A stretch of DNA of 64,000 nucleotides, taken from assembly GCA_021432635.1 (NCBI GenBank), contig MU270029.1:434001-498000 (forward strand), read 5' to 3'. The position numbers were made by a program, and so were the translations under genes. Source of the stretch: Thozetella sp. PMI_491 (taxonomy: Eukaryota > Ascomycota > Sordariomycetes > Chaetosphaeriales > Chaetosphaeriaceae). The notes under the pieces were generated by a model. That model was not told where the DNA came from and did no database searches. It was given only the letters and a program-made list of their open reading frames with translations. Positions 1 through 64,000 of this stretch are shown here, in pieces (the stretch's first letter is position 1; every line of letters starts with the position of its first letter).

Positions 1-24
1 TCGACAGTGATCCACACCCGCCTA

Positions 25-1457
25 TTACGGTCGCGCCCCCATCGTCCGCAGCACTGTTTCCTGAAGCTTACTGAATCGTCCTTCCGAGAGGAGCCGCTTT
101 GTTGTGATGCGGTCAGGGTAGTTCCGTAGGAACATGTTGGTAAAGTGAGTACCGTAGTGGATGGCTTCGCTATCCCCGCTCAAGCCAGACGCGTATCCAT
201 GGACCGGCTTAAGGACGGCCTGGAAGCTCGGCTCGTGGAAATAGGCAAACACGAAACGCTCTCGCGTGTTCAGGCCAACCTTGTGCGGCGTTGCCATGAG
301 ATAATTTGAAGTAAGATATTGCATCATGTCACCTGAATGCCCGTATCAGTCACAGTGCTCTAGCCTTTATGTGTCCATACAGTTGACGTACCGAGAAAAA
401 CCGTGTGGACATTCGGGACCGGGGGAATATAAACCCAGCCGCTGTCCTTCTCGCGCAGCCCGGCTGCGCTCTTTTTCCAGTTTGCGAAATGTTCATCCTT
501 CCGGGGTGGTCGAACAAACAGCCCTATGCCAACGCTGTCAGGAATCGCCACTCTAAGTCGGACGAGCCAGTCTTACCGCCTACATCATCCTGCGATGCCA
601 TGACCAGCATCCCATAGTCCGTGTGGGATCCGATTCCTCTTCCATTCTCTCCTTTCCCGTTCGTCATGTGAGTGGCTGGGAACCTATGCATCGTCAGCAC
701 AACCTCTCAGGAGTTTTGTCAATAATGGGCTGACGAACCTAAGCATGCGCATGTGGTGCCAGCCATCGACGGTGTATCTCGTGAGGGTCGTTTCAGGCAG
801 ACTCATGCCATACTCAGTAAGTCTGAGGATCTTCTCGCCCTCGCTCCCCAGATAGCGCATATAGCGCTCGATAGACTCCTTCATCTCAACGTCCGGCCAT
901 GGGCAGGGTCCATGGCACGGCCACCGGGCTCGGACGCGAGGGTCTCGTAGTGGTAGATCCTTGACTACGGTGAATATCTCGGAGTAGTCGGCGACTCCGT
1001 CGGTGATCTCCTCTCCCGAGCCGATGTAGCCTGCGAAACTCTGCGAGTCGACGCAGGCCGCCTTTTCCTCGTGTGGTTTCCGGAAGAAGCGGTGGCTGGT
1101 GGCAGTAGCATCATTGCGGATATGCTGGGCTTCAGCCGCCGTGGCGACTTGAAAAATGCCGTCGCGCCGCCAGGCTCTGATCATTGCCCTGCCGAGGGCG
1201 CGGTCTCCTTCGCACCCCGACAGCTTGTCGGGCAAGACGAAGGTCTCAGGCAGCCGGACCTGAGCCGTATGCCCTGGTGGCATACTCTTTCCAAGCTCGG
1301 CAACATTCTGATGGTATGGGAAATTGGGATACTGGGCGATCGCGGGGCGGTCTACAGCCGTCGCAAGCGTTTTGCGTTGCAAAGCTGGAGCCCTGCGTGA
1401 CAGGCGAGGGCCACATGTGCCGAGAACAGAGGTCGAGCGATGATACAATAGCTTCAT
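25..1457 (-). CDS. efe: Ethylene-forming enzyme homologue (2OG/Fe(II) oxygenase), 4 exons
   Basis: Predicted 421-residue protein, exons 1457-739, 683-577, 523-392 and 332-25 on the minus strand; all three introns keep frame (donors GTTCGT, GTAAGA, GTACGT) and two have CTGAC branch sites. It follows the Pseudomonas ethylene-forming enzyme along its length as I remember it. Iron ligands: HTD at residues 260-262 and the distal His in ATPHKV (about 336). The 2OG-binding Arg is the second Arg of NTRERF. L-arginine pocket residues also match: GSGEEIT, HHMRMLRF, the Tyr after HTD, and LRNYPDR, where Asn replaces the bacterial Cys317. Family enzymes turn 2-oxoglutarate into ethylene, with side oxidation of L-arginine. 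About 70 N-terminal residues precede the bacterial start and could be a targeting peptide or a mis-set start. A plain isopenicillin-N-synthase-like oxygenase is the alternative, but the Arg-pocket matches argue against it. Confidence 0.9.
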
Positions 1458-3810
1458 CGTGATTTAGGAGCCTTAAGTAATGGTATCCTGAATTTTTGGT
1501 GTGAGTAGAGGTTCCTCAGTACTTGGAAATCAACCTCGACGCTAGGATGGCTGAGCGTGGGTCAAAAAGCACAGAATCTGGAGGAGCTCCTACTTTAAGA
1601 TCGGCCGAGACAGGTTCCTGCTGTCGGATACACGTCAGGGAAAGCTTTCAACTGCGATTTGGATTGCCACGGACTTCCAATGGCACATCCCGCCGGCTGA
1701 AGGGAGAGCAGTCCTGGTGGACTGTGTTAGTCAACAGAGCCTCGGCAGTCTAGGGTGTTTGTTCTTTGAGCTAACAATTTTGCATAACAACATAGCGCGA
1801 AGAAAAGCTGAAAGTAGACTGAGACAGGATGTATCAGAGAGTCTCCGAGTCTCTGCCCCTCGAGATGACGAGAGGCAGATGGGCAGCCTTTAAAGACAGT
1901 ATGAAGGTCCGAGAGAGACTCTCCGTGCCAACTCACCTAACCCCCGAGCCGCAGGGTCTTCTAGAATTGCTATAGAAGGCGCTTACGGCGGGAATTTTCT
2001 ATGGGACCCAAGCCGGGATTTTTCAATGAGACACGCGTCTCCTGATGCAGCCAGAATGGCGCTTGCAGCGCACGTCAGTACAATAGTGCATGCCGACAGC
2101 TTCACCAGCGGCGTTTCGAGAGGAGAGGGCGGCTGTCGGGATGTCTCACCTGTGTGTATATCGTCCGAAAAAAGGCGAGCTGTGCAATCAATTGCCCTGC
2201 TATCGCTCGTTAGCACGGCCTTGTGTCTCAGAAGGTGGCGCCATGGCTTGCGGGGAGGGTCTCGCCGGCGGGTCGGCGGACGTTGGGCTCCGTGGCTGGC
2301 TCACCTGAGGCCGCTCGGGTTGGGACCGCTTCTAATTGAGAAGCCGTCGGCCGGAAATGGAGCTCCCTGGCTCTTATATGTCTCACCTTTTTTGATGAAG
2401 TCGGTAATTGCTGTCTCGTCGCCGCGCGGGTTGGAAATCGGAGGGAGCGCAGATAACGCCAGGTCCTACAGATTCGGTCCGCGTGGCGCCCGGTTGCTTG
2501 AAGACCTGCCCAGGCGGGAGATATAGGGACCGAATAGAGAGCAGACCGCTCTTTTGAAATCCTAAAGTCGCCGTTCGGTGAGCGGTCATGGTGTGTCGGC
2601 CAGCACCAGGTTGGCTCTAGCGTTCACCGACTCGGCGACCCGACGACTCGGCCTTGGCTACCGACCTGGCCTTCCTTGCCATCCACGCTACTCTCCCTGC
2701 ATGTATGCACAATGGTGACACAAGCGAGACTGCAGAGCAAGGACGGCTTGTCGCACGTGTCTCGGGAGTCACAACGTTGATCTTGATGCAAATCCTCGAC
2801 ATTACGGTCTGCGTGTCTATGTAAATCGCCATTTATGCTTCCTGGCCCTGTGCCACAACATGTCTGTGAGAGAGTGGAACGCACGAGGCACAACACCGCT
2901 TCCGCCGTGTGCGTTGCAAGAATCGGGGCCACGAAAAGGCGGACAGCTGTCTCCGCAAAGCCACATGCACAAGCGAGGGGGGACAGAGATAGCTGGCCAG
3001 TGAGGAAGCACACGGCGAACCGATGCAGCGGCACTAATCAAATATCCACCAGAGCCACTCAATTGGCCTACTCCCGCATTGTAGAATGGGCACCTGCATC
3101 ACATACGAAATATATACGGCATAGTAGAGCGCCATCTTCGTCATCGGTTTCTTCACTGCTTACCGGGGCGCCACTCGGGAAGGCTATTAGTCCGTAGGTG
3201 TTGGGGCTGAGAAGGTGGTTACGCCGAGAAGCACTAGATTAGGCATAGAGTGTGAGACAGACGCTAGCTCGAGGAGGGGGTCCATTATGCGGACTTGCAT
3301 AGTCCTTGCTGGTCGGACAACTCGAATGTAGCGGTAAAAGTGCTCTAAGATCTCGGAGTGTGGATGCAGGATCTTCCAACTCGCCTGACCAGTCGCCTCA
3401 TTTTACTTCAGGAAGTTCTTTTCGGGTTGAGGGCTCCAGCAGCACACCAGGGGCACCGAGTTGGAATTGATGAGAAGTACTGAGTAAAGAGAAAGAAAGA
3501 GATTCCGGGGCCAAGGCATGCCACCTGCCTGTCAGATCCTTCTCGGCTAGCGTAACCACCCGGATGATCACCACAGGGATGACTAGGTAACCTTGCTAAA
3601 CTCCAGTCTAGTCTTCGCAGCATATTTCGAATGAGACTATAGCACTCAGTAGTAGGGAGAACGCAAACGTAGTAACGTTAGTGAGGAGATGGTATCTATA
3701 GAAGGGGAGATTGAGTACTGGTGCCGCACCCAATTATACATTGATGAATAACTACAAGTTCCTCCTCTATCCCCAATATGGGTATTTATAAAGCCCCCTT
3801 TTGGCAACCC
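1458..3810. other. Gene-poor gap upstream of the ethylene-forming enzyme gene
   Basis: About 2.35 kb between the start of the ethylene-forming enzyme gene and the end of the Zn2Cys6 gene, both on the minus strand, so it should contain the former's promoter. Only short unrelated open frames on both strands are seen and none has a recognisable product. The part near 2240-2540 is rich in CGG/CCG triplets, the kind of half-site Zn2Cys6 proteins bind. A 9-bp inverted repeat (ATTCGGTCC at 2472-2480, its complement at 2527-2535) lies there. No function can be assigned. Confidence 0.5.
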
Positions 3811-5634
3811 TCAGGAGGATGAGGTAAGCCCGCCTAGGGTGTCCAGCACCCGACAGTCGATTGAATGGTCTTTGAAGCAGGATACTTCTTCGCAGATGTT
3901 GGGCCAGGCATCGAGGTCCACCTCCAGCGACGTCACCACAGGGCCACCATTGGCATCAGGCACGCTCCTCATGTACTGGCCGTAGAGGACACCACGATCC
4001 AAGTCCCACTCGCCCCCAATCCAGGTCCATCTATTTTCGGCCGACACAAAGCCGTTGGCGTCCCTCCCCCGCTCTTCCAGCAGTACGGCCCCCAGCTGCG
4101 CTGTCACCTCGGCACAGGCGTCCCACGCGCCCTCGCGCCACGGCATGCGCCGCACCACTTCGAGCGCCCGCATGCGTATGTCGTGATTCCGACACTTGGC
4201 GATCGCCGGCCCCAGCATCGAGAGTCCGCCCATGCTGAGGGTGAAGCCCGCGTGGTAGCCCGTCATGTCTTCGACGGCAAACGCGAGGCAACGCTCTACG
4301 AGGACGAGGAACTCATTGTCGTATTCATCCCACATCATGTCGGTACGATCGTGGCAGCACTCCAGACAAATCTGGATCATGAGGAAGTGTAGCTGCATCA
4401 TCTGTAGGCTGCGCTTCGCACGCTTGTCGCCGGACGTGGTCGCGCGCGCTAGGTTTATCTCCAGGACGGGCCACCATCGCTCTAATTCTGTGCGATATGC
4501 CTGCTGCTCGCGGATAGCGGCTTTGTCTATGGGAAGGTTTTGCAGCTGTTCCATGAAGGACTGCCCGGTAAACGCAGCTGCGCGAGTGAAGAATTTATTC
4601 CACATCGATTGGATCTGGCTGAAGCTCCGGCAGGATGTGTCTGGGACGTCACTGCTAGCAGAACTCTCCCAGAGGACGAGGTTGTTCTTCTGAGATCGCA
4701 GAAAAGGTGTATAGCCGCCCATGATGGAAAGGTATGGTAGAATAGTTTCGATGTCCTCCATGTCGTCTTCGGGCCGAGCCGGCGTGGCAGCATCCTGTGG
4801 AGGCGTACCGTGACGGTACAGTTCGAGAGAATCTTTCAACAATGCGACCCCGGTCGTCAGCAGGCCGTCCACGGCTTCCATGTTACACTGCAGCAGCTCA
4901 AAGGTGATGAGCAGCAGCGTCATAATAAGGGTAGATCTTGGCGACGCGATGTTGACCTCAGCATCGATACGTTCCCTGAAAAGCGCCAGCGCCTTGACGT
5001 AGTAGCGCAGGGCGGTTCGGTGCTGTCCATTGGCAACATTCGCGGCGCTCCACGGAGCGAAGGCGGTGGGCTTTTTCGCTACCGTACCCGAACCACTTGG
5101 GGGCCCTTGGTGAGGTACCTGTGACAGGGATTGCGAGAGGGCGCCGATGGCGAGCACCGCCTGGCGGACGCAGTCGTTGGTTATGGATTCGCATAGGACG
5201 ATGCGGGACCAGAAGTCGGAGAAGAAGTAGCCGGACAGGTCGTCCGAGAGCTGGTGGCAGAAGAGATCGAAATACGGTACGTCGGACCGCGCAAACGACA
5301 CGGCGGCAGGGTTGGGGCGTAGACGGGGCCGCGCGAGTATGAGGCCAGTTGTAGCCCTGCGCAAAAAGGCTTGTGAATTTGCTGGTTTGCGGGGGGCCGG
5401 AGGCCGAGCGGCGGGAGGCTTGTCGTAACCGTCACAAGTAATTCCGGCCTTCTTGCACCGTTGGCAGATCGGCTTGGCCTCATCACACTTGACCCTTCGC
5501 GTCTTGCAGGTGCTGCAACCAGTACGGACCTTGGGCTTGCTCGCACGAGTGCGTTTCGGGAAGACGGGTGGCAGGGACCGGTGTGGCATCTCGACCAACC
5601 CCGTCAGGTTTGGGAGTATGGGTTTCAGCGCCAT
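3811..5634 (-). CDS. Zn2Cys6 fungal transcription factor
   Basis: Single-exon frame of 607 residues; the first ATG is at 5634 (the longer open frame begins with TTG). A Zn2Cys6 binuclear cluster lies near the N terminus: Cys at about 40, 43, 50, 57, 60 and 67, in the pattern [11 protein letters not shown] then [11 protein letters not shown], preceded by a basic stretch ([11 protein letters not shown]). The long C-terminal part ([21 protein letters not shown]) looks like the helical fungal-specific regulatory region of this class. Expected to be a nuclear DNA-binding regulator. It sits just upstream of the ethylene-forming enzyme gene on the same strand, so it may regulate it, but this is only positional. 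No introns are needed. Confidence 0.92.
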
Positions 5635-7540
5635 GGCCGCCAAGTGTGCTTTGCGCCCTAGGTTTTTGGCTATACACCGGAGTCTGCTAGCTGTTGGACC
5701 CCGATCTCTGCAGAGGTTGAGAGCAAGCAGGAACCTCTCGTTGGAAGGGCTCGGGAACGACGCCTCATATCGCTGGATTTGATACGAGCATAAAGGCGCT
5801 CATGCGTCATTGGCTGCGTCGTAAAAGGAAAGCCGCGTGTTGATTGGGCCAATTTGCTGACAATAAGGTGGGGTTCTTACTAAGAAAGAGTGCCATAGCG
5901 CCGGCGTGAGCCGCTCCCGAGATGCAAAAGCCGCAAGCCGAGACGACATATCGCTAGAGAATCCAGATATTGCCCTGTAAGTATACCTGGCTCAGTCGGG
6001 TCCCAGCGGTTTGGTTGGCTCACAGCGGCCTAGTCGGCTTCCGGTTATCTTAGTCAGATGCCGCCATAGTGCGAGCTCAGCGGGCTGACAAGATAATCAG
6101 TATCGATCAGGATAGAGATACAATACTACCCCTGTTTGTTCGCTTGTTTGCGTGGGAAATAAAAGGCCACTTTCTTCACAGCTACTATCATAGGCCATAA
6201 GAAAGTGGTTGGCCTAGATACAGAGAGCTTACAGGGTCAACAGGAAGCCGAAAGGGCCAGCAGAGAGCGGGTTTTTTTTTATGAAAAAGGGAACAGCATG
6301 CCTCCAGACCGTTTACTGGCTTCCAAGCCCTCAGAACTGGCTGGACCATAACTTTTACCAAAGTAACAAACATACAGGGGGTGCATTATAGGAGAGGCGA
6401 GAGGCGAGTGAATAGGTGTTGGCAGAGTGTAGGGTTGTTAGTAGGGGTTGGGCCAATCTGCTAGTACATTAACGCCTACTGCAACCCACGATTAGCTTGT
6501 TTCAGATTCAAATAATGCAGGCATGATGTGCAACGTATTGTGATGACAAGTAATCTGAGTTACGCTTTTTTTCTCGGTTAGCAAAACTTGTTCGACAACC
6601 TCGCACAACGGATGCCATACCTGGCATCTAAAGCGCAAGTAATGAATCAGGCAAATCGCGCGGCAACTGCTGATACATCATTGTTCTTTATACAACGCGA
6701 CGCGTTCGTCCTAGTCCATACTACAAGGCTTGACTTGGCTGACATCAACTACTGAATGCGTGTTGGCACATGCGACGCCTAGAATGAACAATTGGTTCGA
6801 GACCATGTGATAGAGTCAGTCCCAATCCGTCGAACTGTGGGTATCTTGCCATGAGAGCCGTTCTTATTGCTGTAATACTCTCTTCCTCTGCCGTCAAAGT
6901 GCAAGGGGTTGTGAAAGAAGGGTGGGTTTCGGGTCTGCCACTGCGAATAACTCGCCCCGGGAATAGCAACATGCATTGATTGAGGCTAAGCCAAATGAAA
7001 CGTCTATCTTGGGGTTGAGAAGTTCCCGATATGCCCGTGAAAACTACCTTGACATAAAAATCCAGACCCATCTTGCCCTAAAACTAGCATTTTACCAACT
7101 GTAGTTTGCTGGTTCTATCCCATGTTTGGGGGCTCACATTAGTCATCAGCTGAAACTAGAGCACAGTCAGGTCCGCGTGGAGCTTAAGCAAGCTTCCATC
7201 AAATGGATCCCCGCACCACCCAACCTAGTTCTGTGGAGAATGGGATACTTCTACGATTCAACCTTCAACCGTTTCGCTTGGTGATGAAGCATCTGAGCTA
7301 AACTGGGAAAGAACAGGAGCGAAACGGCGGGGGAAATCAAGCGCGTGTATGTCCGGACATCAGGGCAGCCTCAGGCTGTTCGCGTGGTAAGACCCCACTG
7401 TAGCTTGTGTACCCAGCTACCTAACCCGTGGAGCCCTGCCAGCCTAGCTCACTGGGACCCGGGTCATATCCGTAAATCTCCGAAAGATTGGCCAGAAAAC
7501 GTTTAAGAGGTAAACTAAGGCGCAGAGTTCCAACAAATCC
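5635..7540. other. Intergenic region, no gene seen
   Basis: About 1.9 kb holding only short open frames with no recognisable product. The part near 5635-5850 is the likely promoter of the Zn2Cys6 gene. A frame of 108 codons on the minus strand (6745-7071) has no family resemblance and no start or splice context that would support it. Confidence 0.5.
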
Positions 7541-7612
7541 GGCCTGCTGGCGCAATGGTAGCGCGTTACTTTCCGGTGGTAAAGGTTGCGCGTTCGAGTC
7601 GCGCGTGGGTCG
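7541..7612 (+). tRNA. tRNA-Arg, anticodon CCG
   Basis: A 72-nt cloverleaf can be folded by eye. The acceptor stem GGCCTGC pairs with GTGGGTC (three G-U pairs). The D arm has GCGC/GCGC closing AATGGTA. The anticodon stem TTACT/GGTAA closes the loop TTCCGGT, giving anticodon CCG at 7573-7575, which reads CGG arginine codons. The T stem GCGCG/CGCGC is perfect with loop TTCGAGT. The body resembles eukaryotic tRNA-Trp and tRNA-Arg(CCG) sequences. There is no intron, and CCA is not encoded, as usual in eukaryotes. Position 7612 is the discriminator base. Confidence 0.93.
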
Positions 7613-7613
7613 A

Positions 7614-7622
7614 TTTTTTTTT
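7614..7622 (+). terminator. RNA polymerase III T-run terminator
   Basis: A run of nine T residues begins two bases after the tRNA-Arg discriminator and is followed by further T-rich sequence to about 7635. This is the normal Pol III stop signal. Confidence 0.85.
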
Positions 7623-8846
7623 CTTTTCTTTTTCCTTCCAGATTTGCAGGATATTTTAGTTTCCTTTTGCTTTGTTTCTATCCCATTCACCATCTGGATG
7701 TATAAGATCGTGTTGTTGACATCTTTGACGCTAGCCTTCCCCCTTTTAGATACTAACCTGTCCCACCCAACTGAAAGCCACCACAGAATAACGACATATA
7801 TGCCTTAAGGGAATTGCTTCGTCATTTCAAGATATTAAATCTGGGTTTCCTTCAACACCTTGGCTTTCTAGCCTGGGGTTTAAATTCGAAAAGCTCCGAA
7901 GTCTTGAATCGCATCGGCGGGCTCTAGAAGAAATCTTGGTTGTAACCTTCGCAAGGCGTAGTTTATTTTAGACATGCCATCAACAACTTTTATTCATATT
8001 TTTGAGGCAGCCGGGACTTGCCCGACAAACTTTACAGTGGCTGGTCATATTCCAAGCCGGGCAAACATCATAGGTCACGTTGTTTCACCGAGAACCGCGT
8101 GAGACTAGTGATTAAAGTCAAAAGAAGACAAACAGTCTCGCAGCAAAAATAAGGAAGAGAAGTCGAGAAGGGATAAAAAAAAAAGACATACAACACCAGG
8201 TATTCGCTGGTCGTCACCGACCCAACTACTGATCTAGCTCTCGCTGGCTTGACTAAGGGAGAGCGGACGGGATCCCGTATTTTCCAGTGGATATGGCCGT
8301 ATGTAAAAGGAGAGCCTAAAACTTTGTTTCTATAATTGAGTGTGGTGTGCATGCGTAAGCGACCTAGATTTAACCCTGGCTCGTAATGGTGTTGAGCAGT
8401 TGTACTTGAGACAGTCTTCAGGCTGAGCCCAACTAGTAGCATACCCAAATCGCTCTAGATCTCAGTTATTCTCTATTTCCGATACTTTGTTATAATAATA
8501 ACGCAGTGAGATACTCCTACTATATGTTTTATTCGCGCGCGATACCCTGACCGTGGTCGCTGACTATCTAATAGAGCATTGATAAGGCCTGAATAAATGA
8601 ATCAGGGTAATATGTGCGTATTAGACCGGCCGATCATACATCTAATAAGGTACAGGTGACGGTGTTAGAATGGAAATCAACGCTAGGTATTTACGTTCTT
8701 GTCCGCAAACCAAAACGAGTTTGTGCCGGGCTTACCGCAGCAGCCCTGTAAGTAGGTAACTCTCCAAATTGTCAGAAAATCTCCACAGCTCCAAGGGGCA
8801 TCTCGGACCGATCAAGGTCAGTCGATGAGGCTGAGCATGCTTCACG
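7623..8846. other. Intergenic region, no gene seen
   Basis: About 1.2 kb between the tRNA and the glycosyltransferase 3' end. It holds short open frames only; the 126-codon minus frame at 8068-8448 resembles no family known to me. Composition is moderately AT-rich. Probably 3' flank and spacer. Confidence 0.5.
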
Positions 8847-10157
8847 CTAAGCGTGCTTGCTAGCCAGAGCCTCCAGGACCTCGCAGGCCCGATCGGCGCC
8901 ACTGAGGACCCTCAACCGCTCTCTCATTTGTTGCGCATCTTTCTTATAGCTCTCCTCTCCTAAGACTTTATCCACCGCAACTCTAATCTGGGCGGAAGAT
9001 GGCCTATCTGTGGCAAGGTTGACCCCGGCTCCGACCCAGCTCACCCGCGCAGCAGTGTCCGGTTCATCTGCCTCTCGGCCGGCGCATACTAGGGGCACCC
9101 CATGCGATAGAGCTTGTGTGACTCCGCCGTATCCTCCATTGGTCAATAGTACTTTCGCGTGTCGAAGGAGTGTATCGTAAGGGAGCCACTCTATCAGGTA
9201 GACATGAGGGGGTAATACTGGAAGCAGCTCTCTTATTTCTTGAATTTTCTTCGTGAGCACAATCACTAAGACTCCCTCTTTGTCAGTTAACGCCTGAATT
9301 GTAGGGATAATGAGTTCAGATGGATCAGTTTTCAGCGTGCCTTGGGTGACGCCGATGAGGCAGTCATGTCTGATCACCTCTCCCCACCATTCAGGCAGTG
9401 GGGACTCTTTCGTTGACGGAGCGACCAGAGGTCCGACGTAGTGCGTATTGGGACTCGGTAGATTGGGCTTGAGGGAAGTCGAATATTCGAGCTCGGGGCA
9501 TGACGCCTGGATGTGGGCGAATTTGCTGTATGGGAAGTATTCTGAAACCTTTCCACCCGTCAGAGGCGGCAGCCCGAGCTCCAATCGTGCCCTGTTAAAG
9601 ACAAATCCTCCCGATAGAGGGATAAGTACCCATGCCTTCACTTGGTGTACAAGCCAGTTGCGCAGGAGACCCAGCCATGAGGTTGGTGGATGCCTTCCCG
9701 ACCCAAACGGAGGAAGCCGTGCGGAATCTGCATAGATTGGCCAAAGTCCCACGGTTGCATAAGTGGGGATTTCTCCGAGCTCATAGAGCGCTTGGGCATA
9801 TGGTGATTTGCAGTCTACCACTAGACAATGTGCGGGAAAGTCTGCAAGTACTTGGCGGTAGTCGGCGATGTGGGGAGCAAGCGCACGCAGAAGATCAGTG
9901 ACTGGTCTTTGAACAGGCAATGCGGAGGCGGGCATCCCGCGGTCCAACTCTGTTATGAATGCCTCGACTTCGCGGGAGAGAGCGAACACGGCCCCGGTAG
10001 ATCGAACGAGCGTTTCGTTGTCGGCGCTCGCGAGCCACACTACCTCGTGCCCGCGGCCCACCAAAGCTTTGGCAACAGCTTGCATGGGCAAGACATGACC
10101 TGGGCTCCAGTAGCAATCAATAAGAAATTTGAGGCGAGTACTCGAACCATTCGACAT
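8847..10157 (-). CDS. Family-1 (MGT/UGT-type) glycosyltransferase
   Basis: Single-exon protein of 436 residues starting at ATG 10157. The N-terminal Rossmann half begins LKFLIDCYWSPGHVLPMQ, typical of MGT-type enzymes (GHVLP, then the strand VVWLAS). The C-terminal half has the nucleotide-sugar signature region near residues 340-380: LLTNGGYGGV, ALSHGVPLVCAGREADE and the following ARVSWVGAGVNL. Such enzymes move a sugar from a UDP-sugar to a small lipophilic acceptor. The length is normal and no membrane anchor is seen, so it is probably cytosolic, closer to bacterial macrolide transferases than to animal UGTs. The acceptor is unknown. It could modify a product of the neighbouring oxidative enzymes, but no cluster partner is adjacent. 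Confidence 0.9.
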   Translation of the reverse strand: MSNGSSTRLKFLIDCYWSPGHVLPMQAVAKALVGRGHEVVWLASADNETLVRSTGAVFALSREVEAFITELDRGMPASALPVQRPVTDLLRALAPHIADYRQVLADFPAHCLVVDCKSPYAQALYELGEIPTYATVGLWPIYADSARLPPFGSGRHPPTSWLGLLRNWLVHQVKAWVLIPLSGGFVFNRARLELGLPPLTGGKVSEYFPYSKFAHIQASCPELEYSTSLKPNLPSPNTHYVGPLVAPSTKESPLPEWWGEVIRHDCLIGVTQGTLKTDPSELIIPTIQALTDKEGVLVIVLTKKIQEIRELLPVLPPHVYLIEWLPYDTLLRHAKVLLTNGGYGGVTQALSHGVPLVCAGREADEPDTAARVSWVGAGVNLATDRPSSAQIRVAVDKVLGEESYKKDAQQMRERLRVLSGADRACEVLEALASKHA

Positions 10158-12459
10158 CCTTTCTTCGAAAAATTTAGAGATGTAAACGAGGAAAGGTGAG
10201 GGAGTAGTTGCGGGTATATGGACAGATCGATGCTGAAGATGCTAACTGTAGAAGAGAGAAGATCAAGGTAGCAGAGAAGGCCAGGCGTATGTAAATAAGA
10301 ATGGAGAAGAAAGTTGACCACGATACATTTAATAATACTGTTGCGGTCCCGTGTCTCAACTCTTCGACCAATGTTGCTGATTGCCCCTATCCGCATGAAG
10401 ATACCTAGTGACGCTCCCGGAGGTCTTCGAGTAACCTAGGGAAAGAAAGTGCTAATGAAACCGTATTTTATCAAAATCATTGGATCAATATTGCTGATCC
10501 TCCTCGGTCGTGTATGGGTTTCATCACTCGCCTCGGCTACCGCTATCTCTTTTTGTTGAGGGGGTTGAGAATCTGAAACAGGTATTTTGTTTACATTAGA
10601 CATCTCCTACCTAGTTGCTCCAAGTCGAGACCGATTGAACCATGGTCTCAAACCTTTGACCCGTAAGTTCACGATCGAGACCAATTAGATCGGCTCAATT
10701 CAACTTGTTTCTACGGTTTCTTTTAATCATCTACTCGATAAACCGGATCGACTCTATCCGCATGCACATGTTCTGCGTACTAAAAACATTCGCGTTCCAG
10801 GCTTCCCTGACAATGGCGATTGTCTGGGCAGCCTTGCTGCTGTCGGTGTAGGAGTTGTAACCCCAGGCCAAACCTTTGATCGAATCTGCGGCTTAAGACA
10901 TATTCTCAAGCTGTCTAGAGCGATATCTAAACCCGGAGCGCGATATATTGTGTGGAATGGTCACAATTTAGTGTTACCCGAATCGGGAGCTGGGGAGAGC
11001 GGACGAAATCGCGCCCGTGTGGGTCGTTCATGTCCGCAGACTAGCAATGAATAGATGTTCACCCCTCGCGTGCCATATATGCACTCCTCGATTCTGACCC
11101 AAACCACTCTGAAAAAAAAACCACCATCTTAATCGGTTTCCTCAGCAACAGTAACTTGAACATAGTAGTTATATTCCCTGGCCAAAGAATTAGGCGAGAG
11201 TGGGGGTGGCGGTCCGAGGTCGATTCGGGACACAGGCACCGGGAAGATGACTGTCGTTAAAGCCATCTTGACGAAGCGAATCAAGTGCTCCGGATGTGTC
11301 GGACGTGGAAAGAGGTCAGGAAAACACGCTCTCCTTCTCCAGAGGCGTATGCAAGGATTGCCTCACTACATGAGACGACAGCCTCATCAAAAGCTGTAAC
11401 GACTTCTTTTCGTGTTGCGGAGTTGCTGATTTCATTAGCCAGTAAGAGTTCAAGATCATGGAGATTCTAATTAGATCATAGAGTTCGACATCCTATCCCA
11501 GACGGGCAAAGGAGGGTCGTCTGATAGAGAGGACATGGCTGGAAATGGGATCTTGCTGCTGGCCAAATGGCATAGTATCCCGTGGCTTTGTTGATCACGG
11601 AACTGGGAAGTACTCTTTATTAATACCAGTCATTGGTAAACAAAATTCGAAAAAGCAACATGATCTCCGACGTTCTCTCCCTTAAAAGGATGTAAGGGCA
11701 AGGTGCTTCCTAACAACTTAACGAGGCTCTGAAGGTTAGCAAGAGAGCGCACAATGCAACATTAGTGCTTGACCTGTACAATGCTACCGCTGCGCATAGC
11801 CTGGGCGGGTCAAACAATGCGACTTGTCGAGCGACGAGCAGTACATGGTCGAATAGAGATGTTCTGTGGCGCTCTCTAATGCATAATGCTGAGGCTGTGA
11901 CCTCCCATGACCGAACCTAAGAGGCAACCACATTGGGAGATTGGGGCTGTGCTTGTGATAGTGCTAGTGCCTGCGCCAGGTATGAAAGAAAGCTAATGCG
12001 GGTGAGCCCCGCACCAGTCTACATACCCTTGGTGGTGTCGTGAGGGCCGGAGCAAATCTCGCTATATGGCTCTATTTTCTTGGTTGATCATGCGAGAGGG
12101 CTTTTTCGGAAAGTTCAATTCTCTTTGCAGGTAAATAGGTCATGAGAGTGAATAAGGTATACGTTAACATCGTGAAGCAGGAAAAGCATGTCCTACCGAC
12201 AATCATCACCACTTTCTTCGTATCCAATCTCTCCGGACTCCAAGCCAGCAATCTCATGAAGTGCCGGACAACCCCCTGTATCACAGAACATATTTAATAA
12301 TATTGTAAACGTTATAAGCCCACGGTCCTCATCCGTTTGGGGCTCAATATGAGGCTGATCTAGGGCCTCTGGCCCCGCCTCTTCCTCATCCTCAGCTAGT
12401 CCAATACTCCCCCGCAATCGCTTCCGTTGCAATAACCAGGCCCACCAAAAACAGAATTG
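10158..12459. other. Gene-poor region
   Basis: About 2.3 kb with no supportable gene. The first few hundred bases (10158-10420) are the glycosyltransferase promoter side. A short stretch on the minus strand near 11300-11470 reads as an open, charged, helix-like peptide and could be a decayed coding fragment, but no start, stop or splice context supports it. Near 12200-12430 the minus strand has an acidic open frame that could be the 3' flank or an unrecognised exon of the next gene. Confidence 0.4.
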
Positions 12460-12912
12460 TCAATCTTTTGTGATCTCAGTTGAAGTCTTGGGAGAATCTG
12501 GCTTCGACGCATCCTCAGGAGTAGGCTCTTCGCAGTCTGAATCGTCTGAGACGTTGTCATCAATGTCCCATCGTTGTTGGCCTGGCCTCTGCCAGTATGC
12601 TCTTTTGAACTGGTATCCCCGGAAGAGATATTCCTTCTGCAAAGGTACGGGGTTAATGAGCGAACCAGGCTATATGTTGGAAGGAGAACGTACAAGTCCC
12701 GCTACGTCTTCTCGATTGAGGTAGATCATATACATGTTGTGTCGCATCTCGGCCTTGAAGGTGCCGGTCTTGCAGACTTGCTCCAGTCCTTGGCTGAGCT
12801 GACGCTGGCTGATGAAGCTGGAATGGACGCGTAGCATCACGGTGCCGACCTTCCGTGGCGCTCCCGCCCCCTCGGTAGGGCCCGACGTCGGCGCATCCGA
12901 GACTGTTGACAT
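12460..12912 (-). CDS. Small hypothetical protein, 2 exons (doubtful)
   Basis: I do not recognise this protein. A 131-residue model joins 12912-12694 and 12636-12460 across a 57-bp intron with donor GTACGT, acceptor TTTGCAG and an AT-rich 3' half, in phase 0. The first exon starts MSTVSDAPTSGP, has a Pro/Gly/Ala-rich lead, then a compact stretch (GTVMLRVHSSFISQRQL, MYMIYLNRED). The second exon begins KEYLFRGYQFKRAYW and ends in an acidic Ser/Asp/Glu/Pro-rich tail. The frame stays open upstream to 13287 without an obvious better ATG, so the N terminus may be longer. It lies alone in a gene-poor stretch and may be lineage-specific or not a gene. Confidence 0.4.
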
Positions 12913-15126
12913 TCCAGGCTTAGAGGGCTTTTCGACCGCTCGAGTTGTGTAATTCACAGTATAATGGGTGTCATAGGACGAAATATTTCCTTCTCGGAAA
13001 GGCCGATGTACGATGACTGGCACATAGGTCGAAGGAGGCCGGGATATTAAGGTCAGGGCGGGCTGCCCCCCAAAGCTTGATCTGTTCGATGTGCATCTTG
13101 GTGGCATTGTCGTCTCCCCACCTGGCGCCCGCATCCGGGCGCTGTAAAGTATGCCCACCAAAAAGCCTTTCAGGAATAGGACGGGCTCTTGCATTAAGAC
13201 AGGGTAGCGTCGCACAGTGAGGGCTGTGCAGCAGCTGCTGCCAATGATTGGAGGAGCACCTTGAGTATTGAAAAAGATAGGTACCAAGATACCTACCCAG
13301 GTAGACTACTCTTCTTCCCGTAATGAAAGGCTAGGTGCCGATTACAGCACAAGCTCATGTTTGACAAACTTCGATTTACCGCGGGGCTAAAATGCATCTT
13401 TCGCCCCGTGTAAATGCGTAACATCCTATGAATCTGACACTATGAAGTCGTGTTTCGTTACCCCTCTCTGCCGTGGAGAGCGGCAATGATGAGACAAGGC
13501 TTTCCGCTAGGGACAATAAAGAATACCACGGTAGATGCAACTCCAGTCTGCTTTTGTTTTTGGAGCCGTGTGCATCTTCCCCGAAGCCATTTAGGCTGCA
13601 AGGCATGGCGAATTTGCACCGTGTCGACGGTCTCGAGTTATTTGAGCACTTCTTTCGGCCTCCTTTGCTCATGGTCAATCTCTCACCTAGAAGTAGCCTA
13701 TCTCTCGGTGGCGGGGCACGGGCACTCTATAAGTGGTGGGTTGGAGAGGGGTCCTAGCCTCAGTATAGTGGTGGCGCAGCCACCACCATATGTGCATCAT
13801 ATTAGTGCCACAATGAATTAGGTGGTGTGGTAGAAAGCCCTAGATAGCTGCCTGGCAGGCGAAGAATAACGAATTCAATGCCAAGTGAAGAGACACGTAG
13901 TGGTCCAAAGTACTTAAATAGGAATCGCTTCTCAAGACAAGTGGGAGGTTGGTGGCTTTCTGCGAGGCTGCAATATAGCAATGGTGCCATCAGCGTGCGT
14001 GAAGAGCCCTGTTTTATTGACGATGAGCCAGGAATAGGTGGTGTCCGATCAGCCTCAAATGGCTCCCAATAGTTCAAAACGTGCCGCAGGACGGCGCTTC
14101 GATGCTACCGCGCTTAGCCGGGGGTGAAGACGCTCCTCATGGAGCTCTACGCAGAAGACGGTTCGGGATACCTTCTTGTTTACAATTTTGGATCACTTGG
14201 TAGACCCTGTGACGGTGGTTTCATTCTTGGCCCGTAGCAGCCACCAACTTATTAGAACCTGGCTGAGCACTAGTGATTTCTAGAGGTAGTGGCTGCTCTA
14301 GAGGCAGCCATTTTACTGACTTGTTTCGCTAATTGACAGGCCGCATGCCCTGCGGTGAGGCGGTCGGTAGCGCCGGGCTGAGCAGCTCTTCACCAGCCGT
14401 CGTCGAAGGATCGACACCACCTCAACTCGCCCGCTCACCGGGCGCTTGATCAGCGGCAAGCCCCTTCGCAACCACCAGCATTCGTATGCTACCACCCATA
14501 TTCAGAGCCTTGTTCTTACCACCACTCACCGAGACCATCCTGAGGGGAGGTACACTATACAAATTGGGGTGGAATCGTAAAATCTATAATGTGAAGCAGC
14601 CAGCAATTGTCTTGCGGAGTGAGAAGAAGAACCACGTTCGGTCGCTGAGGTTCCGCTAGAAGTTTGACGGGTGAAATAAGGCTCGACTTCCCGATAGTCG
14701 CAGGGCTGAGGTCTCCAACCCCCCCTAAATATGTGTCGGAAACACCGTCGGAATCACTCGGACAACTTCAAGGCTCAGCGAAAGCCCCTTGAACGGTGAG
14801 GGAGCCAGCCTTCCCAGCAGCCACCGCGCAACTAATGCCTGCAATCTCGTGCATCATCGTGCATAGAGGATTGTCGAATATATATCCCTGCGTGCTTCCT
14901 TGGCCTCCTAATGTTTGATTATACGAGCCCCGGCCTTCTTTCCCAGCCCTTCAATATCTTTTGTATTTTGCCAAGCAATAGGAGGCACTAGAGGGCTGGC
15001 TGGGCTTATCTGCGACGCTGCGGCCGCGTCTCTTGGGATAGGTCCCGCCATCGATAGTGCCAATCACAGGCCATCCTTGCCCTTCCACAGGGCGCTCTGG
15101 CGGCGCTTCCCGCACTTTGACACGCG
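12913..15126. other. Gene-poor region with small hairpins
   Basis: About 2.2 kb with no confident gene. A perfect 8-bp inverted repeat with a 3-base loop lies at 13768-13786 (GTGGTGGC, GCA, GCCACCAC). Related GTGGCTGC/GCAGCCAC words recur at 14235-14310, including GGCTGCTCTAGAGGCAGCC, suggesting short decayed repeats. The last 250 bp before 15127 are the promoter and leader of the kinase gene. Confidence 0.4.
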
Positions 15127-18100
15127 ATGGATTCCAATGATGACTCGGACAGCCATGCGGTCCCCGAAGACACCCCACCCCCTGCCAGCACAGAGGCACA
15201 TATCACAGGCTTAGATGGTGACTTGCTTCAATTCCCAGGTACGTATCCCCCATACTTTTGAGATCTCCTACGGCCCTGTACTTGCTACACAAATGGTCTA
15301 ACTATCGAACGACGTGCAGTAAGGACTGCTAGCCACATTCATCAACCATCTTTTCGAGATAACGAGTTCGTCCCGCCCGGTAAAGAACATGACGATACGG
15401 TCCAGAATCCCGATACATCCAAGGGATCTTACGCAACCCCCCCTGTGATTATCGTACAAGGTGCGCAGGAGGCGTCTCAGCAGACGGGAGAGAAAGACAA
15501 CAAAGGCGGCCGCATTTCAGCGTCCGAAAGTGATGCCTCAGATGCCGCGTTCAGCAACAGCATCCAGATGGTTGACGATGGGGGGTTCAGTGCTTGGAAG
15601 CCTTCCTCTGGCGATCAGCCAAATGAGGAAGATGATACAAATTCTAGTTCTGCGTCAAACACCGAAGGAACCCAGGCTTCTGCCAACGATCCTCAGGGAG
15701 CGGAAACATCAACGAGGGAGCCATCAAGCAACCCGCACGAAACGTTACGAGGTGTCGGCTCTTCGTTCTCAGGAACAGAGACACACGAAAACGCCAGCAG
15801 TGATGAACTAGCGAAACGCATCGATGCGGAAAATTTTGTCGAAGCTGTGGGTGGGAAGCTCCATAGAGCGCTGAAGGACTCCGCGTTCAACAAAAGGGAG
15901 TTTCTGCCGCTTAATAGATTATGCTCTATCCTTGGCGAAGCCACCATTCGAAAGTTACTCGCCGACGTCTACCCGACCTGGACTGAGCCAAGAATAGACG
16001 AATGTGTCAGCAAGATCTGCGGCCCCGATGTTCCGGGCACCGGGAGGAGGCGGATTTTTGCGGTGCTTGTTATAATCGAGAAGGTCAAAGCTATCGATGA
16101 CTTCATCAAGTGTGAAGTATGGGACACTCACTTGCCCTTGGACGTGGAGCATAAAACCAACAAGAGCAAAGGCTACTACTTGTGCAAAAAGGGGGATCCC
16201 GACCTCCCGAACCCCTTGCCCTGTTGCCGTGGGTGGCAATCAAAGCATATGCGTGCTTTCAAGCAAAATCAAGCGTACATGCTGGCCTCTTACCTAAACC
16301 TCCCAGGAAACGAGACGTACTACTACAAGTTGCTACCAGAGTCCGTCCTTCCTTTTATATCACGAGTCCACATGAAAGGTGGGGGCTTTAGCCAAGTGTC
16401 GAAAGTGCAGATTCATAAAGGCCACCACAACTTCCCACAAACCGAGGTATACAGGCACATTGTGATACTGCAGTGGTAGCGTCGACTAATCGCTTGAACT
16501 TTCTTACAGGAATTTCCAGATGCTCAACCATACTTTGCGCTAAAAGAGCTGCACTCCCACGATCCAGCTTATTTCAAGAAGGAAGTCGAAGTTCTGCAGA
16601 GGTTCAGCGGTAGAAGCAAGCCCAATCCTTACCTGATACGACTCTTGCTTGCCTTCAGCTATGATAACACACACTACCTCCTTTTCAACTGGGCGGATGG
16701 AAATCTCAAACAGTATTGGGCGAGTGAACCAAACCCGCAAGTCACGCACGAACGGTCATGTTTGGTCATGCAGCAATGCCTAAGCATCGCGCTGGGTTTG
16801 CGGCGCATACATCATGTTACATCCGATTCGTGGCCGCCCAAAAAGGATGGCTCAAGCGCCAACAAGTCCGGCCTCAAAGAGTCTGACGCCCAGAAAGGGA
16901 AAGGCAAGGAAGACAAGGACTGGGGTCGTCACGGTGATATCAAGCCGGAGAATATTCTTTGGTTTCGCAGCAAAGGCAAGAACCGCCTCCTGATATCAGA
17001 CTTCGGCCTATCCCGGTACCACTCCTATCTGTCCAAGTCGAGAAACGATTCCGAGGATCTTGACGGCTTCTCCCCTACGTATCGGCCCCCTGACATCGAC
17101 ATGCGGAAGCCCATCACACCGCGATATGATATCTGGGCTCTAGGCTGTGTTTTCCTAGAATATCTCTCGTGGTACCTCCTAGGCCACGACTTGACCGAAA
17201 GAAATTTTACTAACGAGCGGCTTCGCGACGACGAGCATATGGCGCCGGGTATCTTTGAGGATAAATTCTTTAATCTTGTCGGAGAGAATGGCCAGAGGCA
17301 ACCTGTGGTAAAACAGTCTGTCAAGATGGTACGTGTTTCTCCTACATGCGATTCCTCCACTCTCAGTTCCGAATATTGACTTGAAGCTAGTGGATCCAGA
17401 GACTCCATGCCCACGAACGCTGCCCCAAATTTGTCCACGCATTTTTGGATGTTATCGAGGATAATCTCATGGTCGTCGACTCGAATAGTAGATGGGACTG
17501 CGAAGACGTTGTACGGGAACTTTCGGTGATTCGGGGTCTCTGCGAAAGTTCCGAGGAGTATAGTGCTAAGGGCGAGCCCCGGGGAGCAAGGCCTACAGAG
17601 TTTGCAATCCCAAAGGACGAACCGAACGAAAAGGATCAGGGAATAGACGTCTTAGAGTTGTTGAGACCCAAAATCTTGCCTGGGAAACTCAAGACAACAG
17701 TATCAAGTGGCCGAAAAATTCAACATGGGCAAAGTCGTGATGAATATCTTGAACAACCAGAACAGGCAGATTCAGGGACAGATGAAGACGACGCAAAGTC
17801 CCAGCAGGAGATCCAAGAGGTGACAGCTGCTTATATCAAGAGCGACACATCCATGCTAGCTATGAACAGGGAGGACGAAAGCGAAGCTGGAGACCCAGAA
17901 GACAACGATGCTACTAAGCAAAGAGGGAGTCAATCCTCAGGGGAAAACACACGCATACCAAGGCTGCTAGCTCAGAGCACTTTGATGACATCCCAGGAGT
18001 CTGGGGAGCCTGGCCCAAGTTATTCGGCCAATACAACGCCCTTAGCGACGCCTATGGTGTCTCTAGGAAGACTCCCGACGCTACAAGAGCCAGCTGGCCA

Positions 18101-18563
18101 GGAAGACAAAGTGCGGGCTCCAGAAGATTACCCCCAAGAGATTGGAGAAACACAGTCAGCATCTTCGTCAAAAGGAGTTCAAACTGAGCCCAAGGCTCCT
18201 ATGCAGAAGGAATTCTCAGCGCCCACCATCGTAGTTGCAAGCCCGGCAACGGTAGCCCATGCTTCCGACTCCGCTGTCGTGGATGGCAGCTCTGGCGTTG
18301 AGAATCCTGCTGACCTAGCACCGTCCTCCCACCATTCTACCCAAGTGAGAGGTACCAGCGACTTATCGGTGGGGCCGTTCAAGACTAGCCACGACGACAC
18401 GGCTGACCCGCTCGCTGGACACTCGTCCTCTATGGCCCCCCTGGGCGGGACTCCGCAGCCCAAAGTTAAAACGGGTTCTCGTGGCAGGTTGCGAAAATTT
18501 TGGCAGTCGCTGAAGCAGGTGTGGGGAGCGGCGACTCACTGTTGTACTGGTGAATCAGAGTGA
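15127..18563 (+). CDS. Large protein kinase-domain protein, 4 exons
   Basis: Predicted 1076 residues: exons 15127-15238, 15320-16446, 16510-17328 and 17391-18563. Donors are GTACGT, GTATAC and GTACGT; the first intron has branch GTCTAAC; all are in phase. Residues 1-250 are acidic and low complexity. A helical domain follows (about 250-350), then a kinase fold: lysine in YFALKE (about 425), catalytic loop RHGDIKPENIL (554-556 = HGD instead of HRD), DFG at 577-579, SPTYRPPD as the APE-like region, and YDIWALGCVFLE. A Lys/Ser-rich insert of about 35 residues precedes the catalytic loop. The 370-residue tail is Ser/Pro/Glu-rich and ends in a basic amphipathic segment with a Cys-Cys pair. Asp and DFG are kept, so activity is plausible. 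The substrate is unknown; multidomain kinases of this kind are common in accessory fungal loci. Confidence 0.85.
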
Positions 18564-19240
18564 GAATGCTGCTTGTGGGCTTGAATGACTGAATATGCTG
18601 AGGATGGCGAGCAGACATGAGGGCATTTATTCGCGGTGAAGGCGTTGATATAGACTGGGTGTCATTGTTCTTTCTATGCGTAATACCCTATCTCCATTGA
18701 CAAGCGTTTTGAAAGCCAAAATACATGGTTCATTAGGTATATAGAGCCATTTGCGTTGTATAGTACCTTACACCTAGTTCTGATTAATTCCATTAGGGCG
18801 GCGTGGTTACCAACATGATGGTTCTCTAGGCCCAGGAAACAGTCTGATATTATCATATTCCCATTCGAGAAAGGCTATCGCCTTTTTCTGTGTTATCCCC
18901 TTGGGGGTGGTTGCTCGCCACAGGACCGTGGTCGCGAAACCCGAATATTTTTGACACTCTCGATTCATTATGCCGATTGCATTTACGCTCTTGGAAAAGA
19001 ATCGCATCCGCGGTATAGATACCTGTTTACATTGCCCCTATTTCCCGGACGATTCCCTGGTGTTTGGGGAGGGCGGAGCCAACGCCACTGATGAGGATCG
19101 TGGACCAATAGGAAGTCCGGGACGCGCGGTAAGTGACATCACCTATCGATTACGTGCGCCATGTGAGCCAGGCCGGCATCCGCCATCGGGCATCACACGA
19201 CCTTGGCCTTCTCTGCCACCACAACAATTCATCTCACGCC
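18564..19240. other. Intergenic region with TENA-gene promoter
   Basis: About 680 bp. It holds the 3' flank of the kinase and the promoter of the TENA/THI-4 gene. CCAAT occurs at about 19105, roughly 135 bp upstream of the ATG. No gene is seen. Confidence 0.5.
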
Positions 19241-20092
19241 ATGGCATCGGCTCAATCGTTCCACCTCACTGAGCACCTGCTCTCCCGCTCGGCCAGCGAG
19301 TACCAGGCCGCGACGCAGGCGCCGTTCCTTGTCGCCGCCGCAGAGGGCCGCCTCTCCAAGGAGACGCTCGGCGAGTGGCTCGCCAACGACCGTCTCTACA
19401 TCCACGCCTATATCCGCGCTGTCGGCACCCTGCTCGCCTCCATCGACCTGCCGCAGACCGTGCCCTCGGTCGAGGCGCCCGAGACGCAGCTGGTGGACTG
19501 GCTGATCGAGGCCCTGGCGGCCGTGCGCAAGGAAGAGCGTTTCTTCATCGAGGTCGCCGAGCGCTACGGGCTTGGGATGAACCTCGAGGCCAAGACCATC
19601 TCGCAGGGCGGGTTCGAGGTCGCCAAGGTCCAGGAAGAGAGCAAGATCCCGGGCCTGCCCATGATCGAGTCTGTGTTCGCGTCCATCCCTGCACGAGCCG
19701 CTCCGGACTCTGGCTTCAGCATAGCCGCCTTGGGAGGGGCGCCCACCCCGATCCAGATTCCCTGGCTGGAGGGCGCGATCGTGCTCTGGGGGACTGAGCG
19801 CGTCTATCTCGATGCCTGGTCGTTTGCAAAGTCCAAGCAGCCCAACTTTGGCCAACGCGCCGTGACCGAGGACGCAGATGGCGGAGCTCTGCGCAAGGAG
19901 TTCATACCCAACTGGAGCTCGCTGGAGTTTTCAAACTTTGTGGCGCGGCTGGGTGGCATCATTGACTACTCGGTGGCGGTCGTGGTGGAGCGCGTAGGCG
20001 AGAAGGCCAAGGACGACATTCTGAAGCGCGTCGAGGAGAAGTGGAAGTCGTTGCTTGCGGCGGAGGCGGCGTTCTGGCCCCATGTAGAGTGA
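19241..20092 (+). CDS. TENA/THI-4/PQQC-family protein
   Basis: Single exon, 283 residues. I chose ATG 19241 (context CACGCCATGGC) over the longer frame because homology-like sequence begins at MASAQSFHLTEHLL. The sequence has the haem-oxygenase-like all-helical fold features of the family: ATQAPFLVAAAEGRLSKETLGEWLANDRLY near the N terminus, FFIEVAERYGL mid-protein, and a C-terminal LEFSNFVARLGGIIDYS with a long final helix. Bacterial TenA members are thiaminase II or pyrimidine-salvage enzymes; fungal stand-alone members are often uncharacterised. It is convergent with the FAD monooxygenase 300 bp downstream. GC is high, as in that neighbour. Exact reaction unknown. Confidence 0.85.
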   Translation: MASAQSFHLTEHLLSRSASEYQAATQAPFLVAAAEGRLSKETLGEWLANDRLYIHAYIRAVGTLLASIDLPQTVPSVEAPETQLVDWLIEALAAVRKEERFFIEVAERYGLGMNLEAKTISQGGFEVAKVQEESKIPGLPMIESVFASIPARAAPDSGFSIAALGGAPTPIQIPWLEGAIVLWGTERVYLDAWSFAKSKQPNFGQRAVTEDADGGALRKEFIPNWSSLEFSNFVARLGGIIDYSVAVVVERVGEKAKDDILKRVEEKWKSLLAAEAAFWPHVE

Positions 20093-20389
20093 TGGAGATC
20101 GACAAAAGAAATACTGTGTTTTGGCTGGGCCACTTCATGCGCTATAGAACACTACAAATTCTGGAGGCTTGCTGGCGCTCTGCCACATGATCTCTCAGTT
20201 AGCCGTTGTATACACAGCAGAAATAGTCTACGTGGATGCTGTCGAGAAGCTTGCTACGTAGTCCACAAAGACTGAATGGATCGTCGCCCTCTACAAGGCC
20301 CGTATTTACAGCCTTGCCTGTGACCTAGGAGCTCCTGATCACCTGCAAGTACCAAACTTTAAGGAAGGGATGAACAAAGCGGCAACATT

Positions 20390-22239
20390 TTACTGCTGGC
20401 TCACCTTTGTCTTCCACTCCTCGACAATGACCTTGTAGTCTTCAGGCCCGTATGGCTCAGTCGCTTCCGCCAACCAGCTTCCCTTGCGATGCACCTTGAG
20501 CCCCAGATCGCCGAGCAGCAGGTCAACGTAGGGCACGGCGTCGAAGACGAAGTCGGGATACACGCTCCCATATCCGCAGGGATACCGCCACTTCCCGAAC
20601 CGCGAGTGCAGCGCAGTCTCGTGCCGGACCTCCTCGAGCGTCTTGGTCTCCTGGGTAGCCCTCGAGGGATCTACCGGCGGCATGACAGAGACGGGAAGCT
20701 GGTCATGGAAGAAGGCATGGATCCATATCGCCTGGACTTGCGCGATGATTGTGGTGGTGAAGTTGGCGACCACGCCGGCGAACGCAATGTCGCGCGCCTG
20801 GGGGAACTTGGCAGAGGGAGGCACAATGAAATGGTAGAGGGTAAACGGAGACAGAGGTGCCGATGGAGCGGTTTCGATGGTCGTGAGCCCCTGCGAGTCC
20901 ACTAGAGGCTTCTGCTTTCTGTTTTGCTCCGGTTGGTCCTGAAGTCGGGGGAACTGTGCGAGAATCTCCTTATCCACTTCTTCGGCAGTGTGGGGGTTGA
21001 GCAACGAGTCCGGCTCGGGGGCGTGGGGCATCCCAAGCTCCTTCTCGATGCCTTCGGGCAGGAACTTAATCGAAGGCAGCTTCTTCCAGCCCGTGCCGCA
21101 GCACAAGGCATCCGTCTTCAGCGCGGTTCCATCGGACAGGTGAACGGTCCCTGCCGACAAATGCGTAATGTCGGCGATGTGGATCTTGACGGTGCCGTTC
21201 CGGACCAGATCGAAGAAATTGGTGGGGTAGTTCATGATGGAGAAGGACGAGGCCGTGAACATGGGCGGGCTCCAAGGCACGAGCTTCTTGGTCTCGGGGT
21301 GTGCGCAATACTGGTTCAGGGTGAGGACGTCGTTGCCGTGGATGGACCAGAACGTGTTGGTGATGGCACGGCCGACCGCGGTGCCGTGGAAGAAGCCCCG
21401 GATGCCGGCGTAGCCGTCCGCGGCGCCCCAGACGCAAGGGCTGAACCAGGTGAGCATGCGGGTATGCACCAGCTTCTCGAGCCACTTCTTCAGCGGCGTG
21501 ACGAACGGCGGGGCCATCCACGCCGGGCCATGGCCGCTCTCGCGGATAACCCAGTCGACCTTGACGCCCTTGCTAGCATATGCGTAGACCGAGTCCCAGC
21601 CGCTTTTCATGCCGCCGAGGACCGTGACGGACTGACACGTGTCCAGCGTGTCGGCATGCTTGAGCAAGTCATTGCTGTGGAACAGGGGAGCACGGAAGGC
21701 CTCCTGGCCTTCGAACTCGGGCACGAATGTCTTGGACGTCACGCCAGTAGCCACGACCAGCTTCTTGGCAAAGAGCTTGCTCCGCCGGGCGGGATCGTTC
21801 CCCTCCTGCAGAGTCAAGGTCCAGCCTCCATCGTCGGCGTGCTCGGCCGTCAGGACCTTGACGCTGTAGCGGATCTTGTCCAGGATACCGAAGCGACGGG
21901 CGTAGACAGCTAGGTACGCATGAATAACGCTACCAGGGACGTGCTCTCCAGGCTGGACCCCAAAGGTCTCCGAGTCCATTGGCAGTCCAGGGTAGTCGTA
22001 CGTCCCCAGCAGATTGTTGCTCCTTAGCCCAGGGTAGAGTCTTTCCTTGGCCCACGTCCCTCCCAGGCTCTCGTTTGCCTCTAAGACCACCAGGCTTTGG
22101 GTTGGGCTCAGCTCCCGGTGCGTCTTAGCGACCGCCAGCCCGAAGACGCCTGTGATAGGTCAGCCACAATCACAGATCCAGGGGTCGACGGTTCACGGCA
22201 CCTACCTGCGCCGACGACCACCACATCGATAGATTCCAT
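20390..22239 (-). CDS. FAD-dependent monooxygenase (FMO/Baeyer-Villiger-like), 2 exons
   Basis: Predicted 597 residues: exon 1 22239-22206 and exon 2 22149-20390, split by a 56-bp intron (GTAGGT...CACAG, branch GGCTGAC). The intron falls inside the FAD-binding fingerprint, which reads MESIDVVVVGAGVFG once spliced (GxGxxG at residues 10-15). Then come LGGTWAKERLYPGLRSNN, ATGVTSKTFVPEF followed by FEG with a downstream His (FMO-like motif), and a second nucleotide site VTVLGGMKSG for NADPH. Family members insert one oxygen into a ketone, N or S using NADPH and O2. The length is typical. No secretion signal; probably cytosolic. Such genes are common tailoring enzymes of fungal metabolites, but no backbone synthase is in view. 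It converges with the TENA gene. Confidence 0.9.
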
Positions 22240-23114
22240 CCTGCAGCACCCCCCAGTCGCTATCACACCCAGGCCCGCGTGCCGTGGTGCTATTCCCGTG
22301 CTCGTCGATCGCCTGTTCCCGCTAACCCCGGGCGCTGGCCACAACGCAGAATGCGAGCTAATGGGTATGCGAATCCTAGCAATTGGCCCTGAAATTTGGG
22401 CGAACCAGATAGGGGCAAGCGGCGGCCGGCTAATATTAAACCTGCGCCTTGGCTCGAATTGCGTGGCGGCAGCAGAGTTGCACAGCAGATGCGCCTTCGA
22501 TCGGGTCGTGTCAGCCTCTATTCGCCGGAACAGCTCCCGGACCTCTCTTGGATGTCAACTGGTTGTGCGGCTGGCCAATTTTCGCACGAATTGGCGGGAG
22601 ACGACCTGATTTTGAGAGATTAGGGCAGACTTTACCAAAGCTAACGCGCAACCCAGGCTCATGCCCAAGCCGATGGATGGTCCTAGCTTGTTTAGTCTGT
22701 GAACCCCTTGTCAGTTGCGTTGCCCGACCCACTAGTATGACATGGGAATTATATCCTCAACGTAATATCGTATTTTGTACGTACAGGAAGGCCGGGAAAA
22801 ACTTCCGTGCACACACTGGCGGCCGTTGGGTGAAGGGCCATTCTCTTCCCCCCTGGTACTGCACACTGAGGTTTCATTACATGTTGATGGTGATCGCCTT
22901 TCCCGTGTTTAGTGCAGTGCTACATCGATGAAGGCTAGGAGGGTCGCATATGCTGCTAGACTGGCAGAGATTTTCTGTGCCAACCACCGGAACGGAACCC
23001 CGTTCACGCCGGAACCAGTTGCATCTCGAAGACGGATAGCCAAGGTCCGAGGCAGTAAGATTGATGAATTGGGCAACCTAGTTGAAGGTTTCCTCAACGG
23101 CAAATTGCCTTTGC
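22240..23114. other. Intergenic region
   Basis: About 875 bp between the monooxygenase start and the 3' end of the F-box-like gene; it should hold the monooxygenase promoter. Open frames here are short and unrecognised. Confidence 0.5.
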
Positions 23115-24023
23115 TTACAGAACCGGAAAACCTTCCTCGTCGTTACTGTCTTCGTCCGAAAATCCCCCCTCATCCTCGTCCTCTTGGCTTTCATCCCCGG
23201 ACAAATCAGAATCCTCGCCAAAGGTACATGCAAATCTCACCGTCGTCGTTTCTTCCTCGTAGTCACCATCTAGCGGCTCAAGCATCCAGTTGCCCCGGCC
23301 TTGGTAGTCGCTACATAGCGTTAGCAGGTCCAACGGCGACGGGACGGAAGGGTAGGCTAACAAGTTTGTGGGATCCAAGAGCAGAGCTACCTGCTCATCG
23401 CTCACGTGCTCTGGGTCCACCTCCCCCAGCTGCACCACAACTCTTGCGCTGAGGATCTTGACGGAAGCGAGCGCCTCCAGGATCCGGCATATCGAAGCCG
23501 CTGACACGGATGCCTCGCCACCCTGCGCCTGCGCCTGGAGGAACACCTCAAGTGAGCGAAGTCTGGTGCCATGGCCGATGGCGTTTAAGAAGCTGTTCAT
23601 CCGATCCATAAACCGATCCATCGTGGCCTCGTCCGTCGGCAGAAGATTGACTCGGAGATCTGTGGCAAAGGCCAAGCGGCGATTGCCATCTGAGAAGCGC
23701 ATTGAAGCCCTCTCCTTATCGTCGAAATCATCATCCCCCATGATGTTGACCAAGAAGGTCGCTTTCTCGGACAGGACCGTGAGCGCTTCCTGGTGGATCT
23801 GCCTGCACGTGGACAAAACCGGCGTCAATTCTGTCTTGCCGACGTGCGCCTCGAGGTGGCTGGCCGTGTAGTCGTACATGCTGTCGTACAGCTGAAAGAC
23901 ACCGAAGAGGTTATCTGGGAGCTCCTCGATGAGTGCATCGTACAGTTCTGCGAAGATCTTGAGGCGCAACTCGGTTGGAAGGCCGAGGAGCGAGGCCTGG
24001 GGGTGTGGGCACTCCGAAGCCAT
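23115..24023 (-). CDS. F-box-like hypothetical protein
   Basis: Single exon, 302 residues from ATG 24023 (the longer frame starts with TTG at 24077). The N terminus has an F-box-like leader, LLGLPTELRLKIFAELYDAL, common to a very large group of fungal proteins, followed by LSTCRQIHQEAL, another hallmark of that group. The middle predicts alternating helices and strands without named domains. The last 40 residues are almost wholly acidic (GEDSDLSGDESQEDED and following). F-box proteins link substrates to SCF ubiquitin ligases, but many fungal proteins with this leader have no proven partner. No clear tie to neighbours. Confidence 0.75.
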   Translation of the reverse strand: MASECPHPQASLLGLPTELRLKIFAELYDALIEELPDNLFGVFQLYDSMYDYTASHLEAHVGKTELTPVLSTCRQIHQEALTVLSEKATFLVNIMGDDDFDDKERASMRFSDGNRRLAFATDLRVNLLPTDEATMDRFMDRMNSFLNAIGHGTRLRSLEVFLQAQAQGGEASVSAASICRILEALASVKILSARVVVQLGEVDPEHVSDEQVALLLDPTNLLAYPSVPSPLDLLTLCSDYQGRGNWMLEPLDGDYEEETTTVRFACTFGEDSDLSGDESQEDEDEGGFSDEDSNDEEGFPVL

Positions 24024-26166
24024 CTCGTTTGTGCTGAGTCTAGATGCTGTGTTGGTGGTGTTGCGAACAAATTGCAATCTGGAGCATCCACACCGCTCCG
24101 GAGACGGCCTTAGATAGTCAGTTGTGTCGGCGCTGACGGCCGGAGGTCGGTGGTCATTGCGGAGGAGTTTGTGGAGTTAAACGGCGGACTTCAGAGCGCG
24201 GGGTCGGCGGAGCGGGCTTGAGTCATCGATCGGGCGAGACTAGCCGCCGATGAATCACGGGCCAACTTGCGTCAGTCGGCGTCGGGAGCGCCCGACGGAG
24301 GTAACACTAGCAGGGGACATATTGGACAAAACTCATCTTGAGCATTAACCCTTAGACGAAAGGGGGAGCGCCACCAAGGACCGGAGATCGGGAGAAAAAG
24401 AAAAGGGGCGGGCCTGAGCTCGAATTCCCGGGCTCGTGTTGCTAAGGAGTCGGGTTTGTCAAGAGCCCCCATCGAGGATCCTTCGCCATTAAGATGCATG
24501 CTCCTTTCGCGCTGGCTGCAACGGTGGCCGCGAGGCTCTGTGGGGGTCTTGAGCGCAAACACCGCAAAAACACCCCATCCGATCATCATCATCCTACCAG
24601 GTAATACGGCACAGCCCTGGCGTGGTCGGCTGGAAGGATCGAGAGCCCAGCGAGCAAGTTCAATGACCTGATTTCCAAGCTTGCGTCGCTGGGTCCTGAG
24701 AAAAACCCAGTGGGTTCCAGAACCCTGCCCCAGTTTGCATGCAACAGAATAGGCGCGGAAGGTCCAGTTGGTTGTAATTGTCGATGGGGGCCGCGTTTGT
24801 TGAACTACCTACCTACCTACCTACCCAATGCAGCCAAGGTAGGATAGCGGGTGATAGGAATGCTTACCAGCATACGGGCATATGTAGTACAAATTAATTA
24901 TCACACTGCACCGACTATTTACGCAGCGCAGTGCAGCGCAGCGCGACGTCCAACCGCATCTGAGCACAGGACTTGTGGGTGCGTGCTGGCGGCCCAACGA
25001 CGTACTTGCGAAGTGCGAAGTAGTAATACGGAAGTACAGCTGCCGGAGCCGGAGCGAGGAACAAGTGCACACATCTGCGAGCTGGGCGCGCATCCTGGAA
25101 AGCTGACCTGGATGAGGGTGGGAAGGGGGGTTCTCGATCAGCTCGCCTTTTCCCATTTTTTTGCTCCTATTCCCGTTTGATCGACAAAGCAAATTAGATG
25201 GCCTACCGATCTTGGCCTAACTACTATGCTAGGATAGCGGTATCCTAGCCCCAGTAGCTCGGTAGAAGGATGGTGGATAGGTACGAGCCCTGCCGGCAGG
25301 CATTGCCGCTGGTGCGCTCGCTACGCACTACCTTGGCAAAGCTGCAGCCAATTCAGGTACCACGAAGTTGGGACTGAGACTGCGCCATGTGCTAGCCAAG
25401 AACGGAAAGCTGGCGGGGCGGCAGCCCGCCCACTTCCCCGGTTTTCCCGCAGAGCGATGGCTTCGCGCTCATTAAAAAATTCATTGCAGAAATTGATGCG
25501 TGTTGCGTTGGCGACCGGGGTCACCCATGGGTGGGGGGTCCCAGGGCTGAGGCTATAATGTGCGGCACAGGTCGCGGGAGCTGCCAGGGTATTACCGCAT
25601 TGTAGGCGACTGTCGCATCGCCTACCCGCGGAATCCAACAGACGGCGAGAAAGAAAAATAACCTCTGGTCGTTAGGGCCAAGTGCACATAGTAGAAAGTA
25701 GAAATAAAAGTTTATAAGGCTTTTTACGCACAAAGACCCCCTTCTATGCAGCGAGCGCAGAGATTCAGTCACGTATTATACCTATCCTGTCCTCATATGA
25801 TGTGCTGGACTTTTGCCCACGTGCTGGGGGAGTACGCGACCAGGAACTGGATAGCCCCAGGGAGTGAGAGAGTGGGTGAGCTCGCTTGTTGGGGTGTCTA
25901 CCCCCCTGTCCCCTCCCCTCCCCTGGGCTGGAAGAATTGGTCTTGGCTTCGATTAAGGTACCCCCTCCTCTGTACGTAGTGCCAGACAACAACAGTGGTG
26001 CTAGCCAACATGGGAGGCCCTTCCCAGACTCTCAGCCCACACTTGCTTATAAGGATGACGACGTCTCACGGAATGTCGGGATGCTCGTCCATTCCCCTCC
26101 CCATTCCCTACAGAGTCCCTCACTCAGACCTGCCAAGAGTCACCGTGGAACCTTAGTCAACTCGAG
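24024..26166. other. Gene-poor region with BBE-oxidase promoter
   Basis: About 2.1 kb. It holds only short unrecognised frames, a CTAC microsatellite and, near 25910-25925, a CCCCT-rich run. TTATAA at about 26046 lies roughly 120 bp upstream of the BBE oxidase ATG and may be its TATA element. Confidence 0.5.
24805..24824. repeat. (CTAC)5 microsatellite
   Basis: Five tandem CTAC units, uninterrupted, in the gap upstream of the F-box-like gene. Confidence 0.95.
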
Positions 26167-27868
26167 ATGTTCAGCCAACGCACTCTCGCCCAGGGCCTCA
26201 TGCTCTGCATGACCCTGGCCTCCACGGTCTCAGCAGACGCTGTTTGCGTAAGTTCGATCCCCCCCCCCCCGGTACGTCGAGCACCGGATATTAACCACTC
26301 TTCTAGTGCAATGACCTCAGCGTCGCGCTGGGCGATGACGTCTTCTACCCCAACGGGACCAACACAACCGTAGGGACGACCCAGGTCGTGTCTCTGTACA
26401 CGAGCCTGAACACGGGTCGCTGGTCCAACACCGCCATCCTGTCGCCCAGCTGCATCTTCCGGCCCACGTCGGCGGAACACCTCTCCCAGGCGATGCAGAT
26501 CCTGACCCAGGGATCCTGCCAGTTCGCCGTCAAGTCCGGCGGCCACATGCCCATCCCCGGCGCCAACAACATCGACAACGGTGTGTCCATCGACCTGCAG
26601 TACCTCAACCAGACCGTCCTGTCGGCGGACAAGAAGACTGTCCATCTGGGCACGGGTACCAAGTGGATCAACGCCTACCACGCCTTCGCCGACGACGGCA
26701 TCGGCTTCACCGGCGGCCTGTGCGGCACCACCGGCGTGGGCGGCGTCACCCTTGGTGGCGGCCAGTCCATCTTCTCGGCCCAGAAGGGGTGGGCCGTCGA
26801 CAACATCGTCAACTACGAGATTGTGCTCGCGTCGGGCGAGATCGTGAGCGCCAACGCGACGACCAACAGCGACCTGTACAAGGCGCTGAAGGGCGGCGGT
26901 CCCAACTTTGGCATCGTCACCCGGGTCGACATCCAGACGTTTGAATACGACAACAAGCTCTGGGGAGGCGAGCTCGTCGTGCCCGCCCTGCCGGCACTTG
27001 CTGAGGTGGCCCTCTCCGCCACGACGGCCTACACGACGGCCAACAACCTGGTCCAGGACACGGCCCTCCAGACCGTCTTCTTCTACTATGCCAACGGCAA
27101 CAAGGTTATCGACTTCGCCATGGCCAGCACCGACAACGTCGTGAGCCCGGCCATATTCGCCCCCATTACCGCCTTGTCGGCCTATGCGGTGGAGAACACT
27201 CTCAGCTCGCGTACTATGCCCGACCTGATTGAGGAGATCATCACGACCCAGCCCGAGGGTTACCGGTAAATCCCCCGTGACGGACCCATCGCTCTCGCAC
27301 CAGTCTGCTAACTACTATCACAGCCAACTATGGGCCACCGTGACTTTCAAGAACGACCTGGCCACCATGGAGGAGGTGCACAACATCACCAACGCCATCT
27401 ATGCGCAGGTGAACGGTACCGTGCCCGACATGGACTGGGTGTTCTTCTACAGCCCGCAGCCTAAGATCATCGAGACCTTCGGTGAGAACATGCTCAACCT
27501 GCAGGATGTGGACCACGACCAGATGAGTAAGTCCTGCTTAGCCTCCCCAGCAACCGTCAATCGACCACCAGACTGACCCGTGCTCCCTAGTCGTCTTCAT
27601 CACCCCGCGCTGGCTGGATGCTGCCTATGACTCGGCCATGTACGCTGCTGCCGAACAGTGGGTCAACGAGGTGACAGCGGTGACCCAGGCCCTTGGCACC
27701 GACGACCCTTTCCTGTACCTTAACTTTGCCGCCAAGTTCCAGAAGCCCCTCTGCGCCTACGGCGACAAGAACATCCAGTTCCTCAAGCAGGTCGCCGCGA
27801 AGTACGACCCCAACTCCGTCTTCCAGACCCTCATGCCCGGCGGCTTCAAGCTCAGCCAGGCTTGTTAG
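26167..27868 (+). CDS. Secreted BBE-like FAD-linked oxidase, 4 exons
   Basis: Predicted 506 residues: exons 26167-26247, 26307-27265, 27324-27526 and 27591-27868, all in phase (donors GTAAGT, GTAAAT, GTAAGT; acceptors TTCTAG, TCACAG, CCCTAG). A signal peptide is clear (MFSQRTLAQGLMLCMTLAS...VSADA). FAD-binding PCMH domain: VKSGGHMPIPGANN gives the His for covalent flavin (residue 107), and GGLCGTTGVGGVTLGGG gives a Cys at 166, the spacing seen in bicovalent enzymes such as glucooligosaccharide oxidase. The C-terminal BBE segment ends AAKYDPNSVFQTLMPGGFK. Members oxidise sugars, alcohols or metabolite intermediates with O2, making H2O2. Several Asn-X-Thr/Ser sites fit secretion. Codon use is strongly GC-rich. 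Substrate unknown. Confidence 0.93.
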
Positions 27869-28854
27869 GTAGATGTGGGATTTGCTCTTGGGTACCGGCG
27901 TTCAGGAGGGTTATGACATATGTGGAACGGGCATTAGACAGGGCAAGAGGTAGGCTCAGCGAGGACTAGAGCATACGCCAGGCGCAATAAAATTAATGTT
28001 TTGATGTCTATGAATGCGATTTCTCCAATACCGTTGCCTGCACGGAATACTGCACGTACGGTAAGATAAAATCCTATGAAGATGCCCCAACGCGGTCTTC
28101 CGCCACGTTTTGAAAGTCCAGGCCATGCTCGTTACGAGTGCAGCTGGTAAACAATCCCGCGAGGGTGTATTCGCCGCACCTGAGAGAGAACAGCCGGCGA
28201 GATCGTGCGAAATAATTGGCCCAGCGATGTGCGTACTGTTGCAAAGAAACGAAGTCAAGAAGGTCTGTCTACCAGCGTGGAGTGGAGTGATCTGCTAGAG
28301 CAAGGATAGGAGTATACTCTGTTACCTTTCTAATAATATCTAGAGACATTTCCGTGCTATGGGAATATTGGGAGTGAATCTTCCGATACAGATCAGCTAT
28401 TGGCGGTGTTATTTGCTTTGGCTGGGCACCAAATGCCATGTGTTAGCACGTGCTGACGGCAAGGCGATGTCCCTGAACTTGCAGATAAAGTTCACTCTAG
28501 CTATGCGCTTCGGTGGATTTAGTATGACATGGTCCGGATGCTGTAGGGAGTGCCAGCTAAGAAGAGGTCTTTGTTCAATGCCGTGCTGTGGTGGATTCGA
28601 TGAGAAAGTTACCTTTGTCTCACTATGGCACATTCCAAGCCGAGGGCCAAATCGAGGTAGCGGCGGAACCACATGTAACGCCTTGCATCAGCAGACCGAT
28701 TACGGCAATGTAATGTCGTCATATGTTTTAGTCTTCAGTCCTTCCATGGGGAACTAAGATTCAGTAGCTGCCTGCTTAATTCTTATAAATAGGCCCCATG
28801 GCTCGAGCTTTATATTTGCTCGAAGCTATTCGACTAACACTATCTACCCACAAC
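27869..28854. other. Intergenic region
   Basis: About 985 bp between the BBE oxidase and the caleosin. Only short unrecognised open frames are seen apart from the TATA element listed separately. Confidence 0.5.
28784..28791 (+). promoter_or_regulatory. TATA box of the caleosin gene
   Basis: TATAAATA lies 64 bp upstream of the chosen caleosin ATG. An in-frame ATG at 28798 is only a few bases downstream of the box, too close for a normal leader, which supports the start at 28855. Confidence 0.6.
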
Positions 28855-29794
28855 ATGCAACCCAAGCCAATTGCCACTTCAATCAAGGCCGTTCCGGTCA
28901 CTGTGGAACGGAAGCCTTTCATACAGCCGAATGACGATCTGAGATTAACCCATCCGGGTACGCCGATGCACACTCCTGGGCACTCGCTCATCGCTTACCA
29001 TCGATACTAGGTACGGCGAGAGCCAATGTTGCTGCTACTTACGATCATCCAGACGGCACCACAACAGGAGGCTGGGCGGAACACCATAAACATCAAACGG
29101 TGAGATCGCCAGGTTTGGCGGGACACACGCCTGTTCATGTGCCATTTCGGCAAGCTTACGATGCTTCTCTGCTTCCTAGGTCTTGCAACAGCATTGCGCG
29201 TTCTTTGATACGGTATAATCAAATGCGTATTAGGTACCTCAATGAAACTAACCACTCCCTGTAGGATGGGGACGGAATAATCTGGCCTTCTGACACTTTC
29301 CGGGGGTTTTCTCGGCTCGGGTTCTCCATATTCCTCGCGCTACTGTCGACGATTATAATTCATGCGAACTTCGCATACCCCACGTCACCATCAATTATTC
29401 CAGATCCTTTTTTCCGCCTTTATATCCAAAATATCCACAGAGCTAAGCATGGGAGTGACACTGGGACCTACGATAACGAAGGTCGCTTTGTCCCACAGAA
29501 GTTCGAGGACATGTTCGCAAAATACGCCGGGGAGAAGGAGTACATTACTTTCCGGGATGTGATACGACTTCTCAAGGGCCAGCGAGGCATCATGGACCCG
29601 ATCGGGTGGGGAGGAGCTTTTTTCGAATGTAGGTTGAATTTCAAGACTGGTATGCGCATGCTAATCCTGCTCTAGGGGCGGCGACATACATATTGCTATG
29701 GCCTGAGGATGGCCGCATGAAGAAGGAGGATATCCGGCGTATCTATGACGGAAGCTTGTTCTATGCTATTGCAGCACAGCGAGCCAAGAAGTAG
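28855..29794 (+). CDS. Caleosin (lipid-droplet peroxygenase), 5 exons
   Basis: Predicted 235 residues: exons 28855-28957, 29011-29099, 29180-29212, 29265-29628 and 29676-29794; every junction is in phase. The product matches caleosins throughout: HPGTARANVAA, PDGTTTGGWAEHH, then VLQQHCAFFDTDGDGIIWPSDT, a single EF-hand with the first haem-ligand His (69). A hydrophobic hairpin follows (FSIFLALLSTIIIH, second His at 108) with a proline knot (YPTSPSIIPDP). The C-terminal half keeps PQKFEDMFAKY, ITFRDVIRLLKG and GWGGAFFEWAATY. Caleosins sit on lipid droplets or ER and use hydroperoxides to oxygenate fatty acids, with Ca2+ at the EF-hand. In Aspergillus a caleosin acts in sporulation and lipid storage. 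One exon is only 33 nt. Length is normal for fungi. Confidence 0.92.
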
Positions 29795-30181
29795 CCATCA
29801 AGCCAAGCCGGGCTATAAGCTTCAATACTGTCGGCGGTTCTGCAATATGCCCTATATAGTTTAGACGCATGGCAAGTGAGGTTTTTGATAGGCAGCCCTA
29901 TCTTTTATTGTATCCTACTGGAGATGGGACGATTCATTGCTGGATTGGTAGCATCGACATACGAAAATAGAAACTGCACTTTGTTCAGCTCACCGCCCTA
30001 AAATGACACTTCTGATGTGCACACTGAAGAGGCTCAACACAAGCCAATCAAGATGTGCCACCAAGTCGACAGCCTCGTTTTGCGTCCCGCATCTGCAAAA
30101 CTGAACAAACACTCAATTTCATTCTGTTCCCACAAATTGGAGGCTACACAGCTCTTGAACATATTCGAACGTCTTGCGGAG
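29795..30181. promoter_or_regulatory. Gap holding the NLR-1 promoter and leader
   Basis: About 390 bp between caleosin and NLR-1. The NLR frame stays open back to 30017, with another in-frame ATG at 30053, so part of this could be coding if that start is used. Confidence 0.4.
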
Positions 30182-33100
30182 ATGGCGGCATTGCTGGAGG
30201 AGCTTGCGAGCATGCTACATGCCGCCAGTCGCCGAACTTGGGCGACTCTCGTCATCGTCGGCATCGGGACTCTCCTCTTCGCACTCGTCCGGCGCGGCCG
30301 CCTCTGGCGCCAACGAGAAAAGCAGAGATCTTTACCTGCCCATCCCAATCTGCTCCGGGATCCTCCATCGTACAAAAGTTTTTCCCTACGCATCACAGCA
30401 ATCCCAGCTAGCACAACACAAGAGGAGCTCGAGCGCGATCTTGCGTCCATCATCGACGAAGACAGTGACTTAAAGCAGTCCGTCCGTGAAATACATTACC
30501 ACTACCTAGTCCAGCGAGACTCGAACCTTTCTTGCGCGACGGCTACGGTTTCCACGTCCCTTCCGGCAAAGGAGTTGATCAAGAAGTTGAGCCAGGCCTG
30601 CCGCATTAAATCATACCACTTTGATGTGGACTTTTACGGCATCACGCCGCTTTACGAAGATAAAGATGCAGATGTAGAGTGCGTATCCGCAGCTACTTTG
30701 AATGAAGCGAAATCTTTACTGATCTGTTTACTGGAGCAGCGTCATCGCCGTACCCGGCCTGGGAAGCCACGCGATGGGCACGTGGAAGTCCCCGAAAAGC
30801 GACAAAATCTGGCTTCGAGATTTCCTTCCCCACGACATCGCCGGTATCCGAATCTTGGTTTACGGTTACGATACGTCCCTTCTGAATAGTGATTCAAGAG
30901 CTTCGATCGAAGATTTAGGCTCGGGCCTTCTAGCATCGCTCTTAGCCTTGAGAGCGAATACGGTAAATCAGCACCTTGAAGGATGTGTGCTGCGTAAACT
31001 TACGGTACCGCAGGCCTACCGCCCGATACTATTCATCGGTTACAGTTTGGGGGGTTTGGTAGTGAAGGAGGTAAGTATTGAGAGGATTGGTGAGTTTAAG
31101 TAAGCACTTGTTGACTGTAAAATGTCACTCAGACCCTCGTCCATGCCAGCAATAAACCCAATGACCAGCAGTGCCAGAATCTCAGGAAATCTTGTTACGG
31201 GCTACTCTTCTTTGGCGTTCCAAATTTTGGATTACGAAATCCGCAGCTGGTTAGCATTGTCCAGAACAAACCCAACAGGGTACTCGTCCAAGACCTCGTC
31301 GTTGACGATGATTCTGAGCCATCGACATTCCTGAAGAGACTATCCGACCAGTTCGCCGGATGTTGTGGGAATCGGTTCAAGTACAAGATCGTCTCATTTT
31401 ATGAGACGAAGCTTAGCCCTACTGTGGAGGTACGTTCGCGGTTGCACGATCCAGGGAACGTATTCTAATAGTCTATGTGATTCAGATTCAACTAGACGGT
31501 ACCCTGACCAAAACTGGCTCAAAGATTTTCATGGTCACCCAGAAGTCAGCGACTAGTACCGGCTTAACCTCGATTGCTGACGAAGACAATATTGCTCTAC
31601 CCGCCGACCACACGGGACTAGTGAAATACGAGAGTATGGCACAAGAAGAATATTCCATTGTGAAAGAGCGAATCAAGCTGCTTGCAGCGAAAGCAAGGGT
31701 TGAAGTTGGGATTCGGTTCGGACCGAAGTGTATGTAATTAGTTCATAGTCTTGGGAAGCCCATATAAATACTAATTCGCTGTCCAAATAGCCATCCCAAA
31801 CCCACCCAAACCTGATCGTAGAATAATAGAACGCTGCTTGCAATCGCTAGCCTTTAAGGAGATGCATAGTCGATCTCACGAAATAGTCGAACCTTCAAAA
31901 GGGACATGTCAGTGGCTACTCAAGCATGGCGCTTACCAGAAATGGGTCACTGAGCGTGGCTTGCTCTGGATCCGAGGGAAGCCTGGCTCCGGCAAGTCTA
32001 CACTGCTCAAATTTGCTATGAAAAAGGCGGCTCTAGAAACCGGAAACGTTCACTATCCGACCAATGCCTTGGTATTATCTTTCTTCTTCCATGGCCGCGG
32101 ATCGGTCCTACAACGGACACCCCTTGGGCTATTCCGATCGCTTCTATATCAGCTTCTCGATCACGTCCATGATGGGCTTCCTGAACTAGTGAGCAAGTTT
32201 GACCACACCTGCAAGACCATCGGCAAACCTGGTAAGAGCTGGGATTGGCTGGAAGAAGAACTCCAAGAGTACTTCTTGACCTCACTACCCCGAGTGCTCA
32301 AAAAAACCGGCGTCATCATTTTCATCGACGCTGTAGACGAGTGCGGCCAGGCTCCTGCGGTCAAATTAGTGGAATTTTTTGAGCACAGCATCGGGGCCCT
32401 CACCACCGAAACCAATCGCCTAGGGATCTGTTTAGCTTGCCGGCACTACCCCGAATTGACCCTTCAGTATGGATCTACATTGAGCACAGAAGAACAGAAC
32501 AGGGACGATATCGACAGTTATGTACAAACTCAACTTTCCCGACTCAACGCGGAATGGGCACCAACAATTGCCAGCCTCGTTACAGAACGAGCTGCTGGGG
32601 TGTTCATGTGGGCCCGCCTAGTCATGGATGAAGTACAAAAGCTCGTGCTCGAGGGTGCTAGTTTGGAGAATATCAAAACAGCCGTTCGCCGCGTCCCAGA
32701 GGTGCTTGAAGATATATACCAGAACTTGACCCAGGTAATGAGGGGCCAAAGTGATTCACTCAAGCTAGTGCGATGGATCTGCTTTGCTCAGCGCCCATTA
32801 TCTGCGGACGAAATGAGATGGGCAATCGCCGTTGACCCCGATATCCCGCACCAGTCTTTAAAACAATACAAAACCATGGTGTGCGATAAGAAGGCTATGG
32901 AACGACGAGTCATGCATTTAAGCTGTGGGCTTGCGGAGGTTGTGTTATTGGAAAACGCAACGGTCGTCCAGTTCATTCATGAGACTGTCCAGCAGTATTT
33001 CCAAGATACAGGCCTACTCCTCCTCGAGAGACTCTCCGAAAGGGACGGAGTTATGACTAGATTATTTTCAGCAAGGGCGCATTACTCCCTCTCCAGGATA

Positions 33101-34555
33101 TGCATTCGTTATCTGTCTATGAGCGAAATATCTAACACAGCGTACTCTAATCCCGACGACCTGCTGGCCGCATACTCTTTGGTGGAATACGCCGCAAATA
33201 GCTGGATGGTACACGTGAGAAACGGTGAAAGACAGGAGCTCTCACAGGAAAGTCTGCTTGAGGACCTAACTCGTTGTGATTCTTTTGTGGGACTTTTAGG
33301 ATATATTTGGCACCACCATTTGCATCATGAAGAGTCAGGAGAGAGTTTGACACACCTGTTAGCTTTTCATGGCTTAGGAACGCTACTAAAGTGTCTTTTG
33401 AGAAAGCTACACTTTGATGGTCAGGATAGCGCTCTACAAATGCCATCAAAAAGTACAACGACTCTGAAATATGGATGTATCGACTCGAGGAATAAGAGCG
33501 GCCGAAGTCCGCTCTCATTGGCAGCCGATAGGGGGAGAGTAGAGGTGGTTCAGCTCTTGATCGATACTGGCCAAGTTGATATCGACTCGAGGGATGATAA
33601 TGACCAAACGCCACTTTCATGGGCGGCCTACGGCGGAGAAAAAGATGTGGTTCAGCTCTTGATCGATACTGGCCAAGTTGATATCGACTCGAGGGATAAA
33701 TATGGCGAAACACCACTTTCAAAGGCGGCCTCTAGGGGTATAGTAGAGGTGGTTCAGCTCTTGATCGATACTGGCCAAGTTGAAATCGACTCGAGGGATA
33801 ACAATGGCCGAACGCCACTTTTAAGGGCAGCCTCCAGCGGAGAAAAAGACGTGGTTCAGCTCTTGATCAATACTGGCCAAGTTGATATCGACTCGAGGGA
33901 TAACGATGGCCGAACACCACTTTCAAGGGCAGCCTCCAGCGGACAAAAAGACGTGGTTCAGCTCTTGATCGATACTGGCCAAGTTGATATCGACTCGAGG
34001 GATAACAATGGCCAAACGCCACATTCACGGGCGGCCTCTATGAGGAGAAGAGATGTGGTTCAGCTCTTGATCGATACTGGCCAAGTTGAAATCGACTCGA
34101 GGGATAACAATGGCCGAACACCACTTTCAAGGGCAGCCTCTAGCGGACAAAAAGACGTGGTTCACCTCTTGATCGATACTGGCCAGGTTGATATCGACTC
34201 GAGGGATAACTGTGGCCGAACGCCACTTTCAAGAGCGGCCTCTATGGGGAGAAGAGATGTGGTTCAGCTCTTGATCGATACTGGCCAAGTTGATATCGAC
34301 TCGAGGGATAACGATGGCCGAACGCCACTTTCATGGGCGGCCTCTAGGGGAAGAAGAGGTGTGGTTCAGCTCTTGATCAATACTGGCCAAGTTGAAATCG
34401 ACTCGAGGGATAACGATGGCCGAACGCCACTTTCATGGGCGGCCTTCCACGGAGAAAAAGATGTGGTTCACCTCTTGATTGACGTGGGACCAGCTGATAT
34501 TAAATTGAATGGCAATGTAAAATGGAAGCGGCGCTCGAGAGCAGCTAGTATATAG
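30182..34555 (+). CDS. NLR: membrane segment, RRM-like, SesB-like hydrolase, NACHT, ankyrin repeats (5 exons)
   Basis: Predicted 1377 residues: exons 30182-30678, 30740-31070, 31133-31429, 31486-31729 and 31791-34555; donors GTGCGT, GTAAGT, GTACGT, GTATGT, all in phase. Order: a hydrophobic segment (about 20-37, TWATLVIVGIGTLLFALV); a beta-alpha-beta-beta-alpha-beta region (66-158) resembling an RRM/ferredoxin fold; an alpha/beta hydrolase of SesB type with nucleophile elbow FIGYSLGGLVVKE (Ser 268); NACHT with Walker A GKPGSGKST (519-527) and Walker B IIFIDAVDE (632-640); a winged-helix/linker region; ten 34-residue ankyrin units (1020-1359) and a degenerate tail. Fungal NLRs of this plan act in heterokaryon incompatibility and non-self recognition. 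ATG 30182 (CGGAGATGGCG) was preferred; 30053 would add 43 residues. Confidence 0.9.
33479..34498 (+). repeat. Ten tandem 102-bp ankyrin-coding repeats
   Basis: Ten units of exactly 102 bp (34 codons), starting at 33479 and every 102 bp to 34397, each opening with ATCGACTCGAGG. The protein consensus is IDSRDNxGRTPLSxAA, then xxGxxDVVQLLIDTGQVD. Units are nearly identical except at a few codons, mainly just after IDSRD and in the xAAxxGxxx stretch. A half-unit with RSRAASI at the stop looks like a decayed eleventh copy. Such high internal identity is known in fungal NLR repeat domains that evolve by unit exchange. Confidence 0.97.
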
Positions 34556-35094
34556 CACAACCAACTCCCCTCATCAGGGTTCATATGTATATTAGCCATG
34601 CTATTGACGAAAGAAAAGAGGCGGTGGTCCTGGCCTCATGGAATGCCAATATGCTACCATCATTGACTAACTTCCCATGCCTAGGCATTTTATCACGGCT
34701 AGCCCGTTTAAAGCGGGCCGGTGAAAGCGGGCCACAAGGTCAAGGAACAAATGTCCGCGATGGAGCAGAAAGGTCCACTTGATGGGAGTTGGCGCGGAGA
34801 ACGAACCCACGTCCTCGCGGGGTAACCAAGCATCTGGGGTGTTGGCGTGTGGGGTTGAACACCTGAATGCCAGACAGCACCCTGTAATCCGACCCAGGCC
34901 CGGAAATGTGTTTACCCTTTCCCTGGTCGTGCAAGTCGAAGATCCACGGTCTTCGGGGGTGATTCTTCACCCTGCGAATTCGGTAGCGGGTTCTATGCCG
35001 AAGTCCTACAAAAGGATGGGCAGACCCGCTCGGTCGCCCGGTGTCCGCTCGCAACCTGTTTGCCATTGCGATCACATCTGGAGAGCAAGTCACG
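34556..35094. promoter_or_regulatory. Gap holding the cyclase-gene promoter
   Basis: About 540 bp. Near 34705-34735 the word AAAGCGGGCC occurs twice, 18 bp apart, beside GCCCGTTT, a small repeat of unknown meaning. The frame of the next gene opens before its first ATG. No gene is seen. Confidence 0.4.
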
Positions 35095-36271
35095 ATGCTC
35101 ATAATCAGAAGCGCGAGGATTCTCAGCACTCTGGCGGATCTGCTTCTGCTTGGGGTAGCTGCAGGTCACCACCAGAGCACCATCACGTCCCGGAGCTTCG
35201 ACCCTACGAAAAATATATATGAAAATTGGCCAGCATATGACCAGCTGCCTCTTGATTCTACTTACCCAACCAAGGCAGCTTGGGGGGTCTGGGGCGCCGA
35301 CGACGAACATGGAGCTCTGAATCACATTACGAATCAGACCGTTGTGGATGCTCTGTCCGAGGTGAAGCTCGGCCTCGCAATCCCCATCAACCTGCAGCTC
35401 GACATGCCAGGTCCCCCGCCCAATCCCAACCGCAAACCGCTGACCCACCTTTTCCAACCTGGGGACGGCTACACCGACGATGTGGTAACCATGAACACAC
35501 AAGTGAGCACCCAGTATGACGGTTTGCGACATTTCCCGTACTCTACCAACAACTCTATCGCCTCGTACCGGTGGTACAACGACTTGATTGCTAGCTATGA
35601 CGAGGTCATAGGTCCCGCACCGACCAAAGTGCTGGGGCTGCAGGTAGCGGCGCAGAAAGGCATCGCCGTCCGTGCGGTCCTGCTAGACTGGGCCGGTTGG
35701 ATGGACTCACAGAACCGGACCTTCGACGCGTTCGGATCCGTAGACATCACCCCGGAGGACCTCGATGCCGTCGCCGCCTGGCAGGGTCTCTCGGGCAATT
35801 GGTCCAAGCCAGGCGACATGCTGATAATTCGCACGGGATGGCTGCGGCAATACCAGACGCTCAACGTGACTCAAGACGCCTTGCTGCCGCTCGGCGATGG
35901 GTTCTCTGTCGGCATGGAGGCAAGCGACGCAAGCGCCCAGTGGTTATGGGAAAAGAAGCTGGCCCTTGTTGGGGCAGACAACCCAGCGTTCGAAAGCGTG
36001 AGTGACGCAGAATCACCAGCATCAACACTACTGAAGAACGAGTACTAATAAATGCTAGCTGCCCATGAACAAAACCATCGATGGTGTCCCACGCTCTCTG
36101 CATCAGATCTTCATCGGCGGCTGGGGCCAGAGCATCGTCGAGCTGCTGGATCTGGAGCAGTTGGCCACCAAGCTGCATGAACAGCAGAAGTTCACATTTT
36201 TTGTCACCATCCAGACCCTCAATATCGTCTCTGGAATTGCTTCGCCGCCTAATGCTGTAGCCATTATCTGA
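35095..36271 (+). CDS. Secreted cyclase-family (PF04199-like) protein, 2 exons
   Basis: Predicted 371 residues: exons 35095-35997 and 36059-36271, intron GTGAGT...GCTAG with a TACTAATA branch site, phase 0. The first ATG in frame is 35095; it opens a signal peptide (MLIIRSARILSTLADLLLLGVAAG). The body matches the fungal branch of the cyclase/kynurenine-formamidase/isatin-hydrolase-like superfamily: WGADDEHGALNHIT, NTQVSTQYDGLRHFPY (in place of the bacterial HxGTHxD metal motif), GIAVRAVLLD, SKPGDMLIIRTGW and, after the intron, DGVPRSLHQIFIGGWG. These are metal-dependent hydrolases of amides or lactams; the fungal substrates are mostly unknown. Several N-glycosylation sites agree with export. 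Confidence 0.88.
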
Positions 36272-37057
36272 AAACCCAACATATCTAGCAGAGTGGCCGT
36301 ATGTCAATAGGAATCCATAGTCCCCCCAGCCAATCTAGACATAGTACGGAGTTTAGTGTTCGAACTAGATAGCTCTGCTCCTAGGTCCGCGCACCAAAGG
36401 ACAAATTATATATTGGAAGACCTGTCCTTCGCTAGATATTGTAATGATTGGCCCGGAAGAATTCCGATCCCACCCCGAAATGGGTTTGCCTGCGGCATCA
36501 ACATGCATCACTGAAGTACGGCCGCGCAGACACCCCAGTACAGCCCCTGTGATCATTTCGGCGGCAAGGTAGTGAGGATGAGAAACCTGAAATGGCCCTA
36601 GTCGCTACGGTGCGTTAGTGCGCATCCGACTTCCATCCGGCCGGTCTCGTTCACCGGGCATGTTGAGCGATCTCGGACAATAAACACCTGATCACGAGGA
36701 AGCAGCCGATAAAAGCAACACGATTGAAGCCTGCAGGTGGATCATTTCCTATTCAAACATTCGATGACCTCTTTCCACTGATAGCGCGGGACGCCGTGGC
36801 TGGAAGGCTTCGTTTCTACTGGGCGGCGTCCTCAGCCGCAACCGCTTCCAAACATCAAATCTGAGTACCCTGCATTGGGGAGAACCAATGATAGTATATC
36901 TGTTTCAGTCAACAAGGCCTGCAAAAGGGGCGTAGTGGGGAACCACAGTGTCGTATATGATATTTGGTCAGCGCCACCTGCCTCCCTCCTCCAAACAGCT
37001 TGGCCAAGACTTTTTACCTGTCTATTTAGCGGTGGCTTTGAGGACTACTATTCCAGT
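36272..37057. promoter_or_regulatory. Gap holding the GPI-protein promoter
   Basis: About 790 bp without a recognisable gene between the cyclase-family gene and the GPI-anchored protein gene. Confidence 0.4.
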
Positions 37058-37756
37058 ATGAGGACCAGCTTGCTTTTTAGCCTAGCCGCTGCGGCCAGCT
37101 CGGCCCTTGCTCAAGACAAGTGCTTGGTCAACTCGTTTGTCTCCCATCAAGCCATTCATGTTGTATGGGTTTCCATCTGACTCAAGTGATACTGATCATA
37201 GGGATTGGATGGCATGTGTCTCTACCGCGCGGGATGCTGCCTTAACATCCTGCACTTCTGGCCTTGAGCTGCCTCTCTCCCAAGCAACCTCGTTTATAGT
37301 CCCGTGCAACTGCGACGGGTTCGATATCAACTATTCGTCAGTCGCGTCTAGCATCCAACTGTCTGGAAGGAATGAGCTAATCGTCCATATACTAGGTGCG
37401 CGAAAACGTATTGCCCAAGTGACACCAGCCTTCAGTCTCAATACTCGAACTCGTACAGCAACTGCACTTCCTTCTTCTCTAACCCCTTAGCTATCCCGAC
37501 AACAACGAATACAAAGCAGGTGTCTCAGCAAACCACGGGCAATACGCTTATTCCAGCGAGCACGACGACTTCTGTCGACAGCAGCACATCCTCCACTGCA
37601 GGGACTACATCAGCACCAGATATTTCAAGCGTGGCAACAAACCAGGCGACGAGTACAACAAGCACGAGCAAGGCTAGGGCCGACCCTGCGTTTGCTTCCA
37701 ATAGCGGACTCGGTGGGCTTGTTGCATTCATGGCCGGAGTAGCGGCTTTGCTATAA
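37058..37756 (+). CDS. CFEM-like GPI-anchored cell-wall protein, 3 exons
   Basis: Predicted 190 residues: exons 37058-37134, 37202-37336 and 37396-37756. Introns use GTTTGT...CATAG and GTCAGT...ACTAG (branch GCTAATC 10 nt from the AG), both in phase. A signal peptide (MRTSLLFSLAAAASSALAQ) is followed by eight Cys, spaced C-x8-C-x11-C-x17-C-x-C-x8-C-x4-C-x16-C. The second half fits the CFEM pattern, the first half does not, so it is CFEM-like rather than canonical. A Ser/Thr-rich stalk follows, and the C terminus (GLGGLVAFMAGVAALL) looks like a GPI signal. Likely at the cell surface; CFEM proteins bind haem or act in adhesion and host contact. Convergent with the IgE-binding-like gene 105 bp away. 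Confidence 0.75.
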
Positions 37757-37860
37757 GATCTGTCGTGATGACTTGGACATCTCTGGAGACGACCAGTGAA
37801 TTGATCGGTTGTTTGGTATCTTCTTACTCCTCTCTAGTATATCAGAGTAGACTGCGTCTT

Positions 37861-38529
37861 TCAGCTATACTCCCAAGCAGCGACAATGCCAACGTCGTAC
37901 GTTCTTAGAGCAAAGGTAATACATGTCGCCGGAGACGTCATATTTGCCGTCTGGACAAAGATCTGATAAATCTCCTCCCCATCATCGCCGGTTCGCGGGC
38001 ATGCTATGAACTTCCCTCCTTCGTACCAGAAGGCGACCGCATCTGGAAACCCCGTTCCGGACCCTTTCCGGAAACCTGTAGTGACTGACCCTTCCGGCTT
38101 GAAGGCCGAGTGTGGGCTCGTATAACTGAGAGCTCCGTCAGGAGCGATGTACACTATGATGCTAAATGTAAGACTATGTGAACTGTATAGTTGGAAAGGG
38201 ATGTAGGTACTGGTGGATAGATACTAATACATACCTTGCTGTCCTCCTGGCACCGCAACGTTTAGAGAGACGGTTTCATTACCCCCAATAAAATTGGTCT
38301 GGCCGTTTGAATAGTCTGAACAGTCGATATCGGCGACATCGGAAGGGCAATAGGTGGAGGCTGATTTGCCAAACCAGAAAGTTCCGCCATTGGCTTGTAT
38401 CATTTTCCCATCGAAAAGCTCATCGGCTGACCCTGTCTTCCATGCACGATCCGCTAAGGGGGAGCATGCCCCTAGGGAAGAGAGTGCGAAAAAGGCTATG
38501 GCCACTTGCATTGCTAAGGTGCTGTACAT
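37861..38529 (-). CDS. Small secreted IgE-binding-like protein, 2 exons
   Basis: Predicted 195 residues: exon 1 38529-38235, exon 2 38153-37861, intron 81 bp (GTATGT...CATAG), phase 1. ATG 38529 gives a signal peptide (MYSTLAMQVAIAFFALSSLGACS). The body resembles proteins annotated in Aspergillus as IgE-binding proteins: NGGTFWFGKSASTYCP, GGNETVSLNVAVPGGQQ, VYIAPDGALSYTSPHSA and FIACP. Cys pairs and Asn-X-Thr sites fit an extracellular protein. Molecular function is unknown; the name reflects allergen screens only. Confidence 0.8.
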
Positions 38530-39405
38530 CTGATAAGGATTCCGCTCGAGTGTTTTGGTTTTTGGTGGCCAGGCCGTGTCCGGGAAAGTGTTCCCTGGTC
38601 TTGATTGTTTCCGAAACCCAGGAAAGGGTCGGAATTCGCGATAACACTGCACCGGCGCGAGCGGCTCTTATTGTAGGTAAAAATTGCATCTTACACCAGG
38701 TTTTGCAGCCGGATAAATGCCAGCTTTGAACTTGCAGAAGGGATAAGATAAATCTTGAAGGTGCCGCCAATCGAATTCGACATTCGCATTCAGCCATCGA
38801 TGGTATTATCAGGCTTCATAAAACCTGACTGTACTTTATCGCGTTACCAGTCTGTACCGTACTGGAACATATTAAACCAATAGAGTTCATATAGCCTAAT
38901 GATCTTGTACGTCAGCAACAGCATTGACATTAATTGGAGAACTGGTGTCGCTAGATACTCATAGTTCCACGACGAGAATGCGTCTCAAAAATACTAGTCT
39001 TTCTTTCACAGGAGCGTATCACACAGTAGTGAAGTTGGATATCATATGATGACACCTAAATAGCAGTTTACTCTCTACAATACATTACTAAGTGGTGGGA
39101 GATTCGAGCAGGTAGATCTCTTGCCTCCTGCGCTACAGGAATACTTTTACATACTATAAAATGCACCTTGTTGTCTTGCACTTCCGGCTTTTAAGCTTTG
39201 GGGCCTGTAATTATCTCAGTAGGGTCCATTTTGGACGTTTTGCATGCTATCACTAAATCTGTTCTGTTGGCGATGGGATTATTTTTTGGTTAGTTCCATC
39301 CAGAGGTGAACACGTGAGCGAGCTCCACCCCCGCCTTGCCTACAAGAGCCATCTGGGAGCCATCGACCACGGGTAGTCTCAACCCCGCGATCCTTGGTCG
39401 GCAAC
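38530..39405. promoter_or_regulatory. Divergent intergenic region
   Basis: About 875 bp between two genes transcribed away from each other (IgE-binding-like protein left, F-box-like protein right), so it should hold both promoters. A moderately AT-rich stretch lies at 38870-39200. No gene is seen. Confidence 0.45.
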
Positions 39406-40758
39406 ATGTCGCTCGGGAATCTCCCTTACGAGCTTACCGCGCGCATCGTGTCTGCTCTCGCAAGCCGGCTGCTGCCAGACTCTTTTTACGACGATCCACG
39501 CCGCCTCCGCTACGATGAGAGCATCGCAGCTTATGCGACAGTCTCCAAAGCATGGCAGGTCCATGTGGAGCAGCACACATTTTGGAACCTCTACTTAACC
39601 CCCAAACGCGTCCGAGCCGCCCTAGCGAATAATAGCCTCGTCACCTCTCGCCGACTATCGTATGCTCGCATCGTTCATCTTAGGGTATTGGTTAGCAGGA
39701 AAGATGCGCTAGGTGTGGATAGCAACCAAGCCCGTGATAAATTGGTTTTCGAAAGAGCTATTCGGGACCTCTTTCGACTGCTGAAACCTCTCGATCTAAT
39801 TCCAGAGGCCGAGGTTTTATTCATCCTCACTTCGCGACCGACAGACAAAATGGCCGTCGGGCACCTGGACCTCCAGGGCACGTCAGTGGAGACACTGCCT
39901 GGGCTCAACCTCTTCTCTACTCTGGAGACTATGTCATACGAACATGCCATCTCTCCCGCAACCTTCTGTTATTTGGCATCCAAGCTGCCGCGCCTGAAAA
40001 CCCTTAACATTCGGCTCCTCGATAGCGAGAAGAATAGACCAACCAGGCAGAGACGGCGGCTACGCGAAAGCCTCGCTCGTGCTATTCCATCGATTCCTAC
40101 AGGCCTCGAGTGCTTATCCATAACATCAACCTACAACTTCCGCAATCATAAACGGACGCCACAATCGGTTATCCCTGATGGAAGGACAGTTGATCCCCTC
40201 AGTGCGTCGCTGGGCGTCATATCTCAGCGCCTTCAAAAATTACTCGTCACGGGAATCTGTCTGGATGTGACCCAATTCTTTGAAGTCTGGCCATCGCATG
40301 ATGAGGAGGGCACGAATCCAATACCAATGTGCATTTTCTTCCTGGCACTGTCGCCATCTACCCCAGCGGGCCAGTGGTTGTTTGACTTTGACACTGGCGA
40401 ATCCAACTCAGACTTTGAGCATTCAAGCTCTTCAACGGGCACAGAGGGGGCCTTGTCGTCGCGCGAGCGTCGCCGTCCCAACGTCTTGACCCAAAAGCTC
40501 TTCTTGGCGGCAGGTAAGGCAATCAGACTGATGCCGCATTTGGAGAGGTTTACGATTTACTTAGGCAAAAAACACTCAGATGTACTAGCTTCTATAGACT
40601 ACCACGTAGGAGATTGCGAGTTGTTCTATAAGACAAAAAGAAGCTATCGCCTGGACCAGGAGGTTATCGATGCCTGGAAGCAATCAGCAGCAGTGCTATC
40701 GGGTGAATCCTCCAACCTGGAAATAACACTTTCCCCGTCTGGCAAGATGACTTATTAA
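39406..40758 (+). CDS. F-box/DUF6546-like protein
   Basis: Single exon, 450 residues from ATG 39406 (the open frame begins earlier at a TTG). The N terminus is F-box-like: MSLGNLPYELTARIVSAL, then AYATVSKAWQVHVEQHTFWNLYLTPKR and RLSYARIVHLRVLVSRKD. This matches the fungal group in which the F-box is joined to a long region I know as DUF6546. The later part (PSIPTGLECLSITSTYNF, MPHLERFTIYLG) looks like degenerate leucine-rich or beta-strand segments. A Ser/Glu-rich loop near 350-370 interrupts it. Probably a substrate adaptor of unknown target. No tie to neighbours is evident. Confidence 0.75.
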   Translation: MSLGNLPYELTARIVSALASRLLPDSFYDDPRRLRYDESIAAYATVSKAWQVHVEQHTFWNLYLTPKRVRAALANNSLVTSRRLSYARIVHLRVLVSRKDALGVDSNQARDKLVFERAIRDLFRLLKPLDLIPEAEVLFILTSRPTDKMAVGHLDLQGTSVETLPGLNLFSTLETMSYEHAISPATFCYLASKLPRLKTLNIRLLDSEKNRPTRQRRRLRESLARAIPSIPTGLECLSITSTYNFRNHKRTPQSVIPDGRTVDPLSASLGVISQRLQKLLVTGICLDVTQFFEVWPSHDEEGTNPIPMCIFFLALSPSTPAGQWLFDFDTGESNSDFEHSSSSTGTEGALSSRERRRPNVLTQKLFLAAGKAIRLMPHLERFTIYLGKKHSDVLASIDYHVGDCELFYKTKRSYRLDQEVIDAWKQSAAVLSGESSNLEITLSPSGKMTY

Positions 40759-42272
40759 GACAAGATTTCATGGACTACACAGAAAATGGTTCCAAATAAA
40801 GCCGCGGTTACAACAACCCTAGTTGAAAGATTCATATTGTGTGGGACGGAGAAGCACGGACAAAGCGACGTTTCCGATAGTATACTCTAAAGAGGGACTT
40901 ATGAAGAAGTGGGAGTTATCATAGGTAGAGCTGTGTCCTTCATAGTGGGAGGCTCACTGTTAAATCTCGACTCTCGGGAAGATACTGCTGTTGAATAAAG
41001 ACCTTGGGGAGTCGGAAGGACTTTCCCGATTGACGCAGGTACCCCCGCTTTGGCGAACGGGGAGGGAGGGTCAAGGAGAGAGATCATTGGTGATAATGAT
41101 GACAACCAAGAGGAAATTCTGTCTTGACCCAATTCATGATGCCACGCGATCATAGGGAATACCAATCACCGTACATCGGAAGAAAAGACTGGCACGATAT
41201 CAGCAGCCCACGGAGGCGGGTGTCTCAGAGGTCCGCTCTCGCCCTTCTTATAACCAACAGCCCTCTTCCTCAGGCTTCCTGCACGTTTCCTTCTATCTTG
41301 TGATAATCCCTCAAAATAGAATATTAGAGGAAAACGCCCGCCTATGAGGATCACTCATCGTCGCATACTTCTACGCTAAAATTTGCGTATCTGTTCTCTA
41401 GCGCCTCGGTACAGCAAACATTTGGAATATTCACCACTTTCGAATTGAATACAATCGGAAACGCATTATCTAGTAGGAAGCTTGCCTAAGCAACAATGCC
41501 TGATGCACCAAGACTGACATGTCATTTAGTAGGAAGCAGGAGTCTAAGGGTCGCATCGAGACACTACCATGGCAAGACGAGTACAAGTTGTTTTGCTTTT
41601 GTTCCCTTTGTGTGCCTATGAAATGCACAGTCTTACTATCGACACCCTCCCCATGTTATTACACTACATAACTTACCAGCTCTGAAGGCAAAGGTCCCAT
41701 CAACTCACTTACCAAGAGACTAGCTAGTCACAGGTTCTAGTTTCACTGATTAGCACATTATATAGGAGATTGTTCGACTGCCATTTATGAACCTGGGAGA
41801 CCTTGGACGATATAGGAAGGTAGACAAGCATCAGCAAGGTCCCGTATTTTGCAACGATCATTTCCGCGACTAATAACCGGGGGCGGGGGGCGGGGTGATA
41901 ATACTGCTTGTCGTTTCGGTACCTATCTAAATGCCTGGTCAGGGAAATGGTGGTTCAGTGGGCCAAGGACCTTGTTTGTGACCTTGTATGCTCTAAGATG
42001 AATTGATAGCTGCCGAGCGCTTCCAAAAGACCCCAATAATGAAAGAAAGCTATTGTACAACCATCCCTGCATCTATGCGGTCTCGTTGATATACCATCCA
42101 TATGCTTGTTGCTACCTAGCCGGACGACGAATCACAAAGGGTGAAATAGTAGCTGCCTGCCTAGTGCGATGCACCGGAGTTTAGGTACAGTACCTCCTAA
42201 AGACAAAGCTCACCGCTGCTGTTCCTCAGGCAGACTCCCAAAACAGACCCCAAATGGCAAGTAGTGAAAGCT

Positions 42273-42329
<57 letters not shown>
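42273..42329. repeat. Uninterrupted run of 57 G
   Basis: Fifty-seven consecutive G residues on the plus strand. A run this long is rare in fungal DNA; it can form G-quadruplexes and is hard to sequence, so the exact length may be wrong. Confidence 0.85.
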
Positions 42330-42331
<2 letters not shown>

Positions 42332-42355
42332 GCAGGCGAGACCCTGAAAATTGCA

Positions 42356-42395
<40 letters not shown>

Positions 42396-42400
42396 GGGGG
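42356..42400. repeat. Second G run, 39 G + T + 5 G
   Basis: Thirty-nine G, one T and five more G, separated from the first run by 26 bases that contain TTGCAGG near one end and TTGCAGG at the other. The two runs may thus be parts of one duplicated unit. Confidence 0.85.
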
Positions 42401-42754
42401 TCCTGATGCAGAGATGCGGGGCTCGTGATAGAGAGAGACGGCGCACATCTTCGTCCAATAACCACCTGGCAGTCTAGAAGCCATTTGCGATCCCACATCT
42501 CGCGATGTCGTTACCTTAGGCAGCCAAGAGACTGGATCCACTAAACTAACATGCCTTAGTTGGGTCTCTTTTGGCAACCGGCATTTCCACCCCACCTTCG
42601 CTCCGGTAGTCTAGATTTCCAACTACAAGTATAGCCATGAGACCCTGAGAAGTTAGGCAGTTTATTAGATAGTCTCACGCACCGTTGGCTCTACAGTAGT
42701 AATAACTACCTAGTTAGCCCTTCACTATTAGCCTACATTTTGTGGACTTCCAGC

Positions 42755-43570
42755 ATGGCCGCTTCGCCTCGTTCCTGGAAGATCGAGCCCGTCGTGCTAG
42801 CCGACGCTGAGGCTGTCGCGCGCAATAACGTCATGGCCTTTTGGGAGGACCCGAGCTATACCATTGTGTGGAAAGACATTGCCACGCTCGACCATGTGAT
42901 TGAGCGATCGATCAAGCGCACGAGGCTGGACTTCTTGGAAGAGCAGGACCGCCAACGCTACGAAAAGGCCGTCGACCCGGTAACCGGTGAGCTGGTCGGT
43001 TATGCGCGATGGAAGTTTCCCATCGCCCTCAAGACCACCGCGGAGGGAGACCCTCTATGGCCCGAGAGGCAGATGGCTGCTGCAAGCGAGGAAGAGTACC
43101 AGCGCATCAAGGCAATTGCAGAAAGCGCCGGGCCAACGCCCAAGGACATCCCAATGGATGACGAGGTCACTGTGATTAAGAGGCGTCTTCAATCCCAGAA
43201 ATCCTACATGTGTAAGTCAAATTTATTCGGAAGTGACTAGGATAGGGCGGCACCAAATGGCCATCAGTGACAAGGCTGACCGTGGAACATAGTGCTCGCC
43301 TACTTGGCCGTACACCCAGAAAACCAAAACAAAGGCATCGCCACAATGCTGGTCCAGAGTGGGATAGATCAGTGCAAGAGGATGGGTATGGATATATTTG
43401 TCCAAGCCTCTCCCGCTGGGCGAGGTATCTATGAGAAGCTCGGGTTCCGCGTTCTTGACAGCCATTCCGAGGACTTGGCGCAGTGGGGAGGGGAAGGCAA
43501 TTATACAGTTCACTTCATGGCATATGATCAGGATAGGAATGGCAGCGCTCAAGCCGATGCGACGAGTTGA
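42755..43570 (+). CDS. GNAT-family N-acetyltransferase, 2 exons
   Basis: Predicted 244 residues: exons 42755-43211 and 43293-43570, intron 81 bp (GTAAGT...CATAG, branch GGCTGAC), phase 1. I chose ATG 42755, since the longer frame starts with TTG. The GNAT acetyl-CoA site lies after the intron: LLAYLAVHPENQNKGIATML (motif A, Q/R-x-x-G-x-G/A with QNKGIA), followed by MDIFVQASPAGRGIYEKLGF, the usual C-terminal strand-helix pair. The N-terminal half (NVMAFWEDPSY, ELVGYARWKFP) matches fungal stand-alone GNATs. It transfers acetyl groups to an unknown small amine or protein; cytosolic. Convergent with the AAA ATPase gene, 136 bp apart. Confidence 0.88.
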
Positions 43571-43706
43571 TTTAGTTGGTAGATTAAGCAAGTTAACCGA
43601 GTCTCCTCACGGGGCACACCGGGGCCAACCTAGGGATAACATCTTCAACGGTCTTTTCTTCAAGCTATGCCAAGTCATGTTCATATCCAGATATGCGTAC
43701 ACATTC

Positions 43707-46508
43707 TCAATAACTCTCCTTAGACTCCTCCGACCGATAAGCATCAAGACGATAGCCTCTCAGGGCCGCCCTCTTGCTTAGATCCGAACCATGAAGCTTG
43801 AGCAGGTAGTCCTTGAACTCTCTCGACATCTTCACAGTGGCTCGAATATGGTCCGACTTGACAAGTACACGGCCCTGCTTGTCTTTGTCGCCCTCGGCCT
43901 CAGCCAACGCAACAGCTACTTGGAACGCTGTGGTAAAAGTTAGCATCTAATCACGAGACCGGTTGCGGCGCCGTCTTACCATTTCTGATCTCTCGGCCGT
44001 TCCAGTTCAGGCCTTGGAGTTCCTGCGACTGAACATAATCCTTGGTGGACTGCGGGATGCGCATCGTCATCTCCCGGTCGTCTTCAAGCTTGCGGAAGAA
44101 AGTGCGCCAGACGGCCTCACGCTGCGTGTCTGTGAACTCGGGGTAGTAGAGCTGGATGTGGAGACGCGAGATGAAGGCCTCGTCGAACGTGCCGACCCGG
44201 TTGGTCGTCAGAAACAAGATGCCCTTGTAGTACTCAAGGGCGCGGAGGAAGCCCGCCACGAGGTGGTTGCGCTCGAGGTCTTGGATCTGCCTCTGCTCTA
44301 GGTAAATGTCGGCTTCGTCGAGGAGAATGATAGCGCCCCAGTTTTCGGCCAGTTTAAACCATTTGACCAGATTCCTCTCTACGACTAGCGGATCGACACC
44401 GATATCTGAGCAGGTGAGCGAGAGCAGCGGGCGCTCCGTGTACTCGGCAATACATTCTGTAGCGGCCACATGTCAGCGATGCCCCTGTTGCTGCATCAAG
44501 AAAACTCAAGCACTAACCTGCCGTGTATGTCTTGCCGACTCCCGGTTTGCCGTGGAGTAGAATGTTTAGACCTTCTCCTTTGCCCTCAATCAGATCGGCT
44601 GACCAATTCAAGTCGGCTTTCTCTTTTTTCTTTTCTTTGTGTACAGATGTAATCATCGTCACGGCCTGCTCCTCCTGAGACGAAGGCTTGGATATCCCTC
44701 GAATATACATCTGCGTAAGCTTCTTGATGGTGTCTCTCGTCTCTTGGCCCAGCACTAGCCGGTCAAAGAGCGACTTGTCGAACTTTGGCTGCTCGAATCC
44801 CATAATGTCCAGGTCCCCTATCCTGCGTCAGTACCATCACTGTTTAATAGAATTATGGCGGACATACTCCAGTCCCTGAGCTTGAAGACAAACGCTTCCA
44901 CCTTCCTATCGCATAGGAAATATTGGTGCTCGGTCAGTTGTGCAGTGGTCATCGGATTGATCTTGGTGTAGTTGATAAATCGTGGCTCTGCCGTATGCTG
45001 ATAGATAAGGCGGTCGCACCGTTCGCACGGACAATAATGGATCGTGGCAGAAGATCGCTCGATGCTGCTCATGAGATCATCTCGCTCGCTGTTCATGTAG
45101 AGCATGTACTGGATGGGATCAACCATGACGAGACTCTCGTGCTAAAATGACAATTGAAAAAAGTTTTAGCCATAATTCGGTTAATAACATCGACCTAGAA
45201 ACTAGGGTGAAGGTTCATGGAGGCATACCCTTCTCCGAGGAAAGGTGGTAGTGACTCCGTCAAAGGAGTAATAGCTCTCCTTTCGTCGCATGTTGAACCA
45301 CTTCCGGCCTCTCTCGATAAAATGCTGTTTGATCTGACTCATAGAGCCCTCTTCGTACCCTTGCGCATGTTTCAAGTACTCGCAAGGATAGGCGCGCAAG
45401 TCGGTTATGGCCTTCTCGCCAGCGAACGGCTCAATCGTCTTGTAGATGGTAGAGGGGCCGACATCTTGGAGATTGTCAGTTACTTATTGTCATTTTGATG
45501 CGTTCAAACGAGATGCGCTATCGTGCAGGGAATCAGAAGGGGCTCAAAGGAGGCGGAGTATACTTGCAGGTGGAATTGGCATTCATGTTCCAGTAAGTGA
45601 TGTCGTATGATGGGATAGCCCCGTTTTCCACATTAAACGTGAGGTTGTGCACGACGAAAGGTTCGTGCTCTCCGCAGTTCGTCTTGTCAAAGTAGACGTC
45701 AATTCCTGGTTTATAAAGAAGCCAGAGCATGTCGTAGGTTGCAAATCCCCGTGCATTCCGTTCCCGCTCGGCACTGATCTTTGCCCGCATCTTCTCTCTG
45801 ACAAATGTCTGGACAATCTCGACTTCCTTCGCTGCGCGAGGGAGCTTGCACAATTCTGGCACATCCGAAGTATCCGACTCCAGCCGTTCACGGAACCTGG
45901 TTAGCTCTTCGTCGAAGTGAACAATGAGCTGATACGGTTCATGGAGCGTGATTGTGTCTCCGGAAAGGTCCTCGGACGGGAAGAAGTCAACGACAGCCCT
46001 CAGTGCTTCCATGACGGCCGGGGAAAGGATCTTGATGTAGGAGCGCCCCTTTCCCACCACAGTGATGGCATGCTTTGAGACGGAAGAGCCCCTGGAGTTG
46101 ATTTGATTTGTCAAGACAACTTCGACGTACTCCATTACGTGGCGGATCGTCTTCTTGGGCTTCTCCGGCGGAGCCGCTTTGGAACTGACGCGGACGGTCT
46201 CAAACGACAGGTGGTGTAGGTACTCCTTCCTGACCAAGACATCGACATCAGACGATTCCTCATCTTCGAATGATTCTCCTGATGATGAAGCAGCGCTGCT
46301 GCCGTCGCTGGCATCGCTTGCATCGCCGGGGTCGGAAGCATCATCCTGGAACGTGACGTGATGATGTCCCTCCGGCTCTTTCTGTGCCACGGCCGGTTGC
46401 TGGTCGGCCATCGGCGGGTCTTCTTGGTCCTGCTCTGCCTGCGAGGTGCGCATGGTGTTTTAGAAGGACAATTCTGCTTCTAAGTATGATTATTCTTACC
46501 TGAGGCAT
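43707..46508 (-). CDS. AAA-family ATPase (fungal DUF7025 type), 7 exons
   Basis: Predicted 795 residues: exons 46508-46500, 46438-45568, 45464-45229, 45141-44868, 44817-44518, 44456-43980 and 43927-43707. All phases agree. Intron 2 has a GC-AG end (GCAAGT, branch CTGAC); no GT donor there restores frame. The first coding exon is nine bases (ATGCCTCAG); an alternative start at ATG 46453 would skip it. The N-terminal 90 residues are acidic; a long conserved region of the type called DUF7025 follows; the AAA core has Walker A GKPGVGKT (553-560), Walker B IILLDEAD (606-613) and a sensor/arginine-finger region TTNRVGTFDEAFISRLH. The C-terminal lid ends in basic sequence. Such ATPases probably remodel protein complexes; their targets are unknown. 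Transcribed divergently from the DUF7708-like gene. Confidence 0.88.
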
Positions 46509-46913
46509 TTTGAATGATTGTTTGCGTAGCCAGCGGTGAGGGTAATAGCGCTCACCTATCCGCACCCACTATACTCCATAGAAAATCTCCAGTTGCGGGG
46601 TAGGAAACACCCCTGAGGCGCTGGTGTGGGACTTGCTGCCTAACCTCAGCTGATCCTTCAGCCTTGTCAATCGGCCGGAATCCCCTCTTCTCTCCTGCAT
46701 GGTGCGGCCGCCGGTCTGTGGGTCAGCCCCAAGCCTATCTCATGACGCACTTTGCAACTTCAATTGATAACAAGTTAATTAGCCTTAGCCGCTCTAATAA
46801 CTGCCCGTCGGTACCCTGAGGCTCTCGACCGAGGTACAGTACCTGGCAAGGTCCAAACCGGCGTGTGCCCAGAAGCATAACAGCTTGCTCTATTTTCTTG
46901 CTCGGCCCATGAG
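46509..46913. promoter_or_regulatory. Shared divergent promoter, AAA ATPase / DUF7708-like gene
   Basis: About 405 bp separates the two predicted start codons, which face outward. There is no obvious TATA element. The short distance suggests the two genes may be co-regulated. Confidence 0.55.
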
Positions 46914-49094
46914 ATGGCGCAAGACCCGCTCGATGCCGACCCCGGCAGCCTCGTCAAACAATTCTCGTGGGAGATCGAGGGCCGGCCTACGCTGCCAAAT
47001 CACGACGAGAATGACGAGGAGCTTCGACTCGTCTTAATCGAAGAGACGAGGAGAAAACAACTCGAGGCTGAGGCGGAGATTCGCAAAATTGACGAATACT
47101 ATACATCTGCTAGGTCAGCACGAGTGCCGCCACGCAGCAACGCGCCAAAGGCACATTACCCCCTTGGGTGTTCTAAATGCTGATATCTGACTTAGACCGA
47201 GCGACGAGCAAGCGTTCAGAGAGATGCGGTCCAAGCTCTTGCAGGCCATGAAAAACTTTCGTTCTCTTAGTCAAAAACACACAGAGCAGGCTCTTCTGCC
47301 CACCAGCTGGGAGGATGTTAACCTGGTGATATCGGAAATTCAAGCCAAATGGGACACCAAAAACCAGGAAAGCCGCATGACACGCATCAAGTCTGGATTC
47401 CGAAAGCTATGTGACGGGATCCGTAATCACTCTGCGGCGCTAGAGATGCTGCCATCTGAAAGCGAGTACGTTTCAGTTATATCCGGGTGCATCAGCATGA
47501 TCCTCAAGGTACTTGTCCTCCCATGTGAAGCCACTACCCCCCGCTTCTTTCGTCTCATCGTCGTGAATAGGCGTCGGCGAACTACGACAAGATTATTGCG
47601 TCGTTCACGGAAGGCATAATCGAGATCAATGAGGCCGTTGGGGCGACGCAAAGAGAGACTTTTATGCGCCCGACCCCGGCTCTGCAGCAGCTTGCCATGC
47701 GTCTTTACACACATGTATTCTCCTACCTCACCAGGTTCATGACCTGGTTCACGGACCGAAGCAGGAAGCGATTCTTGCACAGCTTCAACGAGAATCTAAG
47801 GGACATATTCGAGCAAGATCTGGCAAATATCCGGAAGATCTGTTCCCTGATATCTCGCCACATCCAAATCCAAATCGCCGTGGATGCCAACGCCTCCCGG
47901 TTCTACTCGGAGGCGGCATACGACAACACTCGATTTATTCTCGACCTGCAGGAAGCCGAAACTAAGAACACGAGGATCCGAGATGCCGCAAATGCGGAGC
48001 TGTTTCAGCACGTACTACGCCAGGGACTCACGAAGAGCAACTCAGAGATGGCCGAGTGCATGCGAAATATCATGGGCGAATACATGGAGAATGTTAGACG
48101 GCAGGTGACTGGTGAGGCTTTGGTCAAGCTACTGGAACAGCAGGCTTCTGACGGAGTAGCGGCGATCCGGCGCCAGTTGTCTTCTAGCGATGTGCCTCGG
48201 AGCAGGCTGCTGCGGCTGTCTTCTTACGCATCCACCGCGAGCGGCCAGGAAACTCCCCTGAGCCGGTCGCAGGCGTCACTGCTCGAACAACTCACTGACA
48301 ACGAAGACGAACCCGCGTGCCTGCGCGGGGATGACGTAAAGCTCTGGTCGCGGCATCTTGAGGACTACTTCGATAGGGAGCACTGTTTCCCTCTGGTCGA
48401 TCCACAGCGCCCTTTACTCGTCGATGCCAACTTCGTAGCTAGTCTCAAGCGATTCACACTGACGATGGAGAGCCAGATTCTCTACGCGCACGGAGAATAC
48501 CAAGAAGAGGACGACGACATGTTGCGCCACTCGGCGGCGCAGTATGTGGTCCTCTGCCGCAGCTCCAAGGTACCTGTAGTCGCTCACTTCTGCAGCCTAT
48601 CGCACGACGAACCGCCTCCCAACCGGACGCGAGAGACGATGGAACTAGCAGCTTTGCTTTACTCCATGATCCGCCAGGTCATCGACATCTTGCCCGTGGA
48701 GCTGCCCGCCGGCGCGCCCTTTGGGAAGACCAGGTTCCAGGAGGTTGACGGAACCTTGCGGACATGGGACCAGGCACTCAAGCTCTTCGCCGACGTTGTG
48801 CGACACGTCCAGCTCCCTGTGCTGGTCTTTGTGATCGACAGAGTAAACGTGCTGGAGGTTGGGAGCAGCGGAGCGAACGTGTCACGGAAGCTTGGAGCTT
48901 TAGTTGATTGCCTCCGCGCGCTCCGGGAGACGGTTGCAGAGCGCGGGCAGATCATCAAAGTTCTATTCACTACGGCTGGCTTGTCTCCCTCGCTTGTTGA
49001 GAGGATCGACATTCGAGACACGGTCAATTGTGAGACGTCGTCGGCCAGTCGCGGCAGGAGGCCACGCAAGTCTTTCGAACCGCTCGCATGGTAG
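46914..49094 (+). CDS. DUF7708-like STAND-type protein with degenerate NTPase, 3 exons
   Basis: Predicted 678 residues: exons 46914-47113, 47196-47508 and 47571-49094; donors GTCAGC and GTACTT, in phase. The N-terminal 300 residues are an alpha-helical bundle of the kind fungal annotations call DUF7708: WEDVNLVISEIQAKW, VSVISGCISMILKASANYDKI, then MRLYTHVFSYLTRFMTWF. This region commonly precedes NACHT or other STAND modules. The later part is arranged like an NTPase: a strand QYVVLCRSSKVPVVAHF where the P-loop should be, and LPVLVFVIDRVNVLE in the Walker B place, but no GxxxxGK[ST]. It therefore looks nucleotide-binding deficient. The gene stops soon after this module without repeats. Head-to-head with an AAA ATPase that could supply ATPase activity (inference). 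Confidence 0.75.
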
Positions 49095-49975
49095 CCATGA
49101 TTGGGTGGGGATGGGAAATGTAGAAAAAAGGACCGAATCATGACGCCGCGAAGACCCCGTTACCGTCACGGGGTCCCAGAAGCATTGCGCGTACCTGGGC
49201 ACACGACGATATACTGCTATTTTGTAGATAGATCATCGAGAGAGAGTAGCAACAAAAAGCTAGGTCAATAGAGTGACTACTAACACCTAGGCGAGTCCGA
49301 GAGTGGGTTGCCACCGTATTGTGACCAATAACCAGCTGTGGCTTGTTGGCCGTAGGTTATTGGCGAATCAAACTTGAGCTCCGGATCAGCTGTGGCTGCA
49401 CACCCGATATTTGGGCTGCCTCAAAGCAGTCTCGCACTCGGAAACCACAACCACCAACCTAACATGAAACAAAGCTTTTGTATATTCGCACTCGGACTCA
49501 GAACACGACGGAATTCTTAGGTTCAAAATTGGAGGCCTGAGGGATCCTCATGCCTCGACTTAGCGAGCACAATGCTCTCAATCTCTGGTTCTGGGGGCTG
49601 GTAAAAGGCCATAACCCTAGCCTGCTAGCCACATCCAATTGGGGTAATGTGAGCGATTAGCCTCCTATTTTTCGGCTGCATATACTGGATATCCCGCTAT
49701 ATTCACTACGTATAAGCCTACATTTTAGAGGCACAGGCGCTAGCCGAGGCCCCTCTATTACTTCCGAAGTCTAGCATCGTTCACAATGACCCTACACCGC
49801 AAGACAGCCCCCGCATCCTATATTCACAAGGTTTTATGGACATGAGACAATCCAAGAAGGCTGCGATGTTGGTAAATGCAATTGCAATTCAAGGGTATGG
49901 ATCAGCCAGCTGATCAGGGACCTTGCCTATATGAGTCATATTACACCCGACCAACTAACTATGTTAATGCCGTAT
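49095..49975. other. Intergenic region
   Basis: About 880 bp between convergent genes; no gene is seen. A short inverted repeat (CCAATAACC / GGTTATTGG, near 49324-49365) and two copies of CAGCTGTGG lie within it. Confidence 0.45.
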
Positions 49976-52451
49976 TTACAGTTGGTGAATAAAAATGGCA
50001 TGGTTGTCCCATGGCGAAAGCCCGGCTTCCAAGAAGCAGGAAGTCATGAAGGCCAGCTCCGGGTCGTCAGAAATCTCCATCTCATCGGCCAGGAGGGATA
50101 TCGATGTATCTCCAGCTCCTGATCCTCCCCTTTCTCCGCCAGAGACTGTATAACTGTCGGCAGCTCCTCTTCGCCGCGGCTGTTCACGCGACTGTGAAGT
50201 TTTGGAGCCCTGCCCTCCTCTTGGCCCCGTAGAACTGCCAAGTCGGCGCTGCCGCGGAAGGATCTTGACTTGGATCACGGAGACAATATCTCGAAGAAGA
50301 CGAGCTTGTGAGTCGAGTGCGTCTGTGGCTGGACTGGATCGAAGCTGCCCTGGTCCGGACGCCTCTGCATAGGAAGATGATATAGACTCGGATGCTTTGG
50401 TATAGATGGCTGCGAGCTCCGCTAACACGTTCAACGCGTCTTTCGCAGCCGTATTAGGGAAGTGCGTGGCAAGGAGCAGCATCTAAACCGTTGCCAGGGT
50501 CAGAACTGACTGGATGATTTATAATTCTGGCATCCATATAGTAAAAATAAAGGACAAATACACTCACCTTGAGAAGCACCATAGCCCCAAGGGCGATTGT
50601 GATGTGAGCTGTGTCCCACAGGTAGCAAAGAACATCCCTCGTGACTACATTGAGACTCTGTCCTAGGAGTCGCATCGCCGTCGTGTAGCAGATGCCGACT
50701 ATTTCTACGGCTGGGGACTCGGAAGCGCGACACTGCTTTCGAATAAGAATCCGATGAAGACGTATCGAGTGAAAATATAATCTGGCATGCTCCTGGTCCT
50801 GGTATACCAGTAGCTCAAGGGAAGACTGTGATTGGGTACCTGCAGCCATTCCGCTTGCATTAGCGAGTCTGCATGAACCAAAACACCAGCACTGCACGTA
50901 ATGATCCTTCGGTGTAAGACTCTATCGCAGATAGACAAGAAGAACCTGGCACATGCATCAAGTGGAAATATCGTTGTGAAGAACTTACACTCTGCCAGGA
51001 TTGGGCCCCATGTCTCCGTCCAGGAAGCTAATTCCGTATCGAACTCTCCCATGAGATCATCAAGACTCTCTTTGTCTGTAGTCGCCTGGGAGCGACGCCC
51101 ATGCGAAGCCTCAGACCCGAGCTCCATCGTTTCCATGATGGCTTTGTAAATGGGCTGAACGAGGCGGCTCAGCTCGTTCCCGGCAACGGCGATTGAGTCT
51201 CCGTTTTGATAGGACCATTTGTCAATCCCAAGCCAGATGCGCGATGCGTCGTTGCCGACCACAAGGGTAGCAGCAAGTGGATATCGTGTGAAACAGCTCG
51301 ACCTAGAGATTATAGGGATGACAGTTAGTGCATCGGCATGCAAAACAAACATACAAAAGAACTCACCACCTATCCAAGTTTCCCAGGACCAGCCATATCC
51401 GTTCTCTATCTCTTCTTTGCCGGACCTCAGTCTCGGTCTCGGTGGAGGAGGGTGCCCTTGTGTCTCCTTGAGACAGAGCATGTCCCTCTCTGCACAGCCT
51501 CGTAGAAGTGGCCATGCGCAATGCAAACCCGACGAGGTTGTATCCGTACTTGTCGCCAAAATCCTTCCAGTAGAAGATACAAATGATTGCCCAGAGATTC
51601 TCTATCGACGTCTCCGGGGCAAGGAGTGCCTTGCTCAGCAGAATCTCAACGTGGTTGCGGAGGGGCCGATGCAAGGTGGGACGAGAGACTCGTGAAGATA
51701 TGCATAGAATGACGGTGAATAGGAGAGGCGATGCTGCTCGAGTATAAGGAAATGTGAATAGGTCTGGGTCAAGAAGGCCGACCAGATGGTTAAAGTGTTT
51801 GAAGAACCTGCGGCATATGGTTATTTAATTTCTCTTTCTTGCCCTGGAGTTATTGGCGGAGGTACCTACCCTTCAAATAAATGTTGCGCCATCGGGAGAG
51901 GTAGCAAGTTCCTGTCGACAGGGTCGTAGTGCAGAAGGGGAACTAAATCTAGGTTGGAATCTATATCCATATCCAACCCTCCCTGCTCGAAAGGAAGAGC
52001 TTGATCAAAGGAAAGGAGCTCACCCCCTTCAGATTGGTTAGCGAAGTATTCAAGTCCGAAGTCGGGGTTAGCAGCACTGAAATGTGCAAAGGAGTCGTAT
52101 GGAGGTGCAAATTCGAGAAGGGATAAAGAGGAGAGCGACTGGGTGCTCTGGTCGGGATCCGGAGGCTGCAGGGCCTCGTTAGCATCACTCGACCCGCCCT
52201 GTGACGCTACAGATCTGTATGTAGTGCTTGATTTAGTTACTGCAATCTTCTTGGTGGACTGGCCAACTGGTTGCTTACCTTGCTGTGATGGTATGATCTC
52301 TCCGCCACTGGCCCCTCCGGTGAGCTTCGAACACGCAGTCTTGATCCCACCGCGTGCACCGATCGCAGCGCTCGGCGCCGTCTTTCATCACGCACTTCAT
52401 CTTTGCCCGCCGACATGTTAGGCAAGCCACAGCAACAGACTTTGTATCCAT
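49976..52451 (-). CDS. Zn2Cys6 fungal transcription factor, 6 exons
   Basis: Predicted 683 residues: exons 52451-52279, 52214-51870, 51807-51367, 51302-50989, 50839-50568 and 50482-49976; donors GTAAGC, GTAGGT, GTGAGT, GTAAGT, GTGAGT; all in phase. The Zn2Cys6 cluster is at the very N terminus (Cys 10, 13, 20, 29, 32, 39: CLTCRRAKMKC, CDRCTRWDQDC). A linker rich in acidic and hydrophobic residues follows, then the fungal-specific domain: TVILCISSRVSR, NLWAIICIFYWKDF, FALRMATS, RERIWLVLGNLDRW and, near the end, CYLWDTAHITIALGAMVLLK. Together these mark a nuclear regulator of the large metabolic/transport class. The fourth intron is unusually long (149 bp). Divergent from NLR-2. Target genes unknown. 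Confidence 0.88.
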
Positions 52452-53295
52452 AATTGTGGCACAGACCTATAAACTCGGCATCTGTCTGCCGTCTTCACCA
52501 TATACCCGAGGCGCTGGGCATATTTATCTGTCCTGGCTGTACATACAATTCTTGGTGTTGCGCGAATCGCACTCGCACTCGGATTCCTTGTCAGCATACC
52601 ATTTGGGGCAACTGACGCGGTATTGGAGACTTCGCGCACATCCCTTAGGGCTGAGCTCTCGTAATATAGGCTGCCCCCACAGGGCTGAAGCCAGGGGCTA
52701 GTGGGCCGCCTCCCTTATACTGACTAAATGGGCAGCCCACTGGCGGTGCTGTTACGTCCATACAGTTCCGAGCACCAAGGAAGACGAGTACGCATTCAAA
52801 CCCTCTGGCCAGACTACTAATATTCCCATCATGGGCGTTTGGTTAATTCCTCGCTCGGTCTCTGGAACATGTAGAAAACCAAGGATCCCGGCTCCTAGTT
52901 CCTGTATTTTTTTTCTGATGGAGAAACAATCGAGTTGGAAGGTGGTATAAGGTATAGTCGAAGATATCTTGCTGAAAATTCTCGGGAGAGGATATGCTCG
53001 ATTAGAACAATCATTTACTTTTTTTTTTTTTTTTTTTTTTAAAAAAAAAAGGTTGGGGTTGTCGAGATAGGGGAGCCAACCTTAGATGTATAGCTAGGAT
53101 TGCTCAAGAATTGGCTGAGGATGTGATGCCGCACCGGGGGCCTGGCTTGACGGAGGAGGGGTTGTTGTTGCCTGAGGCAAGAGTTTTGCCCAAAGCGTGT
53201 GGGGCATTGCGCACTTTTTGTCCCACGCTTCTCAAGGCACGTGGGCTTACCTCACCGATTAGCATGGCTTTCTAGACAGTAGGAGCCCCGGAGCC
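52452..53295. promoter_or_regulatory. Divergent promoter region, Zn2Cys6 gene / NLR-2
   Basis: About 845 bp between two outward-facing starts, carrying a long T/A homopolymer junction listed separately. The rest shows no gene. Confidence 0.5.
53019..53050. repeat. T22-A10 homopolymer junction
   Basis: Twenty-two T followed directly by ten A, with no other base between. It could be the tail of an old retroposed insert on the minus strand, a poly(dA:dT) promoter element, or a tract whose length was affected by sequencing. Confidence 0.9.
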
Positions 53296-56200
53296 ATGTC
53301 GAAGCCGAGACACACATCCAAAGTCTATCGGCTAAGAGGGCTACCCGGGCACGTTGATAGGCTAGAGGCGGTGGGAATTCTAAGCCGCTCGCTCCAGGAC
53401 GTTGGACGAGACGACATCCACATTCGCTCGCTAGCAGCCGCCGTTGATCCATGGGAGCGACAGCCCACGAGGACGGCGACCTTGACCTTTGAGAAGACGC
53501 CAGCTTTAATCGCCGCTCACAGTGAGCTGGGCGAATGGAAAATCCCGGTCACCGGGCTAGGATCGCCGCTCCTCATCGATACACATTTTTTCGGCCTCAC
53601 TGCATTGAACGATGTTAGCCCCGCTGAGCACAGATATGAGTGAGGAACTTCCCCTCCCCCCTTCTCAATCCCACTCCCAGGCTCTCCGTAGTGAGGCGTC
53701 AATCTGCCAGCTCGCTGAATGTGATCAGTTGCATCGCCATCTCCGGCCTGGCCAGCCATCCCTTTGGATCGTGGCAGCCTCACGGTGAAGACAAGTCCTT
53801 CATGTGGATACGAGATGTCATGCCCAACTACCGGCCGTCGACCCGGTTCCTGGTTTATGGCTACGATACCGCAATGGTAAACAGCCGGTCATTTCAGTCC
53901 ATCCCAGACTTGTCATGGTCCTTGATTTCTGACTTGAAAGCCAACGGTTGGGTTTCACCCACAACCAAGCCTCTGATCTTCCTCGCCCACAGCCTCGGCG
54001 GGGTGGTGCTTAAACAGGCTCTCGTCATGCTGGCCGGGAGTGGCGAAAGGGAAAAGTTCCTGCTGAGCAGAGTCAAGGGGGCCATATTTTTTGGCGTGCC
54101 GAGCACCGGGATGGTGACCTCTCACCTGCTTGCCGTTGTCAAAGATCAGCCCAACCGCACGCTACTCGACGATCTATCAGAAGGGTCGCCGTATTTGCAC
54201 AAGCTAGAAAAGCAGTTTGGTGGTATCTCTTACGATCGGAAGATGCGCTTCTTCTGGGGCTATGAGACCCGGAAATCCCGGACGGTCATAGTGGGTGCAT
54301 AAGTTCCGGGGTGGTTCATACCGAAGCCGATGCTAACACCTAGCAGCGAACACCAGGCGGATCGTACTCAATGTCGGGTCCAGAAGTGGTGCTAGTGACC
54401 AAGGAGTCCGCCACCAAGGGCCTCTGCAGCCTCGAGCCGGCCTCTACCATCCAGTTTGACGAAAGCCATTCTAACATGGTGAAGCTAGGAGAAGGCGATC
54501 ATAGGCTCAGTATCATGGCCAGCAAACTATCCGAGATCGAAGGGGCCGACGGACACAGAGCTGGTCACTTGTCAGACAGACTGGACTTGTCTCTCAATGG
54601 TGGCACTAAAATCATCGATAACAGCGATGTCCTCACAGCAGGTAAAGAATTTCGTGCACAGAATGGCCCTGTCTCCGAGTCGGAGTCTATTCTCGACCCC
54701 ACCATGTGGGACAACCAGGCGGTTCGAAAGTCTTTGCACGCCGCTGAGAGGGATCTACGTCTGGAGCAAATCGTCTCAGCAAAAGGTCACACTTTCGGTT
54801 GGGTCTTTGATGATCCGTCGGGCTTCAGCAAGTGGCTTCAGAAGGGCCAAGGGATTTTCTGGATCAGCGGTAAGCCAGGATCTGGCAAGTCAACCCTGAT
54901 GAAATTCATCTACAATGACCCTCGCACCAATGAGCTCCTTTACAGGTGGGGCTACAAATCAACCCAGATCATAGCCAGCTTTTTCTTCCATCACCGTGGC
55001 AGCGCCTTACAAAAGTCGTTCGAAGGTCTTCTCCGGAGCATCATCAGCCAGATCGTCGAGGCGCAGCCAACATTAGCCAATATTCTGAGCCCAATGCTGG
55101 AACAAAAGCTGCGTGAGAGGGCGAAGACAGAAATAGCCGGGACTCTGAGCTCGGATTTGGTTCTCCTGCTTGAACGCCAGGGTCTAATCATCGAGGAGGA
55201 AATCGAGAACGAAATATCGTCGATGGTGCGGAGCCAGAATACAAGAGCCGAGATCCACAGGATCTTCTGGGATTATTTTAGGAAGCTGGACGATCAGACT
55301 GCACCGACGCGAATCGAAGAATCCTTGATGAGAAACAGGAAGGCCATCGTTGGCTCCAAAGGACCTTACCTGAATGAACTGCTCTCTGATATCTGCAAAG
55401 CAACTATCCCCCTCGAGGATCCTTGCTCGTTCAAGGACCTCGCCCTTTGCTGGAAGGTCAAAATCGACCTGCAAAGCAGGATTTATCACCTCCTTGCGCA
55501 GCAAGGGGTTGATGTCCATGTTTCCGTCGAACGGGAAGTTGAAGACGTCATATACAGGCAGGATAGGAGGGAGGCGTTTCGTGCCACAGCTTACGACCAT
55601 GTTTGGACGAGATCAGCACTTCAAACTGCGCTTTTTGAGATATTCGACCAAACGCATCTCGACTTGGATATCACTCTCTTCCTTGACGCTGTTGACGAAT
55701 ACGATGGCAGGCCGGAGTTCATATCGACCTTTCTGAAAGACCTCGTTCAGAAGCGGTTCCCAAAAACTAGTGTGAGAATCTGCTGTTCGAGCCGTCAGTG
55801 GACTGCGTTCATAGAGGAGTTCAGTGACTATCCTGGCTTCAAAATACACGAACACACCGAGGAAGACATACGACAGTACTCCCTTGTGACAATCGACGAA
55901 TCTCTGCCCGCCGCGGATCTATTGTATGAGCTAGTTCCCGAAATCGTGCAACGAGCCGAAGGAGTTTTCCTCTGGGTGAGGCTAGTCTTGCAGGACCTGA
56001 CGAAGGCGGCGAACACAAACTCTGGAGTAGACCACCAACTTCGCACCCTATTGAGGCGAACGCTCGAATCTCTACCAAACCAGCTGAACGACTACTACCG
56101 AGCGATAATAGAAAGAATCCCAGCAGCTTCTCGCTGGGACACTTACGTTGTGCTCGAATCCATATCGCAATCCTCCTCCACCATGAACATTTGGACGCTG

Positions 56201-57463
56201 ATGGAGGTCATCGAGTGTTCTACTGCTTCCAACCTCGAGGAAGTTCAGCGTAGGGTTGAGAAGATCAGCCGCGCTCCTCAAACACACGCCGAGAACCGGT
56301 TGAGGCTTCTCTCTGGGGGGTTGGTGGAAGTGGTCGACGTGGGACGTGATTGGGGCCTCCAATTGATGCATCAAACGATCAAGGAATTCGTCGAAGACAC
56401 GCAGTTTAAGCACATTGTCCTCGGCAGCCTCGCCAAGATCACCCATGAAAACGGTCACTCATTTCTCTCGAAGTACCACCTTTTTAGCGGAAATTTCGGT
56501 CAAGACTTCTTCTATCATGCCAGAGAAGCCGAAAGGACCACGGGTAGGAGCCAATATCCCGTATTCTCGGGCATCAGCGAATCATTTGTGAGGGAGAGCG
56601 TGAGCACCGCCATCCCCAACGCAAAGAGACACGAAATACGGACCTTACTGGGCGTGGCGATTGTCGCCGGGCTCAGGCAGTATCTTCGGGATGCCGTCTC
56701 GGCCGACAAGCTAGTGTTTCGCAATACCTCGGACAGTCTCATGCGCGCTTTATTTCTCTCCCTCGAGTACGGAGATACATCAGATCAGGATGTAATCGAA
56801 GTGTTCAGGCTTGTCACGGTACATGGATACGTCATTACTCATGCCGAATTAAAGATGCTGCTCAACGCGTTCTGGGCACCGGATTTAAACCAAGAAGAAG
56901 ACCGGGCGTTTTTACCGAACCAGATATTAGTTCCCATTATCTCTATAGTGCTGGGCCAAAATTGGCAGGCGCTTTATGGAGTTGACTTCCTTGACGGCAG
57001 ATATACTGTCGGCACGGCCCTACATCTCAGTCCGCCGCCGGAGGTGGCGGAGCGCTTTCTCACTGGCGGCGGCGATGCAAATGCTTTGACGGAAGACTGC
57101 CGTACGCCGCTGGACTGCCTAGTACATGCGTGCCCCATAATGTCGACTATCGCTGAAATAGTCAACGGAGAAGAAGCCTGTGCATTGGCCTGCGTTCTAG
57201 CCCAGCATGGCGGCTCTCTGCTGAAGGCAAGGCAGGAGCATTGGGATAGTTTTATTGGGGTTCTCCGGGCTCGAGGCGTCGATATCAGCGCCATAGAGAA
57301 GGCGGGTTTACCCCGGTGGCACAACGACCTCGAAGCGTCTCTGTCATTCCAGACGGCTGAGACTGGACCGAAGGCTCCGAGCACTTCAAATATCCCACCC
57401 GGTTCCAAACTGTCAAAGAGAAGCAAGCTCCTATCGTTTCTATCAATGGGGAAGAAACTTTAA
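53296..57463 (+). CDS. NLR: RRM-like, SesB-like hydrolase, NACHT with insertion, ankyrin-like end (3 exons)
   Basis: Predicted 1341 residues: exons 53296-53639, 53729-54290 and 54344-57463; donors GTGAGG and GTGGGT, branch GCTAAC in the second, both in phase. Order: an RRM/ferredoxin-like region (about 8-110, YRLRGLPG ... HFFGLTALN); SesB-like hydrolase with elbow FLAHSLGGVVLKQ (Ser 203) and YGYDTAM; a variable linker; NACHT with Walker A GKPGSGKST (478-486) and Walker B TLFLDAVDE (about 746-754). About 270 residues separate the two Walker motifs, against 113 in NLR-1, so roughly 155 extra residues sit inside the domain. The C terminus has only one or two ankyrin-like units (GTALHLSPPPEVAERFL, RTPLDCL) and a basic tail. 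Same plan as NLR-1 but no membrane segment or repeat array. Likely a recognition receptor. Confidence 0.88.
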
Positions 57464-57743
57464 TTCGATCGGCCGTATACTATGCAGCACTACCTATCCC
57501 ACCGTGCTCGTCAGGTTTGCTTTGGGTAATAAGAGCATGGGAGTTACCTGCAGTCGACTTTTATAAGCTAATGATCCTGTGTCATGATATTCTAGTTACA
57601 CATGGATGGATATGGAGATATACATAGCCGGATTCGGATGCGCAGGGGTACTGGCGGCTACTGGGTGTCTGAGCAGCGGCCTGTATATGAAATAATATCT
57701 TAAGCCGAGAATCTTCAAATGAAATGTAACGCCTAATACAGGC

Positions 57744-59048
57744 TTAGTCCCCAAACCAACGCCGCAAAAGATCGTTAGTAAAAATGCCGCCGGGGTCGAG
57801 GCTGGATCGGAGTCGTTGGAAATCATGCCAACGAGGGTATAAGGCCGACAATTCGCGAACGCCGAGCGTGTGGATTTTCCCCCAGTGCGGACGGCCCCCG
57901 TGCTTGGAGAAGATTGCTTCAGCCGCGGCGAAATATTCCCGATACTCCATGCCGATGTATTGTTGCACCGAAATCGAGACCGAGTCGCGCTGGTAGAACG
58001 GCGACAGCCAGATGTCATCGGCCGCGACGTACCGGTAGTGGACTGGAAAGTGCAGCAGCACATTCTGACGCTCAATGTACTCGGCAATTTCACGCAGCGC
58101 GTCGGCACCACGAGCAGCAGGGAGTGCGTATTCCATCTCCTGGAACCGCACCAGGCGCGTGGTTACGAAAGCACGGTGCCAGTCGGCGACCATGGTGCTC
58201 TGGTCGCTAGCAACAATCTTGCCGAGGATGCGCGCCAGCGCTGGGGCCCAGTTCGGCTGCATCCGAGCAAGTCTGCAGAGCATGCCAAAGACGCCGTTCT
58301 CCAGGATCAGCTCGACCGCGCTCGTTATCGCCGTGGCCGAGTCTGGGTCGGTTGTCGGGTCCATCAGCCTGACCAGCGTCTGCCGCGTGTGGGGAAACCA
58401 GTAGAACTCGAAGTGGCGATGCTTGCGCGCGAGTTCCGGTGCTTGTGCGAGGCAGTCCTCGAGTTCCATCGCACGCTTGATCACCTTCAGCCTGTAGGCC
58501 GGCAGCAACCGAATATCGAGCGCCGCGATCACGCCGAGCGCGCCGACTGACACGCGTGCTACATCGAATATGTCCGAGTTTTCGGTGGCCGAGCAGTGTA
58601 GCAACTCTCCACTCGCGACCACTAGATCTATGCCGCACACCTGCGTCGAGATGGACCCCAAGGTTGCACCCGTGCCGTGCGTGGCGGTCGATGCCGCTCC
58701 GGCAAGCGTCTGACTGTCGATGTCGCCGAGGACAGTCATGCCGAGGCCGCGCTGCGCTAGCTCCGACCCGAGCCGCTTGAGTGTAGTTCCAGCGCGGATC
58801 CGCGCGATATCGCCATCAACGCGCTCGATGCCATGGAGGGCCTCTAGGCTGAGTAACGTGTCTGTGGTCTCTACTAGTGGCGTAAACGAGTGGCCACTGC
58901 CAATCACCCGCAGCTTGCCCTTGCGTGCTGCAACGGCACGGATGAGTTGCTGCAGTTCGTTAAGCGACGCTGGCGCTGCGAAGCGCTGCGGCGTGAAGCG
59001 GAAGGCTTTGGACCAATTACGCCAGGGTTTACCCACAATCTTGGTCAT
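57744..59048 (-). CDS. Bacterial-type sugar-1,4-lactone oxidase (VAO family)
   Basis: Single exon, 434 residues, ATG 59048. The N-terminal PCMH FAD domain has the aldonolactone-oxidase signature VIGSGHSFTPL, followed by VLGDIDSQTLAGAASTATHG. The C-terminal ALO domain ends with the HWxK signature (GGRPHWGKIHTLG) and LDPGGIFTND. Such enzymes oxidise L-gulono-, D-arabinono- or related lactones to ascorbate-like products; bacterial members often act as dehydrogenases. It is intronless, GC-rich and lacks the C-terminal Cys-rich or membrane features of fungal mitochondrial ALO, and it reads more like actinobacterial or proteobacterial proteins. The aldolase/racemase-like gene lies 750 bp upstream on the same strand. 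The pairing resembles mycobacterial Rv1771 and Rv1769, which supports transfer of a bacterial module (inference). Confidence 0.9.
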   Translation of the reverse strand: MTKIVGKPWRNWSKAFRFTPQRFAAPASLNELQQLIRAVAARKGKLRVIGSGHSFTPLVETTDTLLSLEALHGIERVDGDIARIRAGTTLKRLGSELAQRGLGMTVLGDIDSQTLAGAASTATHGTGATLGSISTQVCGIDLVVASGELLHCSATENSDIFDVARVSVGALGVIAALDIRLLPAYRLKVIKRAMELEDCLAQAPELARKHRHFEFYWFPHTRQTLVRLMDPTTDPDSATAITSAVELILENGVFGMLCRLARMQPNWAPALARILGKIVASDQSTMVADWHRAFVTTRLVRFQEMEYALPAARGADALREIAEYIERQNVLLHFPVHYRYVAADDIWLSPFYQRDSVSISVQQYIGMEYREYFAAAEAIFSKHGGRPHWGKIHTLGVRELSALYPRWHDFQRLRSSLDPGGIFTNDLLRRWFGD

Positions 59049-59794
59049 ATCTAGTGTCGAATATGTAAAAGTATCTAGGGACTGAGCTTATCCATACTTG
59101 AAAACATAACCTACTGTTGTTGCCATCCAAAGGGGAGGCTGCTGGGCAGGCCAGGCCAAGCTGGCACGGCCGAAATCCTGACCTGCAGGGGACGTTCGAC
59201 TTTACCCAAATGCGGTTATGCACGTGGTAAGCTTCAACTTGGGGTGCCTGCCCTTTGGGGGTTGCTAGGTGTTTACTAGGGATGCACTATGCATGATGAT
59301 AGCTCACGATGTTACCTAGTGGTGGCGGCTTACAAAGTGTATGTGCCATGTTGTCGAAGATGCGGGGCTGGGCCTACGACAACATAGTCCTACCGTAGGG
59401 TTCCGCCGCTGCCGTTCCAACCGCACACACATAGAGCCGTTTAGCGAACTAATCGCTCTCTATACGTGGATATTAGGCCCGCAGAAACGTCAGTAGGTGG
59501 TTGTGTTTCTTATATTGCTAACTACCCTTGGAATAGAGACTAGTGCAATTTTCATCGAATTTCTAGCGACGGAGCCAATCCCTGCCGTTGGTAGATCTGA
59601 AAGTTCGGGTTGAATATGGACCGCGTCTCACGCTGGTCGTATTCTCCACGTTTCCTCCACCTGTTATGGATTCGGTCTTGTTGGCGAACTGGTAAAGGGT
59701 ATGGTAGGGATATCTTTCCTCTTAGGGGTGTACAGGCCTGGTTAAGCCGACCAGCTCTAGGTTCGCAGGCAGGTACCAAGAAAGAGAAGTCCTA
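59049..59794. promoter_or_regulatory. Gap between the two bacterial-type genes
   Basis: About 745 bp, clearly less GC-rich than the genes on both sides and holding no gene. It must supply the promoter of the lactone oxidase, since eukaryotes do not normally translate operons. If the pair came from an operon, this spacer was added or expanded after transfer. Confidence 0.5.
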
Positions 59795-61012
59795 TTAAAA
59801 AAAATTCTGCTGCTGCCCGCGATACGTGGGTACGATGCCAACGATCTGCGTGCCGCGGAATAGCAGTACGTGGTCGAAGTGCTCGGCGAGCTCCCCCCCT
59901 TTTGCGTGGCGGAAGAAGAGCGGATCGCCGAGTGCAGGCTGAAAGCCGACCGGTAGTCGCAGCGGTGTCTGCACTTCCCCGGCGCCTTCATGAGAAAGCA
60001 TCTGCATGCCAGCCGGCAGGAACGGGCGTGGCAAGCGGTCACGCCCCGCAGGCCCCGAGGCGATGTACCCACCGCCGGCACAGGCCACCAGCCCTGGCGC
60101 GGGCCGGCGGACCACAGGTAGCGAGAAGAAGGCGCAGGCTTGATGACGGAAATGGCTGAAGTGATCGAACAACCCCGGAGCATAGAGCCCGGAGCCAGCC
60201 GTAGTCTCGGTGACGCTGGCATCCGCAGCCGTGGCTTCGAGGCTCCCCGTTCCACCGCCATTGACAAATTCTAAATTGTGGCCGTCGGCGTGTAGGGCGG
60301 CGACGACACTCTGCCGGCGCCCCTGGACCTCACGCAACGAACGCCGCTTAAGCAAGCGGATCAGCACGTTGCGTATCCCCCCGCCGGGCACGTGGTCCTG
60401 GAGACCAGCGATCTGAGCCTCGTAGCCCATCATGCCCACGAGCTGCAGCGCATCCGGGGCGGCAGCGATCTGCTGCGCGAGCTGTCGCGCCGCGGGGACG
60501 TCGCGGACCGGCGAGCGCCGCACGCCGAACCAAAGGCCGGGCAAGGAAGTCGACATGTCCACGTCCATCGCGACGCGGTAACGCACAGAGTGGGCGCGCG
60601 CCTGTGCAACGATGCGCTCGCACTGTTCGACGCTATCGACCATCAGCGTCAGGCGTTTGCCGTCGCGAATCGCGTCGGCGGCGGCGGCGAGATCGACTAC
60701 ATCGACTGTCGGATAAGCGACCAGCAGGTCATCGAAGCCTTCGCGCGCGAGCCAGGCCGCTTCTCGCGCGCTGTAACAGAGAAGGCCCTGGAACTGCGGT
60801 GACAGCGCGAACACGCGACGCAAGATATCGGTGCAGCGGATGGACTTGGTGCCAAGTCGTATGGGCATCCGCCCTGCGCGCGTCAGCATCGCATGCGCGT
60901 TGGATTCGAGCCGATCGAGGTCTACCAACATCTGTGGAGATGCCCGACCGGCGACAACTTGCTTCAACTGCCGGTAGTAGGCATCGCCATCAGTCTGGGA
61001 CTGAGCACCCAT
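59795..61012 (-). CDS. Bacterial-type PLP-dependent aldolase/racemase-like protein (D-threonine-aldolase family)
   Basis: Single exon, 405 residues from ATG 61012 (the open frame begins two codons earlier with TTG). The N-terminal alanine-racemase-like TIM barrel begins ASPQMLVDLDRLESNAHAML and carries the PLP-lysine region MPIRLGTKSIRC. Barrel strands follow (LLVAYPTVDVVDL, RYRVAMDVDMS, QLVGMMGYEAQIAG, LEFVNGGGTGSLE). The C-terminal beta domain ends AKGGELAEHFDHVLLFRG with the His-x-Asp-type metal site of D-threonine aldolases/D-serine dehydratases. Bacterial relatives are annotated amino acid deaminase/aldolase. Intronless and very GC-rich, directly beside the AT-rich fossil block. With the downstream lactone oxidase it keeps the order known in mycobacteria. 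Substrate unknown. Confidence 0.88.
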   Translation of the reverse strand: MGAQSQTDGDAYYRQLKQVVAGRASPQMLVDLDRLESNAHAMLTRAGRMPIRLGTKSIRCTDILRRVFALSPQFQGLLCYSAREAAWLAREGFDDLLVAYPTVDVVDLAAAADAIRDGKRLTLMVDSVEQCERIVAQARAHSVRYRVAMDVDMSTSLPGLWFGVRRSPVRDVPAARQLAQQIAAAPDALQLVGMMGYEAQIAGLQDHVPGGGIRNVLIRLLKRRSLREVQGRRQSVVAALHADGHNLEFVNGGGTGSLEATAADASVTETTAGSGLYAPGLFDHFSHFRHQACAFFSLPVVRRPAPGLVACAGGGYIASGPAGRDRLPRPFLPAGMQMLSHEGAGEVQTPLRLPVGFQPALGDPLFFRHAKGGELAEHFDHVLLFRGTQIVGIVPTYRGQQQNFF

Positions 61013-61239
61013 CCGCAAAGTCTTCGTATGCCAGATTTGGTCAGCAATTGCATGTCTCGTGCACGCTGAGGGTGGACGAAATGGCCAGTAAGAGCTCAGT
61101 TTCTTAAGGGGTGGTGTAAAGGCGAGGTTAAGGAACGCTCTATTCCTGAAAAGCTCAGCGTTGCATTGCTTTCCGTTTGAGATAACGATAGGCGCCTTGA
61201 AGCACGCACCCCGCCCAACCTGCTTACCTTTTAAAGATA
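61013..61239. other. Transition zone to AT-rich DNA
   Basis: Upstream flank of the aldolase-like gene; composition falls from GC-rich to AT-rich within about 200 bp. Any promoter of the gene must lie here or inside the AT-rich block. Confidence 0.5.
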
Positions 61240-63299
61240 AAATATGCGAGTATTTGCTACAGGGTGAGTCTAACTATTAGGAGCGTGATACGGGGGAAAT
61301 CGTAAAACGGAGAAGGCTTAAAACTAGATATTATTTACGTTAAATATGTGTATCGCTTAAAACATGTCCAATTAAATATATTTTGGCTTGGGTAGAAATT
61401 TGGCAGGGAAGTTTAGGGTATATCGTAAATATAGTTACTGTTGGTTAGTATTACGAGATCTCGGTACTGTAAAACAAACAAACGTAAAACAACTGGGTAA
61501 AAGATCCTCTGTATTGGTATATGTCTAGATATGTTCTCTATAAGCTAAGTTAACTGCTCGAACAAGCCCCTAAATAGCCCTCAGCTGATCATGTGACTCT
61601 CCGCATTAGATCGGCTATAGTCCAATCAGAGCTTGTCAGAGCTCTGGATCCTCCATACTAGATCGAGCAACACTACAAACCCATGATCTAATACAGGCTC
61701 TCTTTTCTTTTCGTAGCGCTTGACTAAATCACTTAAAACAGCTTATTAAAAGCGTTTTATTCTAAAAATAGTATACTAAGCTCTTACATGATCACTGCTT
61801 TGTTATATAGCTCTTTATACGCTCCTTTAAGCTCTTAATAGTAAAACAGCTGCTTTATAGGAAAAGTAGGAAACAATAAGAATAATAGGAATAATAAGTA
61901 ATAAACAATAATTGTAAGGACAGTAGGAAAATACTCTCAAATCAGCTACAACTACTTCTATAATTATATAAGGGACTATTTTACCAGCTTACTACATTAT
62001 TTTTACCCCTTTTTTTTTTAGCCTTAATAATAACTATAGCAGTAATAACAACAGTAATAATAACAGTAAGATCACTCGATTAGTTACTAGTGTTTTTAGG
62101 ACTAATAGAGTGCTATTAGATAATAAACCAATATTTATCATACCTCCTAAGCGTGATAAGTGCTTATAAGCTTTTAGTTGTATAGTTATAAGTACTAACG
62201 AGTAGTGTAGTGGTTAAGAAGAAAAAGGCTACTGCTAAGGGTGGTCGGTGCTTTGCTTATAATACTGGGCACGCTCTATACGATTAGAGTATAACTGGCT
62301 TAGCTTATAAGAGCTAGTGCCTGCCCTGCTTAAAGAGCGCCCTTATAGGTAAGGATAACGGGTATAACTACTATAAAGATCCTAGCTATAGTAGTAACTA
62401 TTGCTTTTACTATGCCTCTAGGCACTCTTATGTTGCTGTATATAATCCTTTAAGCTTTTAAACTATGATTGGGTGTGCTGATTATATATATAGTCTAGTA
62501 ATTGCCTAGGCTATTGCTAAGTGGTTCTTGTATGTGTTTGTGGTTGATACCAACCCTTTAATAAGTAGTATATACGTTTGTATACTTTAGTGCTTTATTA
62601 ATTGGCTAATTAGTACTTAGGAGAGTAACTATTAGCGCCCTGTAGTTAGGGGGTTGCTATACTTAGCTGAAGAGGGGGAGGAGAAGGTAGCTATAGAGGC
62701 TATGATAGAGGAGGAGAGGGCTACTACTGGCTAAAGGGCCTTTACCTGGCTTAGCGTGCTATTGTTCCTACCCCTGTGAGATTATTGTTGTTTTATTTTT
62801 AGTGTTTAGGGTAGTATTTTACTCTTTTCTAGTTGTTAGGGGACACGTCCCCCTGAATTAATCTTATACGCTCTATGTGTTTTCCCCTGCTCTCCTAACT
62901 ACTCTCCTGTGCTTCCCTTATACTCTCCTTTATATTCCCTTCCCTAACTCTTCTTCTTTCTTAAGAGTGTTAGACCTAGCCTTTAATATAAAATAAAGCT
63001 TTATTTATTGATATAAGTGCTTTTAATATGTTATTAGGTGCTTCTTTAGTTATTGTATTGGCTGGATTGTTGTTTCTGTTTATCCACCTGATTTTAGTGA
63101 TCTTATAAGCTTTATAAGACTGTTTTAAAGCTATAAGATCGATTATAAGGCACTTTTCTACTGTGCTTCCTAATTATACTAAGCATTAATACAGCAAGTA
63201 TAAATCTATACAGACTATTAGCTCTAGAGCTTTTATCTATAGGTAATTACAGATCGTTCTAAGTATATAGTTAAGTATATAGCTAATATTAAAGCTAGA
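61240..63299. other. AT-rich, RIP-like repeat fossil DNA
   Basis: About 2 kb of strongly AT-rich sequence with no usable reading frame and many TTATAAG, AGCTATA and CTTATA words, typical of duplicated DNA that has been through repeat-induced point mutation. A GC-richer island (62640-62760) and a GGGGACACGTCCCC palindrome (62849-62862) stand out. Probably part of one or more dead elements; the family cannot be told here. Confidence 0.6.
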
Positions 63300-64000
63300 G
63301 CTTATACTATAAATCTTACTAGTAAGAATACTATGTGTTATATACTTATACTTAGTCAAAGACTAGTATACTACATTTCTAACTAGCTCAAAGCTCTCTA
63401 AGTACTCTAAGGAGCTCTTATTCCCTAAAACAATCACAAATCTAATCTATAAACTAAGGTCTTTATTATTAGCAAATAATCTATCTATAAAAACATATAG
63501 CCTAGTAGTGTCTAGATCAAGGCTTATATAACAGATGCCCCTCAACTACTTATAGATCTACCAGGCAATACACTTATTAAGCCTCTTAATCTACTACTCC
63601 CCTAGTTCCAGCTCCTAAGTAGCTACAGCATAGTTAAATACTACCTCTAACTAGCAGATAAAAGCAATATAAACGCCTTACACTCTCTGCTCTATATACT
63701 ACTTTCTTATACTCTCTAAACCAGGGTCTACTAGCTTAAGCCTACCTACTTAGCCCTTTTAATAGATTACTATAAAGTCCTTACCAATCTTAAGGTAATA
63801 ACTATTAAAGTCTCTTATAAACCTAGGATTTATTAATAATCTTAGTTTAACTTTAAAACCTACTCTTTAAAGCTTTAATTCCTCTTTCTTAAGAAACTCT
63901 AAGCTACTAATATTAATAGTATTATCAGTTTATAAACCAACTATACCAAATAATTCTCCTACTTTTATAATTAGGAGATATAAATCATATCTAAAAATTT
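63300..64000 (-). mobile_element. Fossil LTR retrotransposon, Ty1/Copia-like pol remnant
   Basis: Read on the minus strand, the region still resembles the reverse-transcriptase/RNase H end of fungal Copia-type pol, with the clearest resemblance near 63380-63500. It is broken many times, AT-rich and RIP-like, and continues beyond the window. No terminal repeat is visible inside the window. It looks old and inactive. Confidence 0.6.

Follow-up and report, generated by a model that had tools for sequence, protein, structure and literature searches.

A gene pair of probable Hydrocarboniphaga-type operon origin in the filamentous ascomycete Thozetella sp. PMI_491

Can a piece of a bacterial operon enter a filamentous fungus in a single step and persist there as two fungal genes? 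The question is raised by two adjacent genes, here called A and B, on a contig of Thozetella sp. PMI_491, for which the initial annotation of the window (the whole stretch of 64,000 nucleotides analysed here) proposed the transfer of one bacterial operon piece. As far as the accessible text of PMC11708051 and PMC13376923 extends, side-by-side transferred operon pieces are much less described than single bacterial genes. At this locus one can read the donor genus, the gene order in the donor and the arrangement now found in the fungus, and so it becomes testable how an operon piece is turned into two fungal genes, where the spacer between them originated and whether an active site changes after the move. 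Our analyses indicate that the pair very probably derives from a Hydrocarboniphaga-type B-A operon stretch, acquired in a single event by the Thozetella sp. PMI_491 lineage and kept as a pair; both genes seem to have arrived jointly and to have gained fungal features since, and one presumed active site has changed.

Structure, setting and composition of the pair

The locus comprises the following features, with positions counted in the window.

54371-57463, plus strand: final portion of a NACHT-like fungal gene (Pfam PF24883)
57744-59048, minus strand: gene A, ALO-family FAD-linked oxidoreductase (subfamily TIGR01679), 434 aa
59049-59794, minus strand: spacer from the end of B to the start of A, 746 bp, GC 50.4%
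59795-61012, minus strand: gene B, fold-type-III PLP enzyme with an alanine-racemase-like N-terminal domain, 405 aa
61013-61438, minus strand: region upstream of gene B, presumed promoter of B, GC 42.7%
61439-61691, no strand assigned: LTR-like repeat, right boundary of the pair, with a second copy elsewhere in the host

Each gene runs from ATG to stop in a single uninterrupted frame with zero internal stops, B being transcribed first and A second. The adjacent, co-directional and intronless arrangement described initially is therefore confirmed, with both ORFs intact on the minus strand, save that the spacer, given there as 745 bp, counts 746 bp. No further in-frame ATG is present in the 238 nt upstream of the gene B start. 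To the left, the NACHT-like gene is convergent with gene A, 280 bp separating their stops, and its full-identity database entry, carried by a contig of 1,241,779 bp, is from Thozetella sp. PMI_491. To the right, the second copy of the LTR-like repeat (G000:C15:502568-502820) has the same orientation and matches at 94% over 250 bp; from position 61418 onwards the repeat has 40 other matches listed in the host genome, this copy included. The pair is thus integrated in a fungal chromosome, flanked on both sides by host sequence within one 1.24-Mb contig.

Presumably the spacer supplies gene B with its 3' end and gene A with its promoter. A second copy of the spacer was detected neither in the host genome nor elsewhere in the window, and comparison with the bacterial loci gave nothing significant (one 23-bp blastn match, E 0.14, and zero tblastn matches). 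A motif scan, read as raw counts without a chance level, returned some splice-like words and two ATTGG/CCAAT-type words, and no TATAWA.

Both genes had been judged to look bacterial partly because they are GC-rich and lack introns. The GC content is 60.7% in gene A, 64.7% in gene B and 50.4% in the spacer, and among 13 hand-picked host ORFs it ranges from 49.7 to 64.0%, A lying within this range and B just above it; since host ORFs reach nearly equal values, high GC is a weak sign of foreign origin. Intronlessness is also weak evidence, because the host's own ALO-like homologue (L002) is likewise one uninterrupted ORF, of 553 aa. As proof of bacterial origin, GC and intron absence were rejected; the origin itself stands by homology.

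In codon usage, both genes fall outside the range of the donor ORFs: the mean ln(host/donor) is +0.139 for A and +0.133 for B, with reference values of -0.127 to 0.613 in 13 host ORFs and -0.272 to -0.123 in 14 donor ORFs, one host ORF (-0.127) being as donor-like as the least donor-like donor ORF. GC3 is 0.722 and 0.736 in the pair, against 0.851-0.895 in six donor copies.

Bacterial relatives, gene order and mode of transfer

Gene A matches Pfam ALO (7.6e-72) and FAD_binding_4. It passed the NCBIfam model TIGR01679 'FAD-linked oxidoreductase' (408.3 bits, cut-off 292.25) and failed TIGR01678 'sugar 1,4-lactone oxidase' (237.9 bits, cut-off 396.8), so that the oxidoreductase family holds, whereas the original label of lactone oxidase is too specific. 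Gene B matches Pfam Ala_racemase_N (3.8e-10) and failed the BhcC equivalog model (60.7 bits, cut-off 690).

The best identities of the two proteins to Hydrocarboniphaga, a gammaproteobacterial genus, are 77% (A) and 73% (B), and among the matches listed no relative of either exceeds 77%. No fungus occurs among the named rows of the 119 best other matches of protein A or B, many further rows carrying no name, and a control search with the neighbouring fungal gene found the database rich in fungal proteins, those of PMI_491 included. The same protein database search named no such pair from related fungi among the best matches. Close relatives of both A and B lie on contigs of 60749, 9342, 7184 and 104828 bp, as judged from equal contig sizes in the two match lists, that of 60749 bp being confirmed by reading of the locus.

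In the tree of gene B the window protein falls within a set of 11 rows, the named ones all belonging to Hydrocarboniphaga (SH-aLRT 99), and in that of gene A within sets of 8 and 12 rows (98 and 99). The concatenated tree places the pair inside Hydrocarboniphaga (100/100), with a Hydrocarboniphaga sp. group (95/90). A grouping of the window with Nevskia was rejected (p-AU 3e-50), and a position outside all six Hydrocarboniphaga rows was only just rejected (p-AU 0.045); nesting inside rather than beside the known members of the genus is marginal. The end branches of the window proteins are long (A 0.47, B 0.27). Separate phylogenies and protein searches, both among the checks that the initial annotation had proposed, lead to the same bacterial genus for both proteins, with zero named fungi among the best 120 matches listed.

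In three Hydrocarboniphaga genomes B and A are adjacent, less than 100 bp apart and in the order found in the fungus, the locus reading TetR-like gene, B, A (TetR from ORF reading), which bears out the earlier proposal that the two families are neighbours in bacteria; the Mycobacterium genes Rv1769/Rv1771 may be a parallel. A ceramidase-like gene follows A in Hydrocarboniphaga and a TonB-receptor-like gene is also a neighbour (names from ORF reading); for the ceramidase-like protein the host has just a remote match, located on a different contig, with 27% and 42% identity in two parts. Within the taxonomic order of the donor, B was found in 11 of 85 genomes, with a close A adjoining in 10 of the 11. 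Measured between match ends, the B-A gap in those 10 genomes is 41-108 bp in nine and 889 bp in one, which lies outside Hydrocarboniphaga; a long spacer could therefore in principle predate the transfer. Among B loci from species genomes, the flank fetched contains a relative of A in 42 of 80, and at 29 of those 42 (hand count) A is directly downstream of B on the same strand.

A single donor genus and equal gene order in the donor support the single transfer of an operon piece proposed at the outset. An operon stretch with the adjacent PLP enzyme (B) and FAD oxidase (A) would have entered the fungal lineage once, after which the gap would have grown in the fungus from less than 100 bp to 746 bp, each gene coming under a promoter of its own, codon usage would have moved closer to the host pattern, and the two reading frames would have been kept, probably by selection.

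Other accounts of the locus fare less well. That the fungal assembly was contaminated with bacterial DNA or wrongly joined into a chimera would fit the lack of fungi among the named relatives listed and the finding of the pair in one strain only, and is nonetheless extremely unlikely, because the 1.24-Mb contig has host sequence to either side of the pair (on the left the convergent fungal gene, at a distance of 280 bp, and on the right the repeat with its 40 other listed host matches) and codon usage is beyond the range of the 14 donor ORFs; furthermore, a spacer of 746 bp with 50% GC is out of keeping with the donor genus and no listed relative exceeds 77% identity. It is highly improbable that the genes arrived by two independent transfers or by way of another fungus. 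The longer branch of A (0.47, against 0.27 for B) would suit the former, and the latter has a precedent in the fungus-to-fungus secondary spread of bacterial D-amino-acid enzymes recorded in the accessible text of PMC5169069, but both genes share one donor genus and keep its order and strand, and the intermediate fungal copy expected among the best matches is not named there. As for expression, the common strand and order of the two genes, and the observation that yeast can be induced to translate a bicistron (PMC11952965, accessible text), are compatible with B and A on one bicistronic fungal transcript; this is improbable, given a 746-bp spacer where the donor genus has gaps below 100 bp, and given that polycistronic transcripts are normally untranslatable by yeast according to the same text.

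Active sites and the state of the two enzymes

In gene A, His53 (GSGHS), the presumed covalent-flavin histidine, is present in 117 of 117 homologues. By alignment, Gly108, at the oxidase gatekeeper position, corresponds to residue 113 of the A113G GalDH chain 8qnc, and Arg339 and Lys391, both kept in 117/117 homologues, correspond to GalDH residues 388 and 456, in a segment that is weak alone (i-E 0.026). In the accessible text of PMC11099136, Gly at GalDH 113 together with the flavin-linking His is a mark of oxidases, Arg388 and Lys456 have a catalytic role and Glu386 hydrogen-bonds the ligand. Gene A has His337 aligned with this Glu386 of plant GalDH, where all 117 aligned homologues have Glu; E337H is unique among the 118 aligned sequences, and its codon (CAC, against GAA, GAG and GAG) implies two base changes. 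The literature searched contained nothing on alditol oxidase Glu320. Two further changes, N106V and G122A, fall in columns conserved in 114 of 117 other sequences. Whether the two proteins are altered at conserved columns to an unusual extent overall was also considered, and such an excess was rejected, other sequences equalling or exceeding them: changes affect 6 of 80 columns in A (a number reached by one other sequence) and 6 of 121 in B (a number exceeded by two others). When only the Hydrocarboniphaga-like rows are compared, changes affect 38 of 263 columns in A, against 39 in the next most divergent row, and 12 of 205 in B, against 17 in another row.

Lys56 of gene B, the presumed PLP lysine, is invariant in 20 of 20 aligned sequences. 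The profile alignment of gene B with BhcC and D-threonine aldolase structures ends before the C-terminal part, in which the D-threonine aldolase type has a metal site that we take to be H-x-D or H-x-C; the letters SHVD in 4v15 match the H-x-D form. In gene B, H369-A370-K371 is invariant by eye in 20 sequences, within a C-terminal part unaligned to 4v15, and the second ligand would be absent.

The predicted substrate of B is a D-amino or beta-hydroxy-amino acid, bound as a PLP Schiff base. A is predicted to be a covalently flavinylated oxidase that would abstract a hydride from its substrate, a polyol or an aldonolactone-like compound, and deliver the electrons to oxygen, giving H2O2. Physiologically, the two may together make up a small catabolic step by which the fungus uses an unusual source of carbon or nitrogen.

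Window-specific changes at codon positions 1, 2 and 3 amount to 0.123, 0.071 and 0.427 in A and to 0.070, 0.063 and 0.372 in B, and neutral simulation left a stop-free frame in 11% of runs for B and 0.75% for A. NG86 estimates between window and donor (dN 0.17-0.29, dS 0.94-1.36) are near saturation and of little use. Since there is no fungal sister copy, changes before and after the transfer are inseparable, and the data therefore set neither the transfer date nor selection in the fungus.

The E337H change suggests, from sequence, an altered substrate pocket or early decay. That A is a decaying passenger, its frame open and its enzyme dead or nearly so, would agree with the uniqueness of E337H among 118 sequences, with N106V and G122A at columns conserved in 114/117, with the hydrogen bond of Glu386 to the ligand in GalDH (PMC11099136, accessible text) and with more first-position window-specific changes in A (0.123) than in B (0.070). 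Decay is nevertheless unlikely, with 434 codons free of stops, a third-position excess and His53, Gly108, Arg339 and Lys391 all kept; its 6/80 conserved-column changes are high, yet one other sequence equals them. We put forward more tentatively than the transfer itself the possibility that the bacterial oxidase was re-tooled after its arrival for a new substrate, beside the host's own ALO-like gene: two base changes would have turned Glu into His, with the flavin-linking His, oxygen gate and catalytic Arg and Lys retained, and the locus would then combine operon transfer into a filamentous fungus with active-site innovation.

Comparison with known systems

Transfers of bacterial operons to yeasts have been described for siderophore (Kominek et al. 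2019, Cell) and thiamine salvage (Goncalves and Goncalves 2019, PNAS) genes, both as cited in the accessible text of PMC13376923; operon transfer from bacterium to fungus is thus already known and the present pair would be a further case. A bulk prokaryote-to-fungus survey reported 20,093 genes in 750 of 829 genomes, from 8,815 events (PMC11708051, accessible text), and transfers of D-amino-acid enzymes, alanine racemase included, from bacteria to plant-associated fungi are recurrent (PMC5169069); the accessible main text of the latter names no Thozetella, D-threonine aldolase or D-serine dehydratase. The literature searched, mostly main texts of openly accessible papers, contained no report of the A-B pair, nor of an operon of D-serine dehydratase-like and lactone oxidase genes. 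Among the papers found on Thozetella, one concerns benzenediol lactones and another a secondary-metabolite cluster.

Gene A has the same fold as GalDH 8qmy (TM-score 0.88 by query length) and alditol oxidase 2vfr (0.80 by query length). Like GalDH and the alditol oxidases (8qmy, 2vfr, 8ot8) it has the oxidase-type Gly, the Arg, the Lys and the flavin-linking His; unlike them, and at 21-27% identity, it has His at the Glu386 equivalent. Gene B has the same fold as BhcC (D-3-hydroxyaspartate aldolase, 6qkb; TM-score 0.78 by query length) and D-threonine aldolase 4v15 (0.77 by query length), with both of which it has the PLP lysine in common, and its identity to the ten best structure chains is 20-22%. 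With the alanine racemase of PMC5169069 it shares the N-terminal fold.

According to the survey of PMC11708051, fungi commonly carry bacterial genes; here two operon neighbours stand side by side, whereas the words operon, adjacent, Thozetella and Chaetosphaeriales are missing from the accessible main text of that survey. As in the yeast cases (PMC13376923, accessible text), genes of one bacterial operon lie together in a fungal genome as eukaryotic-style genes; unlike in yeast, the recipient is a filamentous ascomycete (Sordariomycetes), two genes are found and the donor is Hydrocarboniphaga-like.

Families and layout of the gene pair

Genes A and B stand side by side on one strand of the window, much as the initial annotation had described them, between a fungal gene and a repeat:

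54371-57463, convergent with gene A: fungal gene left of the pair, a full-identity Thozetella sp. PMI_491 entry on a contig of 1,241,779 bp
57744-59048 (-): gene A, 434 aa, intact open reading frame without introns
59795-61012 (-): gene B, 405 aa, intact open reading frame without introns
61439-61691: repeat right of gene B, within a repeat region from 61418 on; second copy in the same orientation on the same contig (G000:C15:502568-502820)

In the direction of transcription B precedes A, with a spacer of 746 bp between them, not the 745 bp first reported. Gene A is a member of the ALO family; its score of 408.3 bits passes the cut-off (292.25) of the FAD-linked oxidoreductase model TIGR01679. 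The name 'lactone oxidase' is narrower than this allows, since A reaches 237.9 bits with the sugar 1,4-lactone oxidase subfamily, below its cut-off of 396.8. Gene B has the alanine-racemase N-terminal fold; its sole NCBIfam match is the D-3-hydroxyaspartate aldolase BhcC, at 60.7 bits far below the cut-off of 690. Its predicted structure (mean pLDDT 85.3) best matches D-3-hydroxyaspartate aldolase and D-threonine aldolases at 20-22% identity, and its presumed PLP lysine, Lys56, aligns with a lysine of the host's D-threonine-aldolase-like protein, an alignment which leaves out the C-terminal part of B. Enzymes of the D-threonine aldolase type carry a C-terminal H-x-D motif. In its place B appears, by eye, to have H-A-K, invariant in 20 aligned B sequences. 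The unaligned C-terminus and H-A-K mean that aldolase identity is not established.

Relatives in Hydrocarboniphaga and other bacteria

Protein searches retained the best 120 rows for each gene, its own row included, and among those of the 119 other matches that carry a name, as many do not, there was no fungus for either A or B. A control search with the left-hand fungal neighbour listed many fungal proteins by name, and so serves as a positive control for this absence. Among the matches listed, identity reaches 77% with B and 73% with A. Of the rows that have a name, the closest to both genes come from Hydrocarboniphaga (75% and 71%), together on a contig of 60,749 bp; three more contigs, of 9342, 7184 and 104828 bp, each appear to hold close relatives of both genes, to judge by matching lengths in the two lists.

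Separate phylogenies, which the initial annotation had proposed alongside the protein search, likewise support the bacterial origin that it suggested. In the B tree (57 rows; outgroup, the host's own D-threonine-aldolase-like protein) the window's copy belongs to a set of 11 rows (support 99), where it stands beside seven of them (88). In the A tree (63 rows; outgroup, the host's own ALO-like homologue) it falls in sets of 8 rows (98) and 12 rows (99), several placements being possible within. All identifiable members of these sets are Hydrocarboniphaga. A concatenated tree of 19 rows places the window's pair inside Hydrocarboniphaga (100/100), next to a Hydrocarboniphaga sp. group (95/90). 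An alternative topology that groups it with Nevskia is rejected (p-AU 3e-50). One that sets it apart from all six Hydrocarboniphaga rows is rejected by a narrow margin (p-AU 0.045), and because this is marginal we place the origin within or beside the members of the genus known so far.

Gene order in Hydrocarboniphaga effusa is TetR-like, B, A, ceramidase-like, TonB-receptor-like (flanking names read from the reading frames), where B and A are 11 bp apart; two more genomes of the genus have the TetR-like gene, B and A, and a fourth has a close A and no close B. At E 1e-60 or better, B was found in 11 of 85 genomes of the order and some A relative in 50. A close A adjoins B in 10 of the 11, with 41-108 bp between match ends in nine (41, 71 and 91 bp in three Hydrocarboniphaga genomes). 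The remaining one, a Nevskiales locus at G042:C4:37691-41039, has 889 bp, against less than 110 bp elsewhere. Among 80 B loci from species genomes, the best 80 of at least 592, an A relative (1e-20) lies in the flank of 42, some loci stopping at contig ends. It is directly downstream on the same strand in 29, further downstream in one, upstream on the same strand in three and on the opposite strand in nine. On these counts the pair is a widespread bacterial module, of which the window carries a piece in the usual order. At five Actinomycetota loci (L082, L083, L088, L094, L095) the A relative is divergent from B, with match starts 143-289 bp apart, so that the pair also persists back-to-back.

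Residence in the host genome

Codon usage was scored as ln(host/donor) per codon, with 13 picked host reading frames (leave-one-out) and 14 from Hydrocarboniphaga. Genes A (+0.139) and B (+0.133) lie outside the donor range (-0.272 to -0.123), which just touches that of the host (-0.127 to 0.613). GC3 is 0.722 in A and 0.736 in B; six donor copies range from 0.851 to 0.895 and the host frames from 0.515 to 0.898. This host-ward shift suggests that both genes have spent some time in a fungal background.

Changes specific to the window, scored where three Hydrocarboniphaga copies agree, fall on codon positions 1, 2 and 3 at 12.3%, 7.1% and 42.7% in A and 7.0%, 6.3% and 37.2% in B. The skew recurs, at lower levels, when bacterial copies are scored in this way. 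Neutral simulations with the observed number of changes gave a mean of 4.5 stops in A (0.75% of runs stop-free) and 2.2 in B (11%). These results favour constraint on both genes, perhaps exerted partly in the bacterial donor lineage; since part of the branch may predate transfer, the signal is no proof of use in the fungus.

Thozetella belongs to the Chaetosphaeriales within the Sordariomycetes. The host assembly comprises 72.3 Mb in 157 contigs, of which G000:C15, the one that holds the window, is 1,241,779 bp long. The two repeat copies, 7.1 kb apart, share 94% identity over 250 bp (15 mismatches) and resemble the paired LTRs of a retroelement; from 56 candidates, 40 other matches, the second copy included, were scored in the assembly. 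The DNA around the unit is AT-rich, each kb from 61 kb onwards having a GC content of 29-38%, and further reading frames lie beyond the repeat. A search of the host genome gave no second nucleotide copy of A, B or the spacer, and the homologues that the host has of its own are only distantly related (30% and 25% identity). Contamination is unlikely, given the fungal gene and the host repeat on either side and the drifted codon usage.

Elsewhere in the window, a NACHT-like reading frame (31838-34555, +) has C-terminal ankyrin-type repeats nearly identical among themselves (read from sequence), recalling fungal NLR-like genes with fast-changing repeats. A tRNA gene (7541-7612, +) and a single 5S rRNA gene (8185-8304, -) lie less than 1 kb apart.

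The active site of gene A and the proposed transfer

The predicted structure of A (mean pLDDT 87.8) best matches plant galactonolactone dehydrogenase (GalDH) and alditol oxidases. Positions 337, 339, 391 and 108 of A align with GalDH 386, 388, 456 and 113, the C-terminal segment being weak alone (i-E 0.026). The account of GalDH in PMC11099136 describes Arg388 and Lys456 as stabilising the substrate alkoxide and Glu386 as hydrogen-bonded to the ligand, and marks oxidases by Gly at position 113 and a flavin-linking His. Arg339, Lys391, Gly108 and His53 are all retained in A, whereas the counterpart of Glu386 is His337 (E337H, two base changes); all 117 aligned homologues have Glu there (117 of 119 listed, two below 400 aa dropped). 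Other rare changes are N106V, G122A, K227R, H362Q and A397V. No general excess of changes at conserved columns was seen: A has 6 of 80, equalled by one other sequence, and B 6 of 121, exceeded by two. As these counts are not extreme, the case for a changed active site rests on the place of E337H.

Most likely, the fungus took up a single piece of a bacterial operon, which integrated at a site that a retroelement now adjoins and turned into two fungal genes, presumably with promoters and expression of their own. The two enzymes are expected to serve one catabolic step. A would be a flavin oxidase that makes H2O2, its predicted substrate a polyol or a lactone-like compound; B would be a PLP enzyme whose predicted substrate is a D- or beta-hydroxy-amino acid. 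According to PMC5169069, D-amino-acid enzymes have often been transferred to plant-associated fungi, and PMC13376923 describes two operon transfers in yeasts; the Thozetella pair fits these known patterns of transfer.
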